Assembly: GCA_030426085.1 (NCBI GenBank)
Contig: JAUHYW010000010.1
Location: 62,001-126,000, forward strand
Length of the DNA stretch: 64,000 nucleotides
Direction: 5' to 3'
From: a bacterium
GTDB taxonomy: Bacteria; Myxococcota_A; Bradymonadia; UBA7976; UBA1532
Below the pieces are notes generated by a model. It did not search any database. It was given only the letters and a program-made list of their open reading frames with translations, and was not told the origin of the DNA. Numbering within the stretch: the stretch's first letter is position 1; every line of letters begins with the position of its first letter. The position numbers and the translations under genes are program-made. Below, piece by piece: positions 1 through 64,000 of this stretch.

Positions 1-836
1 AGGTACCCCAGGCCGACGCTGCCGACGATGATCGTCGCCAGGTACACCGCCAGGATCCGCGCGCCGAAGCCGCGGTAGACCGCGCCGATGGTGGCCACAT
101 TCGTCGCCGGCCCGGCCATCAAGAACACCAACGCCGCCCCGGCCGGCATGCCCGAGGCGACCAGCGCCGCGGCGATGGGCACCGAGGCGGTGGCGCAGAC
201 ATACAACGGGACCGACAGCAGGAGCGCGCCCAGGAAGGGCAGCGCGGCGCCGTAGGCGTTCAGCCGGGCGAAGAGATCGGGCGGCAGCCACAGGGTGATC
301 GCCGCCGAGAGCACCACCCCGAACACGACCCAGCCGGCGATCGTGCGCAGCAGCATCAGCCCGTGGGACCAGCCATCGCGCCAGCCCCGGCCACCCGCGC
401 CGGCTGCCGCGCTTGCGGCGGGCGCGTCGCCCCCCTGCCCGTCGGAGACCGCCTCGGCCCACAGCCCGCCGATCACGCCGGTGACCGCGGCGCTCGCCAG
501 CTTGAAGATCGCGAAGGGCCAGCCGAGGAAGGTCGCGCTGACGAGGATCGAGTCGACCCCGGTCTGGGGGGTGCTGATGAGGAAGCCGACCGAGGCGCCG
601 TCGGAGGCGCCGTCCTTCTTGAGCCCGAGCCCGGTCGGGATGACACCGCACGAGCAGAGCGGCAGGGGCACGCCGAAGAGGACCGCCTTGAAGACGCCGC
701 CGGGCCCGGTGAGCTGCCGCCGCATGAAGTCGGGGGGCAGCCAGACGTGCAGCGCCGCCGCGATGGCTGCCCCGACGAGCAGCCACGGCGCCAGCTCGAG
801 CCAGACGCGCCACATACCGTGCAGCAGTTCGAGCAT
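1..836 (-). CDS. Permease, SO_0444 (Cu/Zn efflux) type, 3' end cut by window edge
   Basis: Polytopic inner-membrane permease of the ArsP/DUF318 superfamily. The ATG at 836 opens a frame that stays open to base 1, so about 278 residues are visible and the C-terminus is missing. It has the family's two inverted halves. The first carries the signature LCSCGVIPTG and an STPQTGVDS segment (about residues 57-95); the second carries VPLYVCATASVPIAAAL followed by AGPATN. The Cys pair in CSC and the Cys in YVCA are the usual metal-facing residues of the SO_0444 group. A Gly/Ala-rich loop separates the halves. Family members export copper, zinc or arsenicals; the substrate here is inferred only. No regulator is visible upstream. 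Confidence 0.85.
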   Translation of the reverse strand, partial: MLELLHGMWRVWLELAPWLLVGAAIAAALHVWLPPDFMRRQLTGPGGVFKAVLFGVPLPLCSCGVIPTGLGLKKDGASDGASVGFLISTPQTGVDSILVSATFLGWPFAIFKLASAAVTGVIGGLWAEAVSDGQGGDAPAASAAAGAGGRGWRDGWSHGLMLLRTIAGWVVFGVVLSAAITLWLPPDLFARLNAYGAALPFLGALLLSVPLYVCATASVPIAAALVASGMPAGAALVFLMAGPATNVATIGAVYRGFGARILAVYLATIIVGSVGLGY

Positions 837-962
837 CAGCCGCCTCCTTCCGATCGGGGGTCGCCGCCGGCGCCGCCCGAGGTCGTCGAAGAGTGATGCT
901 CCGCGGCCGGCCGGGGTGTCGCCCATTCGCCCGCGCAGGCACGGCGCGGGCGCCGGAGGCCG

Positions 963-2060
963 TCAGGCGGGCGAGGCCCACTCGGTCGAGGCCCCATCCG
1001 CCGACGCTCCAGCCGTCGGCGCCGGCCCACTTCGCAGGGCCTCCACCCGAGGATCCATCACCGCGCGCCAGAGGGGCGGCACCAGGGCCACCAGGAACAT
1101 CGTCGCGTAGCCCGCCGGGAGCTGCGGCGCGTCCCCGTGGTGGCGCAGGATCGCGTAGGGCCGGCTGGCCAGGTAGTGGTGGTCGGAGTGCCGGGGCAGC
1201 CCGAAGAGGTAGAGCTTGGTCAGCAGGTGGGCCGAGTTCCACGAGTGGGCCGGCTGCACCCGCTCGTAGCGCCCGGGGCGGGTCTCGCGCCGCTCGAGCC
1301 CGTAGTGTTCGAGGTAGTTGATGACCTCGAGCATCAGGAACCCGGTCACCCCCTGGGCCACGAAGAGCAGCGCGCCCAGCGGCCCGAAGACCAGCAGCGC
1401 GGCGGCGACGCACAGCGCCCAGACCAGCGGATAGCGGAGCCGCCGATTGCGCAGGTCGAAGCGCCCGTAGCCCTTGCGCGCCGCCAGCTCGCCCTCGATG
1501 CGCCAGAAGCTGCGCATGCCGCCGAGCACCGAGCGGGGCAGGAAGCGATAGACCGCCTCGCCGAAGCGGGCGGTCGCCGGATCGAGGGGCGTGGCGACGT
1601 TCTTGTGATGCCCGTAGATGTGCTCCACGCAGAAGTGGGTGTAGCTCACCGAGGTCATCAAGGCCTCGGCCAGCGCCTTGTCGAGCTTCGCCTTGCGGTG
1701 CATCAGCTCGTGGGCCACGTTGATGCCGGCCCCTCCGAGGATGCCCAGGCTCACCACCAGACCGACCAGCTCGAACCCCGACAGGTGCCCCCGGGTCGCG
1801 ACCCACAGACCGGCGACGAGCACCCCGATCTGCACCGGCACCCACATCCGCACGACCACGTCGTAGGCCCGGTTGGTCTTCTCGGCCGCCTCGCCGCTCT
1901 CATCCAGGTTCGACTCGTCGAGGCCGATGAGGTGGTCGAGGATCGGCGTCAGCGCGAAGACGAAGAGCAGGGTGGACAGCAGCCACCACCCGCCCAGGGT
2001 CATCCCGACGACCGCCGTGGCCGGGATGAGGTAGGCCACCAGATACCAGAGTGCGCGCAT
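963..2060 (-). CDS. alkB: Alkane 1-monooxygenase AlkB
   Basis: Membrane di-iron hydroxylase that adds oxygen to the terminal methyl of medium/long-chain alkanes, using rubredoxin as electron donor. 365 residues, close to the usual 370-410. The His motifs are in order: HELMH (117-121), HIYGHH (147-152), then the AlkB-diagnostic LEHYGL (250-255), NSAH (about 275-278) and RHSDHH (290-295). Several hydrophobic segments precede and separate them. The ATG at 2060 was chosen over an upstream in-frame start at 2165 because AGGGGAAG lies just before it and the protein then begins with a membrane helix. No rubredoxin gene lies next to it in the window; a FadL-type porin at 8629-10038 and an acyl-CoA ligase at 33696-35381 could serve the same route. 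Confidence 0.93.
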   Translation of the reverse strand: MRALWYLVAYLIPATAVVGMTLGGWWLLSTLLFVFALTPILDHLIGLDESNLDESGEAAEKTNRAYDVVVRMWVPVQIGVLVAGLWVATRGHLSGFELVGLVVSLGILGGAGINVAHELMHRKAKLDKALAEALMTSVSYTHFCVEHIYGHHKNVATPLDPATARFGEAVYRFLPRSVLGGMRSFWRIEGELAARKGYGRFDLRNRRLRYPLVWALCVAAALLVFGPLGALLFVAQGVTGFLMLEVINYLEHYGLERRETRPGRYERVQPAHSWNSAHLLTKLYLFGLPRHSDHHYLASRPYAILRHHGDAPQLPAGYATMFLVALVPPLWRAVMDPRVEALRSGPAPTAGASADGASTEWASPA

Positions 2061-2329
2061 GAGACTTCCCCTCGTGTGCCATCCCGAGCGTCTTCCCCTG
2101 CCGGACAGCGCCAATCGACATGTCGTCTGTTCAGAATTCGCCCGCTTCGTCTCGAAACGGAACACATGTCGGCCATATGCGCGAATCGTACCAGATCGCC
2201 TCCGCTGAATCGACCTCGAAGTAGAAACTTGCGGTCAGCCCATGCGTCGCGCCGGCTCCGGACGCAAAGCGCCGGTCCGCGCCCAGGCGACGAGAGGCAT
2301 CAACCCCCTTGAATCAAATGGGTACCAGC
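2061..2329. promoter_or_regulatory. alkB upstream region with repeated ACATGTCG
   Basis: Non-coding stretch upstream of alkB. ACATGTCG occurs at 2118-2125 (inside the palindrome CGACATGTCG, 2116-2125) and again at 2164-2171, 46 bp apart, 58-111 bp upstream of the alkB start. This is the position expected of an operator pair. Binding protein unknown. The rest of the spacer to 2329 shows nothing recognisable. Confidence 0.3.
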
Positions 2330-2812
2330 TCAGACCGTGTCGCCCAGCCGCGGATCGCGGGGCCCCTCGACCCGCAAGACGTCGACCCCGTGGCACTCGA
2401 GATAGTCGCAGCCGTTGGCCCCGGCGTAGCCCCCGTGCACCACGAGCACCCGCGCGATCCCGGCATGATGGATCAATTTGGCACACAACAGGCACGGTTC
2501 GCCCGTCACGATCAGCCACGCCCCCCGGGTGGGCACCCCGTTGGCGGCCGCGTTGCAGATCACGTTCATCTCGGCGTGATGGCAGCCGACCTCCATCCGG
2601 GTCCCGCTCGTGACCCCCAGCGTATCGCGCAGGCACTCGTCGCCCCCGCACAGCGCGCCCCCGCCCCGGGGCCCGCCGTTGTAGCCGTCCATCAGCACCA
2701 CGTTGCGGGTGGGGTCGACCAGCAGGGCGCCGAAGCGCCGCCGGGGGCAGTTGGACGCCTGGGCCAGCAGCAGGCACTGCTCGACCCGGATGCGGATGTG
2801 CTTCTCCTTCAC
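2330..2812 (-). CDS. dCMP-deaminase-like zinc deaminase
   Basis: 160-residue member of the cytidine/deoxycytidylate deaminase superfamily. It shows the zinc and catalytic motif HAEMN (His ligand, Glu proton shuttle) and a PCLLCAK motif giving the two Cys ligands. The N-terminal RFGALLVDP and NGGPRG segments match dCMP deaminases, which make dUMP for thymidylate synthesis and carry an extra Cys/His-rich insertion; CGGDECLRD fits that insertion. The GTG start at 2812 overlaps the stop of the upstream zincin gene as GTGA and has GGGAGA ahead. Deamination of dCMP is the likely reaction, but related competence or RNA-modifying deaminases cannot be excluded. Confidence 0.82.
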   Translation of the reverse strand: MKEKHIRIRVEQCLLLAQASNCPRRRFGALLVDPTRNVVLMDGYNGGPRGGGALCGGDECLRDTLGVTSGTRMEVGCHHAEMNVICNAAANGVPTRGAWLIVTGEPCLLCAKLIHHAGIARVLVVHGGYAGANGCDYLECHGVDVLRVEGPRDPRLGDTV

Positions 2813-3582
2813 CGATCGTCTCCCGGGCTCTCCGAGCCCTGCTCGTCGTCTCGCTCGCCGCCGGGCCACAGCCGCTTGAGCGCGCGCCACAGCCGCTGCC
2901 CGACGCCCGGGCGCTCCACCGGTCGGGGGGCCACGATCAAGTCGCCCCGCCGCCCGTCGAAGACCGCGCCCCGCCCGGGCAACGTCGCCCAGCCGTCGGC
3001 CGGATCGGGCGTCGCGTCGACCGCTTCGCCGTCCTCGGCCTGCACCCGCCACGGCGGCGGGCCGTCGACCTCGACGAAGACGTCCCCGTCGATGTGCCAC
3101 CGCCCGCCGTCCCACGGCTCGCCGTCGCGCCAGAAGTACATCGGCGCCGCCAGGCCCCGCAACCGGCGGAAGTTGATGATCTGGGCCGCGTCGAAGCGAT
3201 CGAGTCCGTCGAGCCCGGCCCGATGCTCCCAGTGGTGGGTCAGCTCGTGCAGGATGGTCTCTTCGAGCTCGTAGGGCCAGTCGAAGTCGAGCGCCCGGGC
3301 CTGCATCTCGACGAACGAGCCGAACCACACGTGCAGCACGCTCTGCCGGTCGCCCTGACGGTAGTCGCCGCTGGCCGCCAGGGCGTCCTCGAGGGGCCCG
3401 AAGGCCGACTCGCAGGCCCCGAGGAAGAACACCGCCTCGTGCTCCGGATCGGGCTCGGCCTCGGGGTGCACCAGCAGGATCGCGCCGTCGCGGAAGTGGG
3501 TCGGGATCGCGTCCCACACCGCCCCCGCCTCGGCCCGGAAGACCTCGAGCGTCAGCGGCGGCCGCGCCGGATCAACGCTCAC
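2809..3582 (-). CDS. Minimal zincin metallopeptidase-fold protein (PF06262-like)
   Basis: 257 residues. The N-terminal half resembles the small Zincin_1 family (TTHA0227 type): an opening TLEVFRAEAGAVWDAIPTHF-like segment and a Glu-rich stretch lead to HELTHHWEH, which holds an HExxH zinc site and a third His three residues on. The C-terminal ~100 residues are Pro/Gly/Asp-rich and end in a basic Trp-rich patch followed by an acidic tail, with no family recognised. Whether this fold is a working protease is unknown for the family. The GTG start at 3582 overlaps the preceding gene's stop (GTGA), and its own stop overlaps the deaminase start, so the three genes form one translationally coupled operon. 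Confidence 0.7.
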   Translation of the reverse strand: MSVDPARPPLTLEVFRAEAGAVWDAIPTHFRDGAILLVHPEAEPDPEHEAVFFLGACESAFGPLEDALAASGDYRQGDRQSVLHVWFGSFVEMQARALDFDWPYELEETILHELTHHWEHRAGLDGLDRFDAAQIINFRRLRGLAAPMYFWRDGEPWDGGRWHIDGDVFVEVDGPPPWRVQAEDGEAVDATPDPADGWATLPGRGAVFDGRRGDLIVAPRPVERPGVGQRLWRALKRLWPGGERDDEQGSESPGDDR

Positions 3583-4586
3583 GGGCCGCGCCCCTCGGCG
3601 GCGACCCGGCGGACCGTCTTCAGCGGATGCATCCAGTACCAGGCCATGGCCGCCAGCTCCCGGGCGATGTAGTACGGCTTGCCGGCGAGCGGCAGCGGCT
3701 CCACCGCGGGCACGGTGTAGGCCCGCAGCCCGTGGCGCACGCAGGCCAGCTTGATGCGCGCGCAGTGGTAGTCGTGGCTGACCATCAGCACCGGCCCCCA
3801 GCCGTGATCGCGGGCCATCGCGGCGACCGCGGCCACCGTCGCGGCCGTGTTGGCGCCGGTCTCGTCGAGCACGATGTGGGCCGGATCGACCCCCGCCTCG
3901 ATCGCCATCCGCCGCATCGCCTCGGGCTCGCTGATCGGCGCGCCGGCGCCGTGCCCCCCGGAGAAGACCAGGGTCGAGGCCAGCCCCTTCTCGTAGAGCG
4001 CCAGGGCCGTCCGGGTGCGGTCGCGCAGCGCGTCGCTCGGGCGCCCGTCGGACCAGACCGCGGCCCCGAAGACCACGATGGCGTCCGCCGGCCGGGCGTA
4101 ATCGGTCACCGCGACGCTGCCCACGAGGCCGCCGATCCACAGCGCGCCAGCCACGCCGTGCAGCGCCAGCCGGGCGACGACGCGCCGCTCGGCGGGCGGC
4201 GGCGGGCGCCACGCCCAGAGGCCCAGCGCGAGGCCGGACAAGAGGCTGAGGGGCACCGGGAACGCGGTGCGGATGGCGCCGACGCTCAAGACCCGAAAGT
4301 AGCCCACGGCGTCGACGAGGCAGGCGAGCGCGACCGCGCCGATGACGACCCGGGCGGCGATGGCCGCCGGCCGACGACCGCGCCAGTAGGGCCAGCCGAG
4401 CACCGCGAGGGCGAAGGCCGAGACGACGAGCGGCCCCAGATCACCGTCCGCCGCGAGCCCGAGCCACAGCCAGTTGGCGTCGAGGGCCCCGTGCACCGCG
4501 CCCAGGCCCAGATTGAGCAAGCCGAACGCGGCGATGACGCGGACCCAGGCGTCGACGAGGGGGCGGATGCGGGCGAGCGCTCTCAC
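3579..4586 (-). CDS. YdcF/ElyC-type DUF218 membrane protein
   Basis: 335 residues. The N-terminal half has four or five hydrophobic segments. The C-terminal half is a DUF218 (YdcF/SanA) domain: AIVVFGAAVW, then SDALRDRTRTAL, VFSGGHG with a following SEPEAM, the conserved LDETGANTAATV, and MVSHDYHCARI. Proteins of this group act at the envelope (vancomycin sensitivity, lipid-carrier metabolism), but their chemistry is not settled. GTG at 4586 was selected because GGAG precedes it and residues further upstream read into the divergent ychJ gene. First gene of the three-gene coupled operon down to 2330; 67 bp separate it from the divergent YchJ gene. Confidence 0.8.
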   Translation of the reverse strand: MRALARIRPLVDAWVRVIAAFGLLNLGLGAVHGALDANWLWLGLAADGDLGPLVVSAFALAVLGWPYWRGRRPAAIAARVVIGAVALACLVDAVGYFRVLSVGAIRTAFPVPLSLLSGLALGLWAWRPPPPAERRVVARLALHGVAGALWIGGLVGSVAVTDYARPADAIVVFGAAVWSDGRPSDALRDRTRTALALYEKGLASTLVFSGGHGAGAPISEPEAMRRMAIEAGVDPAHIVLDETGANTAATVAAVAAMARDHGWGPVLMVSHDYHCARIKLACVRHGLRAYTVPAVEPLPLAGKPYYIARELAAMAWYWMHPLKTVRRVAAEGRGP

Positions 4587-4653
4587 CGCTCCGTCATACC
4601 CCACCCCGCGGGGGGATTCGAGGCGCCCGGTCGGCTGCTGTATGGTGCGGCCC

Positions 4654-5061
4654 ATGAGCGAGACCGACACCCCCTGCCCGTGCGGCGGCGGCGCCTTCGC
4701 CACCTGCTGCGCGCCCTTCATCGCCGGCCACGCCGATCCCCCGACCGCCGAGCGCCTCATGCGGGCCCGGTTCTCGGCCTGGGCCCGCGGCCGCTACGAC
4801 TTCCTGGCCGCCACCGGCCCCCACGACCCCGAGACGCTCGGTCGGGACGGCACCCGCTGGACCCGGCTCCAGGTGCTCGACACCCGAGCCGGCGGCCCCG
4901 ACGACGAGAGCGGTACCGTGGAGTTCGTCGCCCACGGCCGACGCGCCGGGCGTCCGTTCAGGCTGCACGAGATCTCCCGCTTCGAGCGACGGGGCGGGCG
5001 GTGGCGCTATGTCGCGGGGGAGATCAAAGCCGCCGGTCGGCCGCGCACCCGGCGGCGTTGA
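4654..5061 (+). CDS. ychJ: YchJ family protein
   Basis: 135-residue cytosolic protein of the YchJ (UPF0225) family. The N-terminus has the zinc-knuckle-like SEC-C pattern CPCGGG followed by CCAPF, then a helical segment (PPTAERLMRARFSAWARGRYDF) and a NTF2-like half with TVEFVA and HEISRFER, which are the family landmarks. The ATG at 4654 gives the normal N-terminus directly before the Cys motif. The role in the cell is not known; SEC-C motifs bind zinc and sometimes contact SecA or nucleic acids. It stands alone, divergent from the DUF218 operon. Confidence 0.85.
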   Translation: MSETDTPCPCGGGAFATCCAPFIAGHADPPTAERLMRARFSAWARGRYDFLAATGPHDPETLGRDGTRWTRLQVLDTRAGGPDDESGTVEFVAHGRRAGRPFRLHEISRFERRGGRWRYVAGEIKAAGRPRTRRR

Positions 5062-5410
5062 CCGCGCGGCGGCGCTGGCGGGCAGCAGAGGAGATGAGGT
5101 GCGAGCGCGGGCCAGTGACTGTCACGAGACCTGGGACACGGAAGGCTCACTGAACTCGCCGGGGGAACACCCCCTCAGTCGCGTGCGGAACCGCGATTGG
5201 CGAGGTTGAACCAGACCGCCGCGACTGAGGGGGTGTTCCCCCGAAAGCGACGTTCTGAAACAGCCTTCCTTGTGCTGCGGTGGGTAGGGACGCTCCGGGA
5301 CGGCGCAACGCCGCCCGCCCGGCACGAAGCCGGAGTTCAGACCCGGGCTCCCGCAGCTCGCATCGTCGGTGTACCACGGAGACCGTGCCCGGGCAACGGG
5401 GAATCGCCCC
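5062..5410. repeat. Spacer with a perfect 24-bp inverted repeat
   Basis: Non-coding 349-bp spacer between convergent genes. It holds a perfect 24-bp inverted repeat, arms 5160-5183 and 5220-5243, with a 36-nt interior. Each arm contains GGGGGAACACCCCC, which is itself nearly palindromic, so both cruciform and two smaller hairpins can form. No poly-T follows, so it is not a classic intrinsic terminator. The size (84 bp end to end) fits a REP/MITE-like interspersed element or a strong bidirectional terminator. No copy was seen elsewhere in the window. Nothing else was recognised to 5410. Confidence 0.75.
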
Positions 5411-6061
5411 TCACGGTCCGGGGCCGGTGGATCCGTCCAGCGGCCCGACGTCGCCCAGGTCGAACCGGGCCGGACCATACGGCGGCTCGCCGGTCGTGCG
5501 CAGCCACAGCGTCCAATCCATCTCGCCGCTCGAGAACTTCACCGTGCCCGAGCGGGGCCCGCGCTCGACGGTCATCGACTCGGCCTCCTCCCCGCCGGGC
5601 AGCATGGCCCCGCCCCCGCCCTGGTGGCCGATCAACGACGTCGTCAGCGCCGAGAGCGCGCTGCTGAACGCCGCCTCGGGGAACCGGGCCCGGGCGCCGA
5701 CCACCCGCCCCTCGCGCACGGCGAAGTCGACCGTAGTGCCCAGGGGGCTGCGCCAGCCGGTGTCGGTGGAACCCCAGCCGGGGGGCGTCATGGGCCCGAT
5801 CCAGCGCGCCTCGCGGTTCATCAGCCCGTCGGCCTCGGCCGCGACCACCTCGGCCGGGGTCGGCGGCAGCGACGGCGGCGGGGGCGGCAGATCGACGGCG
5901 TCCAGCCGGACGGCGGCGTCGGCCGCCTCGGCCAGCGGCGCCGACGCGGCGTCGACCCGGGGGCCGGCGTCCCGCGCAGGCGGCGTATCGACCGGCCTCA
6001 GCGCGACCCACACAGCGACCCCCACCCCGACCACGAGCGCGATGACGACCCCCCGCTTCAT
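5411..6061 (-). CDS. Membrane-anchored hypothetical protein
   Basis: 216 residues, no family recognised. A single N-terminal hydrophobic segment (residues 5-20) is followed by an Asp/Ala/Pro-rich linker (about 22-75) and a globular domain rich in Trp and Gly that contains WIGPMTPPGW and TVDFAVREGR. This fits an envelope protein facing the periplasm. ATG 6061 overlaps the stop of the CbiX gene (ATGA), so it is the last gene of the permease-cbiX operon. Function not predictable. Confidence 0.6.
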   Translation of the reverse strand: MKRGVVIALVVGVGVAVWVALRPVDTPPARDAGPRVDAASAPLAEAADAAVRLDAVDLPPPPPSLPPTPAEVVAAEADGLMNREARWIGPMTPPGWGSTDTGWRSPLGTTVDFAVREGRVVGARARFPEAAFSSALSALTTSLIGHQGGGGAMLPGGEEAESMTVERGPRSGTVKFSSGEMDWTLWLRTTGEPPYGPARFDLGDVGPLDGSTGPGP

Positions 6062-6435
6062 CGGGCGCCCTCCGGGTCGGTCGACGCGATCGTGCACAGC
6101 GCGTCGAGGATCAGCGGGTGCTCACCCAGCGCGGGCAGCAGCTCGATCGCCGGGCCATCGTCGCCGGCGCCCAGCGCGGCGAGCGTCGGCGCGATGTCGT
6201 GCTCGACGTGCCCCCCGCTCGACATGAAGAGCGGCAGCACCCGCACATGCCCCACGCCGTCGCGCCGAGCCTCGGCCACCGCGCTCGGCAGATCGGGGGG
6301 GCACAGCTCCATGAAGGCCAACCGCACCGCGTCGGCGCCCAGGCGGCGCTGCATACGGGCGCAGAGATCATCCAGCGGCGCCCGCCAGGCCGGGCGGCGG
6401 CTGCCGTGGGCCACCAGGATCAGGCGGGACTTCAC
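6058..6435 (-). CDS. cbiX: CbiX/SirB-type tetrapyrrole chelatase
   Basis: 125-residue short CbiX-family protein, the single-domain size of CbiX-S and SirB. It begins with the family signature LILVAHGSR (the catalytic His is in AHGS), has FMELCPPDL and closes the core with VLPLFMSSGGHVEHDI, whose second HVEHDI motif holds the other metal-binding His. The reaction is insertion of cobalt or iron into sirohydrochlorin, for cobalamin or sirohaem. GTG at 6435 overlaps the stop of the upstream permease gene (GTGA); its stop overlaps the next gene. No other tetrapyrrole genes are visible nearby, so Co versus Fe specificity is open. Confidence 0.85.
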   Translation of the reverse strand: MKSRLILVAHGSRRPAWRAPLDDLCARMQRRLGADAVRLAFMELCPPDLPSAVAEARRDGVGHVRVLPLFMSSGGHVEHDIAPTLAALGAGDDGPAIELLPALGEHPLILDALCTIASTDPEGAR

Positions 6436-7544
6436 GCCGAGAACAAGGCGTCGCGCACGATGGGGTTGATGGCCGCGGCGATGATGAGGGCCACGATGAA
6501 GCCGATGGTCACGTAGATCAGATCCTTGGTGACCAGCCGCAGCGCGAAGCCGACCGTGCGCTCCTCGGAGCCCGCGCGGCGCAGGGCCATCGCGATCTCC
6601 CGCCCGGCGAGCAGCCCGACGAACACCCAGGTGGTGCTCATGGGGACCTTCGACTTGATCTTGAAGATGTACAGGATGACCGCATAGATGAGGTTGATCA
6701 TGGTCGCGGCCCGCACGTCGACCACGTCGGCCTTCTCGTCGACGACCTCCTGCACCTTCTCGCCGCCCATGCGCAGCAGGACGCCCAGCCCGACGAAGAT
6801 CACCCCGGCGAACGCCAGGAACTCGAGCCCCGACAGCGACCGGGGCAGGTAGACCGCGATGTTGGCCGCGTCCTGCATCAGCCACACCGACCACAGCGCG
6901 CCCGCCGAGAGCCACTGCAAGACCCGCCACAGCGGGTGCGCCTCGCCCACGAAGCGCTTCTTCATCAGCGGCCCGAACGCCAGCCAGATCGCGATCGCGG
7001 CGACGAAGGCGATGCCGTAGCCGCTGACGCTCTTGACGGTGACCGCCATGATGCCGCTGCCCGAGGTCGCGAAGCACGACAGCAGCAGGAAGGTCGTCGA
7101 GACCGGCATGCGCAGGCGGGTCAGGATGAGCAGGAAGATCGGGGCGGCGATGTGCAGGAACTGAAACGACGTGGGCGCGGTCTCGAAGCCCTTCGCCAGC
7201 AGCCGCTGATGGCTGACGTCGCCGTCGTAGACCCACCAGCTATAGCCCACCGTCGCCAGGAAGATGCCGCCGACGAAGAGCCACAGCAGCCACCACGGGG
7301 TCTTCTTGTTCGAGGCGATGAAGGTGCCCAGCGTCTGGATGCTGTCGTTGGCCACCGCCGAGTAGCCGGCGATGGCGAAGCCGACCCACATCGCGATGTG
7401 CGGCGTCTGGTAGGTCAGCGCCGCCACCAGGAAGGCCACCCCCAGCATCGCGATGAAGAACCGCTCCCGCACCGCGAACTGCAGGAACAGGTCGGTGATC
7501 CGGCGCGGATCCTCTGTGTGGGAGACGACGTCGGTCTGGGACAT
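6432..7544 (-). CDS. PiT-family permease (phosphate or sulfate)
   Basis: 370 residues with about ten membrane helices and the two-fold repeat of PiT permeases. The first repeat shows GYSAVANDSIQTLGTF, equivalent to the family's GANDVANS motif, and PVSTTF. The second shows DVRAATMINL and PMSTTWVFVG. PiT proteins are ion-coupled phosphate importers; the CysP branch moves sulfate. The PHO-box-like repeat upstream (7624-7641) argues for phosphate, while coupling to a CbiX/SirB chelatase (sirohaem, sulfite reduction) would fit sulfate. ATG 7544 with GAGG upstream. First gene of the operon down to 5411. Confidence 0.75.
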   Translation of the reverse strand: MSQTDVVSHTEDPRRITDLFLQFAVRERFFIAMLGVAFLVAALTYQTPHIAMWVGFAIAGYSAVANDSIQTLGTFIASNKKTPWWLLWLFVGGIFLATVGYSWWVYDGDVSHQRLLAKGFETAPTSFQFLHIAAPIFLLILTRLRMPVSTTFLLLSCFATSGSGIMAVTVKSVSGYGIAFVAAIAIWLAFGPLMKKRFVGEAHPLWRVLQWLSAGALWSVWLMQDAANIAVYLPRSLSGLEFLAFAGVIFVGLGVLLRMGGEKVQEVVDEKADVVDVRAATMINLIYAVILYIFKIKSKVPMSTTWVFVGLLAGREIAMALRRAGSEERTVGFALRLVTKDLIYVTIGFIVALIIAAAINPIVRDALFSA

Positions 7545-7623
7545 GGGGGGCGTACCTCGACTTCTGGGCGCGATCTGCGTCCGCGTAGTGAGGTCGATGC
7601 CCCGCCGCCATATGCACCGTCAA

Positions 7624-7641
7624 GTGACGTTTGAGTGACGG
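7624..7641 (-). promoter_or_regulatory. PHO-box-like direct repeat
   Basis: Read on the minus strand, CCGTCAC and ACGTCAC are separated by exactly four bases (TCAA), the 7-4-7, 11-bp-period layout bound by PhoB-type regulators. It lies 80-97 bp upstream of the PiT-like permease start. A -10 could not be assigned with confidence. Confidence 0.5.
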
Positions 7642-7681
7642 CAGCGCCGCCCGCCGGGCCGCGTCTCGCCGCCCCATTGTT

Positions 7682-8629
7682 TCAGGGGGGACACCAACGA
7701 TCGCTGTCCGGCTCGCTGCGCTCCAGCCCGTAGGCCGCCATCAGGGCCGGCAGCTCCTCCCGGATCTCGGCGCAGGCGATGGTGCCGTCCCCGTCGAGGT
7801 CGGCGTCGGGCGAGCCGTCCACCCCGTCGATGCGCACCAGGGAGAAGGTATTGCCCGCCATGTTGGGCACGACGTCCCCCGACGCGCACAGCCCGGTGCT
7901 CGCCGCGAGCACCGCCTTGTCGGTGCCGGTCAGCGCATCGCCATCGATGCGCCGCGCGTTGCGCACCCGCCCCTCGAGCCCGGCCCGGATGCGCTGGGCG
8001 ACGTAGACCTCGCAGATCTCGAGGCCCGAGGTCGTGACCACCGGGAACGTCACCCCCGGGTTGCCGTCGCCGTCCTGATCGACGACGCGCTCGTCGTCGG
8101 CCGACGCGGGCACCATGTCCTCGAACGAGAGCCCCTGCACGCCCCAATAATCGACGATGGTGTCCGAGAGGAAGAGCGCGCCCGACGACTCGCCCACCAG
8201 GAACCCCGCCGTCTCCTGCTCCTCGCCGCTGTCGGTCGTCGCGTCGGGCACGAGGCTCAAGAAGCCGAACGCCAGCGGGCTGAGCTCCTGCTTGCAGATG
8301 CGGCTGCGCAGCGTCAGGGACGCCCGCCCATCGGCGCTGGGCACCAGCTCGACCCGATACCAGGACCAGATGAGGCTCTCGATCGGATCCCCGGCGTCCA
8401 CCAGGCAGTTGCGATCCTCCACGAAGAGCATCCAATGCCCCGCGGGATCGGTCAGATCGGGCGGCGGCCCCTGATCGGGCTCGGGATCCATCGTGGGGGC
8501 GTCCACCGCCCCGTCGGCGGCTTCCTGAGCCGGGAAGCGCCCCATCTGACGGTCGATGCTGCACCCGGTCGCGACCAGCCCCAGGCCCGCGACCAGCGCC
8601 GCCAGCCCCGCCCGGCTCGACACCGGCAT
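7682..8629 (-). CDS. Lipoprotein of unknown function
   Basis: 315 residues from ATG 8629, which shares one base with the stop of the FadL gene (TGATG); an ATG four codons upstream (8641) is equally possible. The signal peptide ends in a VATGC lipobox (Cys about residue 23). A Pro/Asp-rich linker follows, then a domain with scattered Cys and a C-terminal DLDGDGTIACAE segment that looks like a single EF-hand-type calcium loop. No catalytic family recognised. Coupling to a FadL-type porin suggests an accessory on the periplasmic side of the outer membrane. Confidence 0.65.
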   Translation of the reverse strand: MPVSSRAGLAALVAGLGLVATGCSIDRQMGRFPAQEAADGAVDAPTMDPEPDQGPPPDLTDPAGHWMLFVEDRNCLVDAGDPIESLIWSWYRVELVPSADGRASLTLRSRICKQELSPLAFGFLSLVPDATTDSGEEQETAGFLVGESSGALFLSDTIVDYWGVQGLSFEDMVPASADDERVVDQDGDGNPGVTFPVVTTSGLEICEVYVAQRIRAGLEGRVRNARRIDGDALTGTDKAVLAASTGLCASGDVVPNMAGNTFSLVRIDGVDGSPDADLDGDGTIACAEIREELPALMAAYGLERSEPDSDRWCPP

Positions 8630-10038
8630 CAGAACAGCCATGAGACGTCCACCCCGGCCAGCAGCACGTAGCCCCCCGCGGTGAAGCCGGGGAAGCCCGG
8701 GTTGCCCGTCTGCAAGCCCCGGGTCGCCGAGGCCGGCAGGCCGCCCGAGTCGTCGGCCCGATCGGGCGTCTCGTCGCACAGGGCCCGGACGCCCGGCGCG
8801 CAGTCGGGGTACGCCTCGAGCCGATCCTTGTGGGTCGTCGTCTCGCGCAGCGCGTGCACTTGCAGGGCCGCGTCGATGCTGAACTGCTCCTCCCACATCT
8901 CGAAGCGCCGCCCGCCGCCGACCGCGATCAGCAGGCGGTCGGTGTCGACGTGGTTGCTGCGCCCGGTCTGGGCCGGCACCGGGGTCGGGATCCAGCCCAC
9001 GCCGGCCCGGGCCGAGGTGTCGTCGCTCATGATCCACTCGAAGCCCAGCCGCCAGTTGAGGGTGTCCTCGAACGCCGGATCGGGCGTCTCGGCGTGGGCG
9101 TCGAGGTAGCGGCTCCAGCCGAGCCAGGTGCCCTCCAGCGCCACCCGCCAGGTGTCGGTCACCACCGCCAGCGAGCCGGCCACCCGGGGCGGGGTGTAGT
9201 GCTGGGCCACCTGGAGATCCTGGAGCACCGGCTCGTCCTCGGCGCCCCCGAGCAGCACCTGATTGGTCGCGTCGACCGACTGGAAGACCTCGTCCTGGAA
9301 CGAGGCCGACACCCGGAGCCAGCTCAGCGGCTGGATGATGAGCCCGGCGACGATGCCCTGCTCGATGGTCTGCTCGATGCGGAAGTTGGCGTCGACGACC
9401 GACGGATCGGCCGCGTTGGGGGTGTACACGTCGTTGACCGTGCGCACCGCGGGCAGCACCACCATGCCCACGCCCATCGCCAGCCAGCCCTCGTCGCCGT
9501 AGTGCCAGCGATAGCCCAGCCCGAAGGTGATCATCTCGCTGCGCAGCCGCTCCGACAGCAGCCCGAAGCGGAGCTGATTGTCGAAGTACTGCTCCCGCTC
9601 GTCGGCGAAGGCGGTGTCGATGTTGGCGAAGCCCTCGAAGGGCACCCGGACCAGCGCGCCGAGGGCGAAGTCGACCTCGAACGGCCGCAGGGAGAAGCCC
9701 AGGTTGATGCCGCCCGAGACGCCGGCGCCGTCGGTATCGCCGCGGGGCGCGCGGCGGGCGTCGTAACCCGGGGGATCGTAGCCCGCGGGGCGCTCCATCA
9801 ACAGGATGCTGGTGCGGTCGTACGACCCGTGCAGCCCGAAGCCCACCCGGGGCGGACCCAGCGCGAGCCCGGCCGGGTTGTGATAGGTCGCCGAGAAGTC
9901 GTCGACCAGGGCGCCGACCGCCCCGCCCAGGCCCTGGGCCCGGGCGCCGGCCCCGAAAGTCTCGAAGAGATTGGCCCGGGCGGACCCCGCGACGCACAGC
10001 GCGGCGACCGCCGTGACCCCGAACGCGCTCAACCGCAC
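8629..10038 (-). CDS. FadL/OMPP1/TodX-type outer-membrane transporter
   Basis: 469 residues. A signal peptide ending at ARA is followed by NLFETFGAGARAQGLGGA and FSATYHNPAGLA, the standard N-terminal plug motif of FadL-family channels, and alternating beta strands run to a terminal aromatic residue (Phe), typical of outer-membrane barrels. These channels admit long-chain fatty acids, alkanes and aromatics. The GTG start at 10038 is backed by GGAGG five bases upstream. With AlkB at 963-2060 this would provide hydrocarbon entry, although the genes are not in one operon. The next gene downstream is the coupled lipoprotein. Confidence 0.85.
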   Translation of the reverse strand: MRLSAFGVTAVAALCVAGSARANLFETFGAGARAQGLGGAVGALVDDFSATYHNPAGLALGPPRVGFGLHGSYDRTSILLMERPAGYDPPGYDARRAPRGDTDGAGVSGGINLGFSLRPFEVDFALGALVRVPFEGFANIDTAFADEREQYFDNQLRFGLLSERLRSEMITFGLGYRWHYGDEGWLAMGVGMVVLPAVRTVNDVYTPNAADPSVVDANFRIEQTIEQGIVAGLIIQPLSWLRVSASFQDEVFQSVDATNQVLLGGAEDEPVLQDLQVAQHYTPPRVAGSLAVVTDTWRVALEGTWLGWSRYLDAHAETPDPAFEDTLNWRLGFEWIMSDDTSARAGVGWIPTPVPAQTGRSNHVDTDRLLIAVGGGRRFEMWEEQFSIDAALQVHALRETTTHKDRLEAYPDCAPGVRALCDETPDRADDSGGLPASATRGLQTGNPGFPGFTAGGYVLLAGVDVSWLF

Positions 10039-10116
10039 GGTGCCTCCGACGTCAAGTGCCTCTCGCCTCTACCATGCCCGGGACGATTCCGCGACCGGGG
10101 CGCGCCGAACACCGGC

Positions 10117-10479
10117 TCAGGGATCGATCACCAGCTTGAAGCGGGGCGACTCGGCGGCGCGGCCCCCGCCGGCCTCCACCGGCCCGAGCCCGTGCTCGAT
10201 GAGGCGGAACCGGGGTGAGGCCGCCGCGCCGCAGGCCACGCACAGCTCGAGGGGGCGGCCGACCGCAGCCGGCGGCGCGGCGTCGGGGCCCGGCCCCCGG
10301 TCGACCTCGGCGTCGAGCGTCGGGCCCCGATCGGGCGGGCCCTCGTCGACCCCCCGATCATCGCCCGGCCCGACATCGGCGAGGCCGGTGTCGGGCGGGC
10401 CCGGATCATCCCCCCCGTCGCACGCCGCCGCGAACAGCAGGCCCACGGCGGCCATCATGGTGAGTGCGCGGCCGCTCAT
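10117..10479 (-). CDS. Small lipoprotein
   Basis: 120 residues. The hydrophobic leader ends in LLFAAAC (lipobox, Cys at about 20), then comes a long Asp/Gly/Pro-rich tether and a short C-terminal segment with CVACG and two PRF(R/K)L repeats (SPRFRLIEHG, SPRFKLVIDP). The ATG at 10479 overlaps the collagen-like gene's stop (ATGA). Function unknown; probably a surface partner of the collagen-like protein. Confidence 0.6.
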   Translation of the reverse strand: MSGRALTMMAAVGLLFAAACDGGDDPGPPDTGLADVGPGDDRGVDEGPPDRGPTLDAEVDRGPGPDAAPPAAVGRPLELCVACGAAASPRFRLIEHGLGPVEAGGGRAAESPRFKLVIDP

Positions 10480-11996
10480 TGCGCGAACTGCAGCGGCGCG
10501 ATGACCGGGTAGCGGTTGAGGCCGATCGCCGCCGGCTGGATCGCCTGGAGGCGGTAACCCGACCGGTTGCCGAACGACCAGACCGCGCAGCCCCCGGCCT
10601 CGCTCCCGTCGTCCCACGACGGCGGCGCGATGATCGGCTCGAGCGCCGTGCTGCCGTTGGCCAGGCCCTCCGGCTGAGGGTTCACCGGCACCAGCAGCGT
10701 ATTGTCGATCCGATTCCGGAAGACCCGCCGCCCATGCAGGGGCGGCGCGCTGTCGTTGGCCGCGTTGAGATAAGGGACGCCCGAGCAGTCGGCCCCGCTG
10801 TAGAAGAACTGCGCCGGGGGGATCGTGCCGTTCCAGCGCAGCGCCAGGACATAGCCCTCGGCGGTGAGCAGCTCGACGCCGTGGCGATCGATCGAGATCA
10901 GGATGCCCAGGGCCACCCCGTTGCGATCGAGGACCCGGACCCCGAGCCCCGGCGGCCCCTGGACCCCCTGCTCACCCTGCGGCCCCGGCTCACCGCGCAG
11001 CCCCTGCTCACCCGGCGGGCCCTGGATCCCCTGCTCACCCGGCGGGCCCTGGATCCCCTGCTCCCCCGGCGGGCCCGGATCGCCTCGATCACCCTGCTCA
11101 CCCGGCGGACCGACGGGCCCCTCGGGCCCGACCTCGCCCTGGATCCCCTGCTCGCCCTGCGGCCCCTGCTCACCGGGGTCCCCCTGATCACCCTCCGGCC
11201 CACGCGCCCCCTCGGGCCCGACCGGGCCCGTCTCACCCTGGATCCCCTGCTCGCCCTGCGGCCCCCGCTCGCCCTGCGGCCCCGGCGCCCCGCGCAGCGC
11301 GTCGGCGTGGGCCTCGGCGAGGACGACCGCGATGGGCCCCAGGAAGCCGTCGCCCCGGTCGAGCAGCGCGTCGGCCAGCGCGTCGATGTCGGGCAGCGGC
11401 GCGTCGTCGCCGGCCGGACCCTGCTCACCCTGCGGGCCCTGCTCGCCCGGCTCACCCTGCGGCCCCTGCTCGCCCGGCTCACCCTGCGGCCCCTGCGCGC
11501 CCGGCTCACCCTGCGGCCCCTGCAAGCCCGTCGGATCACCGACCCAGCGCCCGCTCTCGTCGATCACCACCGCGCCGCCCACCGCGACCGAGTCGGGGGA
11601 GATGTCGCCCCCGTCCAGCCCCGAGGCGACCCCCGCCCGGACCGCGTAGGGCAGCGCCCCGATGCGGAACCGGGGCCGCATCTCATCGTCCCCGTCCACC
11701 GCCACGCCCAGCCACAGCGCGCCGCCGTCGAAGATCGCCCGGTCGATCGCCTGCACCGCGCCCAGCCGGTGCTGGTAGTACCCCTCGATCAGCGTGACGT
11801 CGGCCTCTTCGGACCACAGCGCCTCACCGCCGTCAGCCCCCTCGTAGATCGAGAACCGCATCGGCAGCTCGCCGTCGATCGGCGCCCCCGCCGGATCGAG
11901 CAGGCGCCCCCGGGTCTCGAACCCATCGGGCACCGCCAGCGCCGGCCCGGCGATCACGATCGCGAGCGCCGCGGCCCACCACTTCGACCAGTTCAT
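10476..11996 (-). CDS. Exported collagen-like protein
   Basis: 506 residues. Signal peptide (about 1-21, ending ALA), a ~135-residue N-terminal globular domain ([17 protein letters not shown] and following), then two collagen-type Gly-X-Y blocks at about 158-195 and 236-351, split by a helical insert ([16 protein letters not shown]). The repeats are mostly GPQ, GEP, GEQ and GIQ/GPP triplets. A ~155-residue C-terminal domain follows, with four Cys. Such proteins form surface filaments or stalks. The repeat codons use GGG/GGC with CCC and CAG, so the DNA is repetitive and prone to length change in 9- or 18-bp steps. ATG 11996 has GGGAGC upstream. A short lipoprotein gene is coupled downstream. 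Confidence 0.85.
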
Positions 11997-12109
11997 TGCG
12001 TGCTGCTCCCCGCGTCGGAGCCGCGCCGAGGCGCGCGGCGACGGCCGATGATACACCCCCGACCGCGGGCCGCATCAAGCGCCGACGACCGCCGCCCGGC
12101 CCCGCGCAG

Positions 12110-12163
12110 CACCGCCCGGCACGCGCAGCACCGCGTACGGCACTCGACGCCGGCCGGGCGGTG
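12110..12163. promoter_or_regulatory. Inverted repeat upstream of the symporter gene
   Basis: CACCGCCCGG (12110-12119) is matched perfectly by CCGGGCGGTG (12154-12163), with a 34-nt interior that also repeats CGCGCAGCACCG (12103-12114 and 12122-12133). The right arm ends 15 bases before the symporter start, so an operator or a leader hairpin covering the ribosome site is possible. This is an inference from position. Confidence 0.35.
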
Positions 12164-12178
12164 TCATAGCGTGAGGCG

Positions 12179-14281
12179 GTGCACGCCCTGCTGCCCTACC
12201 TCTACCAGTACGCGATCGGCGGCGCGCTCTTCGCCGCCGGGCTCGTCCTCGGCTGGCGGGCGGGCTACATCGGCCTCGCCCCCGGCGCGCCCCGGCGCAA
12301 CCTGCTGATCCTGCTCGCCGGCCTCGCCTTCTACATGGGCCTGCACGGCTACCTGCAATTCGTCGCGCCGAGCGACCCCCACATCCCGGGGACCGCCGCG
12401 CCCCTGCCCGAGAAGAACCCCGGCACCCCGCTCGACTACGGGGTGATGATCGGCTACTTCCTCGCGATCCTCGCCGTCGGCACCTGGTTCGGGCGCTACA
12501 ACAAATCGACCCGCGACTTCTTCTTCGGCGGCCAGAAGTTCGCGTGGTGGTTCATCACGATGTCGCTCGTGGCGACCACCATCGGCTCGTACAGCTTCGT
12601 CAAATACAGCCGCATCGCCTACGCCCACGGCATCGCGTCGAGCCAGACCTACACCAACGACTGGTTCTGGCTGCCCCTCTTCCTCTTCGGCTGGCTGCCC
12701 ATCATCTTCTTCTCGAAGGTCGTCTCGATCCCCGAGTACTTCGAGCGCCGCTTCGGCCGCGGAGCCCGGATGACGGTCACCGCGCTGCTGCTCGTCTATC
12801 TGGTGGGCTACATCGGCATCAACCTGTTCACCATGGGCAAGGTGCTGCACAGCCTCGTCGGCTGGCCGATCTTCTCGGCGGCGTGCGTCGTCGCGGCCAT
12901 CTCGGCGGTCTACGTCACCTGGGGCGGGCAGACCTCGGTCATCGTCACCGATCTCTTCCAGGGGGTCATGCTGCTGCTCGCCGGCGGCGTGATCCTCTAC
13001 CTCGGCCTCGACGCCCTCGGCGGAGTCGGCGGCTTCTGGAGCAGCCTGCCCCCCGGCCACCGGATGGCCTTCCCCGCCTTCGCCGAGGACCCGTCCTACT
13101 CGATGGTCGGCATCTTCTGGCAGGACGCGATGGCCAACAGCGCCGTCTTCTATTTCCTCAATCAGGGCGTGATGATGCGCTTCCTGTCGACCCGCTCGGT
13201 CAACGAGGGCAAGAAGGCGATGATCGCGACCGCGCTGGTGCTCATGCCGGTCGCCGCGGTCGTCGTGGCCTCGGGGGGCTGGGTCGGCGCCTCGCTCACC
13301 GGAGCCGGGCTCATGCCCGAGGTCCCCAACCCGTCGGACGCCTTCTTCCGGGTCGCCTCGCTGCTCGCCGCGCCGGGCGTCTTCGGGCTCATCATGGCCG
13401 CCCTCACCGCGGCGCTCATGTCGACCGTCGACACCCTGATCACCGCCGTATCGGCCATCGCGGTCAACGACATCTGGCGGCCCTACGTGCGCCCCGGCCG
13501 GCCCGACCGCTACTACCTGAAGATCGCCCGCAACACCGCGATCATCGTGACCCTGGTCGGGGTGGCGCTGGTCCCGGTCTTCATGCAGTTCGACTCGATC
13601 TACAGCGCGCACGGGGCCTTCACCGCCGCGGTCACGCCCCCGCTGGTGGTGGCCGTGCTCTACGCCATCCTGTGGAAGCGCTACACCCCGGCCGCCGCGA
13701 CGGCCACCGTGCTCGGCGGGGCGCTGGCGATCGCCGCGTCGATCATCTGGCCCGAGCTGGTCGCCCCCTTCGCCCACGGGGTGCCCACCGTGACCGCCGA
13801 CGGGACCGAGCTCACCGGGGCCAAGGCCTACAAGTTCATGCGCGCGCTCTACGGGCTGGTGGCGAGCGCCGCCATCGGCTTCGGCGTCACGCTGTTCACC
13901 CGGCCCCGGGACGACGCCGACATCGTCGGGCTGACCCAGGCCACGAGCGCCGCGCTCTCCGGTCGATCGGCGGGCGAGCTGTACCGCGACGCGCCCCGGA
14001 TCGAGGCCGGGGTCGCGCCCGGCGACGTCGATCGGGACGACGCGGCCCACGGCGAGGCGCTCGTCCGCCTGAGCCCCGCCGCCCGCGAGGCGCTCGGCGT
14101 CCGCCCCGGCGGGCACCTGCTGATCAGCGACCCCCGGTGGTGGTTCGGCGGCCTGCGCTCGATGCACGCCCGGGTCGCCGAGGCCCCCCTGCCCGCCGAG
14201 GGCCCGGCGGTCGAGCTGGGGCCCGAGCTGCGGCGCCGGGCCAGCCACCGCAAGCGGGTCGTGATCGAGGCGCTGGCCTGA
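12179..14281 (+). CDS. Sodium:solute symporter family protein with C-terminal extension
   Basis: 700 residues. About 13 membrane helices with the SSS hallmarks: FFFGGQKFAWWFITMSLVAT, then GSYSF, EYFERRFGR and WGGQTSVIVTDLFQG; the core ends near residue 580. Two hydrophobic segments precede the core and are unusual at the N-terminus. After the last helix about 120 residues of hydrophilic sequence follow, with no recognised domain. The substrate cannot be told from sequence; SSS proteins couple Na+ to uptake of sugars, amino acids, carboxylates or choline. The start is GTG at 12179; no strong ribosome site is seen. It runs convergent to the FGE-fold gene across the repeat array. Confidence 0.85.
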   Translation: MHALLPYLYQYAIGGALFAAGLVLGWRAGYIGLAPGAPRRNLLILLAGLAFYMGLHGYLQFVAPSDPHIPGTAAPLPEKNPGTPLDYGVMIGYFLAILAVGTWFGRYNKSTRDFFFGGQKFAWWFITMSLVATTIGSYSFVKYSRIAYAHGIASSQTYTNDWFWLPLFLFGWLPIIFFSKVVSIPEYFERRFGRGARMTVTALLLVYLVGYIGINLFTMGKVLHSLVGWPIFSAACVVAAISAVYVTWGGQTSVIVTDLFQGVMLLLAGGVILYLGLDALGGVGGFWSSLPPGHRMAFPAFAEDPSYSMVGIFWQDAMANSAVFYFLNQGVMMRFLSTRSVNEGKKAMIATALVLMPVAAVVVASGGWVGASLTGAGLMPEVPNPSDAFFRVASLLAAPGVFGLIMAALTAALMSTVDTLITAVSAIAVNDIWRPYVRPGRPDRYYLKIARNTAIIVTLVGVALVPVFMQFDSIYSAHGAFTAAVTPPLVVAVLYAILWKRYTPAAATATVLGGALAIAASIIWPELVAPFAHGVPTVTADGTELTGAKAYKFMRALYGLVASAAIGFGVTLFTRPRDDADIVGLTQATSAALSGRSAGELYRDAPRIEAGVAPGDVDRDDAAHGEALVRLSPAAREALGVRPGGHLLISDPRWWFGGLRSMHARVAEAPLPAEGPAVELGPELRRRASHRKRVVIEALA

Positions 14282-14317
14282 GCGCGGCGCGGGCCCGCCG
14301 GCCCCACCGACGCGTCT

Positions 14318-14880
14318 CGCACCGGCGGACGGGCGCCCGCGACCGCTCGGGGGCCGGTGTTGCACCCGTCGGCTCGTGCCCGCGACGGCGACGGGCGCCT
14401 GTCGACCCCGGCGAATCGGGCCCGCGACCGCTCGGGGGCCGGTGTTGCACCCGCCGGCTCGCGCCCGCGACGGCGACGGGCGCCTGTCGACCTCGGCGAA
14501 TCGGGCCCGCGACCGTCATGAACGCGAGTGGACGGCCGCAGCTCGGGGCCGTGACCGCTCGCGGACGCGAGCTGCACGGCGCAACACCCCCCCGTGACGC
14601 TCGCGGGCGCTCGGTGCACCGTGCATCGCCCACCCCCGACCGCTCGCGCGCCCGATCTGCACAGTGCATCGCCCGTCCGCGAACGTCGCGGGCACCTGCT
14701 TCCCCGTGCAACACCCGCACGCAGGCCGCGCGCGCCCGAATCCGCCGGTGCATCTCGCGTCCGCGACCGCTCGCACACCCGAGTTGCACAGTGCATCTCG
14801 CGTCTGCGGCGCTCGCACGCCCGAATCCGCCCGTGCAGCTCGCGTCCGCGGCGCGCGCACGCCCGAGGTGCACCGTGCAT
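14318..14880. repeat. Degenerate tandem array, ~42.3-bp period, with TGCAC/GTGCA palindromes
   Basis: 668-bp gene-free stretch (14282-14949) between convergent genes, mostly filled by a phased array. TGCAC or its equivalent falls at 14361, 14446, 14573, 14615, 14658, 14785 and 14869, all multiples of about 42.3 bp apart. GTGCA cores lie at 14621, 14664, 14706, 14748, 14791, 14833 and 14875 (steps 43, 42, 42, 43, 42, 42). Full TGCACnGTGCA palindromes occur at 14615-14625, 14658-14668, 14785-14795 and 14869-14879. The first two units form an 85-bp near-identical duplication. All frames are open because the unit lacks stops; no coding signal is claimed. Confidence 0.8.
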
Positions 14881-14949
14881 CTCGCGTCTGCGGCCGCTCG
14901 CGCGGGGGGTTCTCTGGATACGCAGGGGGCGGTCGGGGGCGGCGCCGGC

Positions 14950-16506
14950 TCACTTCGCCGCGCGCACCACCCGGAAGCCGAGGAAGACGTCGGTGGCCGT
15001 CGCCCGCACGCTGCTGCGGGCCGCCACCCGGATCGCGTGCTCGTCGTGCGCCGCCGATCCCCCGCGCACGCTGCGCTCGGCGGCCTCGTCCGGCCCGCAC
15101 GGGTCGCGCGGCTCGCTGGTGCGGTACAGCTCGGCGTCGTAGCCGTCCCAGCACCACTCGAAGACGTTGCCCGACATGTCGTGCAGCCCGATGTCGTTGG
15201 CCGCCTTCTGCCCGACGGGGTGGGTCTTGTTGTCGCTCGTGCGGCGGTACCAGGCCACCCGATCGGGATCGTCCGATCCGGCGAACTCGAACGCCCCCTC
15301 ACCCCGGGCCGCCTTCTCCCACTCGGCCTCGGTGGGCAGCCGGTAGCCGTCGGCCCCCCGGCGCCAGCGCACGGTCGGCGGCTCGCCCGGCCCGACGTGA
15401 TACGCCGGCTTGCGCCCGCACAGCGCCGACAGCGTATTGCAGAAGACGACCGCGTCGTACCAGTCGACCCGCTCCACCGGCCGCAGGGGGTCGGTGTGGC
15501 GGCTGGGGTTGCTGCCCATCACCGCGGCGTACATCGCCTGGGTCACCGGCACGACGCCCACCCGGAAGGCCCGGGTCAGCTCGACCCGCCGCAGGGGCAC
15601 CTCGTCGGCGTAGCGCCGGTCGCCGGTGTCGGCGGTGCCCATCCAGAAGCGCCCCGCGGGCACCTCGACCGCGGTGATCGGATCACCGTCGTCGGGCTCG
15701 AGCCCCAGCGGCTCGAACCAGATGCGGCGATCGGCCTCGAGCCGCTGTTCGAGGGCCGCCAGCCGGCCCTGCGCGCCGCGCAGCTCCTCGGTGGCGATGA
15801 GCCGCTCGCCGTCGGCCATCTCGGCGGCGCTCGTCGACTCGGCGACGACCAGCTTCAGCCGCACCTCGTCGGTCTTGTACGTCTGCTCGATCTCGGCCAG
15901 GGCCCGGCGGGCGTCGGCCGAGAAGGTGCGGGCGAACCAGCCGGAGGACTCGCCGGCGGCCTCGATCTCGGCCTCTTTGCGGGCGATCAGCGCGTCCAGC
16001 TCGGCCTGGGCCTCGGTCGCCTGCCGCTTGCGGGTCTCGCGCGTATCGCGGCAGGCCGCCTTGTGGGCCTCGAGCCGGGCGATCTCCCGCCGGAGCTGCT
16101 GGATCTGCGCCCCGCCGTCCGATCCGCCCGCCCGGCGGCGCACGTAGAGCCGGTAGGCGTCGATCAGGTGGGGCGACAGCCCGCCGGACTTGATCGCCGC
16201 GGCCACCTCGGCCTCGATGAGCATGATGCGCTTGGTGCGGTGGCCCTGCCCGGTGGCCGACTCTTCGATGAGCGCGGCGTCGCCGAAGGTGTCGAGGAAG
16301 GCGGCGATCGCCGCGTCGCGGGACGCCTTGCCCTCGGCGATCCATTGCAGCGTGGCCCGCCAGTTGCGGGCGACCTCTTCTTCGCGCTCGGCGGCGAGGT
16401 CGGCCCACCACGCCTTGGCCCGGCTCGCCGCCCGGGGCCGCACGGCGCGCGCCTCGCGCTCGGCCGCCGCCGCGCGTTCCAGGGCCTGTCGCAGTTGCTC
16501 GTCCAT
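14950..16506 (-). CDS. Coiled-coil protein with C-terminal FGE-sulfatase (SUMF1-like) fold
   Basis: 518 residues. The N-terminal ~280 residues are charged and helical, including coiled-coil heptads (RREIARLEAHKAA and neighbours, EELRGAQGRLAALEQRLEAD). The C-terminal ~225 residues are an FGE/SUMF1-type domain: VPAGRFWMGT, FRVGVVPVTQAMY, NPSR, PVERVDWYDAVVFCN, RLPTEAEWEKAARG, DMSGNVFEWCWD and GFRVVRA. The catalytic stretch that normally reads RGGSW with active-site Cys is RGGSAAHDEH here, without Cys, so sulfatase activation is unlikely and a binding role is more plausible. It sits at the 3' end of the Ter gene run, same strand. ATG 16506 is preferred to a GTG at 16548. Confidence 0.8.
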   Translation of the reverse strand: MDEQLRQALERAAAAEREARAVRPRAASRAKAWWADLAAEREEEVARNWRATLQWIAEGKASRDAAIAAFLDTFGDAALIEESATGQGHRTKRIMLIEAEVAAAIKSGGLSPHLIDAYRLYVRRRAGGSDGGAQIQQLRREIARLEAHKAACRDTRETRKRQATEAQAELDALIARKEAEIEAAGESSGWFARTFSADARRALAEIEQTYKTDEVRLKLVVAESTSAAEMADGERLIATEELRGAQGRLAALEQRLEADRRIWFEPLGLEPDDGDPITAVEVPAGRFWMGTADTGDRRYADEVPLRRVELTRAFRVGVVPVTQAMYAAVMGSNPSRHTDPLRPVERVDWYDAVVFCNTLSALCGRKPAYHVGPGEPPTVRWRRGADGYRLPTEAEWEKAARGEGAFEFAGSDDPDRVAWYRRTSDNKTHPVGQKAANDIGLHDMSGNVFEWCWDGYDAELYRTSEPRDPCGPDEAAERSVRGGSAAHDEHAIRVAARSSVRATATDVFLGFRVVRAAK

Positions 16507-16587
16507 GGGGCTCTTCGTCGCTGAGGCGCTCGGATCTCTGGATACCACGGGCCGCCGGCGGTGACGAGAGGCGCGCCCGGCGGCCGG

Positions 16588-17850
16588 TCAGTGGGGCAGC
16601 CAGCCCAGGCGCCGCATCTCGTGCACGTCCACCGCGAAGTTGGCGTGCATGCCGCCGGTGGGCTGGAGCCCGCTCGACAGCACCCCGATGACCTCGCCGG
16701 TGTCCCGCATGAACAGCGGCCCCCCGCTCGACCCGGGGGCGGCGCCGGCGTCGATCTGGAGGATCCGCAGGCCGTCGGGGGTGCGCACGCTGTTGATCAC
16801 GCCCCGGCTGAAGGTGATCTCGCTGCCCATCGCGGTGCCGAGCGGGTAGCCGACCAGCCCCACCTCGTCGCCCAGATCGGGCGGCGTGTGGGAGACCTTC
16901 AGCCGCAGCCAGTGCTCCACGCCCCACGGATCGGCCAGCCGGATCAGCGCCAGATCGGCGTGCGCGTCGGAGACGAGCACCTCGGCCCGGCGGGCGCTGT
17001 GGGTCCCGCGGAAGGTCACCGACATCGCCGCGGCGTCCTCGACGACGTGGTGGCAGGTGAGCATGACCCCGCCGGGGGTGATCGCGAACGCGGTGCCCCC
17101 GTGGCGCTGGCCCTCCTTGGTCTGCACCTCGACCCGGCCCACCGCCGGCAGCAGCGCCGCGGGGATCTTGTGCGGCTTGACCCCGCCGGGCCAGTCCCGG
17201 GGCAGGGTGACGTGGCCCGATCCCCACGCCGATCCGTCGGGCGCGCCCGTGGGCGCGGGGCCGGACGGGGGCGGCGCCGGCGTGGGCCCCTGGGCGCCGT
17301 CGAGGTGGGGCACGACGTCGTTGGGCAGCTTGAGCCGGCTGGCCATCGACGGCAGGCCGCCGAGGAACCCGCTGCCGTCGGCCCGGAACCGCCACTTGCC
17401 GCTCTTGAGGTAGACCTCGCCGAGCACCACCGCCGACTCCCGCCCCAGCTCGGATCCGGGCAGGGCGTAGATCGCCAGCCGCGCGTTGCCGGGGCCGACG
17501 AGCGCCACGCTCATCTCGTCGAGCTGCGCCAGGTGGGTCGCCGTGCGCCGGGCGGCCTCGGTGACCCACAGCGCGAGCACCATGCGCTCGATGCGGTCGC
17601 CGATGCGCTCGAGGTCGACCCGGAAGCGGCCCTGCCCCACGCTGTCGTAGCTGATCGCGCCGTCGAGCGCCCGCAGGTCGCGGTGGCTGACGATGGCCGA
17701 CGGCGGCGCCGATCCCATGCGGCCGCGGTCGATGACGAACAGCGCCGCCCGCACGTATTGGGCGATCGAGCCGTGCAGCCCGATCTCGAGCAGCAGCGAC
17801 CCGCCGCCCGGCAGGCCGAACCGCTGCCCCCGCTGAAGCGAGTCGGCCAC
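16588..17850 (-). CDS. TerD-like domain fused to a trypsin/HtrA-type serine protease
   Basis: 420 residues. Residues ~1-175 resemble a TerD domain, ending in the diagnostic VVLGEVYLKSGKWRFRADGSGFLGGL, but the acidic calcium loop of TerD (DFDLD) is missing. A Pro/Gly linker (about 185-215) leads to a trypsin-like domain with a complete triad: His268 in TCHHVV, Asp299 in HADLAL and Ser375 in GSSGGP. No signal peptide, so the protease acts in the cytosol. GTG 17850 lies 4 bp after the stop of the TerA-like gene. Presumably a stress-triggered protease of the Ter system; the fusion is uncommon. Confidence 0.85.
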   Translation of the reverse strand: MADSLQRGQRFGLPGGGSLLLEIGLHGSIAQYVRAALFVIDRGRMGSAPPSAIVSHRDLRALDGAISYDSVGQGRFRVDLERIGDRIERMVLALWVTEAARRTATHLAQLDEMSVALVGPGNARLAIYALPGSELGRESAVVLGEVYLKSGKWRFRADGSGFLGGLPSMASRLKLPNDVVPHLDGAQGPTPAPPPSGPAPTGAPDGSAWGSGHVTLPRDWPGGVKPHKIPAALLPAVGRVEVQTKEGQRHGGTAFAITPGGVMLTCHHVVEDAAAMSVTFRGTHSARRAEVLVSDAHADLALIRLADPWGVEHWLRLKVSHTPPDLGDEVGLVGYPLGTAMGSEITFSRGVINSVRTPDGLRILQIDAGAAPGSSGGPLFMRDTGEVIGVLSSGLQPTGGMHANFAVDVHEMRRLGWLPH

Positions 17851-17854
17851 CGGG

Positions 17855-19027
17855 CTACTTCCGGCCGGCGGTCCAGCGAAAGCCGAACCCGAAGTGGTTG
17901 TCGCAGTCCAGGTGGTGGCGGAAGTACAGCTCTTCCTTGGTGATGCTGATGCCGCCCCCCGAGCCGTGGATGGTGCACACCGCGCAGAACGTCAGCCGGG
18001 GGTCGGGCGCGTCGCAGCGCACGAGGATCTCGTTGCCGTCGGCGTCCTTGACCGTCACCCGCCCGTTGACCTGGGTGAAGTTCTGGCTGCCCTCGTAGAT
18101 CATCGCGAAGATGACCACCCGCTTGATGGCGTCGGGCTTGTAGAACCGCATGTTCTCGCCGTCGGTCGCCGCGCCCGAGCGGTCGTCCTTGTCCAGCTCG
18201 ATCCACGGGCTGGCGTAGCGGTTGCCGAAGTTGCCGCCCAGCGGCTGAATCACGCCCCGGTCGCCGTTGGTCAGCTCGTAGAAGCAGCCCAGGTCGAGGT
18301 CGGCGTCGCTGCCCCCGCCCCCGAACCACGACCGCTTCTTCTTCTGCTGGTCCCAGTTCAGGTTGATGTGGATGACGTTCTCGCCGCGCTTCTTGAGCGA
18401 CAGCTTCTGGCTCTGCCCCCGCTTCTCGAGGGTGACCTTGCCCAGGTTGACCTTGGGCGGATCGGCCGCCGGCTTCGGGGTCGGCGCCGGCGCGGGGGCC
18501 GGATCGGCGGCCACCTCACCCCCGAAGTGCTCGAGCAGCGCCCCCAGGCCGCCGTTGAAGCCCTGGCCCACCGCCGCGACGCGCCAGACGCCCTTGCGGT
18601 AGACCTCGGCGATCATCACCGCCTTCTCGCCCCCGAAGAGCGACCCGTCGAAGGGGAAGGTCATCTTGCGCCCGCCGGCCTCGATCGCGATCTCGCTGCG
18701 GCCGATGCCCGACATCGTGCCCGATCCGTCGATGGTGGCGGCGAAGACGAGCTTGTCGATCTTGGACGGCAGCCGGTCGAGGTCGATGGCGAAGGTCTTG
18801 TCGAAGCCCCCGCCGCCGCTCTTCATCTCGACCCCGCCGCAGGGGGAGCGCGTCTGGTTGTAGAAGACGAAGTACTCTTCGTCGCTCAGCTTGCCGGCGC
18901 CGTCGAGCCCGAAGCAGCTCAGGTCGACGTCCGACCCGCCCGGCCCCGCGACCCGCACCCCGACCTCGAAGCGGCTGCCGACGCCGAGCTTCTCGAGCTG
19001 GCTCTTCTGTCCCCGCTGGAATTCCAT
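17855..19027 (-). CDS. terA: TerA-like protein (two TerD-superfamily domains)
   Basis: 390 residues, close to plasmid TerA. The N-terminal TerD-type domain (about 1-175) has GSDVDLSCFGLD, YFVFYNQTRSP and VMIAEVYRKGVWRVAAVGQGFNGG. A Pro/Ala linker follows, then a TerA-type domain (about 200-390) with DADLDLGCFYEL, NRYASPWIELDKDDR, GENMRFYKP and the closing FGFGFRW. Ter proteins bind calcium through the Asp clusters and assemble at the inner membrane in tellurite, phage and envelope stress responses. ATG 19027 has GGGGAGGGG just upstream. Lies between the TerZ-like gene and the TerD-protease gene. Confidence 0.82.
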   Translation of the reverse strand: MEFQRGQKSQLEKLGVGSRFEVGVRVAGPGGSDVDLSCFGLDGAGKLSDEEYFVFYNQTRSPCGGVEMKSGGGGFDKTFAIDLDRLPSKIDKLVFAATIDGSGTMSGIGRSEIAIEAGGRKMTFPFDGSLFGGEKAVMIAEVYRKGVWRVAAVGQGFNGGLGALLEHFGGEVAADPAPAPAPTPKPAADPPKVNLGKVTLEKRGQSQKLSLKKRGENVIHINLNWDQQKKKRSWFGGGGSDADLDLGCFYELTNGDRGVIQPLGGNFGNRYASPWIELDKDDRSGAATDGENMRFYKPDAIKRVVIFAMIYEGSQNFTQVNGRVTVKDADGNEILVRCDAPDPRLTFCAVCTIHGSGGGISITKEELYFRHHLDCDNHFGFGFRWTAGRK

Positions 19028-19050
19028 CTGTCCCCTCCCCTGTGGTCGCC

Positions 19051-19659
19051 TCAGGCGTACTGCCGCGCCTGGGGTTCGATGTCCTGGATGGTCTGCTGCC
19101 GGCCCGAGGCCTGCTCCCCGATGGCCTCGAACGACCACCCCGAGCCGGTGCGGCCGACCTTGGCGATGATGAAGCCCCGCGCCGAGCCGCCCTGGGTGTT
19201 GAGGTTGAACCGGGCGACCTCTTTGTTCGAGCCCATGTCCACCACGTTGCAGAAGGCGAACGGGATGCCATCGAAGGTCTCGCCGGAGTAGCTGTTGACC
19301 ACGAAGACGATGCTCTTGACCCCGCCGGGCACGCTCTCGAGGTCGACGTTGATCACCTCGTTGGGGTCGCTGTCGCTGCCCCCGCCGGCGAGGTCGTCGC
19401 CGGTGTGCACCACCGATCCCTCCTGGCTGCGGAGCTGGCGCCACCACACCGAGTCGACCGGCTGGCCCGACTGGTCGTAGATGATCGCCGAGGCGTCGAG
19501 GTCGACCTCGACCTTCTTGATCCCCCCGCCGAAGCCGAAGAAGCCCTTCTTGTGGACCTCGCGCAGCCCCCAGCCGAGGCCGACGGCGACTTTCTGCAGT
19601 GATGACCCGCCGTCTTTGGCGAGGCTGATGCTCTGACCTTTCGAGAGGCTGATGCCCAT
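19051..19659 (-). CDS. TerZ/TerD-family stress protein
   Basis: 202 residues. The N-terminus ISLSKGQSISLAKDGG and the calcium-loop segment VEVDLDASAIIYD mark the TerD superfamily; HTGDDLAGGGSDSD is the second acidic loop. The middle (FVVNSYSGETFDGI, FCNVVD, ARFNLN) resembles TerZ rather than TerD, and a 20-residue Gln-rich tail follows the usual end. AAGGAG precedes ATG 19659. Same strand and likely same transcript as TerD and the CaCA exchanger upstream. Confidence 0.82.
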   Translation of the reverse strand: MGISLSKGQSISLAKDGGSSLQKVAVGLGWGLREVHKKGFFGFGGGIKKVEVDLDASAIIYDQSGQPVDSVWWRQLRSQEGSVVHTGDDLAGGGSDSDPNEVINVDLESVPGGVKSIVFVVNSYSGETFDGIPFAFCNVVDMGSNKEVARFNLNTQGGSARGFIIAKVGRTGSGWSFEAIGEQASGRQQTIQDIEPQARQYA

Positions 19660-19708
19660 GGGATTGGCTCCTTTGGTCGGTGAGACCGGTGAGTGGCGAG
19701 AGAACGGA

Positions 19709-20980
19709 TCAGCGCGGGGGCGCCGGGGGTCGGGGCGCTTCGGGGGACGGCGCTGCGAGGGCCGGCGCTGCGGGGGCCGGCGCTGCGGCGACCGCGTCGA
19801 CGGGCGCGTCGGCGGCGCCGAACCAGTCGTCGACGGCGGCCCACTCGGCGCCCATGCCCCGCCCCACGACGAAGGCGGTCCAGACGAAGTACATGCCGAA
19901 GAGCAGCACCGCCTTGGCCCGGCCCACGCCCCGCCCGATGAGGAAGAGCGCGAGCACGACCGCGGTCACCGCCAGCAGGACCCAGCGCAGGATCTGCACG
20001 TCGGCCGCCGCGCCGTCGGCCACGAGCTCGACCGCGCCGACCGTCAGGCCGTAGATCATCAGGGGCAGGCCGAGGCACACGCAGATGTCGAAGATGTTGC
20101 TGCCGACGGCGTTGGCCACCGCGTCGTCGTAGTTGCCCTTGAGGGCGTCCTTCACCGACAGCACGGTGTCGGGCACGCTCGTCGCGGCCGCCGCGAGGAT
20201 GACCGCGGTGAAGTAGGGCTGCACCCCGAGCGCCTGCGCCGAGTGCTCGACGGCCCAGGCGATGCCGGCGCAGGCCAGCGCGATATAGGCGATGGAGATG
20301 CCGAGCACGACCCAGGCGCTGTTGCGGGTGAAGTCCCGCCCGCCGAAGAACCGGGCGTTGGCGTCGAGCAGCCAGCCGAGCCCGAGCAGGCCCGCGCCCG
20401 CCTCTTCGTCGTCGTCCTCGTCCTCGTCGTCGTCTTCCTCCTCGTCCACGCCGAAGCCGGTCCGCAAGGTGACGAAGATGTAGACGAGGTAGATGACGAC
20501 CAGCGCGCCGCCCATCCACCACACGACGGTCGTGTCGCCGAGGAAGTAGATCAGCGCCAGCTCGGCGCCGACGAAGAAGATGCCGTCCTTGATGACGACC
20601 TTCTTGTCGAGGGTGATCGAGTCGACCTTGGTCCGGGTGCCGCCGGGGCCCTTGACCCCCAGGAAGAGCACCGCGAGCACGCACAGGCCGGGGATGATGA
20701 CCGCGTTGAAGACCGCGCTGCCGGCGCAGGTGGCGATGCCCGCCGAGAAGCCGTCGGCCCGGCTGCCGAAGAAGTCGGGGGCGAAGAGCGGGCCGAAGAG
20801 CAGCAGGGCGGTGGTGAACAGCTCGGGCAGCGAGCTGCCGATCGCGTTGATCGTGGCCCCCTTCACCCCCGGCTTCATGTTGCGGCCCAGGTAGTCCGCC
20901 GCGTCCTCGAAGGAGTTGCAGGCGTACATGATCACGATCGACATCAGCGCGATGACGACCAGCGAGGCGAACAGCAGCAT
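19709..20980 (-). CDS. CaCA-superfamily cation exchanger
   Basis: 423 residues with two inverted groups of about five helices. The two alpha-repeat signatures are GATINAIGSSLPEL (near residue 42) and AAATSVPDTVLSVKDALKGNYDDAVANAVGSNIFD-type sequence (about 262-295), typical of Na+/Ca2+ and K+-dependent exchangers. Between them is a run of 18 acidic residues (EEEDDDEDEDDD region, about 172-190), a plausible cytosolic calcium sensor. The C-terminus is Ala/Pro-rich. In Ter loci a CaCA exchanger or TerC supplies the membrane component around calcium-binding TerD proteins; no TerC is seen here, so this gene probably takes that place. Confidence 0.85.
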   Translation of the reverse strand: MLLFASLVVIALMSIVIMYACNSFEDAADYLGRNMKPGVKGATINAIGSSLPELFTTALLLFGPLFAPDFFGSRADGFSAGIATCAGSAVFNAVIIPGLCVLAVLFLGVKGPGGTRTKVDSITLDKKVVIKDGIFFVGAELALIYFLGDTTVVWWMGGALVVIYLVYIFVTLRTGFGVDEEEDDDEDEDDDEEAGAGLLGLGWLLDANARFFGGRDFTRNSAWVVLGISIAYIALACAGIAWAVEHSAQALGVQPYFTAVILAAAATSVPDTVLSVKDALKGNYDDAVANAVGSNIFDICVCLGLPLMIYGLTVGAVELVADGAAADVQILRWVLLAVTAVVLALFLIGRGVGRAKAVLLFGMYFVWTAFVVGRGMGAEWAAVDDWFGAADAPVDAVAAAPAPAAPALAAPSPEAPRPPAPPR

Positions 20981-21068
20981 CCGGAACTCCAGTGTCGGCC
21001 AGCGTGCGCGGCCGCGGCGGGGCGTTGGGGGTGGCCCGGCGGGTCGCCGTCCGCGCCGACGCGGCCGG

Positions 21069-21108
21069 GATCCCGATCGGGCCGGTGCGCCGGGGGCCGA
21101 TCGGGATC
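21069..21108. terminator. 12-bp hairpin downstream of terD
   Basis: GATCCCGATCGG (21069-21080) pairs perfectly with CCGATCGGGATC (21097-21108) around a 16-nt GC-rich loop, about 50 bp after the terD stop and 90 bp before the exchanger start. No T-run follows, so partial termination or RNA stabilisation of an abundant terD transcript is possible. Confidence 0.45.
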
Positions 21109-21156
21109 GGGCCCCGGCTCACGGCCGAGCGGGCGGGCCCGCCCGGCAGGCCGACG

Positions 21157-21732
21157 TCAGACGTTGACGCCGTAGTTGCGCGCGAGGGGTCCGAGGCCGC
21201 CGTCGTAGCCCTGCCCGATGGCCTTGAACTTCCACTCGTTGTTGCGGCGGTAGACCTCGGCGAAGATCATCGCCGTCTCGGTGCTCATGTCTTCCGAGAG
21301 GTCGTAGCGGGCGATCTCCTTGCCGTTGGAGTCGTCGACCACCCGAATGAAGGCGTTGCTGACCATGCCGAAGTTCTGCCGCCGGCTCTCGGCGTCGTGG
21401 ATGGTCACCGCGAAGGCGATCTTGTCGATCTCCTTGGGCACCGCGTTCAGCTCGACCCGCACCTGCTCGTCGTCGCCGTCGCCGCCGCCGGTGAGGTTGT
21501 CGCCGAGGTGCTCGACCGAGCCGTCCTGCGACTTGAGCTGGTTGTAGAAGATGAAGTCGGCGTCGCTGCGCACCTTGCCGTTGCTGCCGAGCAGGAACAC
21601 CGAGGCGTCGAGATCGAAGTCGGCCCCGTCGGTGGCCCGCTCGTCCCAGCCGAGCCCGACGGTGACCTTCGAGAGGCCGGGGGCCTCCTTGGACAGAGAG
21701 ATGTTGCCGCCCTTGTTCAGCGAAATCGCCAT
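21157..21732 (-). CDS. terD: TerD tellurite-resistance/stress protein
   Basis: 191 residues, the canonical size. It opens with [20 protein letters not shown] and has both calcium sites intact: [13 protein letters not shown] (about 37-47) and [16 protein letters not shown] (about 75-90), plus [15 protein letters not shown] and the closing [26 protein letters not shown]. TerD binds Ca2+ at the inner membrane and is central to tellurite, colicin and phage stress phenotypes. ATG 21732 follows AGGAG. It is the first gene after the strong candidate promoter at 21825-21854 and probably heads the run to 14950. Confidence 0.95.
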
Positions 21733-21824
21733 GCTTGTTCTCCTCGGAATCTCGGTGTGCGTGCTCGGCCCGGTCGTCGATCGTCGACAGCCGCCACCAG
21801 GAGGTTCGTCTTCCTGGCGGCCGG

Positions 21825-21854
21825 ATGATAGGCAGGCGGGAATCGAGGCGTCAA
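21825..21854 (-). promoter_or_regulatory. Candidate sigma-70 promoter for terD
   Basis: On the minus strand TTGACG (21849-21854) and TATCAT (21825-21830) are 18 bp apart, 5/6 matches to -35 and 5/6 to -10. The predicted leader is about 85 nt and contains a hairpin from CCGCCA/TGGCGG around 21791-21820. Confidence 0.6.
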
Positions 21855-21905
21855 CCGGCAATCTGACCGTGATGTCGCGCTCCCGACAACGGGCGCACGC
21901 CCCGG

Positions 21906-21935
21906 TTGACACCCGGTGATCGAGCCCCCGAGAAT
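21906..21935 (+). promoter_or_regulatory. Candidate sigma-70 promoter for the PRTase-HAD-StiP operon
   Basis: A perfect -35 TTGACA (21906-21911) is followed after 18 bp by GAGAAT (21930-21935), about 30 bp before the ATG at 21965. TCGTCGACCGTCGATGATCGA-like palindromic sequence lies just downstream and resembles CGTCGATCGTCGAC at 21774-21787 near the terD leader, a possible shared operator. Confidence 0.5.
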
Positions 21936-21964
21936 CGTCGACCGTCGATGATCGAGACCGACCG

Positions 21965-23197
21965 ATGACCCTCGCCGCCCCGGCCCGCCCCGATTGGATC
22001 GCTGATCCCGCGGCCCGCAGACACCGCCTGGAGAGCGGGTCGCTGTGGATCCGACCGTCGGTCGGGCCCGACGCGGCGGGTGACGCGGCGGGCGCGGCGG
22101 CCGGTGACGGCCCGCCGCCGAGCCTGGACGAGCTGTGCGGCTTCGCGGCCCGACGCAACCCGCGGCGAGGCTTCCTCTTCGTCTCCCGGATCCTGGGCCG
22201 CTACGCCCCCGCCCGACCGGCCCCGCTCGACGACGCCCTCGCCCGGCTCGCGGCCCGGCTGCCGGCCGATCTGCCGGGCCCGGTGCTGTTCGTCGGCGTC
22301 GCGGCGGCCGGGGTCGCGATCGGGCAGCGCTGCTGGGCCCGCTTCCTCGACCGCACCGGCCGGCCCGACTCCGTCTTCGTCGCCACGAGCCGGCATCGCT
22401 TCGAAGCGCCGCTGGCCTACGCCTTCGACGAGCCCCACAGCCACGCCCCGCGACACCGGATGTACCGCCCGCTGGACGCCATCGCCCGCCGACGCTTCGC
22501 CGAGGCCCGCAGCGTGGTGGTGGTCGACGACGAGGTCACCACCGGGCGGACCTTCGCCGGCTTCGTCGCGGCGCACCACCGGGCCTGCCCCGCGGCGCGT
22601 CACTTCGTGCACGCGGTGCTCACCGACTGGACGACGGCCCCGCTCGACGCCGCGGCCCCTCCAGGCTGTACCGTGCGGCTGGTCGCGCTCGCCCGGGGCC
22701 GCTATCACTTCGAGCGCGACCCCGGCTTCGCCCCGCGCATGCCCGACGTGACCGGCGACGCCGATCCCCGATGGCATCCGCTCACCCCCGGGCGGGCCCG
22801 CTTCGGGCACCTCGCGCCGGCCGCGCTCGGCGACCGCCCGCTGCCCGCCGTCGAACCCGGCGCGCGGGTCCTCGTGCTGGGCGCTGGCGAGTTCCAATAC
22901 CCGGCCCTGCTGCTGGCCGAACGCTACGCCGGGCAGGGTGTCGACGCCTGGTTCCAATGCACGACCCGGGCCCCGGTGCTGGTGGGGGGCCCCATCGACA
23001 GCGTGATGACATTCGACGACCCATGGGGAGAAGGCATCCCGAACTTCCTCTACAACGTACGCCCGGGGCAGTTCGACCGGGTCTTCGTCTGCCACGAGTC
23101 CGACGCCTGCGCGCCGCCGCGGGCCCTCGTCGACGCGCTGGGCGCCGAGGTGCTGGCCTTCGGCGACGGCGCGCCGCTCACCGCGAGCGGCCGATGA
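21965..23197 (+). CDS. Phosphoribosyltransferase-TRSP domain protein of Ter systems
   Basis: 410 residues. The N-terminal half is a type I PRTase-like domain with the PRPP loop [14 protein letters not shown] (about 180-193). The C-terminal half has [21 protein letters not shown], the marker of the TRSP domain that is found only with Ter-linked PRTases. Family studies place these enzymes in a predicted nucleoside-like metabolite pathway induced with TerD proteins; the product is not known. It begins a three-gene operon with overlapping stops and starts (next ATG at 23194). No clear ribosome site, and the leader is short. Confidence 0.85.
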
Positions 23198-23964
23198 GCG
23201 CCCCGGGTCCCGTCGGCTGGCGCCGCCCCGATCCGCCGATGCCCGTCGTCAGCTTCGTCGACCTCGACGACACTCTGTTCCGCTCGCCGGCTCGCGGGGG
23301 CCATGGCCGAGCGGTCACGGTGACCCGGGACGGGCGGCCCTACAGCTATATGTCGCCCCAGCAGCAGCAGCTCTTCGCGCTGCTGCGCCGCGCCGGGCGG
23401 GTCATCCCCACCACCGCCCGGGTGCCGGAGCAGCTCCGCCGGGTGCGGCTGCCGTTCGACGACTGCGCCATCTGCGCCAACGGGGCGGTCATCCTGGAGC
23501 CGGACGGCGCCCGCGTCTCGGCCTGGGCCAAGCGGGTGACGGACCGCGTCGCGGGGCTGTCCGCCGAGCCCGAAGCGATCCTGCGGCTGGCGCGCAGCGT
23601 CCCGGGCGGGTCCGACCTGCGGATCGAGGCGGTGGCGGTCGACGGGCGCCCGCTCATGGTCGACGCCCGACATCCCGAGCGTCGGATCCCACCGTTGCGC
23701 CCCTGGGCCCGCGAGGTGCGCCGGCGGCTGCCCGACGACTGGATCCTCGACCGGGCTCGTGATCGCGCGCTGCTGTACCCCCGCGGCGTCGACAAGCGGA
23801 GCGCCGTGCGCTGGTTCATCGAGCACCGGGTCGAGCAGCCCGCGCTGATCCTGGGCGCGGGCGATCGGCAGGGTGACCACGGGTTCATGGCCGCGTGCGA
23901 CTTCGCGATGATGCCCACCGGATCGGTGCTCTTCGAAGCCGCCGCGCCGAGCGACCATGGGTGA
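23194..23964 (+). CDS. HAD-family phosphatase of the Ter-linked operon
   Basis: 256 residues. The nucleophile motif is FVDLDDTLF (DxDxT; Asp at about residue 23), with ANGAVI and a late GDRQGDHGFM that supplies motif IV acids. A Cof-like cap occupies the middle. Probably a cytosolic phosphatase acting on a phosphoribosylated intermediate made by the coupled PRTase. ATG overlaps the PRTase stop (ATGA), and the StiP gene begins 8 bp before this gene's stop. Confidence 0.85.
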   Translation: MSAPGPVGWRRPDPPMPVVSFVDLDDTLFRSPARGGHGRAVTVTRDGRPYSYMSPQQQQLFALLRRAGRVIPTTARVPEQLRRVRLPFDDCAICANGAVILEPDGARVSAWAKRVTDRVAGLSAEPEAILRLARSVPGGSDLRIEAVAVDGRPLMVDARHPERRIPPLRPWAREVRRRLPDDWILDRARDRALLYPRGVDKRSAVRWFIEHRVEQPALILGAGDRQGDHGFMAACDFAMMPTGSVLFEAAAPSDHG

Positions 23965-25123
23965 GGGCGACCGCATGCGGACCGGCTTCAGCGGGTCGTA
24001 CGACCCCGACGACGTGCGCTTCCTGCTCGAGCCGGTGCGCATGGCGCCCACCGATGTCGCCACCAAGGAGCGCCTGATCCAGTCGGGCGCGAAGCACTAC
24101 TCCGAGCTGCTCGCCCCGGAGCACGCGCCCGACGCGACCTACCTGGCGCTCTTCGAAGCGGCCTTCGCCCGCAACGCCGATCGGGTCGCCCGGGACGTGG
24201 TCGCGCTCGCCCGCGCCCTCGCCGCAGGGGGCGACCCCCCCGCGCTGGTCAGCCTGGCCCGGGCGGGGACCCCGATCGGCGTCCTGCTGCGCCGGACGCT
24301 GGGCCATCTGGGGCTGCGCGCGCCGCACTACTCGATCTCGATCATCCGCGACCGGGGGATCGACGGGCAGGCCTTGGATGCCATCCGCCGATGGCATCCG
24401 AAGCGTCACATGTACTTCGTCGACGGATGGACCGGCAAAGGCGCGATCGCCCGCGAGCTGCGCCGGGCCCTCGCCGAGTACGACGCCGCCCGCGACCGGG
24501 GCCCGATCCCGCCTTCACTGGTGGTGCTCAGCGATCTGGCCGGCGTCGCCGGGCAGGCGGCGGGCGGCGATGACTATCTCATCCCGTCGGCGATCCTCAA
24601 CGGCACCGTCTCGGGGCTGGTCAGCCGCACCGTGCTCGACCGGGCCCTGCTCGGCCCGGATGACTTCCACGGGTGCGTGTACCTCGACCACCTCGAGCCG
24701 CATGACCGCACGCGGTGGTACGTGGACACGATCGACGCCCGAGTGCGCGATCTCGTTCGGCGCGGCATGAATGGCATCTCCCCCGCCGCCTGGAGCGACG
24801 CCGATCGGGCCGCATGCGCGGCGCGCACCGCCCGGCTGATGGCGACGGTCGGCGAGCGCTGCGGGGTCACCGACCGCCATCGGATCAAGCCGGGCATCGG
24901 CGAGGCGACCCGGGCGGTCCTGCGGCGCATGCCGGATCGCGTGCTGGTGGCCGACCCCGACGCCCCCGACGCCCGACATCTGGTGCACCTCGCCGAGACC
25001 CGGGGCGCGCCGATCGAGGTCTGGCCCGAGCTGCCCTACACGGCGGTGACCCTGATCCGCAGGCTGGGCGCCGCCCATCGGCCATGGGTCGACGAGGGTG
25101 GCTCCGGGGGAGAGCCCGGGTAG
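23957..25123 (+). CDS. StiP family protein (tellurite-like stress cysteine protease)
   Basis: 388 residues. Family landmarks: SGSYDPDDVRFLL at the N-terminus, TPIGVLLRRTL, HYSISIIRDRGID, FVDGWTGKGAI, SDLAG, and an IPSAILNGTVSGLVSRT segment. StiP proteins are predicted cysteine-protease or PRTase-fold enzymes that accompany TRSP-PRTase and HAD genes in Ter loci; activity is not firmly established. An internal ATG at 23975 is an alternative start. Inside the gene, 24376-24399 holds a 9-bp inverted repeat GGATGCCAT/ATGGCATCC. Last gene of the operon; 208 bp of GC-rich spacer with short GGGGCGC repeats (25185-25201) follow. Confidence 0.88.
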   Translation: MGEGDRMRTGFSGSYDPDDVRFLLEPVRMAPTDVATKERLIQSGAKHYSELLAPEHAPDATYLALFEAAFARNADRVARDVVALARALAAGGDPPALVSLARAGTPIGVLLRRTLGHLGLRAPHYSISIIRDRGIDGQALDAIRRWHPKRHMYFVDGWTGKGAIARELRRALAEYDAARDRGPIPPSLVVLSDLAGVAGQAAGGDDYLIPSAILNGTVSGLVSRTVLDRALLGPDDFHGCVYLDHLEPHDRTRWYVDTIDARVRDLVRRGMNGISPAAWSDADRAACAARTARLMATVGERCGVTDRHRIKPGIGEATRAVLRRMPDRVLVADPDAPDARHLVHLAETRGAPIEVWPELPYTAVTLIRRLGAAHRPWVDEGGSGGEPG

Positions 25124-25331
25124 CGTACGTGGAGCGCCCCGCGTCGGAGCGGGCGGGGCGCGTCGATCGGTTCGCGAGGCGCGGGGCGCGGGGCGCGGGG
25201 CGTTCGTCGCACGCGCCCGGGGTCGCCCGATCACTGGGGAGCCGAACCGAGGCACACGGCGCGGCGCTGGTCGGGCACGTCGAGGCGACGCATATCGGGG
25301 GACCGATCCCAGAGCCCTCGCGTCTGGCCCT

Positions 25332-26072
25332 TCAACCCCCGCCCTCGGACCACGGACGCCAGCGGGCCTCGACCATGTCCCACCAGTAGCCGGGGGACGG
25401 ATCGTCGATGAGGCCCTCCAGATGTCGGGTGTCATCGACCGCCGCGGCCACGACCGACCGGGCGACGACGCCGAGGCGCGCGATGCTGGCGTTGCGGGTC
25501 GGGAGATCGATGCCCACGCCTTCCCAGTCCATGGTCATCGGCTGACCCAGCGCGTGGGTGAGCATCGCCCGCACCACCCCGCCATGGGCCACCACGAGGA
25601 TGCGGCCCCCGGATCCGTGGTGCAGGACGTGATCGAACCAGCGCCCCACCCGATGCTGCAAGTCGAGCGGGCTCTCGCCGCCCGGCGCCCGATAACCCAG
25701 CGGATCACCCCGCTCCGCGCCATAGGCCAGCGCGCCGGCGTGCCAGTCGTCGCGGTGACCGCCGGTGAGGCGACCCATGTCCAACTCGCGCAGGCCATCG
25801 ACGAAGCGCAAAGGCAGCGTCGGCGCGTCGGGGCGGGCGGCGATCCGACCGCGCAGGATGCCGGCCAGGGTCAGGACCGCCCGCTCGAGCGGTGAGCAGT
25901 AGCCCTTGTCGAAGTGCTCCTCGGCGAGCGCCCGCCCGACGGCCTCGGCCTGCGCCAGCCCCCGCGCGGTCAGCCGGCCCCGGGTGGGCGCGAGGCCCTG
26001 CAATACGCCGGAGACGTTCTCCGCCGTCTGCCCGTGGCGCACGATGATCACTTCGGTCGGCCTCGCTCGCAT
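25332..26072 (-). CDS. Histidine phosphatase family protein
   Basis: 246 residues of the phosphoglycerate-mutase-like branch. The phosphohistidine motif VRHGQTAEN is at residues 11-19, the second Arg is in YCSPLERA, the acid in LRELDMG, and the second His in VVAHGGVVR. This set fits a small-molecule phosphatase (GpmB/CobC/2,3-BPG-type) rather than a glycolytic mutase. GGGAG precedes ATG 26072. It converges on the StiP operon, and a link to it is possible but unproven. Confidence 0.85.
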   Translation of the reverse strand: MRARPTEVIIVRHGQTAENVSGVLQGLAPTRGRLTARGLAQAEAVGRALAEEHFDKGYCSPLERAVLTLAGILRGRIAARPDAPTLPLRFVDGLRELDMGRLTGGHRDDWHAGALAYGAERGDPLGYRAPGGESPLDLQHRVGRWFDHVLHHGSGGRILVVAHGGVVRAMLTHALGQPMTMDWEGVGIDLPTRNASIARLGVVARSVVAAAVDDTRHLEGLIDDPSPGYWWDMVEARWRPWSEGGG

Positions 26073-26207
26073 GCTCTCTCCCTCGATCGTCTCGCCCGGT
26101 ATGCCATCTGAAGGGCGCGCCGTGCCACCCCTGGCCCGCAGCTCGCCCGCCCGCGCCCCCGGTCTGCCACCAGCCGGGTCTGCTGCGGCGGCAACCGCAA
26201 CAGACCC

Positions 26208-28583
26208 TTACTCGGACGACTCCAACGTGACGGGGCGGGTGGGATCGAGCCGGTAGCCGTCGTCGCCCCGCTCGATCCACGACTCCAGGCCCAGCTTGCG
26301 CAGCCGGCTCAGCTCGGCATAGACCCGATTGCGGGCCGACAGCGGGTCGATCTCGACCCCCGGCCAGCCGATCTCGAACAGCGCCTCGGTCTCGAGACCC
26401 TGCCCCGGCTGGTGCAGCCGCCGCATCGCCAACCGGGCCAGGATCGCCCGCGCCGCGCGGAAGCGGGCCACCGAGACCGCCGAGCCGTCATCGATGGTGA
26501 AGCGCCCGCCGTCCCGGGCCACCCGAAGGCCGCCGGTGTCACGCCGCTCCAACAGCCGGACCAGGATGCGGGCCTCGTCCAGCCGGCGCACCAGCGGCAG
26601 GCGGTCGTCGTCTCCGTCACCCACCGCGGTCGCGGCGGCGATCGCCTCCGGCGTCCGGGCAGGATCGATGAGCGCCTCGTACAGCGGCATCACCTGGGGC
26701 GTCAACGCCCGCTCCCAGCCGAGCGTCGGCAGCCGCCCATCGAGCGCCCGGTCGCCGAGCACCCGCCGGGCTTCGACCATCAGCCGGCGGGCGGCGTCCG
26801 GCTGGCCCTGCTCGAAGCGCACCGCCGCCATCCGGGCCGTCATGCGAGCGATCAGCTCCCGCTCGACGGGGCCGGTCGCCACCGCGCTCATCGCCCGCTC
26901 GAGGTGAGCATCCGCCGCGTCGAGATCCCCGGCCAGCAGCTCGATCAAACCCCGATCCGCGTGGGCGATGGCGGCGTAGGCCGGGTAGCCGTTGTCCCGG
27001 TGGGCCGCGATCGCCGCGTCGCTGTCGCGGCGGGCCTCGACGAAGCGCCCCAGCTCGGCCAGCAGGCGGGCCCGGTCGCCCTTGTTGTAGGCCCAATGGC
27101 ACCATGTGGGCCGCTCGGACTGAATGCGGAGCACCGGGCCGTACAGCGACAGCGCCGGCTCCAGATCGCCCGCGGCCTGCAACAGGCCGGCCCGACACGA
27201 GAGGCAGTGAGCCTCCTTCCACGGCACGCCGAGATCGCGACAGACCGCCGTGGCCTCCTCGTAGAACGCCCGCGCCGCCCGCTGGGCGCGCATGCTCGGC
27301 TCGAACGCCAGGTGGCTGCCCAGCCAGTTGAGCGCCAGCACCCGCACCCAGGGGTTGCCCGGCCGGGCCAGCACCGCCTTCATCTCGCCGAACGCCTGCT
27401 CTCGCCGACCGTCGCGCTCGGCGTCGATCGCCCGGAAGAAGCGGGCCCGGGCGTGCTCCCCCAGCCGGCTGGCCGCGTGCACCATGGGGTCCCACGCCGG
27501 CACCGGGTCGTCCCACCAATACATCAGCAGCGTGCTGGCCCGATCGGCCGCGTCGCCGTCGCCGATCGACCACGCCTGCTCCATGGTCGCGAAGAGCGTC
27601 GGCAGATCCACCGCCGGATGCGGCCGGGCCGGCAAGCGGCCGCCGTCGGCGAACTGCTCGCCGGACTCGATGAGCCAGCCGCCGTAGCACCGATCGGCCG
27701 CGTCCCGTCGCCCGGCGCTGTCGGCGTGCACCAGACAGGCGGCGCGCACGAGTCGATACAGCCGGAAGCGGCCCGGCGCCTCGACCCGCACCATGCCCTC
27801 TCGTACCAGCGCCCTCAGCCGCTCGGGCGCCTCTGCGCCGAGCAGAGCCCGGGCCGCCTTGAGATCAAACGCCCCCGGCACGACCGACAGCGCCATCAGC
27901 GCGTCGCGGTCGCCCGCGTCGAGCGGCGCGAAAGCCCCGTCGAGGCGTTCGACCGGCAGCCCCGGGGCCCCGTCGAAGAGATCGGCGCGCTCTCCCCCCA
28001 GCACCGGCCGCAAGCGGGCGAGCAGCGCCGGTCCGTGCAGCCACCAGGCGTCGGCCAACGCCACGATGACCGCCGGCAGGCCGTCGGTGGCCGCGAGGAG
28101 CAGCGCCAGCGTCTCGGCCTCGGGCAGCGCGATCGGCATGCCGGCGGTCAGCCCCTCGACCGCCTGGGCGAAGAGCGCGGCCGCGCCCGCCGGGCCCTCA
28201 TCATCGAGCGCCAGCGGCGGCACGGCCTCCGGGCGGATGCCGTTGGGGGTCGCGTGGGCCCTGCGGGTCATGAGGATGGGCCGCTTCGCCGCGTCGAGCA
28301 CCGCCTCCAGTTCGACGGTGGACAGCCGGTCGAGCCCGTCGAGGACCAGCGGCCCGTCACCCTCCCGCAGCGCGGCGAGCGCGGCGTCGAGCGTGCCCGG
28401 CTCGCTCCACCGGGCGCCGAGCCGGCCGGCGACGACCCGGGCGACCGCGCTCTTGCCGACGCCCGGTGGCCCGACGAGCAGGGTCGGCTCGTGAGTGAGG
28501 CGGCGGCAGACGCTCTCGACGAGCGACGCCCGCCCTGGCGGTGCGCTCCGCTCACTCATGGCCCGATCACGCGCATGGTTCAT
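26208..28583 (-). CDS. ATPase-TPR regulator with C-terminal DNA-binding-like domain
   Basis: 791 residues. An N-terminal NTPase has Walker A GPPGVGKSAVAR (about 38-49) and a Walker-B-like PLVLDGLDRL, in the style of STAND ATPases. Helical TPR-like repeats fill residues ~330-620. The last ~100 residues (RAILARLAM, LFEIGWPGVEIDPLSARNRVYAELSRLRKLGLESWI) look like a winged-helix OmpR/SARP-type domain, placed at the C-terminus. This layout suits a signal-responsive transcription regulator. The target is unknown. Start either 28583 or ATG 28559. Confidence 0.7.
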   Translation of the reverse strand: MNHARDRAMSERSAPPGRASLVESVCRRLTHEPTLLVGPPGVGKSAVARVVAGRLGARWSEPGTLDAALAALREGDGPLVLDGLDRLSTVELEAVLDAAKRPILMTRRAHATPNGIRPEAVPPLALDDEGPAGAAALFAQAVEGLTAGMPIALPEAETLALLLAATDGLPAVIVALADAWWLHGPALLARLRPVLGGERADLFDGAPGLPVERLDGAFAPLDAGDRDALMALSVVPGAFDLKAARALLGAEAPERLRALVREGMVRVEAPGRFRLYRLVRAACLVHADSAGRRDAADRCYGGWLIESGEQFADGGRLPARPHPAVDLPTLFATMEQAWSIGDGDAADRASTLLMYWWDDPVPAWDPMVHAASRLGEHARARFFRAIDAERDGRREQAFGEMKAVLARPGNPWVRVLALNWLGSHLAFEPSMRAQRAARAFYEEATAVCRDLGVPWKEAHCLSCRAGLLQAAGDLEPALSLYGPVLRIQSERPTWCHWAYNKGDRARLLAELGRFVEARRDSDAAIAAHRDNGYPAYAAIAHADRGLIELLAGDLDAADAHLERAMSAVATGPVERELIARMTARMAAVRFEQGQPDAARRLMVEARRVLGDRALDGRLPTLGWERALTPQVMPLYEALIDPARTPEAIAAATAVGDGDDDRLPLVRRLDEARILVRLLERRDTGGLRVARDGGRFTIDDGSAVSVARFRAARAILARLAMRRLHQPGQGLETEALFEIGWPGVEIDPLSARNRVYAELSRLRKLGLESWIERGDDGYRLDPTRPVTLESSE

Positions 28584-28645
28584 GGAGCCGAGGATGGCCC
28601 ATTCCGAGGCCGGATGTCACTCCCCAGCCCCCGGGGGACGCTGAC

Positions 28646-30784
28646 TCACGGCTGCTCCGCGACCGCCAGCCGCACCCCCGAGGCCGCGTACCCGTGGACC
28701 GCGACGTGCAACACCCCGCTGCGCACCGCGGTGTACTCGACGCGCTCGTCGCCCGAGCCGGTGTAGCCCCGCGCGTCCCACGCCGCCTCGCTCGGCTCGC
28801 CGTCCATGCGCACGTAGAGGTCGACGTCCTTCTCGGCCGTGGTCGTGATCACCAGGCGCTGGCCGGCCGAGACCGGCACTTCGCGGTGCAGCCACTCGCC
28901 CCGGGCCACCTCGCCCTGCACGTCGAGGCCGGCGAACGCAGCGCGCTGAGCGACGGCGTCATAGATGATCTTCAGGCTGTACGACCCGGCCGCGTAGGCG
29001 TCGACCGCGACGAAGACCGGGCCCTCACCCGCCAGCTCACACCGCTCGGCGCTGGCGCCGGTGTATGGGCGGCAGTCGTAGGCGTCGGCGGTGGGCCGGG
29101 CTCCGCGGCGCACGTAGAGATCCAGGTCACCGTCCCCGGCCAGGGTGGCCTCGAGGCGGCCGCCCGGGGCGACGGCGAACGGGCCGAAGTGCGCCCACTC
29201 GCCGTCGACCAGCGCGCCGGCCTCGTCGACCCGCGCCTCGACCGTCGTCGCCTCGGGCGCGGCGACCGACTCGGCCAGCATCGACAGGATCTCGCCCCGA
29301 TCCATCAGCCCGCCCATGACCTCGGCCGCCTGAAGCCGCTCGGGCAGCCACACGAAGTCCGGGTGGTTGCGCTTGCTGGCCCCGGTCCACTCGCCGCCGA
29401 CCAGCCGGCCCTCGGCGTCCAGCTCGAGCACATAGGTGTAGCGGTCGGTGTGGGTGTAGCGATCGATGGTCGCCGCCAGCGGGCCGTCCTGCCCGGCCGG
29501 ACTCTCGGCGATGAAGTCCACGTCGGTGGTCACCGCGAAGAATCGCCGGGCGTCGGGGTTGAACAGATAGTCGGTCGGCGTCTCGCCTCCCCCGACGACC
29601 CGCAGGTCGAAGTCGCCAGCAGCGTAGCCGTTGAGCGAGACGAAGATCTGCCCGTCGCCCGGCGCGACGACCGCGCACGCCTCCTCGCTGCCTTCGAGGT
29701 AGGGGCGGCAGTCGTAGGCGCCGGCGGTCGGGCGGGCGCCGAAGCGCACGTAGAGGTCGACGTCGCCCCCCTCCCCGCTCAGGGTCGCCTCGATCCGATC
29801 CCCCGCCTTCACGGCCACGGGGTCGAGGTGATGCCAGGCGTCCTTCTCGACCCGGCCGGCGTCGGCGACGTCGACCCCGCCCTCGGGGCGCACGCCGACG
29901 AGGCGGTTGGCCTCCGCCGCGTCGACCTCGTCCATCGAGGCCACCCGATAGCCCCGCAGCGGCTGGTTCCAGACCTCGTCGTCGAAGGTGCGATCCTCGA
30001 CGAAGCTCTCCCCCTTGCGGCCGAGGTAGTTGGCCAGCAGCAGGTGCCACGTCGCCGGGTTGGTGTCGACGCAGGCCGCCTGCTCGGGGCGCCCGTGGGC
30101 GTCGTAGGTGATCTTGTCGGCCTGCTCGTCGACGTCGCACCGCTTCGAGGCGAAGCGCACGTCGACGTCTTCGGCGAGCAGCGTCGCGAGGGCCTTGAGG
30201 TCGTTGACCGCGAAGGTGGTCCCGTTGCGCTCGACGGGCCGCTGCGGCTCGTCGAAGAGCACCGCCGCCGGGGCCCAGGCGTGGCAGACCCCGAACCACG
30301 TCGGCACGCAGCGGCCGGCCTCGGCCCCGGCCCGCTTCGCGCACTTCTCGCCGATGGCGTCGTCACACTGGCTGTCGTCGGTGCACGAGGTGCGCTCGCT
30401 CTGGCCGTCGATACCGAAGCGGGCGGACGCCGCGTCGATCAAGCCGTCGACTTCGAAGGCCGCGGCGTACTTCTCCATCGTCGACTGGGAGCCCTCGCCC
30501 TGCCAGCGGTGGTTGTAGCCATCCTGCCAGGTGGGCCAGTAGTTGCCGGCCCACGGGATGCGGCGGGCCTCCCCCTCGCGGGGCAGGTCGGCGAGGGTGT
30601 AGACCATCTCCCCGCCGAACAGCGCGGGGTCGTCGGCAGCGGTCCACGCCATCGGCGCACGGGCCTCGACGACGGGTGGCTCGGCGGGATCGTCGGGCGC
30701 CGCGCAGCCCATCGCGAGGGCGATGGCGGTGAGGGCAATGACGGCGAGGGCGACCCGGGGGGCCACGAGGATGAAGCGGTGCAT
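28646..30784 (-). CDS. Transglutaminase-elicitor-like lipoprotein with three PPC domains
   Basis: 712 residues. Signal peptide with lipobox ALAMGC (Cys27). The central region matches the TGase_elicitor family (oomycete GP42 type, also in some bacteria): AGNYWPTWQDGYNHRW, then GVCHAWAPAAVLFDEP with the likely catalytic Cys167, NPATWHLLLANYLGR and EVWNQPLRGYRV. The rest is three PPC-type beta domains with recurring DVDLYVR and YDCRPY motifs (from about 310, 530 and 630). A TGase elicitor is expected to crosslink or deamidate Gln residues outside the cell. ATG 30784 is chosen because GGAGACG precedes it and the lipobox then fits. Phased GAATC boxes lie upstream. Confidence 0.82.
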   Translation of the reverse strand: MHRFILVAPRVALAVIALTAIALAMGCAAPDDPAEPPVVEARAPMAWTAADDPALFGGEMVYTLADLPREGEARRIPWAGNYWPTWQDGYNHRWQGEGSQSTMEKYAAAFEVDGLIDAASARFGIDGQSERTSCTDDSQCDDAIGEKCAKRAGAEAGRCVPTWFGVCHAWAPAAVLFDEPQRPVERNGTTFAVNDLKALATLLAEDVDVRFASKRCDVDEQADKITYDAHGRPEQAACVDTNPATWHLLLANYLGRKGESFVEDRTFDDEVWNQPLRGYRVASMDEVDAAEANRLVGVRPEGGVDVADAGRVEKDAWHHLDPVAVKAGDRIEATLSGEGGDVDLYVRFGARPTAGAYDCRPYLEGSEEACAVVAPGDGQIFVSLNGYAAGDFDLRVVGGGETPTDYLFNPDARRFFAVTTDVDFIAESPAGQDGPLAATIDRYTHTDRYTYVLELDAEGRLVGGEWTGASKRNHPDFVWLPERLQAAEVMGGLMDRGEILSMLAESVAAPEATTVEARVDEAGALVDGEWAHFGPFAVAPGGRLEATLAGDGDLDLYVRRGARPTADAYDCRPYTGASAERCELAGEGPVFVAVDAYAAGSYSLKIIYDAVAQRAAFAGLDVQGEVARGEWLHREVPVSAGQRLVITTTAEKDVDLYVRMDGEPSEAAWDARGYTGSGDERVEYTAVRSGVLHVAVHGYAASGVRLAVAEQP

Positions 30785-30834
30785 AGGGCGTCTCCGGCGT
30801 GTGCTCATGGGCCGAAGTTAGCGGGCACCTCGAC

Positions 30835-30900
30835 GAATCCGAGCTGAATCCGGTCCAATTCGCCTCAAGTGGCCTGAATCGCACCGAACCCACCTGAATC
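30835..30900. promoter_or_regulatory. Helically phased GAATC boxes
   Basis: GAATC ends at 30839, 30850, 30880 and 30900, with GAACC ending at 30890, so the boxes are spaced 11, 30, 10 and 10 bp, all about whole helical turns. They lie 51-116 bp upstream of the transglutaminase-elicitor gene. A multi-site activator binding region is the simplest reading. Confidence 0.4.
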
Positions 30901-31080
30901 GAGCACAACCGAGCGCGATGGATCTGAAACCGGGCAGCAGTCAGCGTCCACTCTGCGGGGCGCCCGTGCCATCTCCCGACGGTCATGATCCTACGCGATC
31001 CGAGGGTCGATCGACAGGTGGTATCGCACGGCCAGCCCGGGGCACCCTCGGCGATCCACCGTGCGCCGAGGAGGTCTGCG

Positions 31081-32892
31081 ATGTCCGCGCCCGATCCCAT
31101 CGTCACCCGTCACCTCGAGCTGGCCCGGGCGGCGCGGCGCGCGCTGCCCGACGACCCCGCGCCCTTCGCGGGCACCATGCGGGTCCGACGAGGCGATCGC
31201 ACCCGCGACATCCTGCTCGGGGACACGGCCCACATCGGCCAGGGCGTGGCGCGGATCGCGCACACCTCCGCGCCGCTGGCGGAGGTGTTCTATGGGACCG
31301 AGCCGGGCGATGACTATGCCATCGAGATCGGTGATCGCGTCGTCGACGGCACGCTGCTCGATCGCTGCATCACCCGCTTCGACGGAGGCCGGCTGGTCGA
31401 GCTGCTCGACGGCGAGCGGCGCCACCGCCTCGTCGACGGGCGGTGGCGGGTCACGCCAGCGCCGCTGCCCGAGCCCTTCGACGGCCCCCGGCGGGCGGGG
31501 CGCTTCGTCGAGCCGGAGCAGCTCGATCCGATCCAGCGGGCGGCCGTCGAGGCCCCGCCCGGGCCGGCGCTGGTGATCGGTGAGGCGGGCAGCGGCAAGA
31601 CGACGGTGGCGCTGCACCGGCTGGTGCGGCTGGCGCGCCTCGTCGGCCCGGACGCCCGGATCGGGGTCATCGTGCCCACCCCGGGGCTGGCCCGCTTCGC
31701 CGCGCGTCAGCTCGATCGGCTCGGGCGGCCCGATCTGGGGGTGCTGACCTTCGATCAGTGGGCGTGGCGCCGCGCCCGGCGGGCCTTCGCCGACTGGCCC
31801 GCCCGCCGCAGCCGGGACAGGACGCCGGCCACCGACGACCTCAAGCGCCACCCCGATCTGCTGCCCGAGATCGCCGATCTCTCCGGTCGGCTGCCCGCCC
31901 GGCCCGTGCGCCGGGCCGATCTGATCCACCTCTTCGGCGACGCCGTCCGCATGGCCCGCGCCACGGCCCGGCTGCATTCGGGCACGGCGGCGGCGGTGCT
32001 CGAGCACGCCAAGGTGCAGTTCGCCGATCCCACCGAGGTCGCGTGGCGCCACGTCGACCCCGAGCGGCTGGCCACCCTCGACGCCCGGCTGATCGACGAC
32101 GGGACGCCGATGCAGGACGCAGGCACGGCCGATCCGGCGGACGCGGCGGTCGCGTTCGAGTTGGCTCGCTGCGTGGCCGCCCGCACCGGGCGCCGGCCGG
32201 CCCGCCTCGCCCGCTACGACGTGCTGCTCGTCGACGAGGCCCAGGCGCTGACCCCCATCGAGTTGCGGCTGATCGGGCGAGCGGTGAGGCCCGGGGGCAG
32301 CCTCATCGTCTCGGGGGACGCGGGGCAGCACATGGGCGCCGACGGCAGCTTCGCCGGGTGGGACGAGACGCTCGCGGCGCTGGGCGCGGCCGGGGCGCCG
32401 CGCTGGCGGCTGCCGGCCGTCTATCGCAGCCCGCCCGACCTCGCCGCGTGGGCCCGGCGATGGGTCGAGCCGGGGCCGCCGGCGCCGATGCCCCCCGCCG
32501 TCGTCTGCCATCGGGCGTGGCATACATGCCATCTGCATCGCTGGGTCTTCGACGCGATCGAGCGGTGGTCGGTGGGCAGCCTGGCGGTCATCGTGCGCAG
32601 CGCCTCGGCGGCCCGGCGCTGGGCCCGACTGCTCGACCGGGTGGTCCCGGTGCGCTTCGATCCCGACGGGGCCCCGCCGGACGGCGCAGGCGTGGCGGTC
32701 CTCGCCGTGGCCCACGCCCGGGGGCTGGAGTTCGACGGGGTGCTCATCCCCGATGCCGACGCCCGGTGGTCGACCGCCCGCGCCGATCGGCGGGCGCTCT
32801 ACGTGGCGGCGACCCGGACCGCCGGGCGGCTGATGCTGGCCGGGGTGAGGCGCTTCAGCCCCCTGCTCGGTGACGTGGAGGCTGTCATGTGA
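31081..32892 (+). CDS. UvrD/HelD-like superfamily 1 helicase
   Basis: 603 residues. After a ~140-residue N-terminal region, a Q-motif-like LDPIQRAAV (148-156) and Walker A GEAGSGKTTVALHR (167-180) begin the helicase core, with VLLVDEAQALTPIE as Walker B and VSGDAGQHMG as motif III. The C-terminal core has VAHARGLEFDGVLIPD and LYVAATRTAGRLML. The N-terminal region before the core and the compact size recall HelD-type RNA polymerase recyclers more than UvrD. AGGAGG precedes ATG 31081. Its stop overlaps the convergent DUF3050 gene by 8 bp. Confidence 0.82.
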   Translation: MSAPDPIVTRHLELARAARRALPDDPAPFAGTMRVRRGDRTRDILLGDTAHIGQGVARIAHTSAPLAEVFYGTEPGDDYAIEIGDRVVDGTLLDRCITRFDGGRLVELLDGERRHRLVDGRWRVTPAPLPEPFDGPRRAGRFVEPEQLDPIQRAAVEAPPGPALVIGEAGSGKTTVALHRLVRLARLVGPDARIGVIVPTPGLARFAARQLDRLGRPDLGVLTFDQWAWRRARRAFADWPARRSRDRTPATDDLKRHPDLLPEIADLSGRLPARPVRRADLIHLFGDAVRMARATARLHSGTAAAVLEHAKVQFADPTEVAWRHVDPERLATLDARLIDDGTPMQDAGTADPADAAVAFELARCVAARTGRRPARLARYDVLLVDEAQALTPIELRLIGRAVRPGGSLIVSGDAGQHMGADGSFAGWDETLAALGAAGAPRWRLPAVYRSPPDLAAWARRWVEPGPPAPMPPAVVCHRAWHTCHLHRWVFDAIERWSVGSLAVIVRSASAARRWARLLDRVVPVRFDPDGAPPDGAGVAVLAVAHARGLEFDGVLIPDADARWSTARADRRALYVAATRTAGRLMLAGVRRFSPLLGDVEAVM

Positions 32893-33631
32893 TCGGCGCA
32901 GCCACGGCGTCCCACAGCGCGCGACGGGCGGCGAGGGCCTCTTCGGCGCCAGTGATCGCGGCCTCCCGGCTCACCGGATCAGAGCAGAGCCGGGCGAGCA
33001 GCGCGGTCGCCATCGGGCCGTGATGCTCGCCGTCGACTTCGACGTGGCGGGCGAGATACAGCCGGAGGTCGGGGGCGTCGACGCCCGCCGCGGCGAGCCG
33101 AACGAGCGCGGTCTCGAACATCGCCGGCACCAGGGTCTCCCGACCGAAGAGGAAGGCGCCGGCGACCGCGGGGGTCGGCTTGCGGCAGAGGGACGCGGTC
33201 CGGCGCACGAAGGCCGCGGCGGCCGACGGAGCGGCGCTCAGGGCGACGTCGAGCCGCTGGCCGGCGCGGAGCTGCTCGACGAGCGACCTCACCGGCCCCC
33301 GGTCGGCCCTGACCTCGGCCATCGCCGAGAGGTAGAGGTCGAAGTGGCTCATGACCCGGCCGTCGGGCAGCGCGTCGCTCTCCTCGCCGAGCACGATCTC
33401 GTTGATCAGCCGCGCAGCGTGGGGATCGGCCGGCGGCAGCCACGGATCGGCGCCGCCGGTGAGCCGCTGCTGCAAGGTCTTGAGCAGCAACATGAAGTCC
33501 CACACGGCGAAGACATGATGCGCCATGAAGCGCCGCAGGCCCGTCGGACTCGCGAGCGTGTCGAAGACGGGGTGGGCCGCCAGCTCGTGCCGGCGCGCGG
33601 CGAAGCGGCTCTCGAGTGCCGAGGTCGGCAT
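32885..33631 (-). CDS. DUF3050 family protein (haem-oxygenase-like fold)
   Basis: 248 residues, the family length. Landmarks are FMAHHVFAVWDFMLLLKTLQ near residue 35, EIVLGEESD, SHFDLYLSAM and RHVEVDGEHHGPMA near residue 205. The His/Glu/Asp pattern across helices fits the haem-oxygenase-like all-helical fold with a possible metal site. No reaction is known for DUF3050. GGAGG is positioned before ATG 33631. The acyl-CoA ligase gene lies 64 bp upstream of it on the same strand. Confidence 0.85.
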   Translation of the reverse strand: MPTSALESRFAARRHELAAHPVFDTLASPTGLRRFMAHHVFAVWDFMLLLKTLQQRLTGGADPWLPPADPHAARLINEIVLGEESDALPDGRVMSHFDLYLSAMAEVRADRGPVRSLVEQLRAGQRLDVALSAAPSAAAAFVRRTASLCRKPTPAVAGAFLFGRETLVPAMFETALVRLAAAGVDAPDLRLYLARHVEVDGEHHGPMATALLARLCSDPVSREAAITGAEEALAARRALWDAVAAPIT

Positions 33632-33695
33632 GGGTCCCTCCGGGGCAAGCGGGGGGAGATGTCCGCCGACGGGCGGGGGTCGCGCGTCACCGCGA

Positions 33696-35381
33696 TCAGT
33701 CTTCCCAGATGACCTTCGCCCCCTGGGCGTACCAGTCCTCCTGGCAGGGGCCGTAGGTGTCCTCCAGCTTGGGGCGGCGGATCTTCATCGTCGGGGTCAA
33801 AAAGCCGTCCTCGATGGTCCACCGATCCTTGGCGACGACGATGAAGCCGATGCGCTCGTAGTCCTCGACCTTGCGGTTGACGGTGTCGACCAGGGCCTCG
33901 AGCGCGGTGGTGATCGCGGCCTTGACCCCCGGCTGTCCGAGCGTCGGCAGCAGATCCTCGGCGAGCTGCACCACCGCGTGGGGCTTGGGCTGGCCCGAGC
34001 CGGCGACGCACGACAGCTCGACGTGCCCGTCGTTGTTGAGGATGTTCTCGATCGGCGCCGGGGCGATGTACTTGCCCTTGCTCGTCTTGAACAGCTCTTT
34101 GACCCGCCCGGTGATCTTGAGCAGGCCGTCGGGCGACACCTCGCCCCGGTCCCCGGTCTTGAGCCAGCCGTCCTCGGTGAAGGTGGCCTCGGTCAGCTCG
34201 GGCTGCTTGAAGTAGCCCATCATGTTGGCCGGGCTCTTGACCTGGATCTCGCCCTCGGGGCTGATGCGGCACTCGACGTCGGCGTAGGTATGGCCGACGA
34301 AGCCCGCCCGCGCCCGGTCGGGGGTCGAGATGTGGCTGTACGACATGTTCTCGCTCATGCCATAGCCCTCGAGGAGCTGCAAGCCGAGGTCGCGGTACCA
34401 CTGGATCAGCTCCGCAGGCACCGGAGCCGAGCCGCTGGCGGCGAAGCGCACCTGATCCAGCCCCAGGTTCTGCAGCACCTTCTTCTTCACGATGCCCCGG
34501 ACGATGGGGAACTTGAGCAGCCGCTCGAGCTTCTTGCGGGGCATCTTCTTGAAGACGCCGAGCTGGAACTTGAGCCACAGGCGGGGGACCGAGATGAACA
34601 GGGTCGGCCGGGCCCGCTGGAGGTCGGCGACGAACGTGTCGAGCGACTCGGCGAAGAAGAGGTGGAAGCCGACGACCAGCGGCACGCAGCCGTAGGCCCA
34701 GCGCTCCATGACGTGGGCCAGCGGCAGGTAGGACAGCGCCCGGTCGTCGGGGCGCAGGGTCAGCGCGTCGGCCAGCCCGTGGGCCGCGAGCGAGAGGCCG
34801 GCGAAGCTGTGACACACCCCCTTGGGGCGCCCGGTGCTGCCCGAGGTGTAGACGATGATCGCCATCTCGTCACCGCCGCGGGTCGGCTGGCCCTCGATGG
34901 GATCGGTCTTCGCGATGATGTCGTCCCACTTCGGGCAGTCCTCGTCGGGGGACAGCGGGAAGCGGATGAGCGGCAGGTCGTCGGGCACGCCGGGCTTCAT
35001 CTCGGCCCAGGTGTCGAGCTTGCCGACGAACAACAGCTTCGCCTCGCTGTGCTCGAGGATGAACTGCACCGTCTCGGCGTTGAGCGTGGGGTACAGCGCC
35101 ACCGAGACGTGCCCCGCCATCCAGATGGCGAGCTCGGTGATGATGAACCAGGCGCAGTTCTTCGAGATCATGGCGATCTGGCTGCCGGGCGGGTAGTCCA
35201 GGCTGCGCAGGTGGGCCGCCATACGGCGGGCCTCGTCGAGCGCCCGGTCGAAGCTGATCTCTTCGAGGCGCCCGCCGCCCATCGGCTGGGTCAGGTACGG
35301 CGCCGCGCCACGGCGGGCGACCGTCTGGTAGAACTGCTGCAGGAGCAGCTTCTCGTCGTCGATCCGGGGTGCGGGGCGCAT
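33696..35381 (-). CDS. Long-chain fatty acid--CoA ligase (AMP-binding)
   Basis: 561 residues. The ATP loop YTSGSTGRPKG, the A5-like GYGMSEN and the TGDRG/ITGRVKELFKTSKGKYI block with catalytic Lys in the C-terminal domain place it in the FadD15-like long-chain acyl-CoA synthetases. Reaction: fatty acid + ATP + CoA to acyl-CoA + AMP + PPi, in the cytosol or at the inner membrane. GGAG precedes ATG 35381. Start region is divergent from the PfkB gene (about 100 bp between). A partner for alkane or fatty acid use with AlkB and FadL in this window is plausible. Confidence 0.9.
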   Translation of the reverse strand: MRPAPRIDDEKLLLQQFYQTVARRGAAPYLTQPMGGGRLEEISFDRALDEARRMAAHLRSLDYPPGSQIAMISKNCAWFIITELAIWMAGHVSVALYPTLNAETVQFILEHSEAKLLFVGKLDTWAEMKPGVPDDLPLIRFPLSPDEDCPKWDDIIAKTDPIEGQPTRGGDEMAIIVYTSGSTGRPKGVCHSFAGLSLAAHGLADALTLRPDDRALSYLPLAHVMERWAYGCVPLVVGFHLFFAESLDTFVADLQRARPTLFISVPRLWLKFQLGVFKKMPRKKLERLLKFPIVRGIVKKKVLQNLGLDQVRFAASGSAPVPAELIQWYRDLGLQLLEGYGMSENMSYSHISTPDRARAGFVGHTYADVECRISPEGEIQVKSPANMMGYFKQPELTEATFTEDGWLKTGDRGEVSPDGLLKITGRVKELFKTSKGKYIAPAPIENILNNDGHVELSCVAGSGQPKPHAVVQLAEDLLPTLGQPGVKAAITTALEALVDTVNRKVEDYERIGFIVVAKDRWTIEDGFLTPTMKIRRPKLEDTYGPCQEDWYAQGAKVIWED

Positions 35382-35481
35382 CGGTGTTCTCCATCCACGT
35401 GCGGATCCGAACCGTCGAGAGGTCGGCGAAGGAAGTCAAGCCCGTTGGTCGGCCCCCCGACCCGGACGCGTGGAGGCCCCG

Positions 35482-36273
35482 ATGATCGCCCTGACCGCAG
35501 GACACCTCACCCGCGATCGGATCCCGTCCGGCTTCGCGCCCGGCGGCGGCGTCTGGTACGTCGCCCACGCGTGGCGGGCGACGGGGCGGGGCCTCGACGT
35601 GCGGGCGGTGACCGCGGCCGATCCGACCCATGTGCCGGCGCACTGGCCGGGCGCCCTGGCGATCCAGGCGGCGCCGGTGACGACGACCTTCCACAACACC
35701 TACGGGCCCGAGGGGCGCACGATGCGGCTCGAGGCGCAGGCGCCGCCGGTGGACGCCTCGCGGCTGGCGCCTGACTGGCGCCGGTGCGACGTGCTGCTGC
35801 TCGCGCCGGTCGCTGGGGAGCTGGATCCGGCGGCGTGGCTGGCCGCGGTGGACGCGGGGATCAGCGCGGCGGGGCTCCAGGGCTGGCTCAAGCAGCGGGT
35901 CGGTGATCGCTTCGTGCCCCGCCCGCGAGGCCTCGACCCCGGCCGCCTGCGCGGGCTGGACGTGGCCTTCCTCAGCGACGAGGACTACGGCGGGGACGAG
36001 GCGTGGCTCGCTTCGCTGCGGGACGCCGTGCCCCGGGTCGTGCTGACCCACGGCGCCGAGGGGTATACCGTCTTCGAGGGCGGTCGGGGCGCGCGGGCGT
36101 CGGTCGAGCCGGTCGGCGAGGTCGATCCCACCGGCGCGGGGGACACCTTCGCCGCGGGCACGGTCGCGGCGCTGGCCATGCGCTCGGGTCTCGCCGAGGC
36201 CGCGCGGGTCGGCGCCCGGCTGGCGGCGCGCTGCGTCGGGGTTCGGGGGCCGGTGAGCGCGCCGTCGGGATGA
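35482..36273 (+). CDS. PfkB-family carbohydrate/nucleoside kinase
   Basis: 263 residues, short for the family. The catalytic signature DPTGAGDTFAAG with Asp base is near the C-terminus, preceded by VVLTHGAEGYTVFE; the N-terminal GGG segment (FAPGGGVWYVA) corresponds to the substrate Gly-Gly motif. The lid region is reduced. The phosphoryl acceptor cannot be predicted. ATG 35482 was preferred to an in-frame GTG at 35470 because GGAGG lies between them at a proper distance. A strong hairpin follows the gene. Confidence 0.8.
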   Translation: MIALTAGHLTRDRIPSGFAPGGGVWYVAHAWRATGRGLDVRAVTAADPTHVPAHWPGALAIQAAPVTTTFHNTYGPEGRTMRLEAQAPPVDASRLAPDWRRCDVLLLAPVAGELDPAAWLAAVDAGISAAGLQGWLKQRVGDRFVPRPRGLDPGRLRGLDVAFLSDEDYGGDEAWLASLRDAVPRVVLTHGAEGYTVFEGGRGARASVEPVGEVDPTGAGDTFAAGTVAALAMRSGLAEAARVGARLAARCVGVRGPVSAPSG

Positions 36274-36276
36274 CAC

Positions 36277-36307
36277 CCTCGGATGCCATGCGCCATGGCA
36301 TCCGAGG
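36277..36307. terminator. Perfect 14-bp hairpin between convergent genes
   Basis: CCTCGGATGCCATG (36277-36290) and CATGGCATCCGAGG (36294-36307) pair perfectly around a 3-nt loop. It fills the 38-bp gap between the PfkB stop and the SDR stop, so it most likely terminates both transcripts. It contains the GGATGCCAT/ATGGCATCC pair seen also at 24376-24399. Confidence 0.75.
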
Positions 36308-36311
36308 CGGG

Positions 36312-37208
36312 TCACATGCTGCCGTCGCTCTTGTCCTTGCCGCCGACCGCCGGCAGCTTGAACGCGCCGGCGAGCACCGGCGGCTCGTGGTTCGGGTCGC
36401 AGCGGTAGGGCACGAAGTCGGTGACCCCCGCCGCCCGGAGGACCTCCATACACAGCAGCGCCTGCCCGGTCCGCGCGCGGGGCGCCGTGCGCAGGACCTC
36501 GAGCGCCGCGTCGGCGACGAGGTCGGCCTTGTACCACAGCGATCGGTTGCCGATGCGGTAGTTGATGGTCGCCGCCGACTCGACGAGCGTCTCGGGCCAC
36601 AGGGCGTTCGCCGCGATGCCCTTGGCCTCGTACTCGGCGGCGATGGCCATCGCGGTCAGCGTCATGCCCAGCTTGCTGATCATGTAGGCCGACTTGCCGG
36701 GCACCGCGTCGAGCACGACCGGCGGGCTCATCATCAGGACGTGTCCCCCGCCGGACGCCTCGAGATGGGGCAGCGCGTGGTGGCACAGCAGGTGGCCCCC
36801 CCGAGCGTTGACCCCCATGACGAGGTCGAAGCGGTTGACCGGGGTGTCGGCGACGCCCTTCCACCACAGGGCCCCGGCGTTGTGGATGACGACGTCCAGC
36901 CGGCCGAAGGTCTCGACCGTGCGGGCGACCCCCGCGGCCACCTGCGCGTCGTCCCGCACGTCCATCGGCACCGCCAGCCCCCGGCCGCCGGCGTCTTCGA
37001 CCTCGGCGACCGTCTGACCGACCGTGCCCGGCAGCCGGGGGTCGGGATCGACGGTCTTGGCGGCGACTGCGACGGCGCAGCCTTCCGCGGCGAGCTTGAG
37101 GGCGATGACCTTGCCGATGCCCCGGCTGGCGCCGGTGATGAGGGCCACCTTGCCGTCGAGGGTCCACGGGGTCTCAGGGTTCGGAGTGTCGGGCTCAGAT
37201 ACAGACAT
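36312..37208 (-). CDS. Short-chain dehydrogenase, Hsdl2-like
   Basis: 298 residues. Rossmann motif TGASRGIG near residue 26 and NAGALWW near 110. The segment MMSPPVVLDAVPGKSAYMISKLGM gives catalytic Ser, Tyr and Lys (YxxxK as YMISK). NALWPETLVESAA is characteristic of the HSDL2-type SDRs, which lack a defined substrate. The start ATG 37208 lies inside the 3' end of the (GE)n lipoprotein gene (14-bp overlap), so the two are probably cotranscribed. NADP(H) use is likely from the Arg after the glycine motif, but not certain. Confidence 0.85.
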   Translation of the reverse strand: MSVSEPDTPNPETPWTLDGKVALITGASRGIGKVIALKLAAEGCAVAVAAKTVDPDPRLPGTVGQTVAEVEDAGGRGLAVPMDVRDDAQVAAGVARTVETFGRLDVVIHNAGALWWKGVADTPVNRFDLVMGVNARGGHLLCHHALPHLEASGGGHVLMMSPPVVLDAVPGKSAYMISKLGMTLTAMAIAAEYEAKGIAANALWPETLVESAATINYRIGNRSLWYKADLVADAALEVLRTAPRARTGQALLCMEVLRAAGVTDFVPYRCDPNHEPPVLAGAFKLPAVGGKDKSDGSM

Positions 37209-38913
37209 GGACTTCCCATCCGTTGTTGCCGGCGATGCAGGCCTGGCCGAACGGGCACGCCCCCACCTCGGGATCACACAGTTGCAGGCACACCGAGCCG
37301 CTGCCGGCGTCGAGGCACACGGTGCGCGGGCCGCAGTCGGCTTGCGCCTCACACAGCTCACCGAGCCCCCGCCGGCCGGCCGGCGCGCAGGCGCCGTCGG
37401 TCTGCAAGAAGCTCAGCAGCCGGCACGCTTCGTCCGGAGCGCAGTCGTCCGCGAGGACGTCGCAGTCCGAGGGCTGGCACAGGCCGATGAACCAGTTCTC
37501 GTCCTCCATCGTACGCGGATCGTCTCGTTGACCGAAGTCCACACACGCTTCACCCGCGCCGCAGCCGTCTGCTCGCGGGTCGCAGAGCTGCTGACAGACG
37601 CCCCGGCCGTCGAGGGGCGCCCCCGGCTCGAGCGGGTCGTCGGGGTCGCCGATGCACAGCGCGCCGCCGCCACAGACCTGCTCGGCGACCGCCGGATCGC
37701 GGGGATCGCCCTGGCTGTCGCAGACCGCGCCGACCGCCGCGACCCCGGCGTCGAGGCACAGCCCGCTCGTCTGGTCGCCGCGCACCGGCTGACAGGTGCC
37801 GAGGCGGCCTGGGGAGAGCTGGCACGGCCCGTTGAGCTCGTCCGCCGCGCAGAAGGCGTAGTAGCAGACGTCCGGCGCCTCGGCGAGCAGCGACTGGCAC
37901 GTCAGATCGAGGTCACAGACGTCGTCGTCGGCGCAGGTGAACATGCAGATGCCCGTGCCATCGCCGGTGGGCAGGCAGGTCTGGCTCTCGTGGCAGTTGG
38001 GCAGATCCGGGTTGCACGGGGCGAACATCGCCGTGATGCAGATGCCGTCCCGGCAGGCCTCGTCGGCGGCGCAGTGGTAGTCGGTCTCGCAGGTGCGATC
38101 GGCCCGCACGCAGCGCCCGTCGGTGCAGACCTCGGCCCGCCCGCAGGGATGGATGCACTCGGGTTCGGGTACATCCGGGGCGACCTCACAAGTGCCCGTC
38201 TCACCGTCGCAGAGGCCGGCTCCGCCGCAGCCCGAGAGGCGGCAGTCGGGCACGCAGATGTCGATGTCTTCCCGCATCAGCTCGGCGTTGGAGCGGGCCT
38301 GGGTCACGCAGACCCAGCCGTCGCGGCACGGGCTGCGGGCGCTGCAACGCTCGAAGCAGAGCTGCTCGAGGCCGCTGGGCATGCACGCCCCGTCGCCGCA
38401 GATGGCGTCGTCCTCACACGGCTGGACGCAAAAGCCATCGGGCGCGGGGAAGCCATCGGCAGCTCGACCATCGGCGCACACACCGGACGCGCAGTCGGCG
38501 CCGACCCCGCACGGGGCACCGCCGCGGGCGCCATCTTCGCCCTCGCCTTCGCCTTCGCCCTCTCCTTCGCCTTCGCCCTCTCCTTCGCCTTCGCCCTCTC
38601 CTTCTCCTTCGCCCTCTCCTTCCCCTTCGCCCTCGCCCTCTCCTTCGCCCTCTCCTTCGCCCTCGCCCTCGCCCTCGCCTTCGCCCTCCCCTTCGCCTTC
38701 GCCTTCGCCCTCCCCTTCGCCTTCACCCTCTCCTTCGCCTTCACCCTCTCCTTCGCCTTCACCCTCTCCTTCGCCTTCGCCTTCGCCCTCGCCTTCGCCC
38801 TCGCCTCCATCGGCGACAGATCCGGCGTCATCCCGGCCGCCCCCGCCACCACCCGCGGGCACGCAACCACAGATCAGACACATCCCCAGCAGGGCAGACC
38901 ACGTCCGGGTCAT
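37195..38913 (-). CDS. Cys-rich surface lipoprotein with long (Gly-Glu)n linker
   Basis: 572 residues. A short leader ends in a CLICGC lipobox. A Gly-rich patch is followed by about 45 Gly-Glu pairs (residues ~35-125; DNA 38540-38810). The remainder is Cys-rich, with many short modules of the form CxxxxxCxxG(x)CxP, as in [12 protein letters not shown] or [14 protein letters not shown]. This is a tethered surface array protein; no enzyme motif is seen. ATG 38913 is preferred (GGAGG five bases upstream) over GTG 38925 and ATG 38916. The linker DNA is a GAGGGC/GAAGGC-type hexanucleotide tract that can change length without frameshift. Divergent from the related lipoprotein at 39229. Confidence 0.8.
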
Positions 38914-39228
38914 CATCGCCTCCACTCCTGCGCGCCTCGCGCCGTCGATTTCATCGGCGGATCATACAGCCGCTGCTGTGGAACAGAAGCCCGTTGGCGC
39001 CAATCCGGCCAGAGCCTGAACCGCATGCGGTATCCCTTGCCATGAATAGCTCGCGGCGGGCCCTTCGCCCCGCTTTCGCATGGCCCGGGGTTCCCGTACT
39101 ATCCGCGGTCGAGTGCCGAACGCCGGGCCCGATCGCCCGGCCACCGCAGGCGCGCATCACCGGGGAGGCGCGCCTCCATCTTCAGACCGACCGTCCGCGC
39201 GGGGAGCGCCGACGACGAGGGAGGGAAC
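38914..39228. promoter_or_regulatory. Divergent promoter region of the two (GE)n lipoproteins
   Basis: 315-bp gene-free spacer. Candidate -10 boxes: TATGAT on the minus strand (38961-38966), about 48 bp from the 37195-38913 gene start, and TACTAT on the plus strand (39097-39102), with TTTCGC 17 bp upstream, about 125 bp from the 39229 start. The -35 boxes are weak, suggesting activator-dependent expression. Confidence 0.4.
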
Positions 39229-42200
39229 ATGCTCCGCATCTGGTTGGCGTCTGCGCTGGCAGTGTCTCTGGTCATGGGGTGCGACGACGGCGACTCCACC
39301 GCCGACGACGCCGGGATGAGCGGTGGTGAGGGCGAAGGCGAGGGCGAGGGCGAAGGAGAGGGCGAGGGCGAGGGAGAGGGAGAGGGAGAGGGAGAGGGAG
39401 AGGGAGAGGGAGAGGGTGAAGGCGAAGGCGAAGGCGAGGCAGAGTGTGATGCCTCCGGCGGCTGCGATCCCGACGAGATCTGCGTCCTCGGCGCTTGCAT
39501 GACCGCCCAGAGCGCGTGCGTCGACGACGTCGACTGCGCCGAGGGCGAGGCGTGCCTCGCGGAGCTGTGCATCTCGCAGGCCGACGCGTGCGAGAGCAGC
39601 GCCCCGATCGCGGTCGACGGGGAGATCGCGGGCAACAACGCCCTGAGCAGCGCGAGCACCGAGGGCTCGTGCGGCGGCGAGGGCACCGAAGACGTCTACA
39701 CCTGGACCGCAGCGGCCGACGGCACGCACTGCGTCTCGACCCTGCGCTCGCCGATCACCACCGACACCGTGGTCTACATCCGCACCGACTGCGCCGATCC
39801 CGAGAGCGAGCTGGAGGCGGCCTGCAGCGACGACTTCGCGGTCGATGACGTGGGCTTCCGATCCGCGGTGCAGTTCGAGGCCGTGGCCGGGACCACCTAC
39901 TCGATCTTCATCGACACCTTCAGCGTCATCCGGCGGGGCGATTACGTGATCGAGCTGCTCGCCGGCGCCTGCCCCGACGCGCTGCCGCCCGAGTGCGACG
40001 TGGCCCATCCGTGTCCGGACGGGCTGTGCTCGCCCGAGGGCGCGTGCGTCGAGTGCCTCGGGGACGGGGACTGCGCCGAGGGTGTCTGCGACGTCGAGGC
40101 CGGGGCGTGCGTCGAGTGCCTCGAAGACGGCGACTGCGCCGAGGGCGTCTGCGGGGACGGCGTCTGCGTGCAGTGCGTGCGCGACGACCAGTGCGGCGAG
40201 GGCGAAGTCTGCGTGGCCTCGGCGTGCGAGACGAGCAGCCCGCCGGGCTCGTGCGACGCGCCGGGCGACATCGCGCTCGACTCGACGACCTACAGTTCGA
40301 CGGCGGGCCTGGATGACAACCACCAGGCGTCGTGCGGCGGCTCGGCGCGCAACCCCGAGGCCGTCTTCTCGTGGGCCGCGGCGGCGGATGGCCCGGTCTG
40401 CTTCGACACGTTCGGCACGGCGTTCGACACCGTCCTCTACATCCGATCGGCCTGCGCCGATGGTGAGGCCGAGGTCGCGTGCAACGACGACGAATTCGGG
40501 CTCGGGATCAATCCGCAGTCGGGCATCACCCTCGACGCCGAGGCGGGCGCGACCTACTTCGTCTTCGTCGATGGCTTCGGTGAGGTAGAGGCGAACCAGG
40601 GCGGCTTCGCGCTGAACCTGAGCAGCGGGGTCTGCGGGTCGTGCGCGGTCGATGGCGACTGCCGGGTCGAGGGCCGGGTCTGCGTCGGGGGCACCTGCGC
40701 AGTGCCCGAGTGCATCGAGGACGGCGACTGCGGTCCGGACAACGTGTGCGCCGACTACGCGTGCGTCGAGTGCATCGACGACACCGGCTGCGCCGACGGG
40801 GTCTGCGTCGGAGGGGCCTGCGTGGAGTGCCGGGAGGCTGCCGACTGCGCCGAGGGCGTGTGTGACGCCGAGGCGGGTGTCTGCGTGCAGTGCGTCGAGG
40901 ACGCGGATTGCCCCGAAGGGCTCCGCTGCGCCGAGAGCCTGTGCCTCGAGCTCGACCCGGTCGGGACCTGCGAGGCGCCCGTCCCCCTGCCCGTCGGCGA
41001 GCGCCGCCAGGGCGACAGCAGCGACGCGCCGGCCGAGCACGCGTCGAGCCCGGTCGACGGGATGCCCTGCGGCCAGGGCGCGGCGAGCCCCGAGTCGGTC
41101 TACGTCTTCAACAGCGCCGAGGGGGGCTCGTTCTGCGTCTCGCTGCGCGACTCGACCTATGACACCGTGCTGCACGTCCGCACGACGTGCGACGACATCG
41201 CGTCCCAGGTGGACTGCAACGACGACGCGCGGGCCATCACCGGGGACCTCCAGTCGGCCCTCGATCTCGAGGCCGAGGCCGGGGTGGACTACTTCCTCTT
41301 CGTCGACGGCTACGGCGAGGACAACAGCGGGCTGTATCGCATCCTCGTCTCGCCGGGCGCCTGCGGTTCGTGCGAGGCCGACGCCGACTGCCTCGACGGC
41401 GACTTCTGCCACGAGGGCTTCTGTCGGGACGTCGAGTGCGACGAGGCGGGCATGGGCTGCTTCGGCGACCAGATGTGCGTCGACCGACTGTGCATCGACT
41501 GCCTCGAAGACGCCGACTGCGCGGAGGGGATCTGCGAGGCCAACGCCTGCGTCGACTGCCGGGTGGACGGCGACTGCGCCGAGGGGGTCTGCGAGGCCAA
41601 CGCCTGCGTCGAGTGTCGGGCGGAGGCCGACTGTGCGGAGGGCTTCTGCCTCGTCGAGCAGAACGCCTGCGTCGAGTGCATCGAGAACGCCGACTGTGGC
41701 GTGGGCTACTGCCAGGACAACGCATGCATCGAGTGCATCGGCGACGAGGATTGCCTGCCGGGGCAAGGCTGCATCGACGCGATGTGCCAGGCGCCCATCG
41801 CCCCGGGCACCTGCGAGGCGCCCAACCCGCTCGCGGTCGGCGAGCGCTTCGTGGGGACGACGGTCGACGCCCCCGCCCAGCACGGGGCCACCTGCGCCGA
41901 CGGGGCCGGCAGCCCCGAGTCGGTCTTCGCGCTGACGGTCGATGCCCCCCAGGCGATCTGCGTGCACACCGGCGGATCGGGCTACGACAGCGCGCTGCAC
42001 GTCCGCACCGCGTGCGCCGACGCCGAGAGCGAGATCGCCTGCGACGACGACAGCGACTTCCTGCGCTCGGACGACGGCGCGGTGACCATCGAGGCCGATC
42101 CGGCGCAGACCTACTACGTGTTCGTCGACGGCTACGGCGACGACAGCTCGGGGGTGTACTACGTGCAGGCCACGGCCGGCGGGTGCGGGGTCTGCGCCGA

Positions 42201-42810
42201 CGACGCCGACTGCCGGGAGGACGAGCGCTGTGGCCCCGAGGGCATGTGCGTGGTGCCCGAGTGCATCGACGACGCCGGCTGCGAGTTCTCGTTCTCCGGG
42301 CCGCTGTGCGAGGCGATGAGGTGCGTCGAGTGTCGGGGCGATGCCGACTGCGAGGAGGGCCGGGCCTGTGGCCTCGGCGGGCGGTGCACGGCGCCCTCGG
42401 CGGCCTGTGCGCCGGAGAACGTGCTCGAGGGCGGCCTGGGGCGGTTCGTGGGCAGCTCGGAGAACGCGCCTTCTGAGACCGACGGCGCCTGCGTGGGCAC
42501 CGGGCCGGAGATCGTCTACAGCTTCACCGTGGACGCCCCGATTCAGGTCTGCGTCGACACCTTCGACTCGGCGTTCGACACCGGCCTGTACGTGCGGGCG
42601 GGCGACTGCCAGCTCGGCGACGAGTTGGCCTGCAACGACGACGTGGGGCTCGACGTCCGCCAGTCGGCGGTCGAGTTCGAAGCCGAGCCGGGCACGGCCT
42701 ACTACGTCTTCGTCGACGCGTTCGCCGGCGGCGGGGAGTATGTGCTCAACATCGCCGACTGCGCCGCCGAGGTCCCGCCCGATCCCGAGCCGGCCCCCGA
42801 AGCGCCCTGA
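39229..42810 (+). CDS. Large Cys-rich surface lipoprotein with (Gly-Glu)n linker and repeated beta modules
   Basis: 1193 residues. Lipobox SLVMGC (Cys18), an Asp-rich patch, then about 18 Gly-Glu pairs (residues ~33-69). The rest alternates two kinds of module. Cys-rich repeats read CVECxxDxDCAEGVC in runs. Five ~110-residue beta domains follow the theme SPESVFxFTVDA, VCVxTxGSxYDTVLHVRTxC, ACNDD, YYVFVDGYG, as PPC-like or bacterial Ig-like adhesion folds. No catalytic motif. The whole is a long stalk exposed on the cell surface, likely for adhesion or contact with prey or matrix. GAGGGA precedes ATG 39229. The hexanucleotide linker (39330-39440) could vary by slippage. Confidence 0.82.
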   Translation: MLRIWLASALAVSLVMGCDDGDSTADDAGMSGGEGEGEGEGEGEGEGEGEGEGEGEGEGEGEGEGEGEGEAECDASGGCDPDEICVLGACMTAQSACVDDVDCAEGEACLAELCISQADACESSAPIAVDGEIAGNNALSSASTEGSCGGEGTEDVYTWTAAADGTHCVSTLRSPITTDTVVYIRTDCADPESELEAACSDDFAVDDVGFRSAVQFEAVAGTTYSIFIDTFSVIRRGDYVIELLAGACPDALPPECDVAHPCPDGLCSPEGACVECLGDGDCAEGVCDVEAGACVECLEDGDCAEGVCGDGVCVQCVRDDQCGEGEVCVASACETSSPPGSCDAPGDIALDSTTYSSTAGLDDNHQASCGGSARNPEAVFSWAAAADGPVCFDTFGTAFDTVLYIRSACADGEAEVACNDDEFGLGINPQSGITLDAEAGATYFVFVDGFGEVEANQGGFALNLSSGVCGSCAVDGDCRVEGRVCVGGTCAVPECIEDGDCGPDNVCADYACVECIDDTGCADGVCVGGACVECREAADCAEGVCDAEAGVCVQCVEDADCPEGLRCAESLCLELDPVGTCEAPVPLPVGERRQGDSSDAPAEHASSPVDGMPCGQGAASPESVYVFNSAEGGSFCVSLRDSTYDTVLHVRTTCDDIASQVDCNDDARAITGDLQSALDLEAEAGVDYFLFVDGYGEDNSGLYRILVSPGACGSCEADADCLDGDFCHEGFCRDVECDEAGMGCFGDQMCVDRLCIDCLEDADCAEGICEANACVDCRVDGDCAEGVCEANACVECRAEADCAEGFCLVEQNACVECIENADCGVGYCQDNACIECIGDEDCLPGQGCIDAMCQAPIAPGTCEAPNPLAVGERFVGTTVDAPAQHGATCADGAGSPESVFALTVDAPQAICVHTGGSGYDSALHVRTACADAESEIACDDDSDFLRSDDGAVTIEADPAQTYYVFVDGYGDDSSGVYYVQATAGGCGVCADDADCREDERCGPEGMCVVPECIDDAGCEFSFSGPLCEAMRCVECRGDADCEEGRACGLGGRCTAPSAACAPENVLEGGLGRFVGSSENAPSETDGACVGTGPEIVYSFTVDAPIQVCVDTFDSAFDTGLYVRAGDCQLGDELACNDDVGLDVRQSAVEFEAEPGTAYYVFVDAFAGGGEYVLNIADCAAEVPPDPEPAPEAP

Positions 42811-42927
42811 GCCGACCGCCGCGCCTCTCACCCCCCGACGCGCGGATCCGCCCCGTGCGCAGGACGCCTCGCTCTCCCGGGTGACCCGTGGCATGCTGCC
42901 CCGGCCCGTCCACGCAGGAGCCGGCCC

Positions 42928-43962
42928 ATGCCCCAGACCCAGCCGACCGAGGCCCGCATCCGCACCGTCAGCATGCTCGTGCTGGCGGTCATCGCCAGCG
43001 CCGGCGCCCTGTACTGGCTGCGCCCGGTGATGATCCCCCTGGTGCTGGCGGTTCTGCTGACCTATGTGCTCGGGCCGCTCGTCGACCTGCTCATCCGCCG
43101 GCTCAGAGTGCCCCGGGCCCTGGCCATCGGCCTCGCCCTGCTCATCGGCTCGCTGCTGCTGGTCGTCCTCGGGGGGCTGATCTCGAGTTCGGTGCAGACC
43201 CTCAGCGCCAACAGCGCGGCCTACGAGGCGCGGATCGGGGACTTGCAGGCCCGGGCCGTCGACGCGCTGGCCGGGCTGGGGATCGAGATGGACGCCGGCA
43301 CGGTCCAGACGAAGGTCGAGGGGCTGCCGCTGCAGGACTGGCTCAGCTCGCTGGCCAACGGGCTGGTGGCGACGCTGTCCAACACCGTCCTGGTGCTCAT
43401 CTTCGCGATCTACATGCTGCAAGGCAGCGCCATGACGTCGATGGGCGGCCAGCCGGGCGGCATGCGCTCCGAGATCGTGGGCCGCATCCGGCGCTACATC
43501 AGCCTCAAGGTCTCGATCTCGGCCGCCACCGGCGCGCTGGTCGGGCTGCTGCTGTGGATCCTGGGGGTCGAGCTGGCGCTGGTCTTCGGGGTGCTGGCGT
43601 TCGTGCTCAACTTCATCCCCAGCGTGGGCTCGATCATCGCGACGCTGCTGCCCCTCCCGGTGGTGCTGCTCGACCCCGACTTCTCGATGGCGACGCTGGT
43701 GCTCGTGGTGCTGCTGCCGGGCGGGGTGCAGATGGCGGTGGGCAACGCGCTCGAACCCAAGCTGATGGGGGATCAGCTCGAGCTGCACCCGATCACCATT
43801 CTGGCCGCGCTGACGTTCTGGGGCATGCTGTGGGGCATCCCGGGCATGCTGCTCGCCGTGCCGCTGACCGCCGCCCTGCGCATCGTACTCGACGGGCTCG
43901 ACCTGACCCGGCCGGTGGCCCGCATGATGGCCGGGCACATGACCCCCGAGCCCACCGACTGA
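42928..43962 (+). CDS. AI-2E family (PerM-type) permease
   Basis: 344 residues with about eight membrane helices. The family layout is present: an N-terminal helix pair with WLRPVMIPLVLAVLLTYVLGPLVD, a large soluble loop (about 85-150), SLKVSISAATGAL, FVLNFIPSVGSIIA and the end block ALEPKLMGDQLELHPI. Members export small molecules or act as Na+/H+ antiporters; AI-2 export was proposed for TqsA, but the substrate here is unknown. GGAG precedes ATG 42928. Confidence 0.88.
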   Translation: MPQTQPTEARIRTVSMLVLAVIASAGALYWLRPVMIPLVLAVLLTYVLGPLVDLLIRRLRVPRALAIGLALLIGSLLLVVLGGLISSSVQTLSANSAAYEARIGDLQARAVDALAGLGIEMDAGTVQTKVEGLPLQDWLSSLANGLVATLSNTVLVLIFAIYMLQGSAMTSMGGQPGGMRSEIVGRIRRYISLKVSISAATGALVGLLLWILGVELALVFGVLAFVLNFIPSVGSIIATLLPLPVVLLDPDFSMATLVLVVLLPGGVQMAVGNALEPKLMGDQLELHPITILAALTFWGMLWGIPGMLLAVPLTAALRIVLDGLDLTRPVARMMAGHMTPEPTD

Positions 43963-43971
43963 TCGCGCCGC

Positions 43972-44508
43972 TCAGGCCTGGATGCGCCGCGCGGTGTAGC
44001 GCCCGGTCCCGAAGCGGTTGACCAGCGCCCGCAGCGCCCGCCGGGTCTCGGCCACCGAGCGGGCGTCGGTCGGGCCGTCCAGGTCGATGGTCGCCCCCTT
44101 GACCCCCGCGAGCACATCGGCCATCGCGGTCTTCAGCTCGTCGATGCGGGCCTGCTGCTCGATGAGCCGCTCGTTGACCGCCTCGAGCCGGTCGGCGATG
44201 TTCTTGACCATCTTCTTGCCGGCCGCCTCGGTCCCGAGGAAGGCCGTCGCCTGCCGGGCCGAGAGCCGGACCAGGGTCACCGAGGTCTCGGCCTTGATCG
44301 TGGCCATGCGATCCTGCCCGGTGATGACCGACGATTCGCCGACGTAGGCCCCTTGCTCGGCGATCTCGCCCACCTTCTTGCCGTTGCGGTACACGCCCAG
44401 GCGCCCGGCGAGCAGGATGATCATGCCCCCACCGGCGGTGCCCTCCTCGAGGATGGTCGTGCCAGCCTTCACCGTGCGGGCGAGGCTGTGCAGGTTGCGC
44501 TCGGTCAT
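43972..44508 (-). CDS. Cyclic-nucleotide-binding-domain protein
   Basis: 178 residues. Residues ~8-120 form a cNMP-binding beta-roll: TVKAGTTILEEGT, MIILLAGRLGVYRNGKKVGEI, then YVGESSVITGQDRMATIKAETSV, where GES and R...AT correspond to the phosphate cassette. No DNA-binding domain follows; instead there is a ~40-residue amphipathic helix (ADRLEAVNERLIEQQARIDELK) and a short tail. It probably signals through protein contacts. GGGGGGA precedes ATG 44508. Convergent with the permease. Confidence 0.82.
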   Translation of the reverse strand: MTERNLHSLARTVKAGTTILEEGTAGGGMIILLAGRLGVYRNGKKVGEIAEQGAYVGESSVITGQDRMATIKAETSVTLVRLSARQATAFLGTEAAGKKMVKNIADRLEAVNERLIEQQARIDELKTAMADVLAGVKGATIDLDGPTDARSVAETRRALRALVNRFGTGRYTARRIQA

Positions 44509-44537
44509 CGGTCCCCCCGGGAGGCGGCGCCGACGAC

Positions 44538-45089
44538 TCACTCGCGGTGGGCCTCCACCTCGAGCAGCCGCCAGGAGTTGGCGCCGTGGTTGTGAACGTG
44601 AAAATACAGGGGCGTGCCGGCCGGCGCCTCTTCTTCGAGGGTCACCTCGACCGGATAGACCGCCTCCCGCCCGGGGATGGGGATGCGATCCTCCCACAGC
44701 AGCCGGTCGCCGAGCATGAGCGCGACGTGCCCCTCGGCTCGCTGCTCGGCCCAGAGCTGGAGGTGCCACACCGTCGCCTCGATCGTATCCCCCGCGCGCA
44801 GATCGGCCGCGATCGGGTGAGCGAACGTCCCGTAGTGGCAGATATCGGTCTCGACCTCGAAGATGCCGTCCTCCGCTTTGGCCCCGTGGATCGGGCAGTC
44901 GACGTCGGGGGGTCGATCGTCGAAGGGATCCTGCTCGGCGTCGACCGGGGCCCAGTCCTCGGGCAGCGCGAGGATCACCGTGCCGGTCCAGGGCGCCGAG
45001 CCCGCGTCTCCCGCCGGATCCCCGCCGTCGTCGTCGCAGCCCGGCAGGCCGATCAGCAGCAGCGTGGCGATGGTCGCGCGGCGTATCAC
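44538..45089 (-). CDS. Small lipoprotein, unknown function
   Basis: 183 residues from GTG 45089 (GTG 45104 also possible). The leader ends in LLLIGLPGC (lipobox, Cys at about 17) followed by an acidic patch. The mature part is rich in Trp/Asp/His, with DVDCPIHGAK, DICHYGTFAHP and HVHNHGANSWRLLEV; four His near the end and two Cys could form a metal site. No family recognised. Divergent from the 45304 lipoprotein with a 214-bp spacer. Confidence 0.6.
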   Translation of the reverse strand: MIRRATIATLLLIGLPGCDDDGGDPAGDAGSAPWTGTVILALPEDWAPVDAEQDPFDDRPPDVDCPIHGAKAEDGIFEVETDICHYGTFAHPIAADLRAGDTIEATVWHLQLWAEQRAEGHVALMLGDRLLWEDRIPIPGREAVYPVEVTLEEEAPAGTPLYFHVHNHGANSWRLLEVEAHRE

Positions 45090-45303
45090 CCGCCCAGATG
45101 ACACCCATCGCCCGTTCGACGCAAGCCGACGTGGAGCACGCTTCGTCCAACGCGCCAGGCGTGTCACGGCGTCGGGTGTCCGCCGGTATCGGATCGTGGC
45201 ATCATGCCGGCCGGGGGCGCAGAACGACGCCGCCCGCGCGTTGTGGCACGCCCTGTGCTCTACTGCCTCGGCGTTCGCACAACACTCTCGGAAGGAGCCC
45301 GAC

Positions 45304-46227
45304 ATGAACCGCATCGCTCGCTGGACCACCTTCGCCCTCGCCGCCCTCGCCACCCCCCTCGTCGGATGCAACGTCTCGACGGAGGGCGAGAACAACCTCG
45401 TCCGCTTCACCTACGACGACCCGGTCGTGACCTTCGGCGCCTCGCTCGACACCGCCATCGCCGCCGGCACCCGGGCCACCCTCGACGTGCAGTCCCTCGA
45501 CGCCACCGCCGGCATCCGTATCCGGGGGGCCAAGGTCGATCCGCCCGAGATCGCCGAGGTCGTCGACAGCGGGCTGACCACCGTCGTGCTCGAAGGCCTC
45601 GCGCCCGGCGAGGCCCAGCTCACCATCGAGACCGACCGCGGCACCGACCTCGGCACCATCCGGGTCGCCGAGGCGGCCACCATCGGCGTCAAGTCGGTGC
45701 TCGACACCGAGAAGGTGCTGCTCGGCGGCACCGAGGTGCTGACCATCGAGCGTCGGGACTCGGTCGGCCAGGTGCTCGTCGGGGTCGCCCCGGCCCAGCT
45801 CGACGTCGCCCCCAGCGCGGCCGCCGAGCAGGTCCCCAGCGACGTCGAACACGAGTTCCGGCTGCGCTACCTCGAGGCCGGCGGCCAGAGCTTCCAGGTG
45901 GGTGACAGCATGCTGCCCCGCGAGGTCGTGACCGCCGACGCCGTGGCCGAGTTCGCTCTCGCCGAGACGCTCGAGGGTGCGGCCATCGAGATCGGCGCCG
46001 AGGTCCCGGCCATCATCGAGGTCAAGGACGCCGCCGGCGAGGCGATCGGCGCGGTCGAAGGCGTGCTGACCCTCCAGAGCACCACCCCCGAGATCTGCAC
46101 CGTGCGCTTCCAGCGCCAGCTCTACATGCCGGGCCTCGTGCTCGAGGGCGTCAGCGCCGGCAAGTGCGTCGTCGAGGGCGCCATCGGCGGCCTGACCAAG
46201 CAGATTCAGGTCGACATCGAGGGCTGA
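45304..46227 (+). CDS. Ig-like-domain lipoprotein
   Basis: 307 residues. Signal peptide with lipobox PLVGC (Cys22). Mature part is beta-rich with three apparent repeats of BIG2-style sequence, for example VVLEGLAPGEAQLTIETD and VLEGVSAGKCVVEGAIGG, in which a hydrophobic strand precedes GxAxxTI. Such domains carry surface adhesion or scaffold roles. AAGGAG precedes ATG 45304. Stands alone between two convergent/divergent partners; a repeated CCGACCGGCCCCGCC (46236-46262) follows the stop. Confidence 0.72.
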   Translation: MNRIARWTTFALAALATPLVGCNVSTEGENNLVRFTYDDPVVTFGASLDTAIAAGTRATLDVQSLDATAGIRIRGAKVDPPEIAEVVDSGLTTVVLEGLAPGEAQLTIETDRGTDLGTIRVAEAATIGVKSVLDTEKVLLGGTEVLTIERRDSVGQVLVGVAPAQLDVAPSAAAEQVPSDVEHEFRLRYLEAGGQSFQVGDSMLPREVVTADAVAEFALAETLEGAAIEIGAEVPAIIEVKDAAGEAIGAVEGVLTLQSTTPEICTVRFQRQLYMPGLVLEGVSAGKCVVEGAIGGLTKQIQVDIEG

Positions 46228-46265
46228 AACCCCACCCGACCGGCCCCGCCCGACCGGCCCCGCCC

Positions 46266-48989
46266 CTACCGCGCGCCACCGCGCGCCGGCTCCAGCGCAA
46301 GCACCTTCACCGCCGCGATGTTCGCCGCCTCGAACGGCCCCTCCACGCCCCCGGGGCCGGCGGTGTAGTCGGCGAAGTGGGCCAGCCGCGACATGTTGCC
46401 CACCGCGCTCCCCCGCACGACCACCCGATACACCTGCCCGGCGTGCAGCGTCGCCACCGCGAGGGTCGAGTCGGCCCAGCGATCCCAGCGCCCCAGGTGC
46501 GGCAGCGCGATGACCCCCGCGTCGATCACCGAACCGTCGCTCAGCGACACCACATCCACTGCCCGCACCGCGCAGGTGATGCCGCTCTCCACCGGCCCGG
46601 CCCCGTTCCCGTAGACCACCTGAAACGCGTGAGGCCCGTCGTGCTGCGCCTCGAAGCGGGGCACCGCCACCCCCGCCCCGCCCGGATCGCGCACATGCGG
46701 CCGCCCGTGATCATCGGCCCGCTCGCCCTCCAGGACGTCGAGCGCCTCGGCCTCGAAGACTCGCACCCGTTGCCCATCCCGGCCCCACCAGCACTGCGGC
46801 TCGGCGTGCTGCGAGGTCAGCCCCGACTCCAGAAACGTCGCCCGGGCGCTGTAGCACGCCTGCCCGTCGGCCCCCACCGCCCGATCGACCCACGGCCCGC
46901 GCACGTCTTCGGCGACGACCCGGCCGTCCCGCAGCACATCCACCCGCACCGCGTCATCCCGAGGGGCCACCGTCACCGACACCCCGTCCCCGGCCCACTC
47001 CAGCCCCTCGACGACCGGGCTGCGCGGCGCGAACACCGTCCGCCAGTCCTCCGGATCAGCCACCCGGTTCACGTCCGCCTCGGGCCACGGATGGGGCGCC
47101 AACTCGACCTCGATCACCCGCCGACCGGGCGGCCTGCCGGCCAGCGCGACCCCCCGCTCCGGCGCCTCGACCGCCGCCCCGTCGAGCCACATGCCGGCCA
47201 CCCGATAGCCCTGCGCCGCGTCCGGCGGCCCATCCTCGGCGAGCGGCGGCAGCCGCAGCACGACGTCCACCGTCCGCTGCCCCCGCCACGCCAGCCCCGA
47301 CAACACCAGCCGCTCCGTCGCCCCGAAGCGGGCCGCGCGCAGTCGACGGGTCAGCCGGGGGTTGACGTACACCCGATCGCGATGGGCCCGCACGCCGAAC
47401 ACCACCCGGTGCACCATCCCCACGTAGCCCGCCACGCTCCAGAGCTGCCGCTGCGAGTTGACCACCGGGCCCGAGTACGGCCCGTCCTCGACCCACGCCC
47501 GGCCGCTCACCGCCTCGAAGTTCTCCATGTTCGACAGGTTCAGCGCCGCGCCCCGCATCAGCGTCTCGACCCCCGCCTCGAGCGCCGCCGCGTGCTGCGC
47601 CCGAACCGCCGCCCGGACCATGTAGGCCGTCACGAAGGGCCACTGCCCGCGGTTGTGGTAGATGGGCGTGAACTGCTGCTGGGGCCAGATCACCGGTGGC
47701 CCGCCGGGCAGCCACGGCCAGCGGGACAGGGCCGCCCGCCCCTCGTCCGGATCGAGCACGCCCTCCTCGATGGCCAGCGCGAGGCCCAGCAGATCGTGCT
47801 GGCGGGTCGGCGCCCGATCCAGGGCGGTCGTCAGGAAGGCCGACGGCAGCGCCTCGGGGCCGGCGTACAGTCGGCTCCGGATCGCATCCCGCAGCGCGTC
47901 GGCCGCGGCGTCCCACCGCGCCGCCTCGGCCGGCAGACCCGTCTCGCTCTTCAGCTCGGCCAGCCACCGCCGAGCGGCGTAGTGCGCGACGTTCGTGCCC
48001 AGGGCCATCGACATCGCGACGTGAGCCGGCTGCCCGGCCACCCAGTCGGGGTAGGACTGCTCGCGCCAGTCGAGGAAGGACTGCTCCCCCCGAAACAGCC
48101 CGACATCGGGATCGAAGGCCGCCCGATCGTCATCCGCGGCCGTCGCCGCCAGCGCCTCCAACGCCAGGAAGGCCAGCGCGTCGCCCTCGGGCGGCTCGAG
48201 CCACGGCCGCAGCGCCCGGGCCCCGAGGGCCCAGGCCACCCGATCGGTCGAGACCGGCCAGCTCCCGCCGGTGCCGGTGTCCTGCACGATCCGCGGCGCG
48301 CCGCCCTCGCGGGGGATCGAGACCTTCAGCACCAGCGAATTCCGCGCCCGGATCGGGTCGAGCAACCCCAGGCCCAGATCCACGGCGTAGGCGGTGTCCC
48401 GGGTCCAGACGTAGTTCCACAAGCGCCCGGTCTCGAAGCAGCCGCCGGGGGGGCACGGCACCGGCTGGCCCTCGCGGAAGGCGCCGTCGCGGATGGCGTC
48501 CACCGCGTTCTGCCCGGCCTCCTCCACCGCCAGGGCGTACAGCGCATCGAACCATGGATCCCCGGTGTGGACGACGGGCCCGTCGACAGCGTCCGCCACG
48601 ACCCGGGGGCTCCTCGGCAGGCCGTCGCGCAGCGCCGCGGTCGTCGACAAGGTGAACGTGCGGGCGCAGGCCGTGCCGCCCACCGCGACATGCGCCCGGG
48701 CCTCTCCATGCACCCACTCCGCCTCGGCCTCGACCGGCGGACACCCCGGCGACCCCCCGTCCGACGGCGCCACATCGAGCGGCCCGGCGTCCATCGGGCC
48801 CCGATCGACGACGACCGCGTCCGGCTCGGCATCGCCCACGACCCCGACGTCCCCCACCCCGCCATCCGGGATCACAGCGGCGTCCGACGCCCCGTCCATC
48901 GCGGCGTCGCCCGCGCCCTCCGGCGTCGACCGACCCCCGCCAACACACCCGGCCAGCGCCAGCACCACAACCGCCCACGACCGCAACAT
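46266..48989 (-). CDS. Lipoprotein with six-hairpin glycosidase-type domain
   Basis: 907 residues. Lipobox ALAGC (Cys15), a long Asp/Gly/Ala linker (16-85), then an (alpha/alpha)6-type core of about 85-560 with WNYVWTRDTAYAVDLGL, GQWPFVTAYMVRAA and NMENFEAVSGRAWVEDGPYSG, the style of glycogen-debranching and GH15/GH63-like enzymes. The C-terminal ~300 residues are beta-rich, including a Fn3-like piece and a CBM-like end (HAFQVVYGNGAG). Likely a surface glucan hydrolase; the substrate is not predictable and the general acid/base could not be pinned down. Divergent from the MBL-fold gene. Confidence 0.72.
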   Translation of the reverse strand: MLRSWAVVVLALAGCVGGGRSTPEGAGDAAMDGASDAAVIPDGGVGDVGVVGDAEPDAVVVDRGPMDAGPLDVAPSDGGSPGCPPVEAEAEWVHGEARAHVAVGGTACARTFTLSTTAALRDGLPRSPRVVADAVDGPVVHTGDPWFDALYALAVEEAGQNAVDAIRDGAFREGQPVPCPPGGCFETGRLWNYVWTRDTAYAVDLGLGLLDPIRARNSLVLKVSIPREGGAPRIVQDTGTGGSWPVSTDRVAWALGARALRPWLEPPEGDALAFLALEALAATAADDDRAAFDPDVGLFRGEQSFLDWREQSYPDWVAGQPAHVAMSMALGTNVAHYAARRWLAELKSETGLPAEAARWDAAADALRDAIRSRLYAGPEALPSAFLTTALDRAPTRQHDLLGLALAIEEGVLDPDEGRAALSRWPWLPGGPPVIWPQQQFTPIYHNRGQWPFVTAYMVRAAVRAQHAAALEAGVETLMRGAALNLSNMENFEAVSGRAWVEDGPYSGPVVNSQRQLWSVAGYVGMVHRVVFGVRAHRDRVYVNPRLTRRLRAARFGATERLVLSGLAWRGQRTVDVVLRLPPLAEDGPPDAAQGYRVAGMWLDGAAVEAPERGVALAGRPPGRRVIEVELAPHPWPEADVNRVADPEDWRTVFAPRSPVVEGLEWAGDGVSVTVAPRDDAVRVDVLRDGRVVAEDVRGPWVDRAVGADGQACYSARATFLESGLTSQHAEPQCWWGRDGQRVRVFEAEALDVLEGERADDHGRPHVRDPGGAGVAVPRFEAQHDGPHAFQVVYGNGAGPVESGITCAVRAVDVVSLSDGSVIDAGVIALPHLGRWDRWADSTLAVATLHAGQVYRVVVRGSAVGNMSRLAHFADYTAGPGGVEGPFEAANIAAVKVLALEPARGGAR

Positions 48990-49140
48990 CCGACCCTCCT
49001 CGACCGGCGCACCGCACGCCCCGGCGAACTATAGCGACGAACCCGATGCGCCGCGGCCCGCCATGCGCCACAATGCCCCGCCATCGACCCCACCGGCGGA
49101 GCCTCGACCGGCCGCCGGCCATCCACACCCGGAGAGCGCG

Positions 49141-50364
49141 ATGAGCGAGGACCCCGCCCCGAAGCCCGGCCGCCGCCGACTGTGGCGCGTCCTCACCGTC
49201 ACCGCGCTCATCATCGCCGGAGCGAGCGCCATCGTGACCATCGACCTGTGGACCGCCCTCGGCCGCAAACCCCACGGCCCCGACCTCGAGCGCCTCGCGC
49301 GGTCCCCCCAATGGACCGGCGAGCGCTTCGACAACCCGCTGCCCCAGGCGTCCATGCCGATGTGGGGCATCCTCAAGGCGTGGATCGGCGGCGACCAGAT
49401 CCGCAACCCCGACGCCCCGCTGCCGATGGACACCCTCGACCCCGCCGGCTACGCCACCCCTCCGGCCAGCGGCCTGCGGCTGAGCTGGATCGGGCACTCC
49501 ACCTTCCTCATCGAGATCGACGGCAAGACCATCCTCACCGACCCGGTCTGGGGTCCGCGGGCCTCGCCGTCGAGCTGGATCGGCCCCGAGCGATTCCACC
49601 CGCCGCCCATCGCCATCGCCGACCTGCCGCCGCTCGACGCGGTCATCATCAGCCACGACCACTACGACCACCTCGACTACCCCAGCATCCGGGCGCTCGC
49701 CGACCGCGACGTGCCGTTCCACGTCCCGCTCGGCGTCGGATCGCACCTCGAGTACTGGGGCATCCCATCGGACCGCATCCACGAATACGACTGGTGGGAC
49801 ACCGCCGACCTCGGCGGCCTGACCCTGGCCGCGACCCCCTCGCGCCACTTCTCGGGGCGGGCCCCCGGCGGCGAGAAGAGCACCCTGTGGTGCTCGTGGG
49901 CCCTCGTCGGCCCCCGCAACCGGGCCTACTTCAGCGGCGACAGCGCGCTCTTCCCCGGCTTCGGCGACATCGGCGAGAAGTACGGCCCGTTCGACGTCGC
50001 GCTGATCGAGAACGGGGCCTACAACGCCATGTGGCGCGACGTGCACCTCGGCCCCGAGCAGGCCGTCGCCGCCCACCGGATGGTGCGGGGCGAGCTGCTC
50101 GTGCCCATCCACTGGGGCACCTTCAACCTCGCGAACCACGCCTGGACCGAACCCGCCGAGCGCATCATCGCCGCCGCCGAGGCCGCCGGGGTGACGCTGC
50201 ATGTGCCCCGCATCGGCCAGCGCTTCGAGCCGGCGAGCCCGCCCCCGCTCGACCGCTGGTGGCCCGACATCCCGTGGCAGACCATGGACGAAGCCCCGGT
50301 CATCTCGAGCGGCCTCGACGACGCCGTCTTGCAGTTCGTGCCCGGACCGAAGACGATCCCCTGA
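49141..50364 (+). CDS. MBL-fold hydrolase, NAPE-PLD/RomA-like
   Basis: 407 residues. One N-terminal membrane segment (about 14-34), then a metallo-beta-lactamase fold: SWIGHSTFLIEIDG, TDPVWGPRASP, the zinc motif SHDHYDHLD, TPSRHFSGRAP, FSGDSALFPGF and PIHWGTFNLANHAW. This order matches the NAPE-PLD/UlaG-like group, in which the catalytic zinc pair cleaves phosphodiesters of lipids. Anchored periplasmic or inner-membrane enzyme. GGAGAG precedes ATG 49141. A beta-barrel gene follows 36 bp later on the same strand and may be cotranscribed. Confidence 0.88.
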   Translation: MSEDPAPKPGRRRLWRVLTVTALIIAGASAIVTIDLWTALGRKPHGPDLERLARSPQWTGERFDNPLPQASMPMWGILKAWIGGDQIRNPDAPLPMDTLDPAGYATPPASGLRLSWIGHSTFLIEIDGKTILTDPVWGPRASPSSWIGPERFHPPPIAIADLPPLDAVIISHDHYDHLDYPSIRALADRDVPFHVPLGVGSHLEYWGIPSDRIHEYDWWDTADLGGLTLAATPSRHFSGRAPGGEKSTLWCSWALVGPRNRAYFSGDSALFPGFGDIGEKYGPFDVALIENGAYNAMWRDVHLGPEQAVAAHRMVRGELLVPIHWGTFNLANHAWTEPAERIIAAAEAAGVTLHVPRIGQRFEPASPPPLDRWWPDIPWQTMDEAPVISSGLDDAVLQFVPGPKTIP

Positions 50365-50400
50365 CCCCGCCCCGATCGCGGCGCGGGTCGGAGGACGCCC

Positions 50401-51108
50401 ATGACCCGCTCGCGCCTGCCCCGCGCCCGATCCCTGCTCTGCGCCCTGATCCTGCTGGCCGCCCCGGCCATGGCCCAGGACCCGCCCGCGGAGGCCCCCG
50501 CCGAAGAGCTGCTGCGCTTCGACCTCGGACTGACCTTCCACCGATTCGAACAGCAGGTGAAGTCCGAGATCGGCGGCGCCCGCGGCGAGCGCCTCGTCGA
50601 AGAGAGCACCGTCGGCCTCGCCGGCGTCGCCTCGTGGCGCGCCTGGGGCCCGCTCTCGCTCGGCGTCTTCGCCCGCTACGACACCGGGACCCGCAACGCC
50701 GGGCGCTTCGTCGGCCTCGACGACCAGAACCGGACCATCGTCGAGGGCGAGGTCGGCGGCGACTTCTCCGAGCTGTGGATCGGTCCCCTTCTGCGGGCGC
50801 AGTGGCGCATGCTCTTCGTCGAGCTGGGCTACGGCGCCCTCGGCCTGCGCGACGACGACGCCCGGAGCGACCTCGCCACCGCCGACGGCGGCACCGACAG
50901 CGCGCTGCGCACCTCGCCCACCGTCGCCTGGCTGGCCGCGATCGGCGGCCAGATCAACGTCTGGTCCCAGCTCGACGTGGTCTTCCGGGTCGAGTACCGG
51001 GTGCGCTACTACGACCGCCGCGACGCCCTGCTCGCCGACGAGCTGGTGCACGGCACCCAGAGCTTCGCCCCGATCGTCGGCGTCGCCTGGCGCCTCGACG
51101 CCGAGTAG
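50401..51108 (+). CDS. Outer-membrane beta-barrel protein, hypothetical
   Basis: 235 residues. Signal peptide cleaved at about AMA-QD (26). Mature part is alternating hydrophobic strands with aromatic girdles (FDLGLTFHRFEQQV, LSLGVFARYDTGTR, VVFRVEYRVRYYD) typical of an 8-stranded barrel. No specific family. GGAGG sits before ATG 50401. Likely operon with the MBL-fold gene upstream; convergent with the 51124-51960 gene. Confidence 0.68.
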   Translation: MTRSRLPRARSLLCALILLAAPAMAQDPPAEAPAEELLRFDLGLTFHRFEQQVKSEIGGARGERLVEESTVGLAGVASWRAWGPLSLGVFARYDTGTRNAGRFVGLDDQNRTIVEGEVGGDFSELWIGPLLRAQWRMLFVELGYGALGLRDDDARSDLATADGGTDSALRTSPTVAWLAAIGGQINVWSQLDVVFRVEYRVRYYDRRDALLADELVHGTQSFAPIVGVAWRLDAE

Positions 51109-51123
51109 GCGCCGCGCGCACCG

Positions 51124-51960
51124 TCAAAACGCCATCGACAGCGCCAGATCCAGCGCCACCCAGCCGCCGTCGTGCCTCAGCCCGGGGCCCGTGTCGGGCT
51201 GGCCCACCGGGCCGGCGAAGCTGTAGCCGCCCTCGATCCCCAGGCGCAGCTCGCCCCGGCGGGTGATCAGCCAGCCCGCGCCGCCTTGCAGGATGGGGCC
51301 GTACCACAACCCGCCGGCGTCGGTCGGCCGGTCGACGGAGCCCGAGGCGCCCTCCAGCGTGACCAGCCCCAGCCGCATGCCCAGGCCGCCGTCGAGCGCG
51401 AAGCGGCTGCCCGCGGTGCGGACCCCGAACAGCGCGAACATCGAGGTGCCGATGACGCCGACCGAGCGGCCGCCGGACTCGGTCACCCCGGCCGATCCCC
51501 CGAGGCCCAGGCGCAGCAGGCCCCGCTCGCCGACCATGCCGAAGCGGCGGTCGACCGCGAATGACAGCATCAGCGGCAGCGATCCCTCGCCGACGACCCG
51601 AGCCCCGGCGCCGACCCGCAGCACCCACCGGGGCAGCGGCACCCGCGGCCGGCCGAGGGCCCGCATCAGCGCGTCGATCTGCACCTCGGCGATCTCGACC
51701 ACCCGCTCGGGCCCGCCGAACTCGTGGGGCGGCAGCTCGGCGATGGCCCGCTGACCCTGCAAGCGGGTCTCGATGCGGCCGGAGCCATCGGGGTAGCAGC
51801 GCACGTCCACCGCGACGTCGGGCACCCGCCACGCCCGCAGCGCGTCCGAGAGGGCGTCCCATGTCATCCGGTTGATGGGATCGGGGCATTGCACCCGCAG
51901 GCTCGGCCCGGAGGACGGCGCGGCGAGCAGCGCGAAGGCGATGGCGAGGACCGACGGCAC
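51124..51960 (-). CDS. Predicted outer-membrane protein, hypothetical
   Basis: 278 residues with GTG start at 51960. Short signal peptide (about 1-19), a ~90-residue N-terminal domain with two Cys (VQCPDPINR, VRCYPDGSG), then glycine-rich beta strands ending in DLALSMAF, a terminal Phe of outer-membrane barrels. Function unknown. Convergent with the 50401-51108 barrel gene (15 bp between stops). Confidence 0.6.
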   Translation of the reverse strand: MPSVLAIAFALLAAPSSGPSLRVQCPDPINRMTWDALSDALRAWRVPDVAVDVRCYPDGSGRIETRLQGQRAIAELPPHEFGGPERVVEIAEVQIDALMRALGRPRVPLPRWVLRVGAGARVVGEGSLPLMLSFAVDRRFGMVGERGLLRLGLGGSAGVTESGGRSVGVIGTSMFALFGVRTAGSRFALDGGLGMRLGLVTLEGASGSVDRPTDAGGLWYGPILQGGAGWLITRRGELRLGIEGGYSFAGPVGQPDTGPGLRHDGGWVALDLALSMAF

Positions 51961-52065
51961 GGGGTGAGTCTACGCCAGCGCCCGCGACCCGCGCCACGCC
52001 CGCCCCCTTGCCTGCCGGACCCCGACCGGTCACGCTGGCCGCTCACCCCGGCCATCGAGGAGATC

Positions 52066-52686
52066 ATGACCCTGACCATCTACGGCTTCGGCGCCTCCCG
52101 CGGACAGCGCGCCGTCTGGGCCTGTGAGGAGGCCGGCGTCGACTACACCTACGAAGACCTCGACGCCGCGGGCGGCGAGATGCAGAGCCCACGCTACCTC
52201 GCGATCAACCCCGCGGGCAAGGTCCCGGCGCTGGTGCACGACGGCTTCGTGGTCCTGGAGTCCGCGGTCATCTGCACCTACATCGGCGAGCTGGCCTCCG
52301 AGCGGGGGTTGGTGCCGGCGTACGGGACGAAGGCCCGGGTCACCTACGATCAGTGGATGTTCTTCACCGTGACCGAGCTGGAGCAGCCGCTGTGGACCCA
52401 GGGCAAGCACCGCTTCGCCCTGCCCCGCGACTGGCGGGTGCCCGAGGTCCTGGCCGTGGTCCCCAAGGAGTTCGCCCGCGCCGAGCGGACGCTGTCCCAG
52501 GGGCTGGGCGACCGGCGTTTCATGCTGGGCGATGCCTTCACGATGCTCGACGTGATGGTGGGCCACACCCTGTTCTGGGCCCGCGCGTTCGGCCTGGAGC
52601 TGGCGTCGGAGAACGTGCAGCGCTACGCCGATCGGCTCGCCGAGCGCGAGGGCTGGGGGCGCGCCGTGAAGGCCACCACGGGCTGA
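52066..52686 (+). CDS. Glutathione S-transferase family protein
   Basis: 206 residues. The N-terminal thioredoxin-like half has LTIYGFGASRGQRAVWACEEAG with likely catalytic Ser at the helix-1 start, NPAGKVPALVHDGFVVLESAVICTYI holding the cis-Pro and the ES glutathione contact. The all-helical C-terminal half has LGDAFTMLDVMVGHTLFWA. Conjugation or glutathione-dependent reduction of unknown substrates in the cytosol. GAGGAG is upstream of ATG 52066. Confidence 0.87.
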   Translation: MTLTIYGFGASRGQRAVWACEEAGVDYTYEDLDAAGGEMQSPRYLAINPAGKVPALVHDGFVVLESAVICTYIGELASERGLVPAYGTKARVTYDQWMFFTVTELEQPLWTQGKHRFALPRDWRVPEVLAVVPKEFARAERTLSQGLGDRRFMLGDAFTMLDVMVGHTLFWARAFGLELASENVQRYADRLAEREGWGRAVKATTG

Positions 52687-52745
52687 GGATGAGCCGCGCC
52701 GCGGGGTTGACCGGCACGGGGGGCTGGAGTAGGGTGCCGGTCGCT

Positions 52746-52829
52746 GCCGGAGTGGCGGAATTGGTAGACGCAGTGGATTCAAAATCCACCGCGCGAGAGC
52801 GCGTGCCGGTTCGAGTCCGGCCTCCGGTA
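52746..52829 (+). tRNA. tRNA-Leu (anticodon CAA)
   Basis: Acceptor stem GCCGGAG (52746-52752) pairs with CTCCGGT (52822-52828); A is the discriminator at 52829. D-loop TTGGTAGAC, anticodon stem GTGGA/TCCAC with anticodon CAA at 52780-52782, long variable arm GCGCGAGAGCGC, and T-loop GGTTCGAGTCC. The CCA end is not encoded. Class II tRNA of 84 nt. Its 3' end is 38 bp before an AAA ATPase gene, a common place for island insertion. Confidence 0.95.
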
Positions 52830-52867
52830 CCCTACCGACTCCTCATCCGATGCGCGCGAGGCTGTCC

Positions 52868-54079
52868 ATGAAGACCTACATGCGACGCGTCCGCCTTCGG
52901 AACTACAAGAACATCGAAGCGTGCGAGGTTCGGCTGGACCAGCTCACCTTCCTGGTCGGGCCGAACGGGTCCGGCAAGTCCAACTTCCTCGACGCCTTGC
53001 GGCTGGTCAGCGACGCGCTGCGCGCCCCGCTCGAGCACGCGCTGCGAGAGCGGGGCGGCATCAAGGATGTCCGCCGGCGCTCCACCGGGCACCCACACGA
53101 TTTCGGCATCAGCCTGGATCTGGAGATCGAGGGCGCCCGAGCCCTCTACGCTTTCGAGGTCGCAGCCGAGGGCGACGGCGGATTCAGGGTCGCCAAAGAG
53201 GTCTGCCGTATCGGTGGACCCCTCCCGGTCTTCCCCGAGCATCACTTCGAGATCGTGCGCCGGAAGAATGGCATCGACTTCGAGACCTCCATCGAGCACC
53301 CGCCGTCGCATTACCCCGATCGGCTGTACCTGACCAACGTCTCGGGGCTCCCCGGCTTCCGCGCCTTGTACGACGCCTTGTCGATGATGGGCTTCTACAA
53401 CCTCAACCCGGCGCAGATCCGCGAGGTGCAGTCCCCCGACCCGGGCGGGGTACTCGCCCGAGATGGCCGCAATACGGCGAGCGTTCTCGGGCGCGTCCAG
53501 GCGACCTCGCCCGGCGACGCTCATCAGATCGCCGACTTCCTCAAGGCCATCGTGCCCGATATCCGAGGGGTGGAGCGGGTCTCTGTCGCCAACAAGGAGA
53601 CGCTGGAGTTCCGCCAGCGGGTGAAGGGATCACCCCACCCCTGGCGTTTCTATGCGAATTGCATGTCCGATGGCACGCTGCGCGCCCTCGGCGTGCTGGT
53701 GGCGCTCTTCCAGAACACGGACAAGATGCACCGGGTCCCGCTCATCGGTATCGAAGAGCCCGAGTCCGCGCTTCATCCCGCCGCGCTGGGGATCCTGCTC
53801 GACGCGTTGCAGGCCGCGAGCAAGTCCACCCAGATCATCGTCACCAGCCACAGCCCGACGCTGCTCGACGTCGACAGCATCGATCAACGCCAGCTTCTGG
53901 CGGTGCGGGCCACCGATGGGGTCGCGTCCATCGGCCCGCTCACGCCGGCCTCGCTGAGCGCGCTGAAGAATCAACTGGCGACCGCGGGTGAGCTGCTCGC
54001 ACAAGGTATGCTCGAGCCCGATGAGACCAGCAGCAGCCGCGAGGCGGGCGAGCTGGATCTGTTCACACCTCTGGACTGA
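52868..54079 (+). CDS. AAA ATPase (RecF/OLD-like, AAA_21 type)
   Basis: 403 residues. Walker A GPNGSGKSNF (31-40) follows an N-terminal RVRLRNYKNIEACEVRLDQLTFLVG of ABC-ATPase-like DNA-repair/defence proteins. The Walker B is LIGIEEPESALHP and the switch His is in IIVTSHSPTLLD. The middle ~200 residues are helical with no nuclease motif, so it is not a full OLD-TOPRIM protein. Similar free-standing ATPases appear in phage-defence systems and on mobile elements, but no partner nuclease gene is adjacent. ATG 52868 with GAGG ahead. Base composition drops to about 60-63% GC just after it (54121-54240 by count). Confidence 0.85.
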   Translation: MKTYMRRVRLRNYKNIEACEVRLDQLTFLVGPNGSGKSNFLDALRLVSDALRAPLEHALRERGGIKDVRRRSTGHPHDFGISLDLEIEGARALYAFEVAAEGDGGFRVAKEVCRIGGPLPVFPEHHFEIVRRKNGIDFETSIEHPPSHYPDRLYLTNVSGLPGFRALYDALSMMGFYNLNPAQIREVQSPDPGGVLARDGRNTASVLGRVQATSPGDAHQIADFLKAIVPDIRGVERVSVANKETLEFRQRVKGSPHPWRFYANCMSDGTLRALGVLVALFQNTDKMHRVPLIGIEEPESALHPAALGILLDALQAASKSTQIIVTSHSPTLLDVDSIDQRQLLAVRATDGVASIGPLTPASLSALKNQLATAGELLAQGMLEPDETSSSREAGELDLFTPLD

Positions 54080-54165
54080 ACACGCATGCATCCCCCTGCT
54101 ACGGTCGTCGCGATCGTCGAATGCCGCATAATGCGCAACACACGCCGCGCGCTGCGACCGATCAG

Positions 54166-54194
54166 TTGATGGTCACGGCGTTTGCTGCTAGCTT
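54166..54194 (+). promoter_or_regulatory. Candidate promoter of the oxygenase/aminotransferase cluster
   Basis: TTGATG (54166-54171) and TAGCTT (54189-54194) are 17 bp apart, and a TG lies two bases before the -10 (extended -10 form). The predicted transcript starts about 25 nt before the GTG at 54228. A small palindrome CGCATAATGCG is at 54125-54135. Confidence 0.4.
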
Positions 54195-54227
54195 ACCTCG
54201 CCCTCAACATCCGGTCGGAGCTCGCCC

Positions 54228-54932
54228 GTGCATAGAGTCGATGACGCCTTGCTGTTCTTCCGCAGGTCGGCCAACGCGGAGGCGATCTTCGACGGCTTTC
54301 GGCGGCGGGTGATCAGGCGCGATGTCACCCGCGCCCGCGTCGTTGGCGGCCTCTGGTACCACCTCTCCGAACACATCGTCGACGTGCTCTGCACCGCGCT
54401 CGCTGGCCTGAGCGACCCGCACATCCGCCACCTCGTCGTGCAGACCGCCTACGAAGAGCTGGGCGAGAACGACCCGAACCACATCCACACCGATCTGCTG
54501 CGTGAGACGCTGGCCGTCGCCAGCGTGAGCGGTGAGGATATCCTCACCTGGAGCGGTCATCCCACCATCCGCCGGCTGATGACCGACATGATGGAGCAGC
54601 TCCGCAGCTACCAGACCGACGCCGAGATCGCCGGCATGTTGCTCGGCATGGAGTTGGTGGCCTACGAGAACATCGACTTGGTGGTCGACTATCTCGGGCA
54701 CGAGCCGGCGGTGGCCGAAAAGCTGGCCGGGACCCGGTGGGTTCGCCTGCACCACCAGCTCGAAGAGCAGCACATCCGGCGGGCGGTCGGCGTCTTCGTC
54801 GACCGGGTCAAGGCCCCACACGACCAGCGGCGATTCATGGCCGCCTTCGTCGATACGATGGACTTCTGGCGCTCCTTCTGGGGCACGATCGCCGACGAGG
54901 CGTCCTCGATCTCGGCGACGGGCTCGAGATGA
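54228..54932 (+). CDS. Haem-oxygenase-like non-haem di-iron oxidase (HDO type)
   Basis: 234 residues, all-helical. The pattern fits the iron-containing redox enzymes of the Haem_oxygenas_2 type (UndA, BesC, SznF, PolF relatives): YEELGENDPNHIH on one helix (candidate ligands Glu77, His87), GMELVAYEN (Glu142 and/or Glu147) and HHQLEEQHIRRA (Glu179 and His182, an ExxH). Known members use O2 to cleave, desaturate or N-oxygenate amino acids and fatty acids; the substrate here is open. GTG 54228 has GGAG upstream. The SDR gene overlaps its stop (ATGA), so this is the first gene of a coupled operon. Confidence 0.8.
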   Translation: MHRVDDALLFFRRSANAEAIFDGFRRRVIRRDVTRARVVGGLWYHLSEHIVDVLCTALAGLSDPHIRHLVVQTAYEELGENDPNHIHTDLLRETLAVASVSGEDILTWSGHPTIRRLMTDMMEQLRSYQTDAEIAGMLLGMELVAYENIDLVVDYLGHEPAVAEKLAGTRWVRLHHQLEEQHIRRAVGVFVDRVKAPHDQRRFMAAFVDTMDFWRSFWGTIADEASSISATGSR

Positions 54933-55720
54933 GCGGTCCGCTCGACGGTCAATGCGCCATCGTCACCGCGGCCAGCCGGGGCCTGGGTCTGGCGAGCGCC
55001 CGCGCCCTCGCCGAGCGGGGCGCCGATCTCGTCATCTGCGCCCGGGATCGCGCGCGGCTCGCCGCGGCCGCCGACACGCTGCGGCGTGAGACCGGGCGCA
55101 GCGTCGTGCCGGTGGCCGCCGACATCGAGGAGGCTTCCACCGCGGAGCGGCTCGTGGAGGCCGCGACGCGTCGATTCGAGCGGGTCGACATCCTGGTCGC
55201 CAATGTGGGCCACCCGCGCATGGGCGGCTTCGACACCCTCGACGAGGCCGATTGGCGGTCGGGCTTCGACCAGATCTTCCTGGGCACCCTGCGGCTGGTC
55301 AGGGCGGCCGTCGGGCCGATGAGGGCCGCGGGCCGGGGCCGCATCATCAACATCTCTTCCCACGCGGTGAAGGAGCCCGGCTCGACCTATTTGGTCTCGG
55401 CGGTCTTTCGCACCGCCCTGGCGTCCTTGTTCAAAGCGCTGTCCCACGAGGTCGGCGAGGCGGGTATCCGGGTCAATACCATCTGCCCGGGCCTCGTGCG
55501 CACCCCGCTCGGTGAGAGCTTGATCCGCGCGCGCGCAACCCGGGACGGCGTCGCCGAGCGCGAGGCGGAGGTGGCCATGGTGGCGCCCAACGCCATCCGG
55601 CGCATCATCGAGCCTTCCGAATTCGGCGGGCTGGTCGCGTTCCTGTGCAGCCCCCAGGCAGACGCGATGACCGGCCAGCTCATCTCGCTCGACGGGGGCA
55701 AGGGCCGGGGTCTGCTGTGA
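54929..55720 (+). CDS. Short-chain dehydrogenase with atypical active site
   Basis: 263 residues. The Rossmann motif TAASRGLG (about 13-20) and the structural Asn motif equivalent ANVGHPR are present, but the catalytic YxxxK is absent: the segment after ISSHAVKEPGS reads TYLVSAVFRTALASLFK, with Tyr shifted and Lys replaced by Phe/Arg. This matches the BKR-like subgroup of SDRs that has lost the standard Tyr-Lys pair. NTICPGLVRTPLGE follows as usual. It may bind NAD(P) without normal carbonyl chemistry, or use another acid. Its stop overlaps the PhyH start (GTGA). Confidence 0.82.
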   Translation: MSGPLDGQCAIVTAASRGLGLASARALAERGADLVICARDRARLAAAADTLRRETGRSVVPVAADIEEASTAERLVEAATRRFERVDILVANVGHPRMGGFDTLDEADWRSGFDQIFLGTLRLVRAAVGPMRAAGRGRIINISSHAVKEPGSTYLVSAVFRTALASLFKALSHEVGEAGIRVNTICPGLVRTPLGESLIRARATRDGVAEREAEVAMVAPNAIRRIIEPSEFGGLVAFLCSPQADAMTGQLISLDGGKGRGLL

Positions 55721-56607
55721 CTCTTGTCGGGGCAGAGTCGGTGTCGGGCGGGTTGACGGCCGAGCAGGTCGCCGCCTTCCACGACCACGGCTTCGTGGTC
55801 GTGCGCGGTTTCGTCGGTCCGGCCGAGCTTGAGCCGGTGCGCCGGTTCTGCCGCGACGAGCTCGGCGCCTGGCAGACCGAGGTCCGTGACGGGGCGCGGC
55901 GGTATCGGGTCGCCATCTGGACCCACCTCGACGAGTCGTTCTTCGGCCGGCTGCCTCGGGCGAAGCGGATCGTCGACGCCGTCGAGCAGCTCTTGCGCGC
56001 GCGCTGTTATCACTGGCACTCCAAGCTGCTGCGCAAGGCGCCGGGCGACGGCGGGGTCAGCATCCATCAGGACTTCGCCACCTGGTACGAGGATGGCTGC
56101 CTGGGCCCGCAACTCTTGACCTGCAGCATCGCGGTCGACCGCAACGACGACGACAACGGCTGCGTACGGGTCGTGCCCGGCTCCCATCGACTCGCCCGAT
56201 TCCATCGGGTCCGCCTCGGCGAGACCATCGACACCCACGGCGCCGATCCGGTCCGGGTCCAGGCCGCCATCGCCCGCCTCGGCATTCAGCCGGTCGAGCT
56301 CGATCCCGGCGACGCGATGTTCTTCCATTGCAACCTGCTGCACGATTCGTTGCCCAATCACTCGGACCGGCACCGCACGATCCTGCACCTGAGCTACAAC
56401 GCGGTGGAGAATGAACCGCTGCCGATGCCGGGGCAGGCTCATCATCGTCATCGACCTCTGGTGGTCTTGCCGGACGATGCGGTGTTCGGGCGGCTCGACG
56501 TGCCCACTGCCTTCGACGACACCTTTCACCCGCCCGAGACCGACACCGATCCCGGCTACGGGGTCTTCTATCGCCGCAGCGATGCAGACGTGCGCCAGCG
56601 GAGTTGA
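55717..56607 (+). CDS. Phytanoyl-CoA dioxygenase family (PhyH) Fe(II)/2OG oxygenase
   Basis: 296 residues from GTG 55717. The iron ligands are HQD (His117, Asp119) and a distal His, most likely His209 in LLHDSLPNHSDRHR; Arg220 in that block is placed to bind the 2-oxoglutarate carboxylate. YHWHSKLLRK and GCVRVVPGSHRLARFH are family markers. PhyH enzymes hydroxylate, halogenate-like or desaturate small molecules, ectoine and natural-product precursors among them. Overlaps SDR upstream and aminotransferase downstream (TGATG). Confidence 0.85.
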   Translation: MTLVGAESVSGGLTAEQVAAFHDHGFVVVRGFVGPAELEPVRRFCRDELGAWQTEVRDGARRYRVAIWTHLDESFFGRLPRAKRIVDAVEQLLRARCYHWHSKLLRKAPGDGGVSIHQDFATWYEDGCLGPQLLTCSIAVDRNDDDNGCVRVVPGSHRLARFHRVRLGETIDTHGADPVRVQAAIARLGIQPVELDPGDAMFFHCNLLHDSLPNHSDRHRTILHLSYNAVENEPLPMPGQAHHRHRPLVVLPDDAVFGRLDVPTAFDDTFHPPETDTDPGYGVFYRRSDADVRQRS

Positions 56608-56609
56608 TG

Positions 56610-57956
56610 ATGCACGGCATCCTGCGCGACTACGCCGCGCGCTTCGCCCGGAGCCGGTCGCTCGCCGAGAAGGCCCGCGCCCTCCAGCCGGACGGTGTCA
56701 GCAGCGACTCGCGGGTCGTCGAGCCGTTTCCAGTGTTCGTAGACCGGGCCGACGGGGCGACGAAATGGACCGTCGAAGGCCAACCGCTGATCGACCTGTG
56801 GGCCGGCCACGGGGCGCTCCTGTTCGGCCACCGCCCCCCGGCCGTCGAAGCGGCGATCGGGCGCCGTCTCGAGCGCGGAACGCACTTCGCCGCGTGCCAT
56901 CCGCTTGAGCTGGAGTGGGCCGAACGCATCAACCGGATGGTGCCTTCGGCCGAGCGGGTCCGCTTCACCAACTCGGGCACCGAGGCGGTGCTGCTGGCAG
57001 TCCACATCGCCCGGCTGGCCACCGGTCGGCGGACCCTGCTGCGCTTCGGCGGCCACTATCACGGCTGGCACGCGAGCATCAACGTCGGCTCGGGCGAGGC
57101 GGCCCGCGGCGGCTCGACGGCCGTCGATCATGGGGTCGAGGTGCTGCCCCTGGCCGAGCCCGACGCCTTGCGGGCTCGGCTGTCGAGCGGCCATGACGTC
57201 GCCGCGGTCATCCTCGAGCCGACCGGACCCTGCTCGGGGGTGGTGCCGCTGCCGGTCGATACGCTGGTCCGGGTCGGACAGATCACCCGCGAGGCGGGCG
57301 CCGCGCTGATCTTCGACGAGATCGTGACCGGGTTCCGCGTGGCCCCGGGTGGGGCGCAGGCCGCGCGCGGCGTCACCCCCGACATGACGACGCTGGCCAA
57401 GGTCATGTGTGGGGGTCTGCCCGGCGGGGCCCTCGTCGGCGGCGCCCGGTGGCTCGACCTGCTCTCCAAGCGGCGACCGTTCGGCGATCTGCGGATCCCC
57501 CACCTGGGCACGTACAACGGCAGCCCGCTCTCCGCTGCCGCAGGGATCGCGACCCTCGACGCCCTGGCCGACGGTGAGGTCCACTGGCGCATCGACGCGG
57601 TGGCCGGCGCGCTGAAGCGCCGGCTCAACCGGCTCTTCGCCGAGCACAACCTGGATTGGGCCATCTACGGGAGCGGATCCTGCCTCAAGTTGCTCATCGG
57701 CCATGGGCTGCCGGTCTCGGCCGAGGCCTTCGACCCGACCCTCGTCGCCCCGGCCGTGCTCCTGGCCCGGGGGCGCATCGAGACCTGGCGCGCCCTGCGG
57801 CTCGCCTTGCTGCTCGAAGGCGTCGACGCGTCGCTCAGCAGCTTCGTGACGGCCGCCTGCGACGAGGCCACGGTCGATGCCATTGTTCATGCCTTCGCTT
57901 CGGCAATCCGGCGGCTCGGACGGGATGACTGTTTCGGCATGCCCTCGACGATCTGA
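56610..57956 (+). CDS. Class III aminotransferase, glutamate-1-semialdehyde aminomutase-like
   Basis: 448 residues. Fold-type I PLP enzyme: NSGTEAV, GHYHGWH, EPTGPCSG, IFDEIVTGFR (Asp236 contacts the pyridine N) and the Schiff-base Lys264 in TLAKVMCGGLPGGALVGG. It resembles HemL and its paralogues, but no hem genes are adjacent. Probable roles: transamination or amino-group shift on an oxidised intermediate of this cluster. GGAG is six bases before ATG 56610; ATG 56607 is an alternative that would overlap the PhyH stop. Confidence 0.87.
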   Translation: MHGILRDYAARFARSRSLAEKARALQPDGVSSDSRVVEPFPVFVDRADGATKWTVEGQPLIDLWAGHGALLFGHRPPAVEAAIGRRLERGTHFAACHPLELEWAERINRMVPSAERVRFTNSGTEAVLLAVHIARLATGRRTLLRFGGHYHGWHASINVGSGEAARGGSTAVDHGVEVLPLAEPDALRARLSSGHDVAAVILEPTGPCSGVVPLPVDTLVRVGQITREAGAALIFDEIVTGFRVAPGGAQAARGVTPDMTTLAKVMCGGLPGGALVGGARWLDLLSKRRPFGDLRIPHLGTYNGSPLSAAAGIATLDALADGEVHWRIDAVAGALKRRLNRLFAEHNLDWAIYGSGSCLKLLIGHGLPVSAEAFDPTLVAPAVLLARGRIETWRALRLALLLEGVDASLSSFVTAACDEATVDAIVHAFASAIRRLGRDDCFGMPSTI

Positions 57957-57965
57957 GGAGGTCGT

Positions 57966-58946
57966 ATGCCCGCCACTTTCGACATGCCCGCAGATGCGCT
58001 GCCCGACTACGTAGGCGTCAGCCCCAAGCCGGCGGACTTCGACACCTACTGGGACGGCGGGCTCGCCGAGATGCACGGCCTCGGCGTCGCTGCCAGGCTC
58101 GAGCCGGCGTCGTTTCGGGCGCCGTTCGCCCGCTGTTCGCACCTTCGCTTCGTCGGCGTGGGCGGCGCCGAGATCCACGCCAAGCTGCTCCAGCCGAGGC
58201 ACCTCGCTCGGCCGGCACCGGCCGTCGTATTCTTCCACCCGTATGCCCGGGGCTCGGCCGATTGGGTCGAATACCTGCCCTACGTCGCGCGTGGATTCAC
58301 CGTCGCGGCGATGGACGTGCGGGGGCAGGGCGGGCTCTCTCGGGACCCCGGCTCGGTCGTCGGCCATACGCTGCGCGGGCACATCGTGCGCGGCCTCGAT
58401 GACCGGCCGGAGAAGCTCTTCTATCGATCGGTGTTTCTGGATACGGCGCAGCTCGCGCGCATCGTGATGAACCTCGATGGGGTCGACGCCGACCGGGTCG
58501 GGGTGTCGGGCATGAGTCAGGGGGGAGGCCTCGCGCTCACGTGCGCCGCGCTCGAGCCGGGTGTGCGCATGGTCGCGGCCATCGCGCCGTTCTTGAGCGA
58601 CTACCTGCGGGTCTGGCAGATCGACCTCGCCCGGGACGGCTACGCGCAGCTACAGGAGTACTTCCGGCGCTTCGATCCACTGCACGCGCGCGAGCGCGAG
58701 GTCTTCGAGCGCCTCGGCTATATCGACGTGCAGTACCTCTGCCCGCGCATCCGAGGCGAAGTGCTGCTGGCGGTGGGGCTCATGGACACGATCTGCCCTC
58801 CCTCGACCCAATACGCCGCGTACAATCGCATCACGGCGCCGAAGTCGACGCTGGTCTACCCGGACTTCGGTCACGAGATGCCCCCCGGGCTCGCCGATCG
58901 CGTATTCGCGTTCCTCGGCCGGCTGGGCGAACCGGCGCATGATTGA
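57966..58946 (+). CDS. AXE1/cephalosporin-C deacetylase family esterase
   Basis: 326 residues, the family length. Ser184 in GMSQGGG, Asp274 in GLMDTICPP and His303 in FGHE complete the triad; FFHPYARG and MDVRGQGGLSRD are the oxyanion and family landmarks. Members deacylate small acetyl esters such as xylo-oligosaccharides and cephalosporin C. Here it probably removes a protecting or activating acyl group from a pathway intermediate. AGGAGG is 6 bases before ATG 57966, the best ribosome site of the cluster, so it can be translated independently. Confidence 0.87.
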   Translation: MPATFDMPADALPDYVGVSPKPADFDTYWDGGLAEMHGLGVAARLEPASFRAPFARCSHLRFVGVGGAEIHAKLLQPRHLARPAPAVVFFHPYARGSADWVEYLPYVARGFTVAAMDVRGQGGLSRDPGSVVGHTLRGHIVRGLDDRPEKLFYRSVFLDTAQLARIVMNLDGVDADRVGVSGMSQGGGLALTCAALEPGVRMVAAIAPFLSDYLRVWQIDLARDGYAQLQEYFRRFDPLHAREREVFERLGYIDVQYLCPRIRGEVLLAVGLMDTICPPSTQYAAYNRITAPKSTLVYPDFGHEMPPGLADRVFAFLGRLGEPAHD

Positions 58947-59931
58947 GCGGCCTGTCGTCGCCATCCTCGACTTCGATCCGGGCAAGCACTTCGTCCGACC
59001 GGACGTCGAGCGCGCCGTGCTCGGCCCCGACGCCCAGCTTCGCCTTATCCGGCATCGCGATCCGTCGGCCGTCGTGCCCGGCATCGTCGATGCCGACATC
59101 ATCATCGTCTGGAGTCGCTTCGAACTGACCGCCGCCACCCTGAGTCGACTCGAGGGCTGCCGAGGCATCGTCTGCGCCTCGGTCGGCTACGACCACGTCG
59201 ACCTCGAAGCAGCCGGGCGCGCGGGCATCCCCGTGTGCCATGTGCCCGACTATGGCACCGAAGAGGTGGCGGACCACGCGCTGGCGCTCATGCTCTCGGT
59301 CCTTCGTGGGCTCCCGCGGCTTCATTCGGCGGTGGTTTCGGGCCGCTGGGACTGGCGGGATGGCGCCCCGCTCCGGCGCCTTCGCGGCCTCCGTCTCGGC
59401 CTGGTGGGGCTCGGCCGCATCGGCACGGCGATGGCGTTGCGGGCCCGGGCGTTCGGCTTTGACATCGGCTTCTACGACCCCAACCTGCCAGTCGGTGTCG
59501 AGAAGGCTCTGGCCCTGCGCCGATTCGAGACCCTCCGGGGGCTGTTGAGCGAGAGCGACGTGCTCTCGCTGCACGCCCCATCGACACCACGAACGCGGGG
59601 GATGATCGACGCCCGGGCGCTCTCTACGATGCCCGCGGGCGCCGTCCTGATCAATACGGCGAGGGGCGATCTGGTCGACGCGGACGCTCTGGTCGCTGCG
59701 CTCGACGCCGGTCGGCTCGTCGGGGCCGGGCTCGACGTCGTCACCGGCGAGCCGATCCTGCCCGAGGCGCTGCGCGATCACCCCCGCGTGCTGTGGACCC
59801 CCCACGCCGCCTGGTACTCGGCGGCCTCGTTCTCCGACCTGCGGACGCGGTCGGCGCTGTACGCGCGCGCGTTCCTCGCTGGCCGCCCCGTGTCGACCCG
59901 GCTGGCGCACCCGGGAGGTCGCGCCGATTGA
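58939..59931 (+). CDS. D-2-hydroxyacid dehydrogenase family protein
   Basis: 330 residues. The NAD motif is GLGRIG (157-162), and catalytic residues Arg242 (NTARGD), Glu271 (TGEP) and His289 (TPHAAWYS) are intact. PHAAWYS is typical of the CtBP/phosphoglycerate-like subgroup. Reaction: NAD(P)H-dependent reduction of a 2-keto acid to a D-2-hydroxy acid, or the reverse. The Asp180 at the end of strand 2 (GFYD) favours NAD. It overlaps the esterase gene by 8 bp. A 109-bp gap precedes the ATPase gene. Confidence 0.88.
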   Translation: MIERPVVAILDFDPGKHFVRPDVERAVLGPDAQLRLIRHRDPSAVVPGIVDADIIIVWSRFELTAATLSRLEGCRGIVCASVGYDHVDLEAAGRAGIPVCHVPDYGTEEVADHALALMLSVLRGLPRLHSAVVSGRWDWRDGAPLRRLRGLRLGLVGLGRIGTAMALRARAFGFDIGFYDPNLPVGVEKALALRRFETLRGLLSESDVLSLHAPSTPRTRGMIDARALSTMPAGAVLINTARGDLVDADALVAALDAGRLVGAGLDVVTGEPILPEALRDHPRVLWTPHAAWYSAASFSDLRTRSALYARAFLAGRPVSTRLAHPGGRAD

Positions 59932-60040
59932 CTTTCAGCCCGTGATCAACGAGACCGGGAAGGCGCAGGGTTCTCCGCACGCACCTCCGTTGCTTGTCGG
60001 GTCTCGCCGACGACCATTCCTCAGCCCCCTGGGAGGCGAC

Positions 60041-62086
60041 ATGATTGGCGGCCTGCTCCTCACGGGGGGCGCAGCCTGGCTGGCATATCGGTACTTCCGG
60101 GATCGCACCGGGCTCCGGCCGGGCATCAGGGACACGTCGGAGCGGGGTGGGCCACGAGGCGACGGGCCACCGCTCGTCGAGAGCGCGGGGTCCCCGCCCG
60201 CCGAGGCGAACCCGCCGGACGCGCCCGATGAAGCCGCGGTCCGGCGAGGCCTCGCCGTCTCGTGCTCCTCGCTGGTCATGGTCTCGGCGGGGCATTTGAC
60301 CCGCAGCTCGCTGCTCACCATGGGCGGCGTGCCGCTGGTCGTCCTGGCCGGCGCCGGGTTCGTCCACGAGTCGTGGCGCATGTGGCGCGAGGAGCGGCGC
60401 CCGGTCGCCATCATGGACGGGGTCGTGATCACCATGGCGCTCGTCACCGGCCAGTTCGCCACGACGGCCCTGCTGGCGACGCTGGCCTATGGCAGCCGCC
60501 TGCTCTTGAACGCGACCGAGGATCGCTCTCGGGAGAGCACGCGCCTGCTGTTCGCCGAGCTCCCGCGCACGGTGTGGCTCCGCCGCGACGGGCAAGAGAT
60601 CGAAGTCCCCCTGTCGGCGGTCGAGATCGGTGAGGCCATCCTCGTCGAGGCTGGCCAGGTCGTGCCGTTCGACGGCTCCATCACACAGGGTCGGGGCCGG
60701 CTCGACGAGCGCGCGCTCACCGGCGAGTCGATGCCCGTGGAGAAGACGGTCGGCGACCCGGTGTTCGCGACCACGATCGTCCTCGAAGGTCGCGTCCTGC
60801 TGACCGCAGATCGTTCCGGCGGCGACTGCATTGCCGCCGACGTGACCGCCACCCTGTCGCAGGCCAGCGACTATCGCGAGCGCGTGCGTCAACGAGGCGA
60901 GCGGCTCATCGACGAGGGTGTGGCTCCGACGGCCGCTGCCGGCGTGACCACGCTCGTATTGCGGGGCTCCAACGCCGCGTTGGCGGTCCTGTTCTGCTCC
61001 TTCGGCTACATCCTCCGCTACGTCGGCCCCATCGCGGTCCTCAACTACCTGCGGGTCGCTTCCCAGAACGGCGTGCTGGTCAAGGATGGTCGGGCCCTCG
61101 AGGTGCTCGGCGCCATCGATACGGTGGTGCTCGACAAGACCGGGACCCTGACCGAAGACCAGCTGCAGATCCTGCGGGTCGAGCCGCTCTGCGAGCTCGA
61201 TGAGCCGACCCTGTTCGCCCTCGTCGCCGGGCTCGAAGCGCGGCAGACCCACCCGATCGCCCGCACCCTCGTCGCCGGCGCCACAGAGCGGGGTGTGCCC
61301 GTCGAGCCCCTCGAGGGCGTCGCCGTCGAGCTCGGTCTGGGGCTGCGGGCCCTGGTCGATGGGGTCGACGTGGCGATCGGCAGCCGGACCTACATGGTCG
61401 ACCGCGGGATCGACGTCACGTCGGTGGTGGGCCTCGAAGACGAGGTCGACGCCGGCGTGACGCGCATCTATGTCGGCCGCGGTGACGACCTCGTCGGCTG
61501 GATCGAGCTGGGCCCGCGCATCCGCCCCGAAGCGGTGTCGGTCGTCGAGGCTCTACACGCCCGCGGGCTGGAGGTCGTCATCCTCTCGGGTGACCGTGAG
61601 GGGCCGACCCGGCGGCTCGCCGCGGAGGTCGGGGCCGACGCCTACCACGCCGAGGTGCTGCCCGACGAGAAGGCGCGGGTGATCGAAGCCATGCAGCAGG
61701 CGGGCCGTCGGGTCTGCTTCATCGGCGATGGCATCAACGACGCCATCGCGCTCAAGCAGGCCGATGTCTCCATCTCGCTGAGCGGGGCGACCGCCGTGGC
61801 GCGGGACACGGCAGCCGTGGTGCTGATGAGCGGCACGCTCGAGCAGGTGGACTGGCTCTTCGGTCTCGCCGGGCGCATGCGAGACAACCTCGATGTCAGC
61901 GTAGCCCTGTCGACCGCGCCGAGCGCATTGTGCGTCGCGGGCGTCTACGTATTCGGCTTCGGGTTCGGCCACGCCATCTTGATCTATCAATTCAGCCTGA
62001 TCGCGGGTCTGGTCAACGCGATGCGGCCGGTGCTCGCGGAGCGCGCGGCCTCGCCCGACGCTCAGGGAGAGGATGGACGGCGATGA
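60041..62086 (+). CDS. P1B-like P-type ATPase without the CPC metal motif
   Basis: 681 residues. The phosphorylation motif DKTGT (Asp365), TGES (227-230), a P1B-style HP dipeptide (404-405) and GDGIND (562-567) are intact, so it should hydrolyse ATP. The transmembrane segment that normally carries CPC/SPC reads FCSFGYILRYVGPIAVL (about 318-335): the invariant Pro and second Cys are missing. There is no N-terminal HMA domain. The substrate is therefore not a standard heavy metal, or the protein is altered in function. ATG 60041 has GGGAGG before it; a GTG at 59942 would add 33 poorly conserved residues. It overlaps the SDR start by ATGA. Confidence 0.85.
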   Translation: MIGGLLLTGGAAWLAYRYFRDRTGLRPGIRDTSERGGPRGDGPPLVESAGSPPAEANPPDAPDEAAVRRGLAVSCSSLVMVSAGHLTRSSLLTMGGVPLVVLAGAGFVHESWRMWREERRPVAIMDGVVITMALVTGQFATTALLATLAYGSRLLLNATEDRSRESTRLLFAELPRTVWLRRDGQEIEVPLSAVEIGEAILVEAGQVVPFDGSITQGRGRLDERALTGESMPVEKTVGDPVFATTIVLEGRVLLTADRSGGDCIAADVTATLSQASDYRERVRQRGERLIDEGVAPTAAAGVTTLVLRGSNAALAVLFCSFGYILRYVGPIAVLNYLRVASQNGVLVKDGRALEVLGAIDTVVLDKTGTLTEDQLQILRVEPLCELDEPTLFALVAGLEARQTHPIARTLVAGATERGVPVEPLEGVAVELGLGLRALVDGVDVAIGSRTYMVDRGIDVTSVVGLEDEVDAGVTRIYVGRGDDLVGWIELGPRIRPEAVSVVEALHARGLEVVILSGDREGPTRRLAAEVGADAYHAEVLPDEKARVIEAMQQAGRRVCFIGDGINDAIALKQADVSISLSGATAVARDTAAVVLMSGTLEQVDWLFGLAGRMRDNLDVSVALSTAPSALCVAGVYVFGFGFGHAILIYQFSLIAGLVNAMRPVLAERAASPDAQGEDGRR

Positions 62087-62844
62087 AGGGTCTGGCAGGC
62101 AAGCGATGCCTCGTCACCGGCGGCGCGTCGGGTATCGGTCGAGCCACGACGGAGCGCCTGCTCGTCGAAGGCGCCCGCGTGGCGGTTGTCGACATTCGCG
62201 TCGACAGCTGCACAGCCCTCGAGGATCGCTTCGGCGAGCAGGTGAAGGTCGTCGCTGCCGACGTGAGCCTCGGCGAAACGGCCGGGCGCGTCGCCGACGC
62301 GCTGCACCTCGAGTGGGGCGGCGTCGACGTCCTGGTCAACAACGCCGGGATCTGCGTCCGGACACCGACGACCGACGCCGCGATCGACCGCGAGGTGTGG
62401 CAGCGGCACTTCGATGTCAACGTCCTCGGGCTCTATGCGCTGGCGCGAGGGGTCGTCGAGCCGATGCGGGCGGCAGGCGGGGGGGTGATCGTCAACATGG
62501 GCTCGGTGAGCGGCATCGTCGGCATGCCCGGCTATGCGGCCTACAACGCGAGCAAGGCGGCGGTGATCAACCTCACCCAGACGCTCGCGCTCGAACTCGC
62601 GCCAGACATCCGCGTGGTGGCGGTGAGCCCCGGCTTCGTGATGACACCGATGCAGCGGGATGCGTACACCGACGAGGGCCTCGCAGCGATCAACGCCACC
62701 ATCCCGCTACGGCGTCACGCCGAACCCGACGAGATCGCTGCCCTCATCGCCTTCCTCGCCTCGCAGGAGGCGCCGTTCATCACCGGCTCTCACATCGTCA
62801 TCGACGGCGGTGAGTCGGCCGGTGGGCTCGCGAGCGTGGTATAA
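62083..62844 (+). CDS. Short-chain dehydrogenase, canonical
   Basis: 253 residues. TGGASGIG (12-19), NNAGI (86-90), Ser in MGSVSG, YxxxK as Tyr154/Lys158 (YNASK), VSPGFVMTPMQ and ITGSHIVIDGG: all standard SDR elements. The Asp at 37 after strand 2 (VVDIR) indicates NAD(H). It presumably oxidises or reduces an alcohol/ketone in the cluster and complements the atypical SDR at 54929. The stop TAA shares one base with the next ATG (TAATG). Confidence 0.92.
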   Translation: MKGLAGKRCLVTGGASGIGRATTERLLVEGARVAVVDIRVDSCTALEDRFGEQVKVVAADVSLGETAGRVADALHLEWGGVDVLVNNAGICVRTPTTDAAIDREVWQRHFDVNVLGLYALARGVVEPMRAAGGGVIVNMGSVSGIVGMPGYAAYNASKAAVINLTQTLALELAPDIRVVAVSPGFVMTPMQRDAYTDEGLAAINATIPLRRHAEPDEIAALIAFLASQEAPFITGSHIVIDGGESAGGLASVV

Positions 62845-63692
62845 TGACCGGTATCAACCGTGTTCGACAGCTCGACGCGCGCACCTTCCGCCGACGGTAC
62901 TTCCGGCCGAAGCGGCCCGTCCTCGTGCGCGGGGGAGCGTCCGGGTGGCCCGCGATGGAGTCGTGGTCCTTCGCCCGGCTTCGCGACATGGCGCCCGAAG
63001 CCGAGGTCCTCACCGAGCGGGGCAATGTGCTCCAGGGCGAGACCGATATGGCCCTGCGGCCCTTGCGGCGATATATCGACGCGCTGATCGCGGGTGAACT
63101 CGACAACACGCCGGCCGACCAGCGGGAGTACCTGTCGCTACTCGATGTCTTCGGCCTGCTGCCGCAGCTCAGGCGCGATGTCGACTTCTCGTTGATCGAG
63201 TCGGTGACGATGCGGCAGCAGATCTTCGGCTGGCTCGGGCCGGGCGGCACGCTGACGGGCTATCACATCGACTGGATCGACAATACCCTGGCCCAGATCC
63301 GGGGGCGCAAGTCGGTCGATCTCGTCGCGCCGGAGCAGTCGGCGGGCATGTATCCGACCCGGCGCTTCTCGTATCGGGGCACTCTCAGCGCCATCGAGCC
63401 TGATGAATGGGATCCCGTTCGGCATCCGCGCTTCACCGAGGTGACCCCCCTGCGGGTCGAGCTCGAGCCGGGCGACCTGCTCTACATCCCGCTCGGGTGG
63501 TGGCACCGCGTCCGCGCGCTGGAGCCTTCGCTGAGCGTCAACGCGTTCGGCCACGATCTGCGCGGCCTGCTCCGACACCAGATCCCCTGGCTCATCCGCC
63601 GCCAGATGCATTGGGCGGGGCTATACCGCCGGGCATCGTGCACCTGTCACCACTTCGAAGACGGCCGCCGCATGGAGCGCACCCCGTATTGA
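62844..63692 (+). CDS. Cupin_8/JmjC-like Fe(II)/2OG oxygenase
   Basis: 282 residues. The iron triad is visible: His141 and Asp143 in GYHIDW and His221 in PLGWWHRV; GRKSVDLVAP supplies the 2-oxoglutarate-binding Lys156. RPVLVRGGASGWPA at the N-terminus is the usual cupin_8 opening. Family members hydroxylate proteins, tRNA or small molecules, so a metabolite in this cluster is a fair guess. The C-terminus has CTCHH and a basic tail. Starts on the SDR stop and ends 55 bp before the PLP decarboxylase gene. Confidence 0.83.
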   Translation: MTGINRVRQLDARTFRRRYFRPKRPVLVRGGASGWPAMESWSFARLRDMAPEAEVLTERGNVLQGETDMALRPLRRYIDALIAGELDNTPADQREYLSLLDVFGLLPQLRRDVDFSLIESVTMRQQIFGWLGPGGTLTGYHIDWIDNTLAQIRGRKSVDLVAPEQSAGMYPTRRFSYRGTLSAIEPDEWDPVRHPRFTEVTPLRVELEPGDLLYIPLGWWHRVRALEPSLSVNAFGHDLRGLLRHQIPWLIRRQMHWAGLYRRASCTCHHFEDGRRMERTPY

Positions 63693-63747
63693 GTATGTAC
63701 GCCCGCCCTACGAACGCCAGCGCCGGGCGATCGACGCTGTCTCGTCG

Positions 63748-64000
63748 ATGAGCGATTCGGGTGGCGCCTCGGGGCGCTCGCCGCGCGCCGACGCCGCGGA
63801 TCCGCTCTCGCCCGATCCGACTCGATTCTCGGTCCGACGCAGCGGCGGACGGCTGACGCTCGACGGCGTCGACCTCGCCGAGCTCGCCTCCGACCTGGGC
63901 ACGCCGACCTATGTCTACGCGATACGACAGGTGTGCGCCCGCTACCGCGCCTTCCGTGGTGCCTTTACCGGGGTTCCGCTCACGGTGGCCTACGCGGTCA
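63748..64000 (+). CDS. LysA-like PLP decarboxylase, 5' part only
   Basis: 84 residues before the window edge. After a ~24-residue polar leader, LAELASDLGTPTYVYAIRQVCARYRAF and the terminal TVAYAV lead to the position where fold-type III decarboxylases have the PLP Lys (AVKAN), which is just past the edge. Related to diaminopimelate and ornithine/arginine decarboxylases, a family that includes ACP-linked amino-acid decarboxylases such as BtrK. It indicates that an amino acid is decarboxylated in the pathway. ATG 63748 is the first start after the oxygenase stop. Confidence 0.7.
   Translation, partial: MSDSGGASGRSPRADAADPLSPDPTRFSVRRSGGRLTLDGVDLAELASDLGTPTYVYAIRQVCARYRAFRGAFTGVPLTVAYAV

Follow-up and report, generated by a model that had tools for sequence, protein, structure and literature searches.

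Gene content and organization of the cluster

The DNA analyzed here, referred to as the window, is a stretch of 64,000 nucleotides, C31:62001-126000, from the 10.1-Mb draft genome of a myxobacterium, which is placed in the Myxococcota because Plesiocystis belongs to this phylum. Near its right end lies the run of ten same-direction, mostly overlapping genes described in an earlier note on this DNA; all ten open reading frames are present on the + strand, and each of the family assignments made in that note was borne out by Pfam and NCBIfam. Extending the analysis past position 64000, as the note had advised, gave the end of the LysA-like gene, an eleventh gene encoding an amidinotransferase, and the right border of an insertion, so that the full cluster comprises 11 genes (54228-66206). 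The features are as follows, those beyond the window end being given in window numbering.

52745..52832, + strand: tRNA-Leu(CAA), by ARAGORN
52850..54079, + strand: HEC-01A, AAA ATPase of a candidate defence system (PADLOC, 491.7 bits)
54086..54121, + strand: 5' part of HEC-01B, its first 12 codons (MHPPATVVAIVE), ending in the 9-bp repeat
54113-54121 and 68986-68994: 9-bp direct repeat (ATCGTCGAA)
54228..54932, + strand: HDO-type haem-oxygenase-like dimetal oxidase (PF14518; fold match)
54929..55720, + strand: short-chain dehydrogenase SDR1, S-x3-R replacing Y-x3-K (Pfam; motif also in P. pacifica)
55717..56607, + strand: PhyH Fe(II)/2OG oxygenase (Pfam; HxD and H motifs; nearest solved relative leucine hydroxylase)
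56607..57956, + strand: class III aminotransferase (Pfam; nearest solved relative D-phenylglycine aminotransferase)
57966..58946, + strand: AXE1 / cephalosporin-C deacetylase-like esterase (Pfam; S-D-H triad motifs intact)
58939..59931, + strand: D-2-hydroxyacid dehydrogenase, C-terminal-binding-protein (CtBP) subfamily (Pfam; motifs)
60041..62086 (longest ORF from 59942), + strand: P1B-like ATPase without CPx, having GP instead (NCBIfam; motif; start by paralogues)
62083..62844, + strand: SDR2, classical YNASK motif (Pfam; 52% to the congener C40 gene)
62844..63692, + strand: Cupin_8/JmjC oxygenase, Cup8 (nearest solved relative JMJD5; 53% to the congener C40 gene)
63748..65142 (the window ends at 64000), + strand: LysA-like PLP decarboxylase (lysA TIGR01048)
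65133-66206 (beyond the window end), - strand: AGAT-type amidinotransferase (identity to a congener protein; Asp/His/Cys motifs)
66999-67397 (beyond the window end): IS66 TnpB remnant
67509-69005 (beyond the window end): ISKra4-family transposase remnant
68986-69567 (beyond the window end): remainder of HEC-01B, with no start of its own

Neighbouring genes of the ten-gene run overlap or are at most 10 bp apart, except for 55 bp before the LysA-like gene; starting the ATPase at 60041 instead of 59942 opens one further gap of about 110 bp. For PhyH the likelier start is 55717 (GTGA overlap), and for the aminotransferase 56607 (TGATG). The run is more than a chance arrangement, since the order and orientation of its first six genes are kept in Plesiocystis pacifica. 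The eleven genes have a lower third-position GC content (GC3), 0.86-0.91, than 48 further genes on the contig, whose median is 0.94 (p = 4e-6). A scan for sigma-70 promoters found nothing.

The amidinotransferase gene is convergent to the LysA-like gene, their 3' ends overlapping (65133 vs 65142), and its GC3 matches that of the ten-gene run. Pfam gave no match for its product, which we assign to the AGAT type because it is about 50% identical to a congener protein having SxtG, HsvA and human AGAT as solved relatives; the Asp/His/Cys catalytic motifs are present (FDAADF 189, HIDTTF 239, HCATLD 341). As this gene adjoins the ten-gene run, a guanidino step is likely. Its location on the opposite strand was counted against a single-pathway reading.

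The cluster lies on an insertion that splits HEC-01B

The insertion spans 14,873 bp between the two 9-bp repeats and splits HEC-01B, leaving HEC-01A intact. When the flanks of HEC-01B are joined they form a single 202-aa ORF, which aligns with HEC-01B models starting at residue 1 and reaches 225 bits, versus 199 for the unjoined remainder; the A and B genes of the candidate HEC-01 system are then adjacent. Because the repeats flank all of them and joining the flanks restores HEC-01B, we conclude that one insertion carries the cluster, the amidinotransferase gene and both transposase remnants. The insert shows no clear terminal inverted repeats.

DNA synteny with a congener (genome G209) reaches base 52831, at the 3' end of the tRNA-Leu gene, and stops there. 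In G209 a 56-bp copy of this tRNA end is found at a distance of 30.7 kb, and phage-integrase genes occur both within that stretch and directly next to it; the end of synteny and this copy with its integrase genes point to tRNA-Leu as an integration hotspot. The window's own contig has no second copy of the tRNA-Leu end. The earlier note had allowed for the gene set being part of a conserved primary pathway; the best reading of the locus is instead that the cluster is accessory, horizontally acquired, mobile DNA.

Recurrence in other genomes

A set of 379 Myxococcota genomes was searched using HDO and PhyH, and GTDB contigs were scanned in addition. HDO had one close relative in the 379 genomes, in Plesiocystis pacifica SIR-1, and the contig scan with the HDO pair (two narrow patterns) likewise returned only P. 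pacifica. For PhyH only the window genome and P. pacifica scored above 600 bits, the next match having 195, and none of the partner genes of the cluster were found at the loci of the next relatives. Plasmids yielded no HDO; their matches to PhyH, the aminotransferase, the dehydrogenase and the esterase were below 60% identity and shared no record.

The same gene order, which the earlier note had proposed searching for, does recur in this distant myxobacterium: P. pacifica SIR-1 (NZ_ABCS01000006; G223 C232:57022-62831) carries a six-gene core (HDO, SDR1, PhyH, aminotransferase, AXE1 and D-hydroxyacid dehydrogenase) whose order and direction match those in the window, with identities of about 49-71%. 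The two loci differ in that the P. pacifica genome lacks the CPx-less ATPase at the threshold used, and in that SDR2, Cup8, LysA and the amidinotransferase are absent within the 40 kb read around its core. With just two known occurrences of the core, conservation is thin.

The nearest relatives of SDR2 and Cup8, among the genomes searched, belong to an operon on contig C40 of G209, which resembles the window cluster in SDR2 (52%), Cup8 (53%), the amidinotransferase (47%) and a CPx-less ATPase (37%). It differs in having a carbamoyltransferase, a B12-radical SAM protein, two methyltransferases, a PALP protein and a CN-hydrolase of its own, and in lacking the six-gene core. The gene set thus looks like a mosaic of that core and of an SDR/cupin/amidinotransferase/ATPase part seen elsewhere.

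Oxygenases

HDO matches Haem_oxygenas_2 (PF14518) at 1.9e-14. AlphaFold models it with moderate confidence (pLDDT 72); the model matches BesC, CADD-like proteins, HrmI, PolF and UndA with probability 1.00 and a best E value of 2.8e-3, and the predicted structure is of the haem-oxygenase-like helical fold. The putative metal ligands (E76/E77, H87, E142, H175, E179 and H182) are common to both species, and we take these Glu/His residues to fit the known metal-ligand pattern of HDOs. Fold and putative ligands are thus shared with the enzymes of the BesC, HrmI, PolF and UndA pathways; however, a search against solved HDOs gave no sequence-level match, and the partner genes of those pathways differ.

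PhyH (Pfam match 8e-32) has an HxD...H iron triad (H141, D143, H233), the Asp marking a hydroxylase rather than a halogenase; its closest solved relatives are leucine hydroxylase and then ectoine hydroxylase, suggesting that it would hydroxylate a free amino acid or a close relative of one. An ectoine pathway was rejected, PhyH being far under the EctD cut-off and the insert having no ectoine synthesis genes. The second 2OG-type oxygenase, Cup8, matches Cupin_8 at 1.7e-37 and has intact catalytic motifs.

Aminotransferase, dehydrogenases, esterase and decarboxylase

Catalytic motifs are intact in the aminotransferase (Aminotran_3, 3e-46), the AXE1 esterase (9e-112), the D-2-hydroxyacid dehydrogenase (2-Hacid_dh_C, 1e-52) and SDR2. 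In SDR1, S-x3-R stands for the Y-x3-K catalytic pair in both species, which makes a redox role doubtful; this lack of the classical Tyr and Lys was counted against a biosynthetic reading.

The LysA-like enzyme passes TIGR01048 (414.9 bits; curated cut-off 297.9), with C-D-S at 370 in place of the C-E-[ST] substrate motif and F replacing the Y of the STY segment. As it scores like a true DAP decarboxylase, it could be a second housekeeping copy. Housekeeping lysA as the sole reading was rejected, since another lysA-type gene, also at the TIGR01048 threshold and only 36% identical to the cluster copy, is located on C88.

A P1B-like ATPase without the CPx motif

The designation of the seventh gene product as a P1B-like ATPase stands in part: the protein is over the TIGR01525 heavy-metal P-type cut-off and has the P-type catalytic motifs DKTGT, TGES and GDGxND, but RYVGPIAVL replaces the CPC of the CPx-type metal motif. 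Pfam detected no HMA domain. Because the CPx motif is missing the protein is not a typical heavy-metal pump, and on this ground a metal-transport reading was rejected. Nine further relatives in the two genomes (that of the window and G209) also lack CPx; a true CPC pump is encoded at C104.

An ATPase without CPx is found within 10 kb of an amidinotransferase gene in three of the four amidinotransferase loci of the two species, namely the window cluster, G209 C40 and G209 C24; in the last the two genes are 3 bp apart, with a PKS adjoining. For G209 alone, the chance of at least two of three loci by random placement is ~3e-4 in a post hoc test. The three linked ATPases sit on different branches of the ATPase tree, and were therefore probably recruited separately. 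One CPx-less ATPase of the genus adjoins spermidine-synthase-like and decarboxylase genes. No close CPx-less ATPase was found in 17 amidinotransferase neighbourhoods of other genera, some of them on short contigs; one weak P-type ATPase match (30%) was seen among these.

The proximity to amidinotransferases in three clusters, the different branches, the spermidine-synthase-like neighbour and the lack of a metal motif in any of these proteins led us to a tentative, rather speculative idea: in this genus, P1B-like ATPases that lack CPx might be exporters of organic cations (guanidino compounds or polyamines), not metal pumps, recruited several times by guanidino-metabolite clusters as their dedicated pumps. 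A literature search returned nothing relevant on P-type ATPases tied to natural-product export.

Proposed pathway and alternative explanations

Our preferred reading, to which we give a probability of about 0.6, is that of a horizontally acquired 11-gene cluster (54228-66206) for a small, oxidised amino/guanidino compound made without an assembly line. The gene set, its operon layout, the conserved core and the insertion are observed, whereas product, substrates and order of reactions are what we infer. The small oxidised amino acid-like product proposed earlier fits the gene set; the amidinotransferase beyond 64000 adds a likely guanidino step. The biosynthetic reading is based on the mostly overlapping operon, the P. 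pacifica core, the intact catalytic motifs, and the fold and putative ligands of HDO; on the nearness of PhyH to amino acid and ectoine hydroxylases and the adjacent amidinotransferase gene with matching GC3; and on the rarity and mobility of the cluster, together with the recurrence of the SDR2, cupin, amidinotransferase and ATPase families in a biosynthetic operon of the congener.

In such a pathway PhyH would hydroxylate a small free amino acid or a close relative, SDR steps would oxidise the alcohol, the aminotransferase would install or move an amine, the CtBP-type dehydrogenase would interconvert a 2-keto and a D-2-hydroxy acid, these last two enzymes together remodelling the carbon skeleton, and AXE1 would take off an acetyl group. 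HDO may carry out an unusual step, such as N-oxygenation or an oxidative C-C or C-N rearrangement. The JmjC/cupin protein and SDR2 would add further oxidation, extending the path in this genome; the LysA-like enzyme would yield an amine by decarboxylation at a D-centre, and the amidinotransferase would transfer an amidino group from arginine to an amine, giving a guanidine. The CPx-less ATPase would probably export the product or exclude it from the cytoplasm.

Genes 7-11 may serve something else, given that P. pacifica has the first six only. The core would then make a compound of its own and the ATPase-SDR2-Cup8-LysA-amidinotransferase set would make or handle a different guanidino compound, the two sharing an insertion and perhaps a promoter. 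Such a division agrees with P. pacifica, where the core stands without the rest, and with the congener, where the SDR2, Cup8, amidinotransferase and ATPase families are not accompanied by the core; however, both halves are on a single insertion, the largest gap between them is about 110 bp and GC3 is similar throughout, and we consider two separate functions unlikely. A metal-chelating metabolite paired with a metal-handling P1B ATPase is highly improbable: the ATPase passes the heavy-metal cut-off and P1B pumps are present in some metallophore operons, yet GP replaces CPx, the HMA domain is lacking by Pfam, and the insert has no other metal gene. An operon for the breakdown of an unusual amino or hydroxy acid we regard as very unlikely; esterases, aminotransferases and dehydrogenases are common in catabolism, and D-phenylglycine aminotransferase, the nearest solved relative here, is a catabolic enzyme, whereas two 2OG oxygenases, an HDO and an amidinotransferase would be unusual there, no uptake system or regulator was seen, and the distribution is very rare.

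Comparison with described clusters and significance

The preferred 11-gene cluster shares the AGAT-type amidinotransferase family with the SxtG and HsvA guanidine pathways, and differs from them in its partner oxygenase set; none of the ORFs annotated in the insert encodes a PKS or a PKS-like starter enzyme of the saxitoxin/cylindrospermopsin type. The earlier note recognised no described cluster with this gene set, and we too found none combining these families in the open-access literature, within which the cluster can be called undescribed. It is new within a known kind, that of small-molecule clusters without assembly lines, and the least expected part is the link between motif-less P1B-like ATPases and amidinotransferase clusters.

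Rule-based genome mining easily overlooks clusters that have no NRPS, PKS or RiPP genes. This one holds an HDO as well as two 2OG-type oxygenases, and these families are noted for unusual reactions. The six-gene core is small enough to be expressed whole, and a named strain, Plesiocystis pacifica SIR-1, has it too. If the ATPase-amidinotransferase link is true, a large family of paralogous P1B-like ATPases that lack the motif would gain a function, and further guanidino metabolites could be sought by way of it.

Insertion into the HEC-01 locus

The eleven-gene cluster (54228-66206, reaching past the end of the window) is carried on a 14.9-kb insertion that interrupts the B gene of HEC-01, a two-gene candidate defence system located at a tRNA-Leu hotspot; a 9-bp direct repeat, ATCGTCGAA, is present at the insertion:

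52850-54121 and 68986-69567 in window numbering (the latter being L009:15986-16567, on the stretch that continues the window): HEC-01, candidate defence system

Related genes elsewhere

A second gene of the haem-oxygenase-like dimetal oxidase family (PF14518) lies within the window at 32924-33532 on the minus strand, its match being weak yet above the cut-off, and a similar counterpart was found on contig C25 of the congener genome G209.

In the bacterium's own draft genome, cupin_8 genes form a tandem array of six consecutive matches on contig C106 (L041:2193-8003) and a tandem pair on C153 (L032:5132-6900), the latter adjoining a P1B-like ATPase without the CPx metal motif (CPx-less ATPase). 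ATPases of this kind are also found near an Orn/Lys-type decarboxylase on C161 (L038:6736-12132), where a further neighbor looks like a spermidine synthase as judged from reading its sequence, and on C34 (L034:10-11220), where the ATPase gene is in convergent orientation to PKS and sulfotransferase (Sulfotransfer_5) genes. In another genome, G354, a JmjC_2 gene and a 101-aa ORF containing a RiPP-leader-like segment are close to a further CPx-less ATPase (C62, L129:6057-9855).

In G209, one operon (C40, L111:3214-15386) encodes a carbamoyltransferase, an amidinotransferase, an SDR, a cupin_8 protein, a B12-radical SAM protein, a CPx-less ATPase, a PALP enzyme and a CN hydrolase. On C24 (L126:7889-17938) an SxtG-like amidinotransferase and a CPx-less ATPase are separated by 3 bp, with a PKS gene adjoining; this locus is another guanidino-type cluster.
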